DNA of 35,875 nt from an uncultured Blautia sp. (GTDB lineage: Bacteria; Bacillota; Clostridia; Lachnospirales; Lachnospiraceae): positions 1 through 35,875 of the forward strand of contig CAMBAL010000023.1 of NCBI GenBank assembly GCA_945864225.1, written 5' to 3'. This document shows, one piece after another, positions 1 to 35,875 of the stretch. Each line of letters opens with the position of its first letter. The first letter of the stretch is position 1. Below the pieces are notes generated by a model. It made no database searches, was not told where the DNA came from, and worked only from the letters and a program-made list of their open reading frames with translations. The translations under genes were made by a program, and so were the position numbers.

Positions 1-46
1 AGATCTAGTACGGTCTCGTGGGCTCGGAGATGTGTATAAGAGACAG
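1..46 (+). other. Illumina Nextera i7 adapter remnant (artefact)
   Basis: Not genomic sequence. Positions 1-4 (AGAT) match the end of the P7 oligo, 5-12 (CTAGTACG) match the Nextera N702 i7 index as it appears in the adapter, and 13-46 match the 34-nt Nextera read-2 transposon sequence. The last 19 bases (28-46) are the Tn5 mosaic end AGATGTGTATAAGAGACAG. Biological sequence therefore starts at about 47. The 19-bp mosaic end should not be read as a natural Tn5 end. Confidence 0.97.
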
Positions 47-341
47 GGATCACGGAGAGAAAAAAACTCTGCATTATATCCGACATGTGTATCTGAAACG
101 GAATGCAGGATAATTCGGGTTCTGTACAGGGTTTTACGTAAGCATAAAAATACAAAATAACCTTATAAAACGGAATAAATATGAAAAAATATGCAAAAAA
201 ACGGGGGAATTGTTAAATTTCTCCGTTTTTTGGGTTGCAATGAACTGGTATTCTGTGGTAGAGTGTATGGTATCGTTACTGGGAATGGAGTGAACAGTAA
301 CATACTATTTTTTACTATATTTACCAAGAGGAGGAGAGCGT
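47..341. other. Intergenic region upstream of putP
   Basis: No convincing gene is visible. It holds a hairpin terminator at 200-231, which probably ends a gene lost beyond the contig end, and a weak promoter candidate for putP: TTGCAA at 235-240 and TAGAGT at 259-264, spaced 18. The AT-rich stretch 130-200 shows no other structure I can support. Confidence 0.5.
200..231 (+). terminator. Intrinsic terminator of an upstream gene
   Basis: The arms AACGGGGGAATT (200-211) and AATTTCTCCGTT (216-227) pair over 12 positions with two G-U pairs and run into six Ts at 226-231. It sits before the putP promoter region, so it likely ends a transcript entering from outside the window. Confidence 0.7.
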
Positions 342-1880
342 ATGAATAGTACAAAAATGATTATTTTGTCCGCATTTGCGGCATACCTTCTGCTGATGAT
401 CGTGATTGGCATTGTGTATATGAAAAAAACAAAGAATTCGGAAGACTATTTTCTTGGCGGCCGTGGTTTGAATGCCTGGGTAGCAGCTTTGTCCGCACAG
501 GCATCTGATATGAGCGGATGGCTTCTGATGGGGCTTCCGGGTGCGATTTATGCTATGGGAACCGGACAGGTGTGGATTGCAGTCGGTCTGTTTATAGGAA
601 CGGTGTTTAACTGGGTATGTATTTCAGGAAGACTGCGCAAGTACACTATTGCAGCCAACAATTCCCTGACGATTCCGGCATATTTTGAGAACCGTTTCCG
701 TGATAAAAAGAAAATACTGCTTCTGGTTTCTTCCATTGTTATTGTGGTATTTTTCCTGGTGTATACGGCATCTGCGCTTGCAGCAGGAGGGAAACTTTTT
801 AACACAGTATTTGGAATTGACTATCATGTGGCACTGGCAGTTGGTGCGGCAGTAATTCTCTGCTATACCTTTATGGGAGGCTTTATGGCAGTCTGTGTGA
901 CCGATTTTATTCAGGGCACTCTGATGCTGGTAGGACTTCTGATCGTTCCGATCATTGCCTATTTTATGCTTCCGGGAAATCTTTCCGGGATTCTGGATCA
1001 GAGTGGAGTTGTCGGTGGATCGGCTTCTTATCTGAATCCTCTGATGAACGGAGAACGTCCGTATACATTTGTGGAAATCTTTTCCCAGCTTGCATGGGGA
1101 CTTGGATATTGTGGAATGCCGCATATTCTGACCCGTTTTATGGCTGTGAAGAATGAGACGGAACTGAAGAAATCCAGAGTGATCGCCATTGTATGGGACA
1201 TTCTTTCTCTTGGTGCTGCGTGCTTTATCGGTGTGATCGGACGTGCATTCCTGTTTCCGGAAGTTCTGGGCGAGAACGGAGCTGCATCTTCTGAGAGTGT
1301 ATTCATTGAGATGATCAGCAAGCTGTTCACAGAGAATCTGGCACTGCCTTTTATTGGTGGATTGTTTCTCTGTGGTATTCTGGCAGCTATCATGTCTACC
1401 GCGGATTCCCAGCTTCTGGTAACAGCATCTGCAGTATCTGAAGACCTGTATCACAGCTTTATTGACAAAAAGGCAGATGCAAAGAAAATTGTAAATGTGA
1501 GCCGCGGAACAGTTGTAGTCGTCTCTATTCTTGCATTTGTGATCGCATGGAATCCGAACAGCAGTATTATGGGTCTTGTGTCGAATGCGTGGGCCGGCCT
1601 GGGATCCGCATTCGGACCGATCGTTCTTCTGTCACTTTTCTGGAGAAGAACAAATCTGGCAGGTGCGATCGCAGGTATCGTTTCCGGTGGACTTACCGTC
1701 ATTATCTGGGATTACATTCCTCTTATGGGAGGTCAGACACTGGGAAGTGCAACAGGACTTTATTCTCTTGCTGTGGGATTTGCGATCAGCACACTGATGA
1801 TCGTAATCTTCAGCCTTGCAACGAAGGCCCCGTCCAAAGAAATTACAGAGGAATTTGACCGTGTAGCTGCAATGAAATGA
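342..1880 (+). CDS. putP: Sodium/proline symporter PutP
   Basis: A 512-residue member of the solute:sodium symporter family (SSS) that imports L-proline together with Na+ across the cytoplasmic membrane. Seen: about a dozen hydrophobic segments over the whole length, the N-terminal segment followed by the SEDYFLGGRGLNAW signature (about residues 33-46) and SAQASDMSGWLLMGLPGA (51-68), which in PutP contains sodium and proline ligands, and the later ADSQLL motif. Length is near the roughly 500 residues of E. coli PutP. The start is fixed by GAGGAGGAG at 328-336 a few bases before the ATG. It stands alone, with a weak promoter upstream and glf with its own promoter downstream. Other SSS members can carry other solutes, but the overall match to PutP is strong. 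Confidence 0.9.
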   Translation: MNSTKMIILSAFAAYLLLMIVIGIVYMKKTKNSEDYFLGGRGLNAWVAALSAQASDMSGWLLMGLPGAIYAMGTGQVWIAVGLFIGTVFNWVCISGRLRKYTIAANNSLTIPAYFENRFRDKKKILLLVSSIVIVVFFLVYTASALAAGGKLFNTVFGIDYHVALAVGAAVILCYTFMGGFMAVCVTDFIQGTLMLVGLLIVPIIAYFMLPGNLSGILDQSGVVGGSASYLNPLMNGERPYTFVEIFSQLAWGLGYCGMPHILTRFMAVKNETELKKSRVIAIVWDILSLGAACFIGVIGRAFLFPEVLGENGAASSESVFIEMISKLFTENLALPFIGGLFLCGILAAIMSTADSQLLVTASAVSEDLYHSFIDKKADAKKIVNVSRGTVVVVSILAFVIAWNPNSSIMGLVSNAWAGLGSAFGPIVLLSLFWRRTNLAGAIAGIVSGGLTVIIWDYIPLMGGQTLGSATGLYSLAVGFAISTLMIVIFSLATKAPSKEITEEFDRVAAMK

Positions 1881-1951
1881 CAGGACCCGGTTTCTTCTGT
1901 TCAGAGTAATAAATAATCGTAATTATAAGGCTACCCTTTTTCTTCCAAATC

Positions 1952-1960
1952 TGTTATAAT
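1952..1960 (+). promoter_or_regulatory. Extended -10 promoter of glf
   Basis: TGTTATAAT at 1952-1960 is a consensus extended -10 element about 50 bases before the glf start. I see no good -35 at the right distance, which extended -10 promoters can tolerate. Confidence 0.55.
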
Positions 1961-2008
1961 ACTTGTTGTTATATCAGGAGAAATTTAGAAGAAAGAGGGT
2001 GTCTTTTT

Positions 2009-3130
2009 TTGAAGAAATATGATTATCTGATCGTTGGCGCCGGACTTTTTGGCGCTGTTTTTGCACATGAAGCCACAAAGAGAGGGAAGACCTGTCTTGT
2101 AATCGACAAGCGTGACCATATCGGAGGAAATATTTATACAGAAGACGTGGAGGGAATTCAGGTTCACCGTTACGGTGCGCATATTTTCCATACATCGAAC
2201 AAAAAGATATGGGATTATGTAAATGAATTTGCAGAGTTTAATCATTTTGTAAATTCTCCGATCGCAATATACAAAGATGAACTTTATAATCTGCCGTTTA
2301 ACATGAATACGTTCCATCAGCTCTGGGGAGTGCGGACTCCGGCAGAGGCACAGGCCAAGATTAACGAGCAGATTTCCAGAATGCATATTACCCATCCGAA
2401 GAATCTGGAGGAACAGGCACTGGCTCTGGTGGGACAGGATGTCTATGAAAAACTGATCGAAGGATACACCAGAAAACAGTGGGGAAGAGAATGCAAGGAT
2501 CTTCCGTCCTTCATTATCAAACGTCTTCCGCTTCGTTACACCTATGATAACAACTACTTTAAAGATCCTTATCAGGGTATCCCGAAGGGCGGCTATACCC
2601 GTATTATTAAGAAACTTCTGGAAGGGGTTCAGGTGATTCTGAATACCGACTTTTTTGAAAATCGTGCAGAACTTACCGCACAGGCGGACAAGGTGCTTTA
2701 TACCGGTATGATCGATGCTTATTATGATTTCTGTTATGGAGAGCTGGATTACCGTTCCCTGCGTTTTGAGACAGAAGTTCTGGATATGGAGAATTATCAG
2801 GGCAATGCGGTTGTGAACTATACGGATTATGAAATACCGTACACCAGAATCATTGAACATAAGCATTTTGAATTCGGCAAACAGCCGAAGACGGTGATCA
2901 CCAGAGAGTATTCCGCAGAGTGGAAACCGGGAGCAGAGCCATATTATCCGGTCAATGATCCGAGAAATGACGAGTTGTTCTCCAAGTATGAGCAGCGTGC
3001 ACTGGAAGAAGAAAATGTTCTCTTTGGCGGACGTCTTGGCATGTATCGCTATATGGACATGGACAAGGTCATCGAGGAAGCACTGAATATGGTGGAAACC
3101 GAATTAAGCTACGAGTCCCCGAAGAAATAA
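2009..3130 (+). CDS. glf: UDP-galactopyranose mutase
   Basis: A 373-residue flavoenzyme that interconverts UDP-galactopyranose and UDP-galactofuranose in the cytoplasm, supplying galactofuranose for surface glycans. Seen: N-terminal FAD-binding YDYLIVGAGLFGAVFAHEA, the RDHIGGNIY segment after the second strand, GAHIFHTSN, and RKQWGRECKDLP in the centre, all typical of bacterial Glf. Length matches the family (about 370). The start is a TTG at 2009-2011 at the end of a run of seven Ts, behind an AGAGGGTG ribosome binding site at 1993-2001; no in-frame ATG keeps the FAD motif. No glycosyltransferase cluster lies beside it, unlike many glf genes in capsule loci; the only possible partner is the uncharacterised gene at 3149. 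Confidence 0.93.
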   Translation: MKKYDYLIVGAGLFGAVFAHEATKRGKTCLVIDKRDHIGGNIYTEDVEGIQVHRYGAHIFHTSNKKIWDYVNEFAEFNHFVNSPIAIYKDELYNLPFNMNTFHQLWGVRTPAEAQAKINEQISRMHITHPKNLEEQALALVGQDVYEKLIEGYTRKQWGRECKDLPSFIIKRLPLRYTYDNNYFKDPYQGIPKGGYTRIIKKLLEGVQVILNTDFFENRAELTAQADKVLYTGMIDAYYDFCYGELDYRSLRFETEVLDMENYQGNAVVNYTDYEIPYTRIIEHKHFEFGKQPKTVITREYSAEWKPGAEPYYPVNDPRNDELFSKYEQRALEEENVLFGGRLGMYRYMDMDKVIEEALNMVETELSYESPKK

Positions 3131-3148
3131 GGAAGGAGAAAGATACAG

Positions 3149-3733
3149 ATGGATACACCCACAATTGCAGCTTATTATCGTGAAGCTGACCCCATGAAAC
3201 GTAAGCGCCTTCTGGAAAAGTCCATTGCAGACGGCGAAGACGTGCAGGCAAATGCCGTGCGTAAGGAACTCTGGGAAATTCGTTATCGCGAGAAATCCGA
3301 TGCAAAAGGAAACGAGAGAGCAGATGGATTTCTGGGGTTGTGGATGGAACTGGAATTTAACCGTGGAGCGGATAAAAAGTGGTTTGCGATCAAACGGGCA
3401 CGTAAGGAAATCAGCAGGCGTCTCGAAGAACTTCAGTTTGCAGAACTGATTCAGAAAAGTGATCTGCACCGGGAACTGCTTTACCGGGAATGCTGCCATC
3501 TGATATGGATCTATATGGATCTCTGTGAGAAGGATAAGGCTTATTCCAATGTGCTGTTTGGTCTGGTCAGCATGAGTGATGAGAGGACCAGAGAGAAAAT
3601 CCAGAGTGACATTCTCCAGACGGCAGTGAAGCTTCCGGCTGCTTTGCAGATGGAAGAGGAACTGGATCTCATTATCAGGGCTGCAAAAGAGATGTATGAA
3701 GAGCGATTTCCGGGTGAGGGCGGTATTGGCTGA
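3149..3733 (+). CDS. Uncharacterised 194-aa charged helical protein
   Basis: I do not recognise a function. The protein is soluble-looking, rich in Glu, Lys and Arg and probably almost all helical, with no signal peptide, membrane segment or Cys/His metal motif. It starts 18 bases after the glf stop behind AAGGAGAAAG, so it is probably cotranscribed with glf. A terminator-like hairpin follows at 3753-3790. The N-terminal region has a YYREADPMKRKRLLEK segment and the middle RARKEISRRLEELQFAEL. It resembles small DUF proteins (possibly DUF6553) common in Lachnospiraceae, but that assignment comes from memory and is uncertain. Confidence 0.75.
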   Translation: MDTPTIAAYYREADPMKRKRLLEKSIADGEDVQANAVRKELWEIRYREKSDAKGNERADGFLGLWMELEFNRGADKKWFAIKRARKEISRRLEELQFAELIQKSDLHRELLYRECCHLIWIYMDLCEKDKAYSNVLFGLVSMSDERTREKIQSDILQTAVKLPAALQMEEELDLIIRAAKEMYEERFPGEGGIG

Positions 3734-3752
3734 GAATAGGGAATGATCAGAA

Positions 3753-3793
3753 GTCATGATTTTTCATATCTGTTTGAAAAATCATGACCTTTT
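3753..3793 (+). terminator. Intrinsic terminator after glf operon
   Basis: A perfect 14-bp inverted repeat, GTCATGATTTTTCA (3753-3766) and its complement (3775-3788), is followed by CCTTTT. It lies 20 bases after the stop of the 194-aa gene. Confidence 0.75.
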
Positions 3794-3864
3794 GACATTA
3801 GAGCGTGTTTGAAAATTCATTCCCGTCAGATCGCGTCAGTGAAAGTACGGAATACATACATGAA

Positions 3865-3908
3865 AATATCAGCATTCTGGAGATAATAGCAGAAGAAGTG
3901 CTGATATT
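3865..3908 (+). promoter_or_regulatory. 5'-UTR hairpin upstream of the M16 peptidase
   Basis: The arms AATATCAGCA (3865-3874) and TGCTGATATT (3899-3908) form a perfect 10-bp inverted repeat about 30 bases before the ribosome binding site GGAGGAAAG at 3932-3940. There is no T-run after it, so a terminator is unlikely. It could be an operator or an mRNA-stabilising stem; the role is unknown. Confidence 0.4.
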
Positions 3909-3940
3909 GCGTCAGAATAATTAAGATACCGGAGGAAAGA

Positions 3941-6865
3941 ATGAAAACAGAAACGTTGACTGCATATGAAGTGATCAAACAGGAAAATTTAACAGACATT
4001 CATTCTGTGGGATGGCTGCTGCGCCACAAAAAAACAGGTGCACGGGTGATGCTCATTGAGAATGATGATGAAAATAAAGTGTTCAATATTGCTTTTCGTA
4101 CACCGCCGAAGAACAGTACGGGTGTTGCTCATATTCTGGAGCACAGTGTATTGTGCGGTTCCCGGGAATTCCCTCTGAAGGATCCTTTTGTGGAACTTGT
4201 GAAAGGTTCTCTGAACACTTTTTTGAATGCTATGACTTATCCGGATAAGACATGCTATCCTGTTGCCAGCTGCAATGATCAGGATTTTCAGAACCTGATG
4301 CATGTATATCTGGATGCGGTTTTTTATCCGAATATTTATCAGAAAGAAGAGATTTTCCGCCAGGAAGGATGGAGTTATCATCTGGAAGATGTGAACGGGC
4401 CGCTGACTTATAATGGAGTGGTCTACAGTGAAATGAAAGGCGCATTTTCTTCCCCGGATGAAGTGCTGGAACGGGAAATTATGAATTCTCTGTATCCGGA
4501 TACGACTTACGGATTTGAGTCCGGAGGAAATCCGGAAAATATTCCGGAGCTGTCCTATGAGGAATTTCTGGATTTTCACAGGAAATTTTATCATCCGTCC
4601 AACAGCTATATTTACCTGTATGGAAATATGGATATGGAGGAAAAACTGGATTTTATTGACAGACATTATCTTTCTGCTTTTGACTCGATGGAAGTGGATT
4701 CTGAAATCGAACTGCAGAAGGCATTTGAAACCTGCCGGGATCTCACTATGGAATATCCGGTGTCCGAAAACGAAAATCTGGAAGATAACACGTACCTTTC
4801 CTACAGCAGAGTCGTGGGAGATGTCCATGATATGACTTTGTGCACTGCTTTTGAAGTGCTGGACTATGCACTTTTGAGTGCACCGGGAGCACCGCTGAAG
4901 AAAGCTCTTCTGGATGCCGGGATCGGCAAGGACATTTATGGAGGTTATGAAGACGGCATCCGCCAGCCATATTTCGATGTGATCGCAAAAGGTTCCAATG
5001 CGGAGCAAAAAGAAAAATTTGCAGAGGTTATCCGGAATGTTCTGGAAGAAATCGTAAAGAACGGGATTGATGTCAAAGCAGTGGAAGCAGGAATCAATTA
5101 TTTTGAGTTCCGTTACAGGGAAGCTGATTTTTCCTCTTATCCGAAGGGGCTGATGTACAGCCTTGATATTCTTGGAAACTGGCTGTACGATGAGGAAAAT
5201 CCATTTGCGTCCGTACAGCTTCTGGATGTTTTTGATTATCTGAAAAAAGCGGTACATGAGGGATATTTCGAGAATATGATCCGGAAATATCTTCTTGAAA
5301 ACACTCATGGCAGTATGTTGACCCTGGTTCCTGTCAGAGGTCTGGCAGCGCAGAGAGAAAAAGCTCTGGAAGAGAAGCTGGAGGCATTCCGCAGGAGTCT
5401 GCCGCAGCAGGAACTGGAGGAAATGGTCAGAAAAACCGAAGCACTGACTGCTTATCAGGAAAGTGAGGAAGATCCGGAAGCGCTGGAATGTATCCCTATG
5501 CTGAAGCGGGAAGATATCTGTCGGGAAGCGGGGCATTTTTATAACCGTGAACTGGAAGCGGGCGGAAGTCTGTTTTTGTATCATGATGTATGTACCAACG
5601 GAATCGGATATGTGGATGTTTTGTTTGATCTTGGACATCTCAGCCCGGAAAAAGTTCCTTATCTGGGACTTCTCAAATCGGTGCTGGGATATGTGGATAC
5701 CGAACATTTTACTTATGGAGCCCTGTTTAATGAAATCAATGCCGGTACAGGCGGAATCCAGTGCGGAGTAGAAGTGTTCGATCAGACCGGGGAACCGGGG
5801 AAATTCCGTGCCATGTTCTCCATACGCGGAAAAGCACTGTACACAAAACTGGATTTCCTGTTCGCAATGATGGAGGAAATTCTTCTTACCTCGTCTCTGG
5901 ATGATACAAAACGTCTTTATGAGATTATTGCCGAGGTGAAATCAAGAGCGCAGGCCAGTCTTGTAAGCGGAGGCCATTCCACTGCTGTACTGCGTGCTTC
6001 TTCCTATAGTTCTCCTATGGCTGCTTTTCAGGATGCAATGGCAGGCATTGCCTATTATCAGTTTATCGAGAAGCTGGAGAAGGAATTCGACAGCAGGAAA
6101 GAAGAAATCGTTTCTTCTCTGAAGGAACTGGCCAAGGAGATTCTCCGTCCGGAAAACTTTATGATTAGTTATACAGGAGAGGAAGAGTCGGTTGATCTGG
6201 TGAGAACACTTGCAGCCGGTCTGAAGGAGAAACTTCATACGGAGCCTGTTCAGACCTCGGAAGATACGATGAAATGTGTAAAGAAAAACGAAGGATTCAT
6301 GACCTCCGGTCAGGTTCAGTATGTAGCGCAGACAGGCAATTTCCGCAAAAAAGGGCTGGAATATACAGGAGCACTGGAAATTCTCAAGGTTGCCTTAAGC
6401 TATGACTATCTTTGGATCAATCTCCGGGTAAAGGGCGGAGCGTATGGCTGTATGAGTGGATTCCGCAGAAACGGCGAGAGCTATTTTGTCTCCTACCGTG
6501 ACCCGCATCTGAAGGAAACACTGGAGGTTTACCGGAAAATACCGGAATATATCCGGAATTTCCGTGCGGATGAACGTGAGATGACCAAATATATTATCGG
6601 AACGATCAGCGGTAAGGATGTTCCGAAAACACCACAGATGAAGGGAAATCTTTCCAAGAGTGCATACTTCAGCAGGGTTTCGGAAGAAATGGTCCAGAGA
6701 GAGCGTGATCAGATCCTGGATGCGCAGGTGGAAGATATCCGGGCGCTGGCTCCTCTAATCGAGGCCATTCTGTCGGATGAGATGGTCTGTGTAGTGGGAA
6801 GCGAAAACGCCATCCGCAGTGAGAAAGATCTGTTTATGGAAACCAGGCCGTTATTCAACAGCTGA
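3941..6865 (+). CDS. M16C family zinc metallopeptidase (presequence protease-like)
   Basis: A 974-residue insulinase-family peptidase of the M16C (PreP/Cym1) type, which degrades unstructured peptides inside a closed two-half chamber. Seen: the inverted zinc motif HILEH with H64, E67 and H68, a probable third ligand E164 in VVYSEMKGAF, then LNTFLNAMTYPDKTCYPVAS, which is typical of this subfamily. The second half carries the inactive M16 domains and a C-terminal region with KGGAYG and SYRDPHL, matching the substrate-binding R/Y part. Length agrees with PreP-like proteins (about 970). No signal peptide, so it is probably cytosolic. The ATG at 3941 follows CCGGAGGAAAGA. It precedes era by 28 bases and may be cotranscribed with it. 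Confidence 0.9.
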   Translation: MKTETLTAYEVIKQENLTDIHSVGWLLRHKKTGARVMLIENDDENKVFNIAFRTPPKNSTGVAHILEHSVLCGSREFPLKDPFVELVKGSLNTFLNAMTYPDKTCYPVASCNDQDFQNLMHVYLDAVFYPNIYQKEEIFRQEGWSYHLEDVNGPLTYNGVVYSEMKGAFSSPDEVLEREIMNSLYPDTTYGFESGGNPENIPELSYEEFLDFHRKFYHPSNSYIYLYGNMDMEEKLDFIDRHYLSAFDSMEVDSEIELQKAFETCRDLTMEYPVSENENLEDNTYLSYSRVVGDVHDMTLCTAFEVLDYALLSAPGAPLKKALLDAGIGKDIYGGYEDGIRQPYFDVIAKGSNAEQKEKFAEVIRNVLEEIVKNGIDVKAVEAGINYFEFRYREADFSSYPKGLMYSLDILGNWLYDEENPFASVQLLDVFDYLKKAVHEGYFENMIRKYLLENTHGSMLTLVPVRGLAAQREKALEEKLEAFRRSLPQQELEEMVRKTEALTAYQESEEDPEALECIPMLKREDICREAGHFYNRELEAGGSLFLYHDVCTNGIGYVDVLFDLGHLSPEKVPYLGLLKSVLGYVDTEHFTYGALFNEINAGTGGIQCGVEVFDQTGEPGKFRAMFSIRGKALYTKLDFLFAMMEEILLTSSLDDTKRLYEIIAEVKSRAQASLVSGGHSTAVLRASSYSSPMAAFQDAMAGIAYYQFIEKLEKEFDSRKEEIVSSLKELAKEILRPENFMISYTGEEESVDLVRTLAAGLKEKLHTEPVQTSEDTMKCVKKNEGFMTSGQVQYVAQTGNFRKKGLEYTGALEILKVALSYDYLWINLRVKGGAYGCMSGFRRNGESYFVSYRDPHLKETLEVYRKIPEYIRNFRADEREMTKYIIGTISGKDVPKTPQMKGNLSKSAYFSRVSEEMVQRERDQILDAQVEDIRALAPLIEAILSDEMVCVVGSENAIRSEKDLFMETRPLFNS

Positions 6866-6893
6866 GGAATTCCGTCAGGAGAGGATAGAAAAT

Positions 6894-7802
6894 ATGAATG
6901 AAAATTTTAAATCAGGTTTTGTGGCGATCATTGGACGTCCGAATGTGGGGAAATCCACGCTGATGAATCATCTCATCGGACAGAAAATCGCCATTACATC
7001 AAAGAAACCGCAGACCACCAGAAACCGTATTCAGACTGTGTATACCTGTGAAGACGGGCAGATTGTCTTTCTGGATACACCGGGGATTCATAAGGCGAAA
7101 AATAAACTGGGAGAATACATGGTACAGGTGGCGGAACGTACACTCAAAGAAGTGGATGTGATTCTCTGGCTGGTGGAACCTACCACGTTTGTGGGAGCAG
7201 GAGAAAAGCATATTGCCGAGCAGCTTGCGGGACTTCACATTCCGGTAATCCTGGTGATCAACAAAGTAGATACTGTGGAAAAAGAGGAAATTCTCCGATC
7301 CATTGATACCTATCGCAAAATTTATGAGTTTGATGAGATTATTCCGGTGTCTGCCCTTCGCGGACAGAATACCGGAGATATCATTACCAGTATTTTTCAG
7401 TATCTGCCGTATGGCCCCATGTTTTATGACGAAGATACGGTGACAGACCAGCCGCAGCGTCAGATCGCTGCAGAGATCATCCGGGAAAAAGCACTGCATG
7501 CACTGGATGCGGAAATTCCTCATGGAATTGCTGTGGCGATTGACAAGATGAAACGCAGGCCGGGAAACAGGTCGATGGTGGATATTGAAGCAACGATTAT
7601 CTGTGAGAGAGAGTCTCATAAAGGTATTATCATCGGCAAACAGGGCAGCATGCTCAAAAAAATCGGAAGCAATGCCCGCTATGAACTGGAACGGATGCTG
7701 GAGTCGGGTGTGAATCTGAAACTCTGGGTGAAGGTGAAGAAAGACTGGCGGGACAGCGATTTTATGATCAAAAACTTTGGATATGATAAGAAGGAAATCT
7801 GA
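6894..7802 (+). CDS. era: GTPase Era
   Basis: A 302-residue essential GTPase that binds the 3' end of 16S rRNA and helps 30S subunit maturation. Seen: G1 GRPNVGKS (14-21), G3 DTPG (61-64), G4 NKVD (123-126), G5 SAL near 153, and a C-terminal KH domain with HKGIIIGKQGSMLKKIG (about 242-258). The frame is open further upstream to 6819, but that would add residues overlapping the peptidase gene. The ATG at 6894 has AGGAGAGG at 6878-6885 and gives the normal N-terminus and length. recO follows after 3 bases, a conserved Firmicutes pairing. Confidence 0.97.
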   Translation: MNENFKSGFVAIIGRPNVGKSTLMNHLIGQKIAITSKKPQTTRNRIQTVYTCEDGQIVFLDTPGIHKAKNKLGEYMVQVAERTLKEVDVILWLVEPTTFVGAGEKHIAEQLAGLHIPVILVINKVDTVEKEEILRSIDTYRKIYEFDEIIPVSALRGQNTGDIITSIFQYLPYGPMFYDEDTVTDQPQRQIAAEIIREKALHALDAEIPHGIAVAIDKMKRRPGNRSMVDIEATIICERESHKGIIIGKQGSMLKKIGSNARYELERMLESGVNLKLWVKVKKDWRDSDFMIKNFGYDKKEI

Positions 7803-7805
7803 CCT

Positions 7806-8561
7806 ATGAGAGACCTGATTACCGTGCAGGGAGTGGTACTATCTGCCATGCCGGTGGGGGAATACGACAAGAGAATTGTACTTCTGACAAGGGAACGGGG
7901 CAAAATATCCGCCTTTGCCAAGGGCGCCAGAAGAATGAACAGTCCCTTTATGGCGGCGGCCAATCCGTTTGTCTTTGGATCCTTTACTCTGTATGAAGGA
8001 AGGACCAGCTATAACCTGAATCAGGTAACAGTGACGCATCATTTTGTGGAGCTGGCAGGCATGCAGCCGGGAATTTATTATGGTTATTATTTTCTGGAGC
8101 TTGCAGATTATTTCGGACGGGAAGGAACGGACGAGAGAGAAATGATGAACCTTCTCTATGTGACGGTAAAAGCACTGCTGAATCCCCATATTGATGACCG
8201 GCTGGTACGCTGTGTTTATGAACTGAGGATGATGGAGGTGCAGGGACTCTGTCCGCAGATATCCAGCTGCGCAGTCTGTGACTGTACACCGGATGAACAG
8301 GCACCGGTATATTTCTCCCAGCAGGAGCATGGGATGCTGTGTGCCGCATGTGCCCTGGGTGTGCGGGATGCTGTGAGAATTTCACGAGCTGCATGGTACG
8401 CAATGCAGTATATTGTCAGTGTACCGATGGGAAAGCTGTATACGTTTTCCGTGAAAGAGGATGTACTGCAGGAACTGGAGTATCATATTCACAGATATAC
8501 CTCAGCTAATACAGACAGGAAATTCAAAAGCCTTCAGGTCCTGGAAATGATTTGCAGCTGA
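7806..8561 (+). CDS. recO: DNA repair protein RecO
   Basis: A 251-residue recombination mediator that, with RecR, loads RecA onto SSB-coated single-stranded DNA and anneals complementary strands. Seen: an N-terminal OB-fold region with GVVLSAMPVGEYDKRIVLLT and KGARRMNSPF, a helical C-terminal part, and a zinc-binding cysteine cluster C155-x2-C158 with C179-x2-C182. Length is typical (about 250). It begins 3 bases after the era stop, so translation is probably coupled. The glycyl-tRNA synthetase gene follows in the same direction but has its own promoter. Confidence 0.95.
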   Translation: MRDLITVQGVVLSAMPVGEYDKRIVLLTRERGKISAFAKGARRMNSPFMAAANPFVFGSFTLYEGRTSYNLNQVTVTHHFVELAGMQPGIYYGYYFLELADYFGREGTDEREMMNLLYVTVKALLNPHIDDRLVRCVYELRMMEVQGLCPQISSCAVCDCTPDEQAPVYFSQQEHGMLCAACALGVRDAVRISRAAWYAMQYIVSVPMGKLYTFSVKEDVLQELEYHIHRYTSANTDRKFKSLQVLEMICS

Positions 8562-8564
8562 GTA

Positions 8565-8592
8565 TTGAAAAATAATTTTTTGATGGTATAAT
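8565..8592 (+). promoter_or_regulatory. Promoter of glyS
   Basis: TTGAAA (8565-8570), a 16-base spacer, and TATAAT (8587-8592) with an upstream TGG making an extended -10. It starts right after recO, so glyS can be transcribed independently. The leader is only about 25 bases long, which leaves no room for a T-box. Confidence 0.7.
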
Positions 8593-8622
8593 GAGGATAA
8601 TTGACGGTAAAGGAGAACTATT

Positions 8623-10017
8623 ATGGAAAAAACAATGGAAAAAATTGTTGCCCTGGCAAAAGCCAGAGGTTTTGTCTATCCGGGATCCGAAATTTACGGC
8701 GGCCTGGCAAATACCTGGGATTACGGCAATCTTGGTGTGGAACTGAAGAATAATGTAAAACGTGCATGGTGGCAGAAATTTATTCAGGAATCCCCGTACA
8801 ATGTCGGTGTGGACTGTGCGATCCTGATGAACCCGCAGACATGGGTGGCATCCGGTCATCTTGGCGGCTTTTCGGATCCTCTGATGGACTGTAAAGAATG
8901 TCATGAACGTTTTCGTGCAGATAAACTGATCGAGGATTACTGTGCAGAGCATGAGATCAAGCTGGAAGGTTCTGTGGATGCATGGTCACAGGAACAGATG
9001 ATGGATTTCATCAAAGAACATGAAATTCCATGTCCGACCTGCGGCAAGCATAACTTTACAGATATCCGCCAGTTCAACCTGATGTTCAAAACATTTCAGG
9101 GTGTTACCGAAGATGCCAAGAATACCGTATATCTGAGACCTGAGACAGCGCAGGGTATTTTTGTAAACTTTAAGAATGTTCAGAGAACTTCCCGTAAAAA
9201 AATCCCGTTTGGTATCGGACAGATCGGTAAATCTTTCCGTAATGAGATCACACCGGGTAACTTTACATTCCGTACCCGTGAGTTTGAGCAGATGGAACTG
9301 GAGTTCTTCTGTGAGCCGGATACCGACCTTGAGTGGTTTGCATACTGGAAGAAGTTCTGTCTTGACTGGCTGAGCTCTCTTGGACTGAAAGAGGACGAAG
9401 TCCGTTATCGTGACCATGACAAAGAAGAGCTGAGTTTCTACAGTAAGGCAACGACAGATGTGGAATTCCTGTTCCCGTTCGGCTGGGGAGAACTGTGGGG
9501 TATTGCAGACAGAACCGATTATGACCTGACACAGCATCAGAATGTTTCCGGTCAGGATATGAGCTATTTTGATGACGAGAAGAAAGAGAAATATGTTCCG
9601 TATGTCATCGAACCATCTCTTGGTGCAGACCGTATGGTTCTTGCGTTCCTGTGCAGTGCATACGATGAAGAAGTTCTGGATGCAGAGAAGAATGATGTAC
9701 GTACAGTCCTTCATTTCCATCCGGTACTGGCACCGGTGAAGATCGGTGTGCTTCCTCTTTCCAAGAAGCTGAATGAAGGTGCAGAGAAAATCTACCAGCA
9801 GTTATCCAAGAAATATAACTGCGAATACGATGACCGTGGAAATATCGGTAAACGCTACAGAAGACAGGATGAGATCGGAACTCCGTTCTGTATTACTTAT
9901 GACTTTGAATCTGAGACAGATGGTGCGGTAACAGTCCGTGACCGTGACACAATGGAACAGGTTCGTGTAAAAATTGAGGAACTGGATGCATATTTTGCAG
10001 ACAAATTTACATTCTGA
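8623..10017 (+). CDS. glyS: Glycine--tRNA ligase (alpha2 type)
   Basis: A 464-residue class II aminoacyl-tRNA synthetase that charges tRNA-Gly; this is the homodimeric type (GlyQS/GRS1-like), not the alpha2beta2 GlyQ/GlyS pair. Seen: N-terminal [20 protein letters not shown], a Cys pair CKECH and a second CPTCG that may bind zinc, motif 2 [20 protein letters not shown] (from about residue 205), motif 3 GADR (334-337), and a C-terminal anticodon-binding domain ending in a [11 protein letters not shown] segment. The ATG at 8623 has AAAGGAG upstream. No T-box precedes it, unlike glyQS in Bacillus. A strong terminator follows at 10093. Confidence 0.96.
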
Positions 10018-10092
10018 TTTCCTATACAGGGATGTGTCATATCAGAAAACAGAATTTGCCTGACATAACTTTTTAAGTGCATACAACAGGAT

Positions 10093-10123
10093 AAAGGGAG
10101 TACTCTGGAAGAGTACTCCTTTT
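10093..10123 (+). terminator. Intrinsic terminator after glyS
   Basis: AAAGGGAGTACTCT (10093-10106) pairs with AGAGTACTCCTTTT (10110-10123) around a 3-base loop; the right arm ends in the T-run. Confidence 0.85.
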
Positions 10124-10167
10124 GCAATAACAGGATAATTGACGGATTTCACAGAAGGAGAAAACAA

Positions 10168-12459
10168 ATGGCGAATATGAAAAAGAAACTGTTGTCACTG
10201 ATTTTATCAGCAGTTATGGTACTTTCTCTGACTGCTCCTGTTCTGGCAACAGAATTTTCCAGCGGGGAAGATGCCTCTGTCGGATTATTTACAGATTCTG
10301 AAGCTTCCATCGAGGAAGCTGCAGTTTCCGGTGAAGGGGAAGTCAGAGAGTTTTCGGATGACGGAGAACGGTTGTCTGTGGCTGATTCCGATACAGAGTT
10401 TGTAACAGAGCTGGAACCGATTCTGCGTCCGGACCCCTTTACACCTGTAGGAACCGGCTGTGATACGCCGTCAGTGGAGGAAGTACTTTCGGCAGCGTCT
10501 TCAGAACTTTATACAGCCGGAGAAAACAGCGGATATGAGGAACTGGATCCGGCAGACGTGAAGGCTCTTCTGAATGCGGTGGATACTTATCGGAGCCTGC
10601 TTGTGAAGCGCCAGAATAAGATCACCATTTCGCTGAAGCTGACATTTGATGTAAGTTTGGATGCATGGAATGATCTTGCACTGGATATCCTGCTGCTTGC
10701 CATGGAAGAAACAGGGAATTCTGTTGAGGGAGATTATCTGAGATGGAATTTTGCAGGAATCAATGGCGGAAGAGTAGACTACGACAGCAGCAAGGGGGCA
10801 TACATCATTTCAGAAACCCTCAGTTATTATACGACCTATGAGCAGGAGCAGAAGGTGACCAGTACTGTTAATCGTGTACTTGGAAATCTGGGCATCTCAT
10901 CCGGGATGACCCCGTATATGAAAATCCGAAAAATCTATGATTATATTTGCAGTACTGTGACTTATGATTATGCGCATGTGAATGATGACAGCTATCTCAC
11001 ACAGTTTACTGCTTATGGTGCAGCCATTGATCAGACAGCTGTATGCCAGGGATATTCCCTTCTTCTGTACCGGATGCTGACAGAAGCGGGAATTACCAAC
11101 CGTATGATTCCAAGCAGGGATCATATCTGGAATATTGTTTTTTTGAGAGACGCTTTTTATAATGTGGATGCCACCTGGGATGCAGAAGTTTATCCGGAAC
11201 CATATGAATTCTTCCTGATGGGAGATGAGTATTTTGACAGTCTGGACAGTCATGCCAGAGATGATGATCCATTGTTTGGTGATTATGATTCTGCAGAATT
11301 TCGTGAATGTTATCCGACTTCTTATACAGATTATCAGGTTCAGACAAGTGATACTGCACAATGCAGCCATGTGTGGAGTGCATGGGAAGTTGTTTATGAG
11401 CCAAGCTGTCTGGAAGAAGGCGTGAAGGGAAGATACTGCAGTGAATGTGGACTGATCGAAAGTGCTTTTATTGCAAAAACTGCTCATAAATGGAAGTATA
11501 CCTGTAACAAAAATAATACGCATCAGGCTGTATGTACAGTTTGTGGTTCCAGCAAGAAAGAAAGCTGTACCTTTTCCAGTAATACCTGTACGAAATGCAG
11601 AGGACAGCGGGTTCTTGCTTCTGCCAAAATCACGAAAGTCAGCTCTGCCGGTTATAATAAGCTGAAAATCACCTGGAATAAAGTGGAGGGTGCAACCGGT
11701 TATGTGGTTCAGTACCTGAAAGGCAGTACCTGGAAAGAACTCAAACGGACGACAGCAACTTCCTATACCCATACCGGAACGACGACGTATCCTGTTAAAA
11801 CAGGTACCACATATTATTATCGGGTGTGTGCCTATTACACGAAGAACAGCAAAAATGTCTACGGCGGATATTCTGCAAAGACCGGCGGCAAGTCTGTTCC
11901 GGACAAACCGGTACTGGTAAGTGCGAAGGCTGCTGCTTATAATAAGATTACGATTCAGTGGAAAAAGGCTGCCGGAGCAACCGGATATCTGATTTATCGG
12001 AAGAATGGGACAAAGTGGGAACAGATTGCATCTGTGAATGGTTCGGAAACTACCAGTTATACTCACGCATCCTCCGGGGCTTTCCCGGTTATAGCAGGAA
12101 CGACCTATGTTTATACGGTCCGTTCCTATACAAGCACCGGAAAGACAAAAGGACTGTACGATTCCACCGGAAAATCGGCAAAGACATCCATTGGTACACC
12201 CACATTAACATTGACAAAAATCAGTTCCGGGTTAAAGACATCCTGGAAAAAAGTCAGCGGAGCCAGCGGATACCAGATTCAGCGTTATGAAGGCGGGAAA
12301 TGGACGGTGATCAAAACAGTCAGCTCCAGTACCCTTTCTTATACAGATCAAACGGCCAAAAAGGGAAAAACATATCAGTACAGAATCCGTGCGTACCGTA
12401 CCTACAGTGGAAAAAGGGTATACAGCGGTTATTCTGCTGTAAAAAAACTGAAACGATAA
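10168..12459 (+). CDS. Secreted transglutaminase-like protein with three FN3 repeats
   Basis: A 763-residue exported protein. Seen: a signal peptide with lysines at 5-7 and a hydrophobic core, probable cleavage after A27; an acidic Ser/Glu-rich region to about 160; a transglutaminase-like core with the triad C293 (AVCQGYS), H319 (DHIWN) and D334 (NVDATWD); a Cys-rich stretch at about 400-480 with several CxxC pairs resembling zinc ribbons; then three fibronectin type III repeats of 90-100 residues (about 482-585, 586-675, 676-763) sharing GYNKLKITW-like strands and GATGY turns. There is no LPXTG or other obvious anchor. The fold suggests peptide-bond hydrolysis or cross-linking at the cell surface; the substrate is unknown. 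AAGGAG at 10155 supports the ATG at 10168. Confidence 0.88.
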   Translation: MANMKKKLLSLILSAVMVLSLTAPVLATEFSSGEDASVGLFTDSEASIEEAAVSGEGEVREFSDDGERLSVADSDTEFVTELEPILRPDPFTPVGTGCDTPSVEEVLSAASSELYTAGENSGYEELDPADVKALLNAVDTYRSLLVKRQNKITISLKLTFDVSLDAWNDLALDILLLAMEETGNSVEGDYLRWNFAGINGGRVDYDSSKGAYIISETLSYYTTYEQEQKVTSTVNRVLGNLGISSGMTPYMKIRKIYDYICSTVTYDYAHVNDDSYLTQFTAYGAAIDQTAVCQGYSLLLYRMLTEAGITNRMIPSRDHIWNIVFLRDAFYNVDATWDAEVYPEPYEFFLMGDEYFDSLDSHARDDDPLFGDYDSAEFRECYPTSYTDYQVQTSDTAQCSHVWSAWEVVYEPSCLEEGVKGRYCSECGLIESAFIAKTAHKWKYTCNKNNTHQAVCTVCGSSKKESCTFSSNTCTKCRGQRVLASAKITKVSSAGYNKLKITWNKVEGATGYVVQYLKGSTWKELKRTTATSYTHTGTTTYPVKTGTTYYYRVCAYYTKNSKNVYGGYSAKTGGKSVPDKPVLVSAKAAAYNKITIQWKKAAGATGYLIYRKNGTKWEQIASVNGSETTSYTHASSGAFPVIAGTTYVYTVRSYTSTGKTKGLYDSTGKSAKTSIGTPTLTLTKISSGLKTSWKKVSGASGYQIQRYEGGKWTVIKTVSSSTLSYTDQTAKKGKTYQYRIRAYRTYSGKRVYSGYSAVKKLKR

Positions 12460-12541
12460 CTGTATAATGAAAAAGCAATCGGCCAATGTATGCATCAGCT
12501 TCTTATACTGTGTCTGAAAATTCATTGTGCTGATTTGCGCG

Positions 12542-12586
12542 AAAAAAGATGCAGAACTGCAGGAAATGCAGGGCTGCATCTTTTTT
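12542..12586. terminator. Bidirectional terminator between convergent genes
   Basis: AAAAAAGATGCAG (12542-12554) and CTGCATCTTTTTT (12574-12586) form a stem with an A-run on one side and a T-run on the other, so it can end both the FN3 gene and the minus-strand epimerase gene. Confidence 0.8.
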
Positions 12587-12597
12587 ATGAGAACAGC

Positions 12598-12668
12598 AAA
12601 AGCAGTTTTCTGTTTAATAGTGTGATTTGGAAAAAGCAGTTTTCTGTTTGCAGATGTGGTTTGGAAAA
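12598..12668. repeat. 34-bp imperfect tandem repeat
   Basis: Two adjacent copies of a unit starting AAAAGCAGTTTTCTGTTT and ending in TTTGGAAA lie at 12598-12631 and 12632-12668. They differ at a few inner bases. The repeat sits between the terminator and the 3' end of the epimerase gene and is not coding. Confidence 0.7.
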
Positions 12669-12690
12669 GCCAATGTGCACAAAATGGGAT

Positions 12691-13569
12691 TTAAAATATT
12701 TTGATCACATAGGATTTCTGAAATGTTTCATTCGGCTCCAGGCTGTTGATATCCGGTTTTTCATCCAGAGGACCATGGTATCCGCAATTATCGCAGCGTC
12801 CCATCCATGGCTCCAGACATACAAATGGTGCACCGGGGACAGACCAGATGCCGAAATTCGGGAATCCTTCACAGCGAAGCTCCAGATAAGGACTTCCATC
12901 CGGAAGAAGAATTCCTGCCCGGGAGATCTGGCTGTGGTCAAATACAAGGGCATCATGATCGAACATGTGCGTATCAAGTCGGCAGTTTCCGTCTGTGAGC
13001 TTCAATTCACAGGTTTTCTCTGCAAAAGCAGTACCGGATGCGGGATCCAGGAGAAGATAAGTCAGAGAATCCTGTCCCTCAAAAGTCAGGGAGTAATCAC
13101 TGTAATCGGTTCCTTCAAGAACCGGTACCCGGAATGCCGGGTGTCCGCCGATAGTGAAATACATGGATTGGGCACTTTTGTTTATGACTTCCCATGATAT
13201 CTGGACTTCCCTGTCCGTCAGGGAATGCGTGATCCGCAGTACAAAGTCAAAAGGATACGATGCCCTGGTAGCATCGGAAGAGGTCATTTCGTGAGTAACA
13301 GAGGTATCGGATGCTGCGGTACAGAGGAATTCCGTATCTCTGGCAAATCCGTGCTGTCTGGAGGGATATTCCTGTCCGTGTACTCTGTAATGATCACCGT
13401 AATGGCGTCCTACATTCGGGAAAAGGACAGGTGCGTGTCGTTTCCAGTAAGCAGGGTCTGCCTGCCAGATCACTTCGCGCTTATTCTTTTTATCATAAAT
13501 ACTGACAAGTTCTGCGCCTGCATCGGAAATACCGACACGCAGATACTCATTTTCCATTGTATGGACCAT
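12691..13569 (-). CDS. Aldose 1-epimerase family protein (LacX-like)
   Basis: A 292-residue galactose mutarotase-fold protein of the LacX/YeaD-like branch, which interconverts alpha and beta anomers of a sugar or sugar phosphate in the cytosol. Seen: NEYLRVGISDAGAELVSIYD at the N-terminus, APVLFPNVGRHYGDHY, the catalytic-type histidine in PSRQHGFARDTEF, a second in GGHPAFRVP, and a C-terminal CLEPWMGRCDNCG loop. The frame stays open far upstream, but the ATG at 13569 has a strong AGGAGGA seven bases away on the minus strand and begins the family's usual N-terminus. It is monocistronic, converging with the FN3 gene and divergent from the phosphofructokinase gene. The exact sugar cannot be read from sequence. 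Confidence 0.85.
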   Translation of the reverse strand: MVHTMENEYLRVGISDAGAELVSIYDKKNKREVIWQADPAYWKRHAPVLFPNVGRHYGDHYRVHGQEYPSRQHGFARDTEFLCTAASDTSVTHEMTSSDATRASYPFDFVLRITHSLTDREVQISWEVINKSAQSMYFTIGGHPAFRVPVLEGTDYSDYSLTFEGQDSLTYLLLDPASGTAFAEKTCELKLTDGNCRLDTHMFDHDALVFDHSQISRAGILLPDGSPYLELRCEGFPNFGIWSVPGAPFVCLEPWMGRCDNCGYHGPLDEKPDINSLEPNETFQKSYVIKIF

Positions 13570-13690
13570 AGAAAAATCCTCCTGTTTCATGAAATTTTGT
13601 GTCAGGGAGAACGGTTCCCATTCCTGTTTCGGCACTGTTTTTGCTGTTAACAGAGTAAATAGAATCTGTTTTCCTGAATACTTTGTGCAC

Positions 13691-13699
13691 ATTATAGCA
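13691..13699 (-). promoter_or_regulatory. Extended -10 promoter, epimerase gene
   Basis: On the minus strand this reads TGCTATAAT, a consensus extended -10, about 120 bases before the epimerase start. No clear -35 is visible. Confidence 0.45.
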
Positions 13700-13749
13700 C
13701 GAAAAAACAGAAAATGCGAGAAAAACACATAAAAATCTACAATTTTTTA

Positions 13750-13778
13750 TTGACTTTGAAAGGAATACTTGTTAGAAT
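13750..13778 (+). promoter_or_regulatory. Promoter of the phosphofructokinase gene
   Basis: TTGACT (13750-13755), 17-base spacer, TAGAAT (13773-13778). This is close to the SigA consensus and 37 bases before the start codon. Confidence 0.75.
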
Positions 13779-13814
13779 TGACAATTATAGGCCGTTGCAG
13801 AGGAGGATAAGACT

Positions 13815-15065
13815 ATGGCAAAGAAAAGAAACATCATTGTAGGACAGTCAGGAGGCCCTACTTCTGTTATTAATTCCAGTCTTGCCGGCGTTTATAAGAA
13901 TGCCATTGAGAGAGGATTTGATAAGGTTTATGGTATGCTTCACGGCATCCAGGGTTTACTGGATGAGCAGTACATTGACCTTTCCACCCAGATTCATTCA
14001 GAACTGGATATTGAACTTTTGAAGAGAACACCATCTGCTTTCCTGGGCTCCTGTCGTTTCAAACTTCCCGAAATCCACCAGGACAAGGAAATTTATGAGA
14101 AAATCTTCGAAATCTTAAATAAATTGGATATTGATGCATTTATCTACATTGGCGGTAACGATTCCATGGACACCATTAAGAAACTGTCGGACTATGCGAT
14201 CCTTACCGGTCATACCCAGAAATTCCTGGGTGTTCCCAAGACCATTGACAATGACCTTGCATTGACAGATCATACTCCTGGATTTGGAAGTGCGGCCAAG
14301 TATATCGGTGCATCTACGAAGGAAGTCATTCGTGACGCTGAGGGTCTGACATATAAGAAGAATATGATCACCATTATGGAAATCATGGGACGTAATGCCG
14401 GCTGGCTGACAGGTGCCACAGCACTTGCCAAGACAGAAGACTGTGACGGACCGGATTTGATCTATCTTCCGGAAGTTCCTTTTGATGTAGATAAATTCCT
14501 TGTAAAAGTCAAAGAACTCCTGAGCAAAAAATCATCGATCGTGATTGCTGTTTCAGAAGGTATCAAGCTGGCTGACGGCCGTTATGTATGTGAACTGGGA
14601 AGCGTTGGCGATTATGTGGATGCATTTGGACACAAACAGCTTCAGGGTACTGCCACATACCTGGCTAATTTCCTTGCTGCAGAGTGCGGATGCAAAACAA
14701 GAGCAGTAGAACTTTCTACTCTTCAGAGAAGTGCATCTCACATGGCATCCCGCGTAGATATCGATGAAGCATTCATGGTTGGCGGTGCCGCAGTCAAAGC
14801 AGCAGATGAAGGAGATACCGGCAAGATGATTGTCATTGACCGTGTTTCTGATGACCCGTATATGGCAAGGACTGGTATTTACGATGTACATCGGATCGCC
14901 AATGAAGAAAAACTGGTTCCGAGAAACTGGATGAACAAAGATGCCACATATGTAACCAAGGATTTCATTGATTACATCAATCCGCTGATTCAGGGTGATT
15001 ATCAGCCGATTATGGTGAACGGTCTTCCGAGGCATCTGGTACTGAATCTGAAGAAAAAGAGATAA
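13815..15065 (+). CDS. Phosphofructokinase, pyrophosphate-dependent type
   Basis: A 416-residue PfkA-superfamily enzyme phosphorylating fructose 6-phosphate in glycolysis. Seen: GQSGGPTSVINSSLAG at the N-terminus, GGNDS at 113-117 and PKTIDND at 141-147. ATP-dependent enzymes have GGDGS and PGTIDND; an Asp at the second glycine position (here D116) and Lys in place of the Gly (here K142) are the residues known to switch the family to pyrophosphate, so PPi is the likely phosphoryl donor and the reaction is probably reversible. Length also fits the PPi group rather than the ~320-residue ATP enzymes. GAGGAGG at 13801 supports the ATG. A hairpin terminator follows. Confidence 0.88.
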   Translation: MAKKRNIIVGQSGGPTSVINSSLAGVYKNAIERGFDKVYGMLHGIQGLLDEQYIDLSTQIHSELDIELLKRTPSAFLGSCRFKLPEIHQDKEIYEKIFEILNKLDIDAFIYIGGNDSMDTIKKLSDYAILTGHTQKFLGVPKTIDNDLALTDHTPGFGSAAKYIGASTKEVIRDAEGLTYKKNMITIMEIMGRNAGWLTGATALAKTEDCDGPDLIYLPEVPFDVDKFLVKVKELLSKKSSIVIAVSEGIKLADGRYVCELGSVGDYVDAFGHKQLQGTATYLANFLAAECGCKTRAVELSTLQRSASHMASRVDIDEAFMVGGAAVKAADEGDTGKMIVIDRVSDDPYMARTGIYDVHRIANEEKLVPRNWMNKDATYVTKDFIDYINPLIQGDYQPIMVNGLPRHLVLNLKKKR

Positions 15066-15186
15066 GAAGAAAAGAATCCGAGACCGACAGGTGGGGGCCT
15101 GTTGACGAGGAATTTTTGGAGAAGTGTATATGGGATAAAATAGTTGCTGTTTACTGGTTGTGCTCCGGGAACAGTGACAGGAAATT

Positions 15187-15227
15187 GCCGTACTCTGTGA
15201 GATATTTTACAGCGTGCGGCAGTTTTT
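15187..15227 (+). terminator. Intrinsic terminator after phosphofructokinase
   Basis: GCCGTACTCTGT (15187-15198) pairs with ACAGCGTGCGGC (15209-15220) with one mismatch, followed by TTTTT at 15223-15227. The T-run is shared with the start of the next palindromic repeat. Confidence 0.75.
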
Positions 15228-15275
15228 ATATTACAGGAAAGTGCTCCGCATTTTCCTGTAATATAAAAAAGCCTT
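15223..15275. repeat. 53-bp palindromic repeat, copy A
   Basis: It is an inverted repeat with arms TTTTATATTACAGGAAAGTG and CATTTTCCTGTAATATAAAA (one mismatch) around a TCCG-type loop, followed by AAGCCTT. It is identical over 53 bases to 15649-15701. A degenerate relative follows at 15283-15320 (GCAGGAAAGTGCTTCGCATTT core). Confidence 0.9.
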
Positions 15276-15326
15276 CCGGGTATTGCAGGAAAGTGCTTCG
15301 CATTTTTCTATGACATAAAAATATAC

Positions 15327-15355
15327 TTGACGGCAGCTCAAAAAAAGTGTAGAAT
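15327..15355 (+). promoter_or_regulatory. Promoter of the T-box/TRAP operon
   Basis: TTGACG (15327-15332), exactly 17 bases, TAGAAT (15350-15355). It places the transcription start near 15362, just before the T-box leader. Confidence 0.8.
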
Positions 15356-15361
15356 TTCTTT

Positions 15362-15653
15362 AGCTGATTAAACAATTAAAGCTAAGAAGCAAATTCTACG
15401 AAGGGAATAAGTAAATTCGGAATTCTGTCATCAGAGAGCTGTTGTGTGGTGTGAAACAGTGTCAGAACTGAGTTGAAGATCCTCCCTGAGAAGGAAGGCC
15501 GAACGCCATGTATAAGGTGAGTAGGCTTTTTCGGCTGTTCCCCGTTACAGGAACCGCGTATGCCGGTACGTTGCAGAATCGTACTTGTTTCAATGAGGAG
15601 ACAGGGTGGTTGCGGATATTTGTCCGTCCCTATTTCAGGGGCGGGCTTTTTTT
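15362..15653 (+). promoter_or_regulatory. T-box leader (tRNA-sensing riboswitch)
   Basis: Stem I can be folded by eye: AGTA on the 5' side of the specifier loop (15410-15413), AATTCGG (15414-15420) with CTGAGTT (15468-15474), TTCTG (15423-15427) with CAGAA (15463-15467), the AGAGAG bulge motif, and a distal CTGTT/AACAG stem capped by a GTGTGGTGTGAAA-type loop. The 3' S-turn GAA is at 15475-15477; the next triplet is GAT (Asp, 15478-15480), or ATC (Ile, 15479-15481) if shifted by one. Stem II pairs 15498-15507 with 15524-15535 and stem III 15566-15570 with 15580-15584. The T-box proper AGGGTGGTTGCGG is at 15603-15615. The competing terminator is 15622-15631 with 15637-15646, then seven Ts. Uncharged cognate tRNA should allow readthrough into the TRAP genes. 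Confidence 0.9.
15622..15653 (+). terminator. T-box regulated terminator
   Basis: GTCCGTCCCT (15622-15631) pairs with AGGGGCGGGC (15637-15646) including two G-U pairs, followed by TTTTTTT. The left arm also pairs with AGGG and CGG of the T-box sequence to form the alternative antiterminator. Confidence 0.9.
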
Positions 15654-15701
15654 ATATTACAGGAAAGTGCTCCGCATTTTCCTGTAATATAAAAAAGCCT
15701 T
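15649..15701. repeat. 53-bp palindromic repeat, copy B
   Basis: This is an exact copy of 15223-15275, placed directly on the T-run of the T-box terminator and before the TRAP genes. It has a near-perfect 20-bp stem flanked by T- and A-runs, so it could itself act as a terminator or as an RNA processing site. Confidence 0.9.
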
Positions 15702-15720
15702 TATCCTAATCGCAAAAACC

Positions 15721-15756
15721 AGGTATTTTTCACAGAGATGTGAGAAAACACCTACA
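15721..15756 (+). promoter_or_regulatory. Leader hairpin before dctQ
   Basis: AGGTATTTTTCACA and TGTGAGAAAACACCT form an imperfect stem with a short loop between the palindromic repeat and the dctQ ribosome binding site. No T-run follows. The function is unknown. Confidence 0.4.
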
Positions 15757-15812
15757 TTCATTTATCCTATACGAAGAAACAGTGGGTGAAAATTAAAATG
15801 AGGAGGAAAGAT

Positions 15813-16307
15813 ATGAAAGTCTACAAGAAAATCATGAACGCAGTAGCAGCAGTGGAAAAAATCATTCTGATTGTAACCATGCTGCTCATCCTTGTACTGA
15901 CAGTGGGAAATGTTTTTTCCCGAAAAGTCATTCATCGTTCCTGGTCTTTTACCGAGGAACTGGTAGTGGCAGTCTTTGTACTGATCACATTGCTGGCAGC
16001 AGCTCTGGCAGCAAGGGAGGGAGAACTGGTCAGCCTGACGCTGTTCACAGACCGCCTTCCGGAAAAACTCAAAAAACCTTCCGTGATTCTGATTACGGTA
16101 CTGAGTATTGCTTTTACCGCAATTCTGTTTAAATATGGAATGGACAAAGTTATTACCCAGCTGGAAAATGGAAAACGTACCTTTGTACTTAACTGGCCGG
16201 AGTGGATTTTCTGGTCTTTTGTACCGATTGGTGCAGGATGCATGATTTTGCATTTTGTGGAATATTGCCTGGATTTCTGCCTGGGAGATAAGGAGGAAAA
16301 ACGATGA
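15813..16307 (+). CDS. dctQ: TRAP transporter small permease DctQ
   Basis: A 164-residue small membrane subunit of a TRAP (tripartite ATP-independent periplasmic) transporter. Seen: four hydrophobic segments (about residues 17-37, 50-66, 84-104 and 124-148) with the conserved FTEELVVAVFV and AAREGELVSL segments of DctQ. The frame is open to a GTG at 15786, but the AGGAGG at 15801-15806 points to the ATG at 15813. Its stop overlaps the start of the next gene (ATGA at 16304-16307), so the two are translationally coupled. Like the next gene it lies behind the T-box leader and should be induced when the cognate tRNA is uncharged. Confidence 0.9.
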   Translation: MKVYKKIMNAVAAVEKIILIVTMLLILVLTVGNVFSRKVIHRSWSFTEELVVAVFVLITLLAAALAAREGELVSLTLFTDRLPEKLKKPSVILITVLSIAFTAILFKYGMDKVITQLENGKRTFVLNWPEWIFWSFVPIGAGCMILHFVEYCLDFCLGDKEEKR

Positions 16308-19300
16308 TCAGTGCAGTCTTATTTATTTCATTCTTTATTTTCCTGGTTCTGGGTGTGCCGATCGGAATCTGTCTGGGATTGTCATCCGTCTGTGCAATTT
16401 TGTATTCCGGAACATCCCTGACAATTGTTGCGACGAATATGTATTCCGGAATCAGCAAATTCCTGCTGCTGGCCATTCCGTTCTTTGTATTATCCGGAAA
16501 CATCATGGCGAAGGCGGGAATTTCCAAACGTCTGATTAAATTTGTAGATACCTGCGTCGGACACAGAAGAGGCGGCATTGCGATTGTCTGTGTTATTGTA
16601 GCATGTTTCTTTGGCGCAATTTCCGGCTCCGGTCCGGCAACCGTTGCTGCTCTTGGTGCGGTTCTGGTACCGGCTATGGTGGAACAGGGAGGTTTTTCCG
16701 CACCGTTTTCCACAGCACTGATGGCGACAGCCAGTTCGATTGCCATTGTCATACCGCCCAGTATTGCATTTGTGGTATATGCGTCGATTACAGGCGTATC
16801 CATCGCAGATATGTTTATGGCAGGTATTGTACCGGGAATCCTGATGGGGGTTGCTCTTGTCATCGTGGTTATGGTGGAAGCCAGAAGAAAAAATATCCAG
16901 CCTGTTCAGAAGAAAGCTTCTGCAGCGGAGCGTCTGGCGGCATTTAAAGATGCATTCTGGGGATTTCTGATGCCGGTCATCATTCTTGGCGGAATTTATG
17001 GAGGAATTTTCACACCGACAGAAGCAGCAGCGGTATCTGTTGTGTACGGACTCTTTGTGGGTATGGTGATCTATCGGGAAATCAAACTGAAAGATCTGGC
17101 AGAAATTCTGATTGAGTCTGCGAAGACAACCGGTGGAATCATGCTGATCGTTGCATGTGCGTCTCTGTTTTCTTTTGTCTGCACCAAATTCGGTATTGCA
17201 GAGGCAGCATCCGGACTTCTCGCAGGAATTGCGAAGAATCAGTTTATCTTCCTGCTGATCGTCAATGTGATTTTCCTGATCGCAGGATGTTTTATTGATG
17301 CAAACTCAGCCATGTATATTTTTATCCCGATCATGCTTCCGGTATGCAAAGCCCTTGGCTATGATGTGGTGGCATTCGGTGTTATGGCAACGGTAAACCT
17401 TGCCATCGGACAGGTGACTCCTCCGGTTGGTGTCAATCTGTTTGTGGCAATTGGCATCAAAATTAAAAAAGGTCTGGAAGTTACCCTGCAGCAGATTTCC
17501 AAAGCCGTTCTTCCGATGATTGCTGCATGTGTGGCTGTTCTTCTTGTAATTACCTATGTTCCGGAGGTTTCCGTAGCACTTCCCAAGGCACTGGCCAAGA
17601 ATGGTGCTTACACTGGAATCCAGGAAGAACAGACAGAAACCGGTAATTCTGCAGGCGGAAGCGAGGAGCAGAATTTTAATGATATTGCAGATTACAGTGA
17701 TCTGGACTGGCCGGAGATGACCTGGAACTTTGCTTGTTCCACAACAGAAACCAGTACCTGGGCAAAAGCCGGTGAAAAATTCGGCGAGCTGATGGAACAG
17801 GCTACCGGAGGCAAGATCAAAGTCAATGTTTACGCAGCCGATCAGCTGACCAATGGAAATCAGTCGGAAGGAATTCAGGCGCTGATGAATGGAGACCCGG
17901 TACAGATTTCCATGCATTCCAATCTGATCTACTCTGCGTTTGATCCGAGATTTAATGTGGTATCTCTGCCGTTTGCCTACGATTCCGTAGAGGATGCAGA
18001 TGCCAAATTTGATGGAGAAGCAGGAGAAAAACTGAAGGAAATCCTTGGAGAATACGGATTGCACTGTATGGGTATTGCGGAAAACGGATTTCGTGAACTG
18101 ACCAACAGTGTACATGAAGTGAAATCCGTGGAGGATATGAAGAACTTGAAGATTCGTGTGGCAGGCTCCAATCTTCTGATGGAATGTTATAAGAGATGGG
18201 GCGCAGATGCCACCAATATGAACTGGTCTGAAACCTATACAGCTCTGCAGCAGAACACCGTAGAAGGCCAGGAAAATCCGCTTCCTGCCATCGATGCGGC
18301 AAGTGTACAGGAAGTACAGCCATACTGCTCTCTGTGGGATGCCATTTATGACTGTCTGTTCTTCTGTATCAATGAAGAGCTTTATAACAGTTTGACACCA
18401 CAGCAGCAGGTCGTGGTAGATGAAGCAGGCCAGAAAGCCGTAGAATATGAGCGCTACATTAACCGCTCCGGCGACGAAGAAATCATGAGCCGCTGGGAAA
18501 CCAAAAACGGTGTGACCTTTACCGCAAAAGAGGAGATGGACATTGACTCCTTTAAAGAAGCAGTAGAAGGTGTGGATGAGTGGTTTACAGAAGAATTGAA
18601 AAATCAGGGCTTTGATGACGCAGAAGAACTTGTGGAACTTTTCACAGAGGATGTAGCTGCAGAACCGTCTTCCGCAGGGGAGGAAATGTCAGGTGTTACA
18701 GATTCTGAAGACAGCGTCCAGTCAGAAGATGCGGCAAATGTGTCTATGGATGATTACAGTGATCTGGACTGGGAAGAAACAACCTGGAACTTTGCATGCT
18801 CTACTACAGAAACCAGTACCTGGGCCAAAGGCGGCGAGAAATTCGGCGAACTGATGGAGCAGGCTACCGGCGGAAAGGTGAAAGTTAAAGTATATGCAGC
18901 CGATCAGCTGACGAATGGAAATCAGTCTGAAGGAATTCAGGCGCTGATGGATGGAGATCCGGTACAGATTTCTATGCATTCCAATCTGATCTATTCCGCA
19001 TTTGACCCGAGATTTAATGTAGTATCTCTTCCGTTCCTCTTTGATTCCATTGAAGATGCGGATGCCAAGCTGGATGGCGAGGGAGGAGCAATGCTCAATG
19101 AAGTTCTTGGAGAATACGGACTGCACTGCATGGGTATCGCAGAAAATGGATTCCGTGAACTGACTAACAGTGTACATGAAGTGAAATCCGTAGAGGATAT
19201 GAAGAACCTGAAGATCCGTGTGGCAGGCTCCAATCTTTTGATGGAATGTTATAAGAGATGGGGCGCAGATGCCACCAATATGAACTGGTCTGAAACCTAT

Positions 19301-19711
19301 ACAGCTCTGCAGCAGAACACCGTAGAAGGCCAGGAAAATCCGCTTCCTGCCATCGATGCGGCAAGCGTACAGGAAGTACAGCCGTACTGCTCTTTGTGGG
19401 ATGCCATTTATGACTGTCTGTTCTTCTGTATCAATGAAGAACTTTATAACAGTTTGACACCACAGCAGCAGGCCGTGGTAGATGAAGCAGGCCAGAAAGC
19501 CGTAGAATATGAGCGTTACATCAACCGTTCCGGTGATGAAGAAATCATGAGCCGCTGGGAGACGAAGAACGGTGTGACCTTTACAGAGAAAGAAGAGATG
19601 GATATGGATTCTTTCCGTGAAGCTGTAGAAGGTGTGGATGAATGGTTCATTGAAGAACTGAAAAATCAGGGATATGAAGACGGAGCTGAACTGGTAGCAG
19701 CGTTCCGTTAG
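16304..19711 (+). CDS. TRAP large permease fused to two DctP substrate-binding domains
   Basis: One uninterrupted 1135-residue protein. Residues 1 to about 430 are a DctM large permease with many hydrophobic segments and the family motifs GSGPATVAALGAVLVPAM, PPSIAFVVY, TPTEAAAVSVVYGLF and QVTPPVGVNLFVA. After a short polar linker come two DctP-type solute-binding domains at about 463-785 and 817-1135, repeated with a period of exactly 354 codons (1062 bp) and joined by an acidic Ser/Glu linker. Each has the LKIRVAGSN segment with the Arg that in DctP proteins binds the substrate carboxylate (R618 and R972), and NTVEGQENPLPA. Neither has a signal peptide or lipobox; export depends on the permease part, whose C-terminus is reported as extracytoplasmic in the family. 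The likely substrate is an organic or amino acid carboxylate. Confidence 0.92.
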   Translation: MISAVLFISFFIFLVLGVPIGICLGLSSVCAILYSGTSLTIVATNMYSGISKFLLLAIPFFVLSGNIMAKAGISKRLIKFVDTCVGHRRGGIAIVCVIVACFFGAISGSGPATVAALGAVLVPAMVEQGGFSAPFSTALMATASSIAIVIPPSIAFVVYASITGVSIADMFMAGIVPGILMGVALVIVVMVEARRKNIQPVQKKASAAERLAAFKDAFWGFLMPVIILGGIYGGIFTPTEAAAVSVVYGLFVGMVIYREIKLKDLAEILIESAKTTGGIMLIVACASLFSFVCTKFGIAEAASGLLAGIAKNQFIFLLIVNVIFLIAGCFIDANSAMYIFIPIMLPVCKALGYDVVAFGVMATVNLAIGQVTPPVGVNLFVAIGIKIKKGLEVTLQQISKAVLPMIAACVAVLLVITYVPEVSVALPKALAKNGAYTGIQEEQTETGNSAGGSEEQNFNDIADYSDLDWPEMTWNFACSTTETSTWAKAGEKFGELMEQATGGKIKVNVYAADQLTNGNQSEGIQALMNGDPVQISMHSNLIYSAFDPRFNVVSLPFAYDSVEDADAKFDGEAGEKLKEILGEYGLHCMGIAENGFRELTNSVHEVKSVEDMKNLKIRVAGSNLLMECYKRWGADATNMNWSETYTALQQNTVEGQENPLPAIDAASVQEVQPYCSLWDAIYDCLFFCINEELYNSLTPQQQVVVDEAGQKAVEYERYINRSGDEEIMSRWETKNGVTFTAKEEMDIDSFKEAVEGVDEWFTEELKNQGFDDAEELVELFTEDVAAEPSSAGEEMSGVTDSEDSVQSEDAANVSMDDYSDLDWEETTWNFACSTTETSTWAKGGEKFGELMEQATGGKVKVKVYAADQLTNGNQSEGIQALMDGDPVQISMHSNLIYSAFDPRFNVVSLPFLFDSIEDADAKLDGEGGAMLNEVLGEYGLHCMGIAENGFRELTNSVHEVKSVEDMKNLKIRVAGSNLLMECYKRWGADATNMNWSETYTALQQNTVEGQENPLPAIDAASVQEVQPYCSLWDAIYDCLFFCINEELYNSLTPQQQAVVDEAGQKAVEYERYINRSGDEEIMSRWETKNGVTFTEKEEMDMDSFREAVEGVDEWFIEELKNQGYEDGAELVAAFR
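17690..19690 (+). repeat. 1062-bp in-frame tandem duplication (SBP domains)
   Basis: The segments starting GATTACAGTGATCTGGACTGG at 17690 and 18752 are direct repeats. Identity is highest in the second half: roughly 18178-18302 and 19240-19364 look identical base for base, while the first halves carry many synonymous and some amino acid changes. That uneven pattern suggests gene conversion after the duplication. Confidence 0.9.
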
Positions 19712-19751
19712 AATAGAATGTTACTGTGATCTGAGTGAGCAGTAAAGAGAG

Positions 19752-19790
19752 AACCGCCGGGGATGAAGAGACATCCTTCCGGCGGTTATT
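19752..19790 (+). terminator. Terminator of the TRAP operon
   Basis: AACCGCCGG (19752-19760) pairs with CCGGCGGTT (19779-19787), followed by ATTTATG. A palindromic repeat follows directly and may back it up. Confidence 0.7.
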
Positions 19791-19897
19791 TATGTTGCAG
19801 AAGCGTGCTTCGCTTTTTCCTGTAACATAAAAATTTCTGGTCAGGGATTCTTTCCTGAACCACAGGAGTGTGCTTTGTATTTTCCTGTGATGCGAAA
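19788..19897. repeat. Degenerate relatives of the 53-bp palindrome
   Basis: 19788-19833 (TTATGTTGCAG...CCTGTAACATAAAAA) and 19859-19897 (CACAGGAGTG...TTTTCCTGTG) share the layout of the palindrome at 15223: a CAGGAAA-like left arm, a GTGCTTCG-like loop, TTTTCCTG and an A-run. Confidence 0.65.
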
Positions 19898-20172
19898 ATG
19901 CTATATAAAAATCTAACAAATGGACAGTTTTTTCTGTGAATACAATCTTGGTCAAGCGATGGAAATAAGTTACAATAATTACAAGAAATTTTCAGATATT
20001 ATTAGAACATGTTTGAAAATTGCTTTCCGACAAACATGTTTTGGTACATCAAAAAAACTGCTATATCACTTGCCTGATTTCTTATATGCTGCGTGGTTGT
20101 CAATCGACGATGCCGCCGCATCGCCTCATTCCTCCGTCTTGCATATGAGAAAATCATTCTGGGTGATAAAAA

Positions 20173-20994
20173 CTACAAATGCAGGCGTTTCCGGTAAGCA
20201 GCAGGAGAAATTCCATAGCGCATACGGAAAATACGGATCAGAGATTCAGGCTGCTGATAACCGCAGGAATACGCAACAGCGGCAATGGAAAGCGTAGAGG
20301 TATCCAGCAGATGGACGGCTTTGGTCAGCCGGAAATTCTGTATATATTCGATAGGAGTCTGACCAGTCTGTTCTTTGAAAATACTGCTGAAATAACTGCG
20401 GTTCAGTCCTACATGATGCGCAATTTCTTCTACCGTAAGAGGTTCTGCGAAATGATTGTGAATATAATCGGCCGCCTGGCGGACATAAAGGTTCCCGTCG
20501 GATTTTGGAAGAATTTCCTGGTTCGAAGCGGCAATGACACTGATAAAACGATAGAAATCACCAAGTACTGCGAAGGTGTCTGCGGCGTTGCTGTGATTAT
20601 GAAGCAGCATGTCTGAAACGCAGCGGTGCAGGATTGCCGATTCGGTGCTTTCAAATACCGGCTGATTCTGAGAAAGCCCGATGGAAGCAATCAGCTGAGA
20701 AGCTTCCGTTCCGGAAAAACCAACCCAGATATAGGTCCAGGGTTCGGTGGCATCGGCCATATAAGTGGTCAGATAGTCAGGTTCAATGAGAAAGCCCTGT
20801 CCGGCTTTCAGATGATAGTCGGTCTGATTGACGGAAAAGACACCCTTGCCGTCAAGTATATAGTGCAGCAGGTAATAAGAACGGACAGCAGGTCCGTATT
20901 TATGACAGGGTTCCGTTACAGAATGACCGAATGTAACGATTCCCAGAGATTGCTGGCGGGGTGAGGGAAGAGAAAAACTGACTGCGTTTTCCAT
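20173..20994 (-). CDS. AraC family transcriptional regulator
   Basis: A 273-residue regulator. Seen: an N-terminal cupin-type sugar-sensing region (HYILDGKGVFSV, KAGQGFLIEPD, TYIWVGFSG) and a C-terminal pair of helix-turn-helix motifs over the last 100 residues, including VEEIAHHVGLNRSYFSSIFK, TGQTPIEYI and SIAAVAYSCGYQQPESLIRI. These match the RafR/MsmR-like activators of alpha-galactoside genes. It is divergent from the GH4 gene at 21298, its most likely target, with a 303-bp shared control region. GAAAGGA upstream on the minus strand supports the start at 20994. The inducer is unknown; an alpha-galactoside or related sugar is inferred only from the neighbour. Confidence 0.9.
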   Translation of the reverse strand: MENAVSFSLPSPRQQSLGIVTFGHSVTEPCHKYGPAVRSYYLLHYILDGKGVFSVNQTDYHLKAGQGFLIEPDYLTTYMADATEPWTYIWVGFSGTEASQLIASIGLSQNQPVFESTESAILHRCVSDMLLHNHSNAADTFAVLGDFYRFISVIAASNQEILPKSDGNLYVRQAADYIHNHFAEPLTVEEIAHHVGLNRSYFSSIFKEQTGQTPIEYIQNFRLTKAVHLLDTSTLSIAAVAYSCGYQQPESLIRIFRMRYGISPAAYRKRLHL

Positions 20995-21297
20995 GAAGCA
21001 CGATCCTTTCGTAAATGAGAGTTAAGGCAACGATTCAGCAGCTGCGATCCCGTAATAATGAGGGATGGAGCAGTTCTGATGAAAGATATTTTAGCAGATG
21101 TTTTTCACAAATACAATGAATGGAAACGGGAATATTGTTATGGTCGTTTACTCCATTTTCAGTGACATGATTTGTAATGCATAGAAATCATACCAAATAT
21201 TTGCCTGTTTCTTTATTGGTATAGTTATTTACGAAACGATGTACGGAATATCTGATAAAATACAGATGGCAAACATCTGAAAAAATAGGAGGATATC
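20995..21297. promoter_or_regulatory. Divergent control region of araC-type gene and GH4 gene
   Basis: This 303-bp region has no gene. It contains an inverted repeat ATACCAA (21190-21196) and TTGGTAT (21216-21222), a possible operator, and an extended -10 TGATAAAAT at 21253-21261 for the GH4 gene with no good -35. A poor -35 is what an activator-dependent promoter would show. Confidence 0.5.
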
Positions 21298-22626
21298 ATG
21301 AAAAAAATCAAGATTACATTTATGGGAGCCGGAAGCACGGTATTTGCAAGAAATGTACTGGGGGACTGTATGTGTACTCCGGCGCTGCGGGAGGCGGAAA
21401 TTGCGCTGTATGACATTGATGCAAAGCGTCTGGAGGATTCGGAGATTATTCTGAATGCCATTAACCGGAACATCAACGAGGGACGTGCCGCTATTCGTAC
21501 CTACCTGGGTGCAGAAAACAGGAAAGAAGCCCTTCGCGATGCGGATTTCGTAGTGAATGCCATTCAGGTAGGCGGTTATGAACCGTGTACAGTAACCGAT
21601 TTCGAAATTCCGAAAAAATACGGTCTTCGTCAGACCATTGCAGATACTCTTGGAATCGGCGGAATCATGAGAGGTCTGCGGACCATTCCGGTACTGGAAG
21701 AATTTGCACGTGATATGGAAGAAGTCTGTCCGAACACCCTCTTCCTCAATTACAGCAATCCGATGGCAATACTGACCGGATATATGCAGCGCTATACAAA
21801 AATCCGTACAGTAGGCCTGTGCCACAGTGTACAGGTATGTTCAAAAGGACTGCTGGAAAAACTGGGAATGGAAGACCGGCTGGAAGGCAGAAGAGAAGTA
21901 ATTGCCGGAATCAATCATATGGGATGGCTGCTGGAGATTTATGACAAAGAAGGAAATGATCTGTATCCGGAAATTCGCGAGCGTGCAGCAAAGAAAAATG
22001 CAGAAGAAAAACATGATGATATGGTACGCTTTGAATATATCCGAAGACTGGGCTATTATTGTACAGAATCCAGTGAACATAATGCAGAATACAATCCGCT
22101 GTTTATCAAATCCGGATATCCGGAACTGATTGAAAAATACAACATTCCTCTGGATGAATATCCGCGCCGCTGTATCAACCAGATTGAGGGCTGGGAAAAA
22201 GAACGTGAGGATATTCTGAAAGATGGAAAAATCACACACGAGCGTTCCAAAGAATATGCTTCTTATATCATGGAAGCAGTCGTAACAGGACAGCCGTACA
22301 AAATCGGGGGAAATGTTCTGAATCATGGATTGATTGAAAATCTTCCGGCAGAAGCATGCGTGGAGGTGCCGTGTATGATCGATGCAAATGGCGTAAATCC
22401 ATGTAAGGTTGGCAAACTTCCGACACAGCTTGCTGCTATGAATATAACGAATATCAACCCGCAGCTCCTGACAATCGAAGCAGCGGTAACAAAGGACCGC
22501 AATAAGATTTATCAGGCAGCCATGCTTGACCCGCATACGGCCGCAGAACTCAGCATGGATGATATCTGCGCCATGTGTGATGAACTGATCGCGGCACATG
22601 GAGAGTACATGAAAATGTATCGGTAA
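21298..22626 (+). CDS. melA: Glycoside hydrolase family 4, probable alpha-galactosidase
   Basis: A 442-residue GH4 enzyme. This family uses NAD+ and a divalent metal (usually Mn2+) in an oxidation-elimination mechanism to cleave glycosides. Seen: the N-terminal NAD motif ITFMGAGSTVFARN, the metal-ligand CH pair C175-H176 in GLCHSVQ and H207 in INHMGW, and QTIADTLGIGGIMRGLRTIP, which resembles MelA-type alpha-galactosidases rather than 6-phospho-glycosidases. The ATG at 21298 follows AGGAGGATATC. It is probably activated by the divergent AraC-type regulator. No transporter gene is adjacent, so substrate uptake must be encoded elsewhere. GH4 membership is secure, while alpha-galactosidase versus alpha-glucosidase or galacturonidase is less so. 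Confidence 0.85.
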   Translation: MKKIKITFMGAGSTVFARNVLGDCMCTPALREAEIALYDIDAKRLEDSEIILNAINRNINEGRAAIRTYLGAENRKEALRDADFVVNAIQVGGYEPCTVTDFEIPKKYGLRQTIADTLGIGGIMRGLRTIPVLEEFARDMEEVCPNTLFLNYSNPMAILTGYMQRYTKIRTVGLCHSVQVCSKGLLEKLGMEDRLEGRREVIAGINHMGWLLEIYDKEGNDLYPEIRERAAKKNAEEKHDDMVRFEYIRRLGYYCTESSEHNAEYNPLFIKSGYPELIEKYNIPLDEYPRRCINQIEGWEKEREDILKDGKITHERSKEYASYIMEAVVTGQPYKIGGNVLNHGLIENLPAEACVEVPCMIDANGVNPCKVGKLPTQLAAMNITNINPQLLTIEAAVTKDRNKIYQAAMLDPHTAAELSMDDICAMCDELIAAHGEYMKMYR

Positions 22627-22643
22627 ATCAGAAAGATAAATAA

Positions 22644-22847
22644 TCAGTCCTGTTTGCTGGAAATATACTGAGAAATATGCTGCAGAGTATATTGCTGTGA
22701 ATCATTGTGATAGATCCTGAATATTACGGCACAGCAGAGTTGCCAGGTCGATGTGATAATCAATGAAAGAATCAATGAAACAATTATCGGTATAGTCGAT
22801 GAAAGAATCGATGAAACAATTATTGGAATAATCAATGAAAAATCCAT
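22644..22847 (-). CDS. Possible small hydrophobic peptide (67 aa)
   Basis: On the minus strand an ATG at 22847 follows GCAGGAGATTTTTAT and opens 67 codons. The first 35 residues are a strongly hydrophobic Ile/Ser/Leu segment (SLIIPIIVSSILSSTIPIIV) encoded by the 36-bp tandem repeat, followed by a polar tail with tyrosines and glutamines. The ribosome binding site lies in the arm of the lysE/GH4 terminator hairpin, so it may be fortuitous. If real, it resembles type I toxin or small membrane peptides in general form only. Speculative. Confidence 0.2.
   Translation of the reverse strand: MDFSLIIPIIVSSILSSTIPIIVSLILSLIITSTWQLCCAVIFRIYHNDSQQYTLQHISQYISSKQD
22756..22840. repeat. 36-bp tandem repeat, about 2.4 copies
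   Basis: The unit begins ATAATCAATGAAAGAATC and recurs at 22756, 22792 and (partial) 22828. The period of 36 keeps frame. Changes between copies are mostly A to G. It lies between the GH4 gene and the terminator. Confidence 0.75.
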
Positions 22848-22850
22848 ATA

Positions 22851-22893
22851 AAAATCTCCTGCAGAAAACCATCGAATTCTGCAGGAGATTTTT
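22851..22893. terminator. Bidirectional terminator, GH4 gene and lysE gene
   Basis: AAAATCTCCTGCAG (22851-22864) and its perfect complement (22879-22892) form a 14-bp stem with A- and T-runs. The lysE stop codon sits at its edge, so both convergent transcripts can end here. Confidence 0.85.
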
Positions 22894-23479
22894 AACGTAT
22901 AATTCTTAGTGCACACCAGAGAAGAAGAAATGCCATGACCGCATTCATTACCCGGTAATGTGCGTTATACAGACGTTTCAGGAGATTTCCGGCAAATGCC
23001 CAGATGAGGTTCCCGATAGCTCCAAGAATCATAAGATATATGGCAAACAGGAAAAGCAGGAGGATACTGCTTTCCCATGGGAGAATAAAAGTGGAAAACA
23101 TGGTCAGTCCGTATAGAATAATTTTTACGATCAAAAGTTGGAGAAAAAGTCCCATCAGATAGGATGGTTCTTTTTCAGCAGCAGAATCGGCAGGTGGTTG
23201 GCGCCGGAAGGTCTGCCAGGCAAGATAAAGAATATAGGCAGCACCGGCATATTTCATGTATGCCTGAATGCCTGGAATGACTTTGCTCAGAGTACTGCAG
23301 AACAGTCCGCTGAGACACATCAGAGTCAGAGAACCGGTCCAGATTCCAAGCATCAGACGGAGATTTTTCCGGATTCCATATTTACTGGAAGTGGATAATA
23401 ACAAAATATTGTTCGGGCCCGGAGACCAGACGGTGATGGCTGCAGAAACAGTCATATTAAGAAAAACGGATAATGGCAT
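22892..23479 (-). CDS. LysE/RhtB family amino acid exporter
   Basis: A 195-residue integral membrane protein of the LysE superfamily, which exports amino acids such as lysine, homoserine or threonine. Seen: about six hydrophobic segments, the family's early SPGPNNILLLSTSSKYG motif near residue 20 and GAAYILYLAWQTFRR in the middle. The frame is open to 23611, but the ATG at 23479 has AAAGGA about ten bases upstream on the minus strand and gives the normal N-terminus (MPLSVFLNM). Gene stands alone, convergent with the GH4 gene. The substrate cannot be assigned from sequence. Confidence 0.88.
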   Translation of the reverse strand: MPLSVFLNMTVSAAITVWSPGPNNILLLSTSSKYGIRKNLRLMLGIWTGSLTLMCLSGLFCSTLSKVIPGIQAYMKYAGAAYILYLAWQTFRRQPPADSAAEKEPSYLMGLFLQLLIVKIILYGLTMFSTFILPWESSILLLFLFAIYLMILGAIGNLIWAFAGNLLKRLYNAHYRVMNAVMAFLLLWCALRIIR

Positions 23480-23863
23480 TGCGTTTTTTCCTTTCATTCC
23501 ATGATAATCACTGTCTATAAAAACAGGTACCTTTATTTTATCATGGCAGGAAAAACAAGGCAAATGAAATTGCATAGATGCGTGACTATTAAATAATCCT
23601 GAATTATTCACGGAACAGTATCTGAACTAAAAAACAGATCCATGAATCAAACAATTGTTTCATGCAGCCATAGCCTTACTCCATAACCCCGTCAAAAGGG
23701 TATAGTATCCCTGTGACAGATTTCAGAGTAGTTATTGAGCTGTCAAGGTTCATTCATAGCTGCTATTCCAGCTGTACATTTAGTTTGCTGATCTATAAAA
23801 ACTGAAAAATAATAATAAATCACATAAAAATGCAGAATAAAACAACTAAAATACGAAAAAGTG

Positions 23864-23872
23864 TGATATAAT
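23864..23872 (+). promoter_or_regulatory. Extended -10 promoter of the ppk2 gene
   Basis: TGATATAAT is a consensus extended -10 located seven bases before the tandem repeat array, so the array would be in the transcribed leader. The -35 region is weak. Confidence 0.6.
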
Positions 23873-23878
23873 AACGAA

Positions 23879-23956
23879 CACAAAGAACAAACACAAAGAA
23901 CGAACACAAAGAACAAACACAAAGAACAAACACAAAGAACAAACACAAAGAACGAA
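23879..23956. repeat. 13-bp tandem repeat array, six copies
   Basis: Copies of CACAAAGAAC(A/G)AA start at 23879, 23892, 23905, 23918, 23931 and 23944. Three are identical and the others differ by one A/G change. It lies between promoter and ribosome binding site of the ppk2 gene. Confidence 0.95.
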
Positions 23957-24015
23957 ACGTGATATGCAGTAAAATGAAAACGCACATAGATCCATAAGAA
24001 AACGAGGTGAAGTAT

Positions 24016-25488
24016 ATGCTGAAAAACTGGACACCGGGAGAAATCCCTACGAAAGACGAAATCAATGAACGGTTGGAAAAAGCTCGTACCAGGCTCTATG
24101 AGCTGCAAATGAAAATCAAGGAACACAAACTTCCGGTACTTGTTCTTTTTGAGGGATGGGGAGCATCAGGAAAGGGCAGTACCATCGGGAAAATCATCAG
24201 AAATATCGATCCGCGATTTTTCAAGGTTGCGACGATGTCAGCGCCAACAGAAGAGGAACTGCGCAGGCCATTTCTGTACCGTTATATGAAACAGATTCCG
24301 GAAGCAGGAAAGTTTACATTTCTGGATTCCGGCTGGATGGAAGAGACCACCAGAGCATGCCTGGAAGAAAAGCTTGCAGGTGATGATTATGACAGAAGAA
24401 TCGACAGTATCAAACGCTTTGAACGGCAGCTTACCGACAATGGATATCTGGTTCTGAAATTCTTTATGCAGATCGGCAAAGAAGAGCAGACTGCCCGTAT
24501 GGAACATCTTCTGGAGAGCAAGGATACAGACTGGCGCGTTTCAGAATCTGACAGATGGCAGAATAAACATTATAAGAAATGCAGAAAAGTATTTGACCGT
24601 TATCTGACAGATACCAATATGTCCACATCTCCGTGGTATATTATTGATGCGTCCGAAAAGAAATGGGCAGAGCTGCAGGTGCTGGAGGTTCTGGTAGAAG
24701 GAATTGAAGTTGCCATGCAGAACAGTGCTCATTCGGTGCCGATTCTCCAGAATGTATTTCCACTGGTAAAAATGCCGAAACTTCAGGAAATCGAACTGGA
24801 GGACAAAGTTATCGAGGATGACGAGTACCGTGTGGAATTGAAAAAGCTGCATAAGAAACTGGGAGAACTCCATAACCGGATTTACCGCAAACGGATACCG
24901 GTGATCATCACATATGAGGGCTGGGATGCGGCAGGCAAAGGCGGCAATATCAAGCGGATTACCGGCGCACTGGATCCAAGAGGTTTTGAGGTACATCCCA
25001 TTGCAAGTCCGGAACCTCATGAAAAAGCCCGTCATTATCTGTGGCGTTTCTGGACGAGACTTCCCAAAGACGGACATATTGCAATTTTTGACCGTACCTG
25101 GTATGGCCGTGTGATGGTGGAACGTCTGGAAGGCTTTTGCAGTGAGAATGACTGGAAGAGAGCTTATAATGAAATCAATGAATTTGAGAAAGAGCTTTCT
25201 GACTGGGGTGCTGTGATCATTAAGTTCTGGGTGCAGATCGACAAAGATACACAGCTGGCACGTTTTACTGACCGTCAGAATAATCCGGAGAAGCAGTGGA
25301 AAATTACGGATGAAGACTGGCGTAACCGTGAAAAATGGGATGATTATGAGGTGGCTGTCAATGAAATGCTTCAGAAGACAAGTACCGCTTATGCACCGTG
25401 GCATATACTGGAATCCGCAGATAAGAAATATGCCCGTATAAAAGCGTTGAAAATCGTAATAGAAGAAATCGAAAAGGCACTTGAGTGA
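24016..25488 (+). CDS. pap: Two-domain PPK2: polyphosphate:AMP phosphotransferase
   Basis: A 490-residue protein with two tandem PPK2 domains, the layout of Pap, which makes ADP from AMP and polyphosphate. Seen: an N-domain Walker A GWGASGKG at 47-54 and a C-domain Walker A GWDAAGKG at 302-309. The C-domain lid keeps FDRTWYGRV (358-366), whereas the N-domain has FLDSGWMEE at 101-109 in its place, so catalysis probably resides in the C-terminal half, as reported for class II PPK2. The ATG at 24016 follows GAGGTGA at 24004-24010; a GTG at 24007 lies inside that ribosome binding site and is unlikely. The leader carries a tandem repeat array. A large bidirectional hairpin follows. Confidence 0.9.
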   Translation: MLKNWTPGEIPTKDEINERLEKARTRLYELQMKIKEHKLPVLVLFEGWGASGKGSTIGKIIRNIDPRFFKVATMSAPTEEELRRPFLYRYMKQIPEAGKFTFLDSGWMEETTRACLEEKLAGDDYDRRIDSIKRFERQLTDNGYLVLKFFMQIGKEEQTARMEHLLESKDTDWRVSESDRWQNKHYKKCRKVFDRYLTDTNMSTSPWYIIDASEKKWAELQVLEVLVEGIEVAMQNSAHSVPILQNVFPLVKMPKLQEIELEDKVIEDDEYRVELKKLHKKLGELHNRIYRKRIPVIITYEGWDAAGKGGNIKRITGALDPRGFEVHPIASPEPHEKARHYLWRFWTRLPKDGHIAIFDRTWYGRVMVERLEGFCSENDWKRAYNEINEFEKELSDWGAVIIKFWVQIDKDTQLARFTDRQNNPEKQWKITDEDWRNREKWDDYEVAVNEMLQKTSTAYAPWHILESADKKYARIKALKIVIEEIEKALE

Positions 25489-25506
25489 TGCATGGCCTTC
25501 TAAATG

Positions 25507-25563
25507 AAAAAGGAAACAGGTCGGGAGATGGTGATAAAACCGTCTCCTGGCCTGTTGCCTTTT
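25507..25563. terminator. Bidirectional terminator, ppk2 and sigG genes
   Basis: A long hairpin from AAAAGG (25507) to CCTTTT (25563) with AACAGG/CCTGTT and GGAGA/TCTCC pairs and a GATAAA loop. It has A- and T-runs at its ends and lies between convergent genes. Confidence 0.8.
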
Positions 25564-25726
25564 GGTGAACATGCTTATTATCTTGCAGCTACAGACAATG
25601 ATAAATTTGTGAGTACAGATGAATTGTAGGTTTACGGATGCATCCAATTTCTAACCTGCGAACACAGATGAGTTGTAAGTCTCTGTCTGCATAAAATTTC
25701 ATTCTGCAAGCGGATGATTTTTCACT

Positions 25727-26506
25727 CTATGGACGCAGATAATTCTTCATGGTTTTCAGCGCATTTTTTTCCAGGCGGCTGACCTGTGCCTGGGAAATTC
25801 CGATTTCATCGGCAACTTCCATCTGCGTTTTTCCTTCATAAAAACGCAGTTCAATGATATGGCGTTCCCGATTATTCAGACGCTGCATGGCTTCCCGGAG
25901 AGAAAGATCTTCAATCCAGCGATCTTCCCGGTTTTTCTTGTCGCTGATCTGATCCATGACATAAAGCGTATCGCCGCCTTCTGTGTAAACCGGTTCGAAG
26001 AGACTGACAGGACTCTGGATGGCATCCATGGCATAGACGATCATTTCTTTTTCAATGCCGATCTCTTCTGCGATTTCCGCGATGGTGGGTTCTTTGTCGT
26101 GATGACGGAGATAATTCTCTTTTGCGTAGATTGCTTTGTAGGCAATGTCGCGAAGGGAACGGCTGACACGTATAGAATTGTTATCACGTAAATAACGGCG
26201 GATTTCTCCGATGATCATGGGCACCGCATATGTGGAAAATTTGACATTCAGTGTGGTGTCAAAGTTATCAACGGCTTTCATCAGTCCGATACAGCCAATC
26301 TGAAAGAGATCATCTGCATTTTCACTGCTGTTCTGAAACCGTTTGATCACGCTTAAAACCAGGCGCAGATTTCCTTTGATGTACAGTTCCCGGGCTTCCA
26401 TATCACCTTCCCTGATCCGCCTAAACAGTTCCTCTTTTTCCTCAGGCTTCAGTACGGGAAGCTTTGCGGTATTGACTCCGCAGATTTCTACTTTATTAAG
26501 CGCCAT
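25727..26506 (-). CDS. sigG: Sporulation sigma factor SigG
   Basis: A 259-residue SigF/SigG-type RNA polymerase sigma factor; SigG directs late forespore gene expression. Seen: the SigG-specific N-terminus NKVEICGVNTAKLPVLK, region 2 with NLRLVLSVIKRFQNS and DDLFQIGCIGLMKAVDNFD, region 2.4 YAVPMIIGEIRRYLRDNNSI, and region 4 with QMEVADEIGISQAQVSRLEK. Length matches SigG (about 260). AAGGAGGATC precedes the ATG at 26506 on the minus strand. The YlmC/YmxH gene is upstream in the same direction, a common clostridial order. A forespore-type promoter candidate lies just upstream. Confidence 0.96.
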   Translation of the reverse strand: MALNKVEICGVNTAKLPVLKPEEKEELFRRIREGDMEARELYIKGNLRLVLSVIKRFQNSSENADDLFQIGCIGLMKAVDNFDTTLNVKFSTYAVPMIIGEIRRYLRDNNSIRVSRSLRDIAYKAIYAKENYLRHHDKEPTIAEIAEEIGIEKEMIVYAMDAIQSPVSLFEPVYTEGGDTLYVMDQISDKKNREDRWIEDLSLREAMQRLNNRERHIIELRFYEGKTQMEVADEIGISQAQVSRLEKNALKTMKNYLRP

Positions 26507-26541
26507 CTGAATGATCCTCCTTATCTTCTTTTGCTATTAAA

Positions 26542-26571
26542 AATGATTCTCAAATGGGAGGATAAATATAC
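26542..26571 (-). promoter_or_regulatory. Candidate SigF/SigG-type promoter of sigG
   Basis: On the minus strand GTATA (plus 26567-26571) and GAGAATCATT (plus 26542-26551) are spaced by 15 bases. The known SigF/SigG consensus is GYATA, 15 bases, GGNNANANT; two -10 positions deviate. The position, about 40 bases before the sigG start, fits. Confidence 0.45.
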
Positions 26572-26656
26572 TTTTTTCGGGAAAATATAAAAAATATAAG
26601 CCCTTGACAAAGGACGATGACGCAGATGAATCAGAATGCCGGCGATGGGACAAAGT

Positions 26657-26920
26657 TCATCCGGAGTGCTCCTTGTGGAAGCATTTTTCTTCTGTGATAT
26701 TGACGAGAATGATATCCTCACCAATCTGACAGATACATTCCCAGGGGATGATGAATTCGCTTTCTCTTGCGAACAGGCTGCAGAATTTTCCTGGACCTGG
26801 AACGATAAGCGCGGTGAGACATCCGGTTTTGCAGTCGAATTCCACATCTGCCGGACATCCCAGACTGCGGCAGGTACAGGTATTGATAATTTCCTTTTGC
26901 TTCAGATCACATACACGCAT
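26657..26920 (-). CDS. YlmC/YmxH family PRC-barrel sporulation protein
   Basis: An 87-residue protein with the PRC-barrel-like fold of the YlmC/YmxH family, found in endospore formers beside sporulation genes. Seen: MRVCDLKQKEIINTCTCRSL at the N-terminus, GCPADVEFD, GCLTALIVPGPGKFC and PWECICQIGEDIILV. It is rich in cysteines (seven). There are no membrane segments. It lies upstream of sigG and divergent from nrdR, matching the usual clostridial neighbourhood. The ribosome binding site is weak (AGG eight bases before the ATG at 26920). Its molecular role is not established. Confidence 0.88.
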   Translation of the reverse strand: MRVCDLKQKEIINTCTCRSLGCPADVEFDCKTGCLTALIVPGPGKFCSLFARESEFIIPWECICQIGEDIILVNITEEKCFHKEHSG

Positions 26921-26983
26921 GAGAAAACCTGAGCTTTTTTATTTATTTATGCAGAAAAAAACGGCATTATACCCGCACTTTTA

Positions 26984-27013
26984 TTGACATAAAACGGAAA
27001 AATAAAGTATAAT
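26984..27013 (+). promoter_or_regulatory. Promoter of nrdR
   Basis: TTGACA (26984-26989), 18-base spacer, TATAAT (27008-27013): both boxes match the SigA consensus perfectly. Confidence 0.8.
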
Positions 27014-27065
27014 ATCGGCAGAAAATGATGAAGGATTACATGCATGAGCAGGGGAGGAAAATGCA

Positions 27066-27518
27066 GTGAAATGTCCGTTTTGTAATCAGGAAAATACCAA
27101 GGTTGTGGATTCCAGACCGGTAGAAGATACGAACTCTATCCGGAGAAGAAGAATGTGTGATGCCTGCGGCAAACGTTTTACCACATATGAAAAAGTGGAG
27201 ACGATTCCGCTGAGTGTGATCAAAAAAGATCAGAACAGAGAGCAGTACGACAGAGCGAAACTTCAGGCGGGGATTTTGCGTGCGTGCTATAAGAGACCGA
27301 TTCCGATTGAGAAAATCGAAATCATGATGGATTCCATTGAAGGGGAAATTTTTAATACGGAAGAACGGGAAATTCCAAGTACAAGAATCGGCGAAGTGGT
27401 TATGGAACATCTCAAGGATCTGGATGCGGTGGCATATGTACGATTTGCTTCTGTATACAGAGAGTTTAAAGATGTCAGCACATTTATGGATGAACTGAAG
27501 AAATTTATGGAACCATAA
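27066..27518 (+). CDS. nrdR: Transcriptional repressor NrdR
   Basis: A 150-residue nucleotide-sensing repressor of ribonucleotide reductase genes. Seen: an N-terminal zinc ribbon with C3, C6, C31 and C34, the RRRRMCDACGKRFTTYE segment, and an ATP-cone domain (about 49-139) with VIKKDQNREQYDRAKLQAGI and ASVYREFKDVSTF. Length is standard. It has a consensus promoter and a close terminator, so it forms its own unit. No ribonucleotide reductase gene or NrdR-box pair is evident in the window. Confidence 0.97.
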   Translation: MKCPFCNQENTKVVDSRPVEDTNSIRRRRMCDACGKRFTTYEKVETIPLSVIKKDQNREQYDRAKLQAGILRACYKRPIPIEKIEIMMDSIEGEIFNTEEREIPSTRIGEVVMEHLKDLDAVAYVRFASVYREFKDVSTFMDELKKFMEP

Positions 27519-27532
27519 AGATGGATGATTGT

Positions 27533-27572
27533 CGGAAAGAACAGAGGAGAATCCGGTTCTTCTTCCGTTTTT
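27533..27572 (+). terminator. Terminator of nrdR
   Basis: CGGAA-A-GAAC on the left pairs with GTTC-TTC-TTCCG on the right, followed by TTTTT at 27568-27572, 15 bases after the nrdR stop. Confidence 0.7.
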
Positions 27573-27627
27573 GAAATGCAGAATACTATCTGGCGAGGAA
27601 GTTGAAAGTAACGGCATAATGGCAAAG

Positions 27628-27693
27628 AAAAGTGCCCATCCGGGAACCAGAGCAGTTTTCAAACATGCTCTGGTCTCAGGTGGACACTTTTTT
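27628..27693. terminator. Long bidirectional hairpin between nrdR and gdhA
   Basis: An outer stem AAAAGTG/CACTTTT and an inner stem ACCAGAGCA/TGCTCTGGT form a 66-base hairpin ending in A- and T-runs. A second perfect stem, GCAGTAACAGGA (27701-27712) with its complement (27718-27729), follows but lacks a T-run. Confidence 0.75.
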
Positions 27694-27767
27694 CTGTGCA
27701 GCAGTAACAGGAAAGAATCCTGTTACTGCATTAAGAAATTTTGTCTGATGATTTAAGAAGACAGGAA

Positions 27768-29231
<1,464 letters not shown>

Positions 29232-29289
29232 TTAAGAATACAAATGGTATCTGTGAGACAGATCCATAAGATGAGGAGTGATTAGAGTA

Positions 29290-30510
29290 ATGCGAACATT
29301 TGAAAAATCTTCAAAACTTGATAATGTACTGTACGATGTGCGGGGTCCGGTGGTTGATGAAGCCAGCAGAATGGAAGAAGACGGTATGGAGATTCTGAAA
29401 CTGAATATCGGAAATCCTTACCCGTTCGGTTTTTCCGCGCCGCAGGAAGTCATTCTGGATATGCTGAGCAATATCCGTACTTCTCAGGGCTATTCCGATT
29501 CCAAGGGTATTTTTTCCGCGAGAAAAGCGATCATGCAGTATTCTCAGCTGAAAAAGATTCCAAATGTGACCATGAATGATATTTATACAGGAAATGGAGT
29601 CAGTGAGCTGATTAATCTGTGTATGCAGGCGCTTCTGAATAACGGGGATGAAATTCTGATTCCTTCTCCGGACTATCCTCTCTGGACAGCAACAGCAACA
29701 CTGGCAGGAGGCAAGGCAGTGCATTATGTCTGCGATGAACAGTCGGAATGGTATCCGGATATGGATGATATCCGCAGTAAGATCACAGACAGAACCAAGG
29801 CAATTGTTATTATCAATCCCAATAACCCTACAGGAGCGGTATATCCCAAAGAAGTACTGGAGCAGATTGTCCAGATTGCCAGAGAACATGAACTGATCAT
29901 TTTTTCTGATGAGATTTATGACCGTCTTGTCATGGATGGGTATGAACATACATCCATCGCTTCACTGGCACCGGATGTTTTCTGTGTAACCTTTTCCGGA
30001 TTGTCCAAATCTCATATGATCGCCGGTTTCCGTATCGGATGGATGATCTTAAGCGGAGCCAAAGACAGGGCAAAAGGATACATAGAAGGAATCAAGATGC
30101 TTTCTTCCATGCGTCTTTGCTCCAATGTACCGGCGCAGTCTATTGTACAGACGGCCCTTGGCGGATATCAGAGTGTGAATGAATATATCCAGCCGGGCGG
30201 ACGTATTTATGAGCAGAGAGATTTTATTTACAAAGCCCTGACTGATATTCCGGGAATCACAGCTGTGAAACCGAAAGCAGCTTTTTATATTTTCCCGAAG
30301 ATCGATACGGAGAAATTCAACATTACGGATGATGAGCAGTTTGCGCTGGATTTCCTTCATGAGAAACAGGTTCTCCTGGTACCGGGCAAGGGATTCAACT
30401 GGCAGCATCCGGATCACTTCCGTGTTGTTTATCTGCCGAATGTTCTGCAGCTGGAAAAAGCAACGAAAAAACTGGCAGAGTTCCTGAGTACCTACAGACA
30501 GGGAAGATAA
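29290..30510 (+). CDS. alaA: Glutamate-pyruvate aminotransferase AlaA
   Basis: A 406-residue PLP-dependent class I aminotransferase closely resembling E. coli AlaA (YfbQ, 405 residues), which forms alanine from pyruvate and glutamate. Seen: the AlaA N-terminus FEKSSKLDNVLYDVRGPV, LKLNIGNPYPFGF, GNGVSELINLCMQALLNNGD, PSPDYPLWTA, NPNNPTGAVYP, and the PLP lysine K240 in SGLSKSHMIAGFRIGW. An in-frame GTG at 29278 abuts the AGGAG (29274), so the ATG at 29290 is the better start. gdhA on the opposite strand supplies glutamate. A strong terminator follows at 30546. Confidence 0.94.
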   Translation: MRTFEKSSKLDNVLYDVRGPVVDEASRMEEDGMEILKLNIGNPYPFGFSAPQEVILDMLSNIRTSQGYSDSKGIFSARKAIMQYSQLKKIPNVTMNDIYTGNGVSELINLCMQALLNNGDEILIPSPDYPLWTATATLAGGKAVHYVCDEQSEWYPDMDDIRSKITDRTKAIVIINPNNPTGAVYPKEVLEQIVQIAREHELIIFSDEIYDRLVMDGYEHTSIASLAPDVFCVTFSGLSKSHMIAGFRIGWMILSGAKDRAKGYIEGIKMLSSMRLCSNVPAQSIVQTALGGYQSVNEYIQPGGRIYEQRDFIYKALTDIPGITAVKPKAAFYIFPKIDTEKFNITDDEQFALDFLHEKQVLLVPGKGFNWQHPDHFRVVYLPNVLQLEKATKKLAEFLSTYRQGR

Positions 30511-30545
30511 AGACAACTGAATGACATAAAAAAATAAGAGTAACG

Positions 30546-30592
30546 AGTAGTGTTTATCACGTAAATCCAGTTGATAAGCACTACTTTTTTAT
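30546..30592 (+). terminator. Terminator of alaA
   Basis: AGTAGTGTTTATCA (30546-30559) pairs with TGATAAGCACTACT (30572-30585) with one G-T pair, followed by a T-run to 30592. Confidence 0.85.
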
Positions 30593-30660
30593 TTTTGCTG
30601 TTTCGGATGGGGACGCGGCCTGTTTGAATAACCTTAAAAAATATGAATGGAGGAAATAAC

Positions 30661-30966
30661 ATGGCAGCACATGAAATGAAGATCCGAGTGATGAAGACAG
30701 TTTCCGAAGGGACAAAAGAAATCATTCTCGGCAGAGTAAAAAAGAAAAATCTGGAAGAAATTTTTTCCGAACGTACGGCGCTGGCACTTATACATGGAGA
30801 TGTGTGCGATATGATCTATGTCAGTGACCTTGCACAAAAAACATCCAGTGTGGAAGTTTTTGAAATTCCGGGAAGCTGTCCACAGCATATGACATGTCTT
30901 GGGATTATGGGGGATGTTTCTGCAGTAGATGCAGCAGTACAGAGAATAAAAAAAGAACTGTGCTGA
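30661..30966 (+). CDS. Orphan BMC-domain protein, EutS/PduU-like
   Basis: A 101-residue protein. The N-terminus (IRVMKTVSEGTKEIILGRV) matches the permuted first part of EutS/PduU shell proteins, and the C-terminal part follows their order: hydrophobic ALALIHGDVCDMIYVSDLAQ, KTSSVEVFEIPG, then GIMGDVSAVDAAVQRIKKEL, which corresponds to the GDVSSVE-type end of EutS. That indicates a circularly permuted bacterial microcompartment fold. No other shell or cargo gene of a microcompartment is nearby. GGAGGAAATAAC precedes the ATG at 30661; the frame is open to 30643 but that start lies in the ribosome binding site. Citrate synthase follows behind its own promoter. The role is unknown. Confidence 0.75.
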   Translation: MAAHEMKIRVMKTVSEGTKEIILGRVKKKNLEEIFSERTALALIHGDVCDMIYVSDLAQKTSSVEVFEIPGSCPQHMTCLGIMGDVSAVDAAVQRIKKELC

Positions 30967-30991
30967 CAACGGCGGGATTTCGTGTTATAAT
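30963..30991 (+). promoter_or_regulatory. Promoter of the citrate synthase gene
   Basis: CTGACA (30963-30968), 17-base spacer, TATAAT (30986-30991) with TGT making an extended -10. It overlaps the stop codon of the BMC gene. Confidence 0.75.
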
Positions 30992-31070
30992 AAAAAACGA
31001 ATCAAAATTCTGGGAATGAGGAGGGAAACTGATCGGTAAAGCTGAGAGAATGAAAGGGGTATTATAAAAT

Positions 31071-32432
31071 ATGACAAGATTCAACACAAAAGTAACACCA
31101 GAAATCGAGAGACTCACAGATATTTGTACGGGTCATACCAGTATGGATGTGTCTCTCTACGGAAAGTACGATGTGAAACGTGGACTGCGTGACATTAATG
31201 GTAAAGGCGTTCTTGCCGGATTAACTCAGGTATCGAATGTGAAAGCGACCAGCATGGTAGACGGAAAAGAAGTTCCGTGTGCGGGAAGTCTTTCTTACAG
31301 AGGTTACGATATCAAAGACCTGACAGGCGGTTTCGTGAGAGATCATCGCTTCGGATTTGAAGAAACGACGTATCTTCTTTTGTTCGGAGAACTGCCGAAC
31401 GAAGAGGAATTGAATAATTTTAAGAAACTGCTGGCTAACCAGCGCTCGCTGCCAACTAATTTTGTCCGTGATGTTGTGATGAAGGCACCAAGTAAGGATA
31501 TTATGAATGCTCTTTCCAGAAGTGTGCTTACCTTGTATTCTTATGATACCAATCCGGATGATATTTCTCTGCCGAATGTTTTGCGGCAGTGCCTGAATCT
31601 GATCAGCGTATTTCCATTGCTGTCTGTATATGGATATCAGGCTTATAATCATTACATCAGAGGCAAGAGTTTATATATTCACAATCCGAAAAGGGAATTA
31701 TCTACAGCCGAGAATATCCTGAGAATGCTTCGCCCGGATAAGAAGTATACGGATCTGGAGGCGAAGATCCTGGATCTGGCCCTGATTCTTCATATGGAGC
31801 ATGGCGGAGGCAATAACTCTACGTTTACGACACATGTGGTATCTTCTTCCGGTACAGATACCTATTCTGCTGTTGCTGCTGCACTTGGGTCTCTGAAGGG
31901 ACCGAAGCATGGCGGTGCAAATATTAAGGTAGTCAGCATGTTCCAGGATATGAAGAAAGAAGTGAAAGACCCTGAGGACGAGGAAGAAGTGAGAGATTAT
32001 CTGAAACGCCTTCTTCACAAGGAAGCCTTTGACAGAAGAGGTCTGATTTATGGAATGGGGCATGCGATTTATTCCGTATCTGATCCCCGTGCCGAAGTTC
32101 TGAAGGGATTTGTAGAAAAACTTGCCGAGGAAAAGGGCAGGATGAAAGATTACCGTCTGTATTCCATGGTGGAGCGAATGGCTCCGGAGGTGATCGCGGA
32201 AGAAAGACGGATCTATAAGGGCGTCAGTGCCAATGTGGACTTTTACAGCGGTTTTGTATACAGTATGCTTGATCTTCCGCTGGAACTGTATACACCGATG
32301 TTTGCAGTGGCAAGAATTGTCGGATGGAGCGCCCACCGTATGGAGGAACTGATCAATACGGATAAGATCATTCGTCCGGCATACAAAAATGTGCTTGAGG
32401 CAGCGCAGTATGTGCCGCTTCACGAGCGATAA
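31071..32432 (+). CDS. Citrate synthase
   Basis: A 453-residue enzyme condensing acetyl-CoA and oxaloacetate to citrate, supplying 2-oxoglutarate for glutamate synthesis. Seen: the N-terminal GLRDINGKGVLAGLTQVS and LSYRGYDIKDL, HMEHGGGNNSTFTT with H241 and H244, the catalytic-type H280 (PKHGGAN), H331 (GMGHAIY) and D390 (SANVDFYSG). The length is that of the longer citrate synthases of Clostridia (about 450). It is a Si-type by general similarity; the Re-type is unrelated. AAAGGGG precedes the ATG at 31071. A YqeG-type gene begins 13 bases after the stop. Confidence 0.94.
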   Translation: MTRFNTKVTPEIERLTDICTGHTSMDVSLYGKYDVKRGLRDINGKGVLAGLTQVSNVKATSMVDGKEVPCAGSLSYRGYDIKDLTGGFVRDHRFGFEETTYLLLFGELPNEEELNNFKKLLANQRSLPTNFVRDVVMKAPSKDIMNALSRSVLTLYSYDTNPDDISLPNVLRQCLNLISVFPLLSVYGYQAYNHYIRGKSLYIHNPKRELSTAENILRMLRPDKKYTDLEAKILDLALILHMEHGGGNNSTFTTHVVSSSGTDTYSAVAAALGSLKGPKHGGANIKVVSMFQDMKKEVKDPEDEEEVRDYLKRLLHKEAFDRRGLIYGMGHAIYSVSDPRAEVLKGFVEKLAEEKGRMKDYRLYSMVERMAPEVIAEERRIYKGVSANVDFYSGFVYSMLDLPLELYTPMFAVARIVGWSAHRMEELINTDKIIRPAYKNVLEAAQYVPLHER

Positions 32433-32445
32433 AGGCGGGAAATAC

Positions 32446-32949
32446 ATGTTTCGATGTTTTTTTCCGGATGAATACCGGGATTCGACTTATGAAATCGATT
32501 TTGACAAATTGTACCGGGAAGGGTACCGGGGTCTGCTCTTTGATATTGACAATACACTTGTTCCCCATGGAGCACCTGCGGATGACAGAGCCATTGCTCT
32601 GTTTGCCCATCTGAAAGAACTGGGCTTCAAAAGCTGTTTTATTTCCAACAATAAGATTGGACGAGTGTCTTCTTTTAACGATTCGGTTGGGGAACGTTTT
32701 ATTGAGAATGCTCATAAACCGTCGGTGCGCAATTATCTCAAAGCCATGGAGCTTCTGGGAACAGACACCGGCAATACGATTTTTATCGGCGACCAGCTTT
32801 TTACGGATATTTATGGAGCGAAGAGGGCGGGAATCCGCAATATTCTTGTGAAGCCGATCGATCCGAAGGAAGAGATCCAGATCGTTCTGAAACGATATCT
32901 GGAAAAAATCGTACTATATTTTTACCAGAAGGAGGAAAGGAATTCATGA
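32446..32949 (+). CDS. YqeG family HAD IIIA-type phosphatase
   Basis: A 167-residue member of the HAD superfamily, YqeG branch, whose physiological substrate is not settled. Seen: motif I with the nucleophile Asp in LLFDIDNTLVPHG (about residues 28-40), a second-motif region FKSCFISNNK, and motif IV GDQLFTDIYGAKRAG. The frame extends to 32389 inside citrate synthase; the ATG at 32446 after GGCGGGAAATAC gives the normal family N-terminus. It overlaps the shikimate kinase-like gene by 4 bases (ATGA). In many Firmicutes yqeG lies next to aroE or other shikimate genes, which fits its neighbour. Confidence 0.9.
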   Translation: MFRCFFPDEYRDSTYEIDFDKLYREGYRGLLFDIDNTLVPHGAPADDRAIALFAHLKELGFKSCFISNNKIGRVSSFNDSVGERFIENAHKPSVRNYLKAMELLGTDTGNTIFIGDQLFTDIYGAKRAGIRNILVKPIDPKEEIQIVLKRYLEKIVLYFYQKEERNS

Positions 32950-33470
32950 ACCATATTGTAATTATCGGATTTATGGGTTCAGGAAAAACGAGAGTGGGAA
33001 AACGTCTGGCACAGGAATACGGTCTGCCGTTTATTGATGTGGACAGAGTTGTCACTAAGAAAATGAATCTGACAATCAGTGAAATATTTCAGAGATTCGG
33101 GGAACCGTATTATCGTGCACTGGAAACACTGGTAATTAAGGAACTGACCAATGATAAGGAGCGAAAGGTGATTTCCCTCGGTTCCGGACTTCCCATACAG
33201 GAACAGAACCAGAAATACCTTAAGGATCTGGGAACGATCATTTATCTGAAAGGCTCTCTGGAGACGCTGAAGAAACGACTGGAGGCCGGAAGCAATAATC
33301 CGCTTCTGGAGGGAGACGACAGAGAAGATAAGATCAAAAAACTTCTGAAACAGCGTGATCCGGTCTATGCGAAGTATGCGGATATTGAAGTGATCACAGG
33401 AGTGAAGCCTTTTGAAGCTTTAATTGAGGAAATTAAGGAAAAATTGGAAGCATTCGAAAAAAATAGTTGA
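32946..33470 (+). CDS. aroK: Shikimate kinase (divergent motifs)
   Basis: A 174-residue P-loop kinase phosphorylating shikimate in the chorismate pathway. Seen: Walker A GFMGSGKT (8-15), FIDVD with D31 and D33, R57 in EPYYRALE, and R137 near the C-terminus (QRDPVYAKYAD). Two family signatures are changed: the shikimate-binding GGG is GSG at 79-81, and the lid RPLL is NPLL with N118 instead of Arg. The fold and other ligands look intact, so it may still be active, but another small kinase function is possible. Translation is coupled to yqeG by a 4-base overlap, with AGGAGG upstream. efp follows with its own promoter. Confidence 0.85.
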   Translation: MNHIVIIGFMGSGKTRVGKRLAQEYGLPFIDVDRVVTKKMNLTISEIFQRFGEPYYRALETLVIKELTNDKERKVISLGSGLPIQEQNQKYLKDLGTIIYLKGSLETLKKRLEAGSNNPLLEGDDREDKIKKLLKQRDPVYAKYADIEVITGVKPFEALIEEIKEKLEAFEKNS

Positions 33471-33495
33471 AAAAACTCGATAGGTATTATAGAAT
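33467..33495 (+). promoter_or_regulatory. Promoter of efp
   Basis: TTGAAA (33467-33472), 17-base spacer, TAGAAT (33490-33495), starting at the shikimate kinase stop codon. Confidence 0.7.
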
Positions 33496-33532
33496 AGTTG
33501 ATAGTGAAGCACAATAAGGAGGAAATATTATT

Positions 33533-34090
33533 ATGATTTCAGCAGGTGATTTCAAAAACGGCATCACACTTGAGATTGACGGCAATGTTTGCCAGATTGT
33601 AGAATTTCAGCATGTAAAACCAGGAAAAGGTGCAGCATTTGTCAGAACCAAATATAAAAATATCATTACAGGATCTGTACTGGAAAAATCTTTCCGTCCG
33701 ACTGAAAAATTCCCGCAGGCTCGTATTGAACGTGTGGATATGCAGTATCTTTATAATGATGGTGAATTATATTACTTCATGAACGTAGAGACATTTGATC
33801 AGGTTGGTCTTACTGCAGAGCAGGTTGGTGATTCTCTGAAATTTGTAAAAGAGAACGAAATGGTTAAAATCTGTTCCCATAACGGAAATGTATTTGCTAT
33901 TGAGCCGCCATTATTCGTAGAACTGGAAGTAACTGAGACAGAACCTGGTTTTGCAGGAAATACTGCACAGGGTGCTACCAAACCGGCTACTGTTGAAACA
34001 GGCGCACAGGTTCAGGTTCCTCTGTTTGTTAACCAGGGTGATAAGCTGAAAATCGATACCAGAACAGGTGAATATCTGTCTCGTGTATAA
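33533..34090 (+). CDS. efp: Translation elongation factor P
   Basis: A 185-residue tRNA-shaped factor that rescues ribosomes stalled at consecutive prolines. Seen: the KOW-like N-domain [17 protein letters not shown], the loop [14 protein letters not shown] with K32 at the site where many EF-Ps are modified, the central [13 protein letters not shown] and the C-terminal OB domain with [13 protein letters not shown]. Length is standard. AAGGAGGAAA precedes the ATG. Genes for EpmA or other modification enzymes are not in the window. A terminator follows within 20 bases. Confidence 0.97.
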
Positions 34091-34107
34091 TGTTGATTGA
34101 AGAATCC

Positions 34108-34139
34108 ACTGCCATCGGTATTGCCGGTGGCAGTTTTTT
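34108..34139 (+). terminator. Terminator of efp
   Basis: ACTGCCATCGG (34108-34118) pairs with CCGGTGGCAGT (34124-34134), then TTTTTT. Confidence 0.85.
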
Positions 34140-34182
34140 GTGTCATGGAAAATGTGATGTGTTTTCCGTGACACAAAAAGCC
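34134..34182. repeat. Palindrome related to the 53-bp repeat
   Basis: TTTTTGTGTCATGGAAAA and TTTTCCGTGACACAAAAA form an inverted repeat with one mismatched position, followed by GCCTTT. The layout (T-run, GGAAA, TTTTCC, A-run, GCCTT) matches the repeats at 15223 and 15649, although the arms differ. Confidence 0.65.
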
Positions 34183-34209
34183 TTTCTGGCAGAAGTGTGA
34201 GGATGAGGG

Positions 34210-35595
34210 TTGTTGTTTAAAGAAGTAAAGGAAAACAGGGATTTTTACAGGCGTATTTTTAAACTGGTTCTGCCGATTGTGATTCAGAATCTGTTGAGTG
34301 CAGCAGTCAGTTCTGCAGACGTAGTGATGCTGAACTATGTGGGACAGTCTTCCATTTCTGCTGTTTCACTGGCTTCTCAGTATGCCAGTGTACTGTTTAT
34401 GGTACTTTATGGGCTGGGTACGGGGGCTACGATGCTTTGCGCCCAGTATTACGGCAAAGGAGATATGCGTGCGATTCAGGCAGTGGAAGGAATCGTTATG
34501 CGGTTTACTCTTAGTATTTCCATGCTGTTTGGATTGATGGCGCTGTTTCTGCCGGAACAGATGATGCATATTTTTACCAATGACAGGGAACTGATCGAGA
34601 TAGGAGCTTCTTATCTTCGGTGTGTCAGTGTGTGCTATATCTGCTGGGGAATTATTGAAGCGTATCTGTCTGTTCTGCGGAGTATCGGCCGTGTGACCAT
34701 CAGTACGGCTATGAATGTACTGGCATTTTCGCTGAATATTCTTTTGAATGCAGTATTTATTTTCGGACTGTTCGGTGCACCGAAGATGGGAGCAACCGGT
34801 GTCGCGATTGCCACTTCTGTTTCCAGATTTGTGGAACTTCTGGCGTGTATGGTGGTTTCTGCTCTGAGCAAAGATATCAAACTGGATTTCCGCTATATGT
34901 TTATACGGAATAAGCAGCTGTTTTCGGATTTTGTCCGTCTGGCATTGCCGGCAGTGGGGAATGATGTGAGCTGGAGTGTGGCTTTTTCCATGTACTCGGT
35001 CATTCTGGGACATCTGGGTACAGATGCGGTTGCTGCAAATTCTTTCGTTGTTGTGGTGCGCAATTTCGGAACGATTCTCTGCTTCGGAGTGGCTAGTGCA
35101 GGCGGGATCCTTCTGGGGAATGTACTTGGAGAAAACAAACTGGAAAAAGCACGAAAAGAGGCCAGTGAAGTGGTCAGGCTGACCGTGTTTACCGGAGCAA
35201 TCGGCGGTCTGATTGTTCTGGCGGTTACTCCCTTTGTGCTGAAATATGCAGATCTTTCTGCACAGGCCCTGCATTATCTGAAGTATATGCTGCTGATTAA
35301 TGTCTATTATATTATGGGTACAGCGGTGAATACAACGCTGATTGCCGGTGTCTTCCGTGCCGGTGGGGACAGCAGATTCGGGCTGATCTGTGATACGATC
35401 GATATGTGGTGTTATGCTGTACCGTTGGGATTTCTGGCAGCGTTTGTCTTTAAGCTTCCGGTGATGGTGGTTTATTTCCTGCTTTGTACGGATGAATTTG
35501 TGAAATGGCCGTGGGTGATCAAACGTTATAAGAGTGGTAAATGGATCCGGAATATTACGAGAGACAACCTGTTTGATCAGGATGAAAAAAATTAG
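34210..35595 (+). CDS. MATE family efflux transporter
   Basis: A 461-residue integral membrane protein of the MATE family (NorM/MepA-like), exporting drugs or metabolites in exchange for Na+ or H+. Seen: about twelve hydrophobic segments in two related halves, the first with LVLPIVIQNLLSAAVSSADV and VGQSSISAVSLASQ, the second with LALPAVGNDVSWSVAFSMYS. Length is typical (about 450). No ATG fits the N-terminus; the start is TTG at 34210 with GAGG at 34199-34202, or the adjacent TTG at 34213. An ATG at 34203 runs into a stop after five codons. The gene stands alone between efp and ssrA. The substrate is unknown. Confidence 0.88.
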   Translation: MLFKEVKENRDFYRRIFKLVLPIVIQNLLSAAVSSADVVMLNYVGQSSISAVSLASQYASVLFMVLYGLGTGATMLCAQYYGKGDMRAIQAVEGIVMRFTLSISMLFGLMALFLPEQMMHIFTNDRELIEIGASYLRCVSVCYICWGIIEAYLSVLRSIGRVTISTAMNVLAFSLNILLNAVFIFGLFGAPKMGATGVAIATSVSRFVELLACMVVSALSKDIKLDFRYMFIRNKQLFSDFVRLALPAVGNDVSWSVAFSMYSVILGHLGTDAVAANSFVVVVRNFGTILCFGVASAGGILLGNVLGENKLEKARKEASEVVRLTVFTGAIGGLIVLAVTPFVLKYADLSAQALHYLKYMLLINVYYIMGTAVNTTLIAGVFRAGGDSRFGLICDTIDMWCYAVPLGFLAAFVFKLPVMVVYFLLCTDEFVKWPWVIKRYKSGKWIRNITRDNLFDQDEKN

Positions 35596-35655
35596 CAATA
35601 TGAAAGAATGCGGAAAAGTTATTTTACAGGATTGTTTCAGTAAAGGATAATCATG

Positions 35656-35686
35656 AAATTGCCCCTTGACAATAAAGGGGCAATTT
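35656..35686. terminator. Hairpin overlapping the ssrA promoter
   Basis: AAATTGCCCCTT (35656-35667) and AAGGGGCAATTT (35675-35686) form a perfect 12-bp stem about 60 bases after the MATE gene. There is no T-run beyond the stem's own three Ts. It also overlaps the -35 box of the ssrA promoter. Confidence 0.55.
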
Positions 35687-35695
35687 GCATATAAT
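35666..35695 (+). promoter_or_regulatory. Promoter of ssrA
   Basis: TTGACA (35666-35671), 18-base spacer, TATAAT (35690-35695), full consensus in both boxes. Transcription would start near 35702, giving a precursor leader of about 80 bases before the mature tmRNA end. Confidence 0.8.
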
Positions 35696-35783
35696 GAATC
35701 ATACATTGGTTCACAGGGTATCTGATGGAACTTCTTTGAATCTGATGTAAGAGGTACAGCTTTCATGTGCCGGCCGTAAATCA

Positions 35784-35875
35784 GGGCTTGTACTGGTTTC
35801 GACGGGGGCTTTGAAGTTGAGGAAGCCATCCGCAGACTCCTGGACTGCGTACCAACCGGGAAACTAAATATAAAC
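35784..35875 (+). ncRNA. ssrA: tmRNA (ssrA), 5' part, cut by contig end
   Basis: GGGCTTGTACTGGTTTCGAC at 35784 is the conserved 5' end of transfer-messenger RNA, which forms half of the alanine tRNA-like domain and rescues stalled ribosomes with SmpB. The sequence then runs through the helix 2 region to AAACTAAATATAAAC, which normally lies just before the resume codon of the tag. The tag reading frame and the 3' half are outside the window. The exact mature 5' end is inferred. Confidence 0.93.

Follow-up and report, generated by a model that had tools for sequence, protein, structure and literature searches.

The window (the whole 35,875-nt stretch of DNA analysed) carries a T-box leader directly upstream of a TRAP transporter operon, dctQ-dctMPP, and regulation of this operon by an isoleucine T-box is well supported by sequence comparison. 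The leader is read as an ordinary transcriptional Ile T-box placed before a target class not met in the literature searched, where it would probably drive uptake of an isoleucine precursor. The explanation as a whole, in which a tRNA-Ile T-box controls an importer that feeds isoleucine synthesis, is considered likely.

Structure of the T-box leader

The leader region has the following predicted features:

15327..15355, + strand: promoter-like site TTGACG-17-TAGAAT (10 of 12 consensus bases; pattern scan)
15389..15634, + strand: T-box leader, RF00230 (98.8 bits, E-value: 8.7e-21)
15479..15481, + strand: Ile specifier codon AUC of Stem I, with C as the next base (CM alignment, position rule)
15603..15631, + strand: antiterminator AGGG-UGGUU-GCGGA / UCCGU-CCCU, with UGGU in a 5-nt bulge (CM alignment and fold; pairing drawn by hand)
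15622..15653, + strand: intrinsic terminator, with a 10-pair stem (15622-15646) and then seven T (U-tract) (terminator scan and fold)

An earlier note had proposed a complete T-box leader before the TRAP genes, and the Infernal comparison with RF00230 that it recommended bears this out: the match is significant and exceeds the gathering threshold of 93 bits, the alignment runs the full length of the model (positions 1-219 of 219) and the terminator is intact. No other Rfam match in the window lies above gathering. Stem I, with its AGAGA and GGUG motifs and specifier loop, is present in the CM alignment, and both motifs are common to this leader and its relatives. The bulge of the antiterminator, with UGGU at 15607-15610, is 5 nt long as opposed to the usual 7 nt of the RF00230 consensus. 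The same length occurs in 10 of the 18 TRAP leaders (7 nt in the remaining 8) and is thus a conserved form. Terminator and antiterminator overlap as alternative structures, with folding energies in the absence of tRNA of -18.2 kcal/mol for the terminator stretch and -10.0 kcal/mol for the antiterminator stretch; the terminator scan found one site where 0.6 were expected. Pairing of the UGGU depends on the discriminator base of tRNA-Ile, which we take to be A73 because searches of the draft genome that contains the window found neither the tRNA-Ile gene nor this base. The draft comprises 115 contigs with a total of 2.67 Mb and is 84% complete. It has 11 RF00230 places, 6 of them above the cut-off, and four DctM genes, of which only that of the window shares a contig neighbourhood with a T-box match. 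A search for plasmid copies of the TRAP leader found none.

The leader had also been credited with its own consensus promoter. The site itself stands, but it is plausible and not proven as a promoter, since the scan of 751 bases gave three such sites against a mean of 1.5 in shuffled sequences. A comparable pattern lies upstream of 15 of the 18 TRAP leaders (absent at L020, L063 and L080). A second, weak promoter-like site (TTCACA-18-TACATT, 15729-15758, + strand, 9 of 12 bases) lies between the leader and dctQ.

Specifier codon

A reading by position gives AUC (Ile) as the specifier codon in every one of the 20 TRAP leader rows, which represent 18 distinct loci. The count comes from a position rule anchored at GAGAAG in Stem I; a separate pattern used for leader comparison contains ATC, which makes it circular for the codon, so it was not used for the count. 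At TRAP leader L049 a second triplet, CCC, is listed besides AUC. The rule was tried on 27 non-TRAP leaders. Nine came from the window's own genome, which has 10 non-TRAP matches; the other 18 came from three relatives, in which 30 of 33 T-box matches had been fetched, 27 of them at non-TRAP loci. For all 10 leaders with confirmed tRNA-synthetase genes the rule lists the correct codon, in six as the sole triplet at the anchor and in four together with one or two further triplets, and the three ileS leaders (L008, L170 and L181) all read AUC. Two non-TRAP leaders, L173 and L182, yielded no triplet that could be used, and more than one came from several others. The base after AUC is A in 15 of the 18 TRAP loci, C in two and G in one; the window has C, a non-purine.

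Aspartate had been offered beside isoleucine as the sensed amino acid, and only isoleucine survives the comparison. Sensing of aspartate through GAU, with a C4-dicarboxylate as the cargo, would draw on the fact that GAU overlaps AUC in the window, one base before its register. Of the 18 distinct loci, no more than 8 have this triplet and 10 lack it, whereas AUC is found throughout, and the register that fits the tRNA-synthetase leaders yields AUC; GAU was therefore rejected, and the aspartate option is very improbable. It is also improbable, to a lesser degree, that the leader no longer controls the TRAP genes, or does not mainly do so, and that a promoter downstream of the terminator is used. 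The C after AUC, the 5-nt bulge and the promoter-like site at 15729-15758 could be read in this way, but terminator and antiterminator are intact, the Rfam score is above gathering, the short bulge is shared by most TRAP leaders, and AUC followed by C also occurs at ileS leader L170 and cstA leader L156. A working leader that senses isoleucine is the reading followed below.

TRAP genes and fusion protein

The genes downstream of the leader are as follows:

15813..16307, + strand: dctQ, small permease subunit (PF04290, 112.9 bits; ribosome-binding site; ORF listed from GTG 15786)
16304..19711, + strand: dctM-dctP-dctP fusion, 1135 aa (DctM 376.7 bits; two DctP stretches 450.9 bits)
17708..18643, + strand: first DctP domain (92% protein and 88% DNA identity to the second)
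18770..19708, + strand: second DctP domain (domain coordinates)

DctQ, DctM and DctP domains of a DctP-type TRAP transporter are all present above their cut-offs (PF04290, PF06808 and PF03480). The start of dctQ is probably ATG 15813, behind GAGGAGG, rather than GTG 15786. The protein encoded after dctQ had been described as a fused permease; the fusion is real, but its two tandem DctP binding domains had been overlooked. The number of DctP copies per DctM fusion is two in the window and three in L069 and L057. Tandem Repeats Finder detected no array in the fusion gene; its longest period, 500, is shorter than the DctP unit. The solved binding protein nearest to the DctP domain is 4p8b chain A (E-value: 3.5e-43), a structure that was reportedly solved with acetolactate.

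Known DctP-type TRAP transporters have the same three domains in a single operon. The fusions described in the available text of PMC5812351 join DctQ to DctM, whereas the window joins DctM to two DctP domains. According to the accessible part of PMC12344293, the TAXI-GltS proteins of Lachnospiraceae, the same family, likewise have a binding protein fused to a secondary transporter, which is explained there as a tether for cells that lack a periplasm. TAXI-GltS has one N-terminal binding domain in that account; DctM-DctP has two or three, at the C-terminus.

Occurrence before TRAP operons in relatives

The earlier note had suggested looking for the leader before the TRAP genes of relatives, where it is indeed found: it lies upstream of related operons in Blautia, Hespellia and other Lachnospiraceae, on several branches of the tree. 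This recurrence favours a cargo linked to the amino acid that the leader senses. In three relatives Rfam also places the leader upstream of the TRAP operon, above the cut-off at L163 (98.8 bits) and L177 (99.2 bits) and below it at L164 (68.3 bits). The leader is present at 8 of the 13 best whole-genome TRAP loci and at 12 of 80 named-genome loci; it is absent from the other 68 and from 7 of 7 further loci, although some of the contigs in these two groups stop a short way upstream. Leaders were found with a model, R1, for which 25 Stem I stretches were used out of 26 collected (metG omitted). R1 is mostly a sequence model, as RNAalifold retained only five pairs in its alignment, and it served for finding leaders and not as proof of structure. 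An Rfam scan of 12 loci at gathering found no T-box, and this under-counts because L065 was missed despite an R1 match there (E-value: 2.7e-15).

Substrate of the transporter

Further AUC T-boxes lie upstream of ileS, of cstA in three genomes (L007, L156 and L172) and of a BASS gene (L161). The CstA proteins are nearest to a pyruvate-symporter family and the BASS protein to PanS, both below the NCBIfam cut-offs. The TRAP ligands in the available text of PMC5812351 include 2-acetolactate and pantoate/D-erythronate. One further gene in the window is relevant:

22895..23611, - strand: LysE-superfamily exporter gene, a relative of which recurs beside the TRAP clade (family match)

A LysE-type gene adjoins 13 of 41 nearer TRAP loci as opposed to 0 of 39 distant ones (Fisher p 8e-5, a guide only: the loci are related and have unequal flanks, and the nearer clade supplied the probes). 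LysE is the commonest neighbour family in both sets of neighbours (5 and 4 members; at most 2 and 3 for the other families listed); the scans covered 49 neighbour ORFs out of 65 in one set and 44 out of 77 in the other. From these counts we infer a link between the LysE-type gene and the TRAP operon. The ilvC gene was matched in 18 of 19 genomes, 17 of them above the cut-off, with a partial match only in the window's own draft and none in G174; PF00920, which covers both ilvD and edd, was matched in all 19. Auxotrophy is thus unsupported as the reason for the importer, and with ilvC and ilvD-type genes retained it is not obvious why a precursor importer would be needed.

A substrate tied to isoleucine is probable; the chance that it is specifically a branched 2-oxo or 2-hydroxy acid is a little under even. 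If the Ile T-box works, the transporter might instead carry free L-isoleucine, or branched amino acids generally. A T-box in front of a transporter is usually a sign that the amino acid itself is taken up (available text of PMC2494555), and AUC is invariant among the TRAP leaders. This cargo is nevertheless unlikely, as TRAP DctP proteins mostly bind organic acids (accessible part of PMC12344293) and the remaining AUC-controlled transporters come from families whose substrates are 2-oxo acids. Somewhat less likely still is a T-box that takes isoleucine shortage as a signal of starvation, with a general carbon source (pyruvate or some other 2-oxo acid, for example) as the cargo. The AUC T-box before cstA agrees with such a role, but a starvation signal should use several amino acids, and the 18 TRAP loci have AUC only. 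A carboxylate that feeds isoleucine synthesis is the cargo adopted in the model below.

Proposed model

The proposed model for control of the dctQ-dctMPP operon by uncharged tRNA-Ile is as follows. As long as tRNA-Ile is well charged, the terminator at 15622-15653 would form and transcription would stop. Uncharged tRNA-Ile would pair through its anticodon with the AUC of Stem I and through its free NCCA end with the UGGU. This pairing would stabilise the antiterminator, and the TRAP importer would be made. Its cargo would most likely be a carboxylate feeding isoleucine synthesis, the first choice being a branched 2-oxo or 2-hydroxy acid (3-methyl-2-oxopentanoate, for example) and the second isoleucine itself. 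Dependence on tRNA in the cell is very likely.

Relation to known systems and significance

The leader resembles the Ile-type transcriptional T-box found before ileS (RF00230) in its Stem I motifs, AUC specifier, UGGU and antiterminator/terminator switch; it differs in its target, a TRAP operon, and in the 5-nt bulge seen in 10 of 18 TRAP leaders. The transporters listed under T-box control by Wels et al. 2008 belong to the ABC, LIVCS, APC, NSS, MFS and NHAC families, and Ile T-boxes before amino acid transporters (LIVCS, ABC) were already known there (available text of PMC2494555). That text names no TRAP transporter; "trap" in it stands for the trp attenuation protein. No paper on T-box control of TRAP transporters was found in the literature searched, and the present leader would extend T-box control to a transporter class with no prior link to it in that literature. 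TRAP transporters are common and their substrates are hard to guess; the invariant Ile codon is a direct and testable clue to the substrate of one such family, present in gut bacteria. The occurrence of cstA and BASS genes under the same AUC codon as the TRAP operon suggests that some gut Clostridia meet isoleucine shortage by importing organic acids. More tentatively, Lachnospiraceae may possess an isoleucine-starvation regulon under AUC T-boxes that recovers the isoleucine carbon skeleton not as the amino acid but as a 2-oxo or 2-hydroxy acid, through mutually unrelated carboxylate importers: CstA, a PanS-like BASS protein and a TRAP transporter with tandem fused binding domains. The LysE-type exporter encoded beside this TRAP clade would then balance the amino acid side. 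If so, this TRAP family would be a dedicated scavenger of branched 2-oxo acids in the gut.

Leader structure and specifier codon

The dctQ gene and the fused permease gene are preceded by a well-formed isoleucine T-box leader. RF00230 matches this region over the full model length (98.8 bits, gathering threshold: 93, E-value: 8.7e-21). With a promoter-like site and a terminator also present, this agrees with the earlier note, which had described a complete T-box leader with its own promoter and had proposed a significant RF00230 match as a check. The features of the leader are as follows.

15327-15355 (+): promoter-like site, TTGACG-17-TAGAAT
15389-15634 (+): RF00230 match
15603-15631 (+): antiterminator, AGGG-UGGUU-GCGGA ... 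UCCGU-CCCU
15622-15646 (+): intrinsic terminator stem, then seven T

The 3' part of the antiterminator lies within the terminator stem. When folded without tRNA, the antiterminator stretch has a predicted energy of -10.0 kcal/mol and the terminator stretch -18.2 kcal/mol.

In the covariance model alignment, the specifier loop of the window leader reads GAA-G-AUC-C-UCCC. The register was tested on 27 non-TRAP leaders by taking the triplet nine bases 5' of the conserved GAG following Stem I, with no codon specified beforehand; two of these leaders (L173 and L182) have no usable triplet. The correct codon was listed in all ten leaders whose gene was confirmed by NCBIfam (Val GTA, Tyr TAC, Pro CCG, Thr ACT, Met ATG, Leu CTG, Phe TTC and three Ile ATC), either as the sole triplet at the Stem I anchor (six leaders: L001, L003, L005, L006, L010 and L153) or as one of two or three (four leaders: L008, L162, L170 and L181). 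TRAP leaders were read with the anchor GAGAAG. AUC was listed in 20/20 rows and was the sole triplet in each except L049; these rows represent 18 distinct loci including the window (L012), as L019/L052 and L023/L063 are, judged by length, the same contigs. The base 3' of AUC is A in 15 loci, C in two (the window and L024) and G in one, and AUC-C also occurs outside the TRAP leaders, upstream of ileS (L170) and cstA (L156). The TBDB article reports AUC for 99% of Ile leaders (PMC7778990). The earlier note had argued that T-box control reveals an Asp- or Ile-linked substrate: the isoleucine option is favored by AUC in 18/18 loci, whereas the Asp codon GAU is found in only 8/18. Comparison across loci strongly supports regulation of the TRAP operon by a T-box of the Ile type.

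All 18 TRAP leaders contain the sequence UGGU, as do the ileS leaders L008 and L181. Bacterial tRNA-Ile has A73, expected to base-pair with the final U of UGGU; a search for tRNA-Ile in the Blautia draft genome did not find it. The antiterminator bulge is only 5 nt (UGGUU; 15607-15611 in the window) in ten TRAP leaders and has the usual longer form in the other eight. In the ileS leader of the same genome (L008), UGGU is immediately 5' of GCG, giving a bulge of 4 nt versus the usual 7. Because the short bulge is common to several species, it is probably functional.

The leader is flanked by two copies of a 27-nt palindrome (15233-15259 and 15659-15685; 0 expected by shuffling), with a related half-site at 15286, and 28 copies are found in the draft genome (control: 0). 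The copy at 15659 is immediately 3' of the T-box terminator U-tract, others are located behind the T-box terminators of valS and metG, and 7 of the 11 copies viewed by eye are 3' of a hairpin and T-run, as if the palindrome settles behind terminators.

TRAP genes and distribution of the leader

Downstream of the leader, dctQ is followed by a single 1135-aa ORF (16304-19711, +) in which a DctM domain is joined to two DctP stretches that are 92% identical in protein and 88% identical in DNA. Relatives including L013, L014, L016, L017 and L050 also encode DctM with two DctP domains, while L069 and L057 have three, so this arrangement is not an assembly artefact of the draft genome. The DctP copies within these fusions (16304-19711, L069 and L057) are near-identical and the number of binding domains differs among species.

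The 1135-aa protein is matched at an E-value of 1e-100 or better in 24 of 299 genomes of the family. As the earlier note had suggested looking for, the same leader is found upstream of TRAP genes in related genomes: it is present in 8 of the 13 loci whose long matches rank best (L012-L024), and the Stem I model R1 detects it in 12 of the best 80 loci kept from the named-genome scan (E-value: 3.4e-14 or better; next match: 0.13). These 12 include Blautia massiliensis, B. glucerasea, B. wexlerae, Hespellia stercorisuis and other Lachnospiraceae. R1 found no leader in seven further loci scanned. Some leader-negative contigs stop close upstream (e.g. L061, L074, L083 and L086), so a missing leader there carries little weight. 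Rfam detects the TRAP leader in 3/3 relatives examined, above the cut-off in L163 and L177 and below it in L164.

In a 58-row DctM tree, several separate Lachnospiraceae branches carry the leader, and no row named Oscillospiraceae does. The leader's distribution requires seven changes, at least five on well supported branches (shuffled mean: 15.7), a count that is inflated because truncated contigs were scored as lacking the leader. Of the four DctM genes in the Blautia draft genome, one carries the leader.

Our literature search did not find T-boxes linked to TRAP transporters, nor this operon described as a T-box target class, although older T-box surveys may mention it. In passages of PMC9943018, which matched both T-box and dicarboxylate, the subject is antisense riboswitches, and related work includes Wels et al. 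2008 (PMC2494555), PMC3766115 and PMC12344293.

Predicted substrate

AUC T-boxes are found upstream of ileS (3/3 examined), of cstA-like genes in three genomes (L007 in the Blautia draft genome, where the gene was identified by eye, L156 and L172) and of a BASS-family gene in one relative that also carries the TRAP leader (L161 1949-2914, genome G043). The BASS protein is nearest to the equivalog PanS (ketopantoate/pantoate; 296.9 bits, below the cut-off of 400). The CstA fragment passes the Pfam CstA cut-off and, among equivalogs, comes closest to the pyruvate symporter CstA (221.7 bits, below the cut-off of 1188). A second, weaker RF00230 match in the Blautia genome (L011, 44.5 bits) precedes apparent broken cstA pieces.

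The solved structures nearest to DctP are TRAP DctP proteins, and published TRAP ligands include 2-acetolactate and pantoate/D-erythronate (PMC5812351). A LysE-superfamily gene recurs with this TRAP clade: upstream or downstream and in either orientation, it adjoins 13 of 41 nearer TRAP loci (L048-L088) versus 0 of 39 distant loci. The window copy is as follows.

22895-23611: LysE-superfamily exporter gene, nearest NCBIfam cysteine/O-acetylserine exporter (below cut-off)

Of 19 genomes, almost all retain genes of the ilvC and ilvD type, and the importer would therefore complement synthesis. Based on the other AUC targets, the DctP structures and TRAP ligands, the LysE neighbor and the retention of ilvC and ilvD, our first choice of substrate would be a precursor of Ile, for which a branched 2-oxo or 2-hydroxy acid would be the simplest candidate; free Ile would be the second choice. 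The predicted Ile-linked substrate is a good, testable lead.
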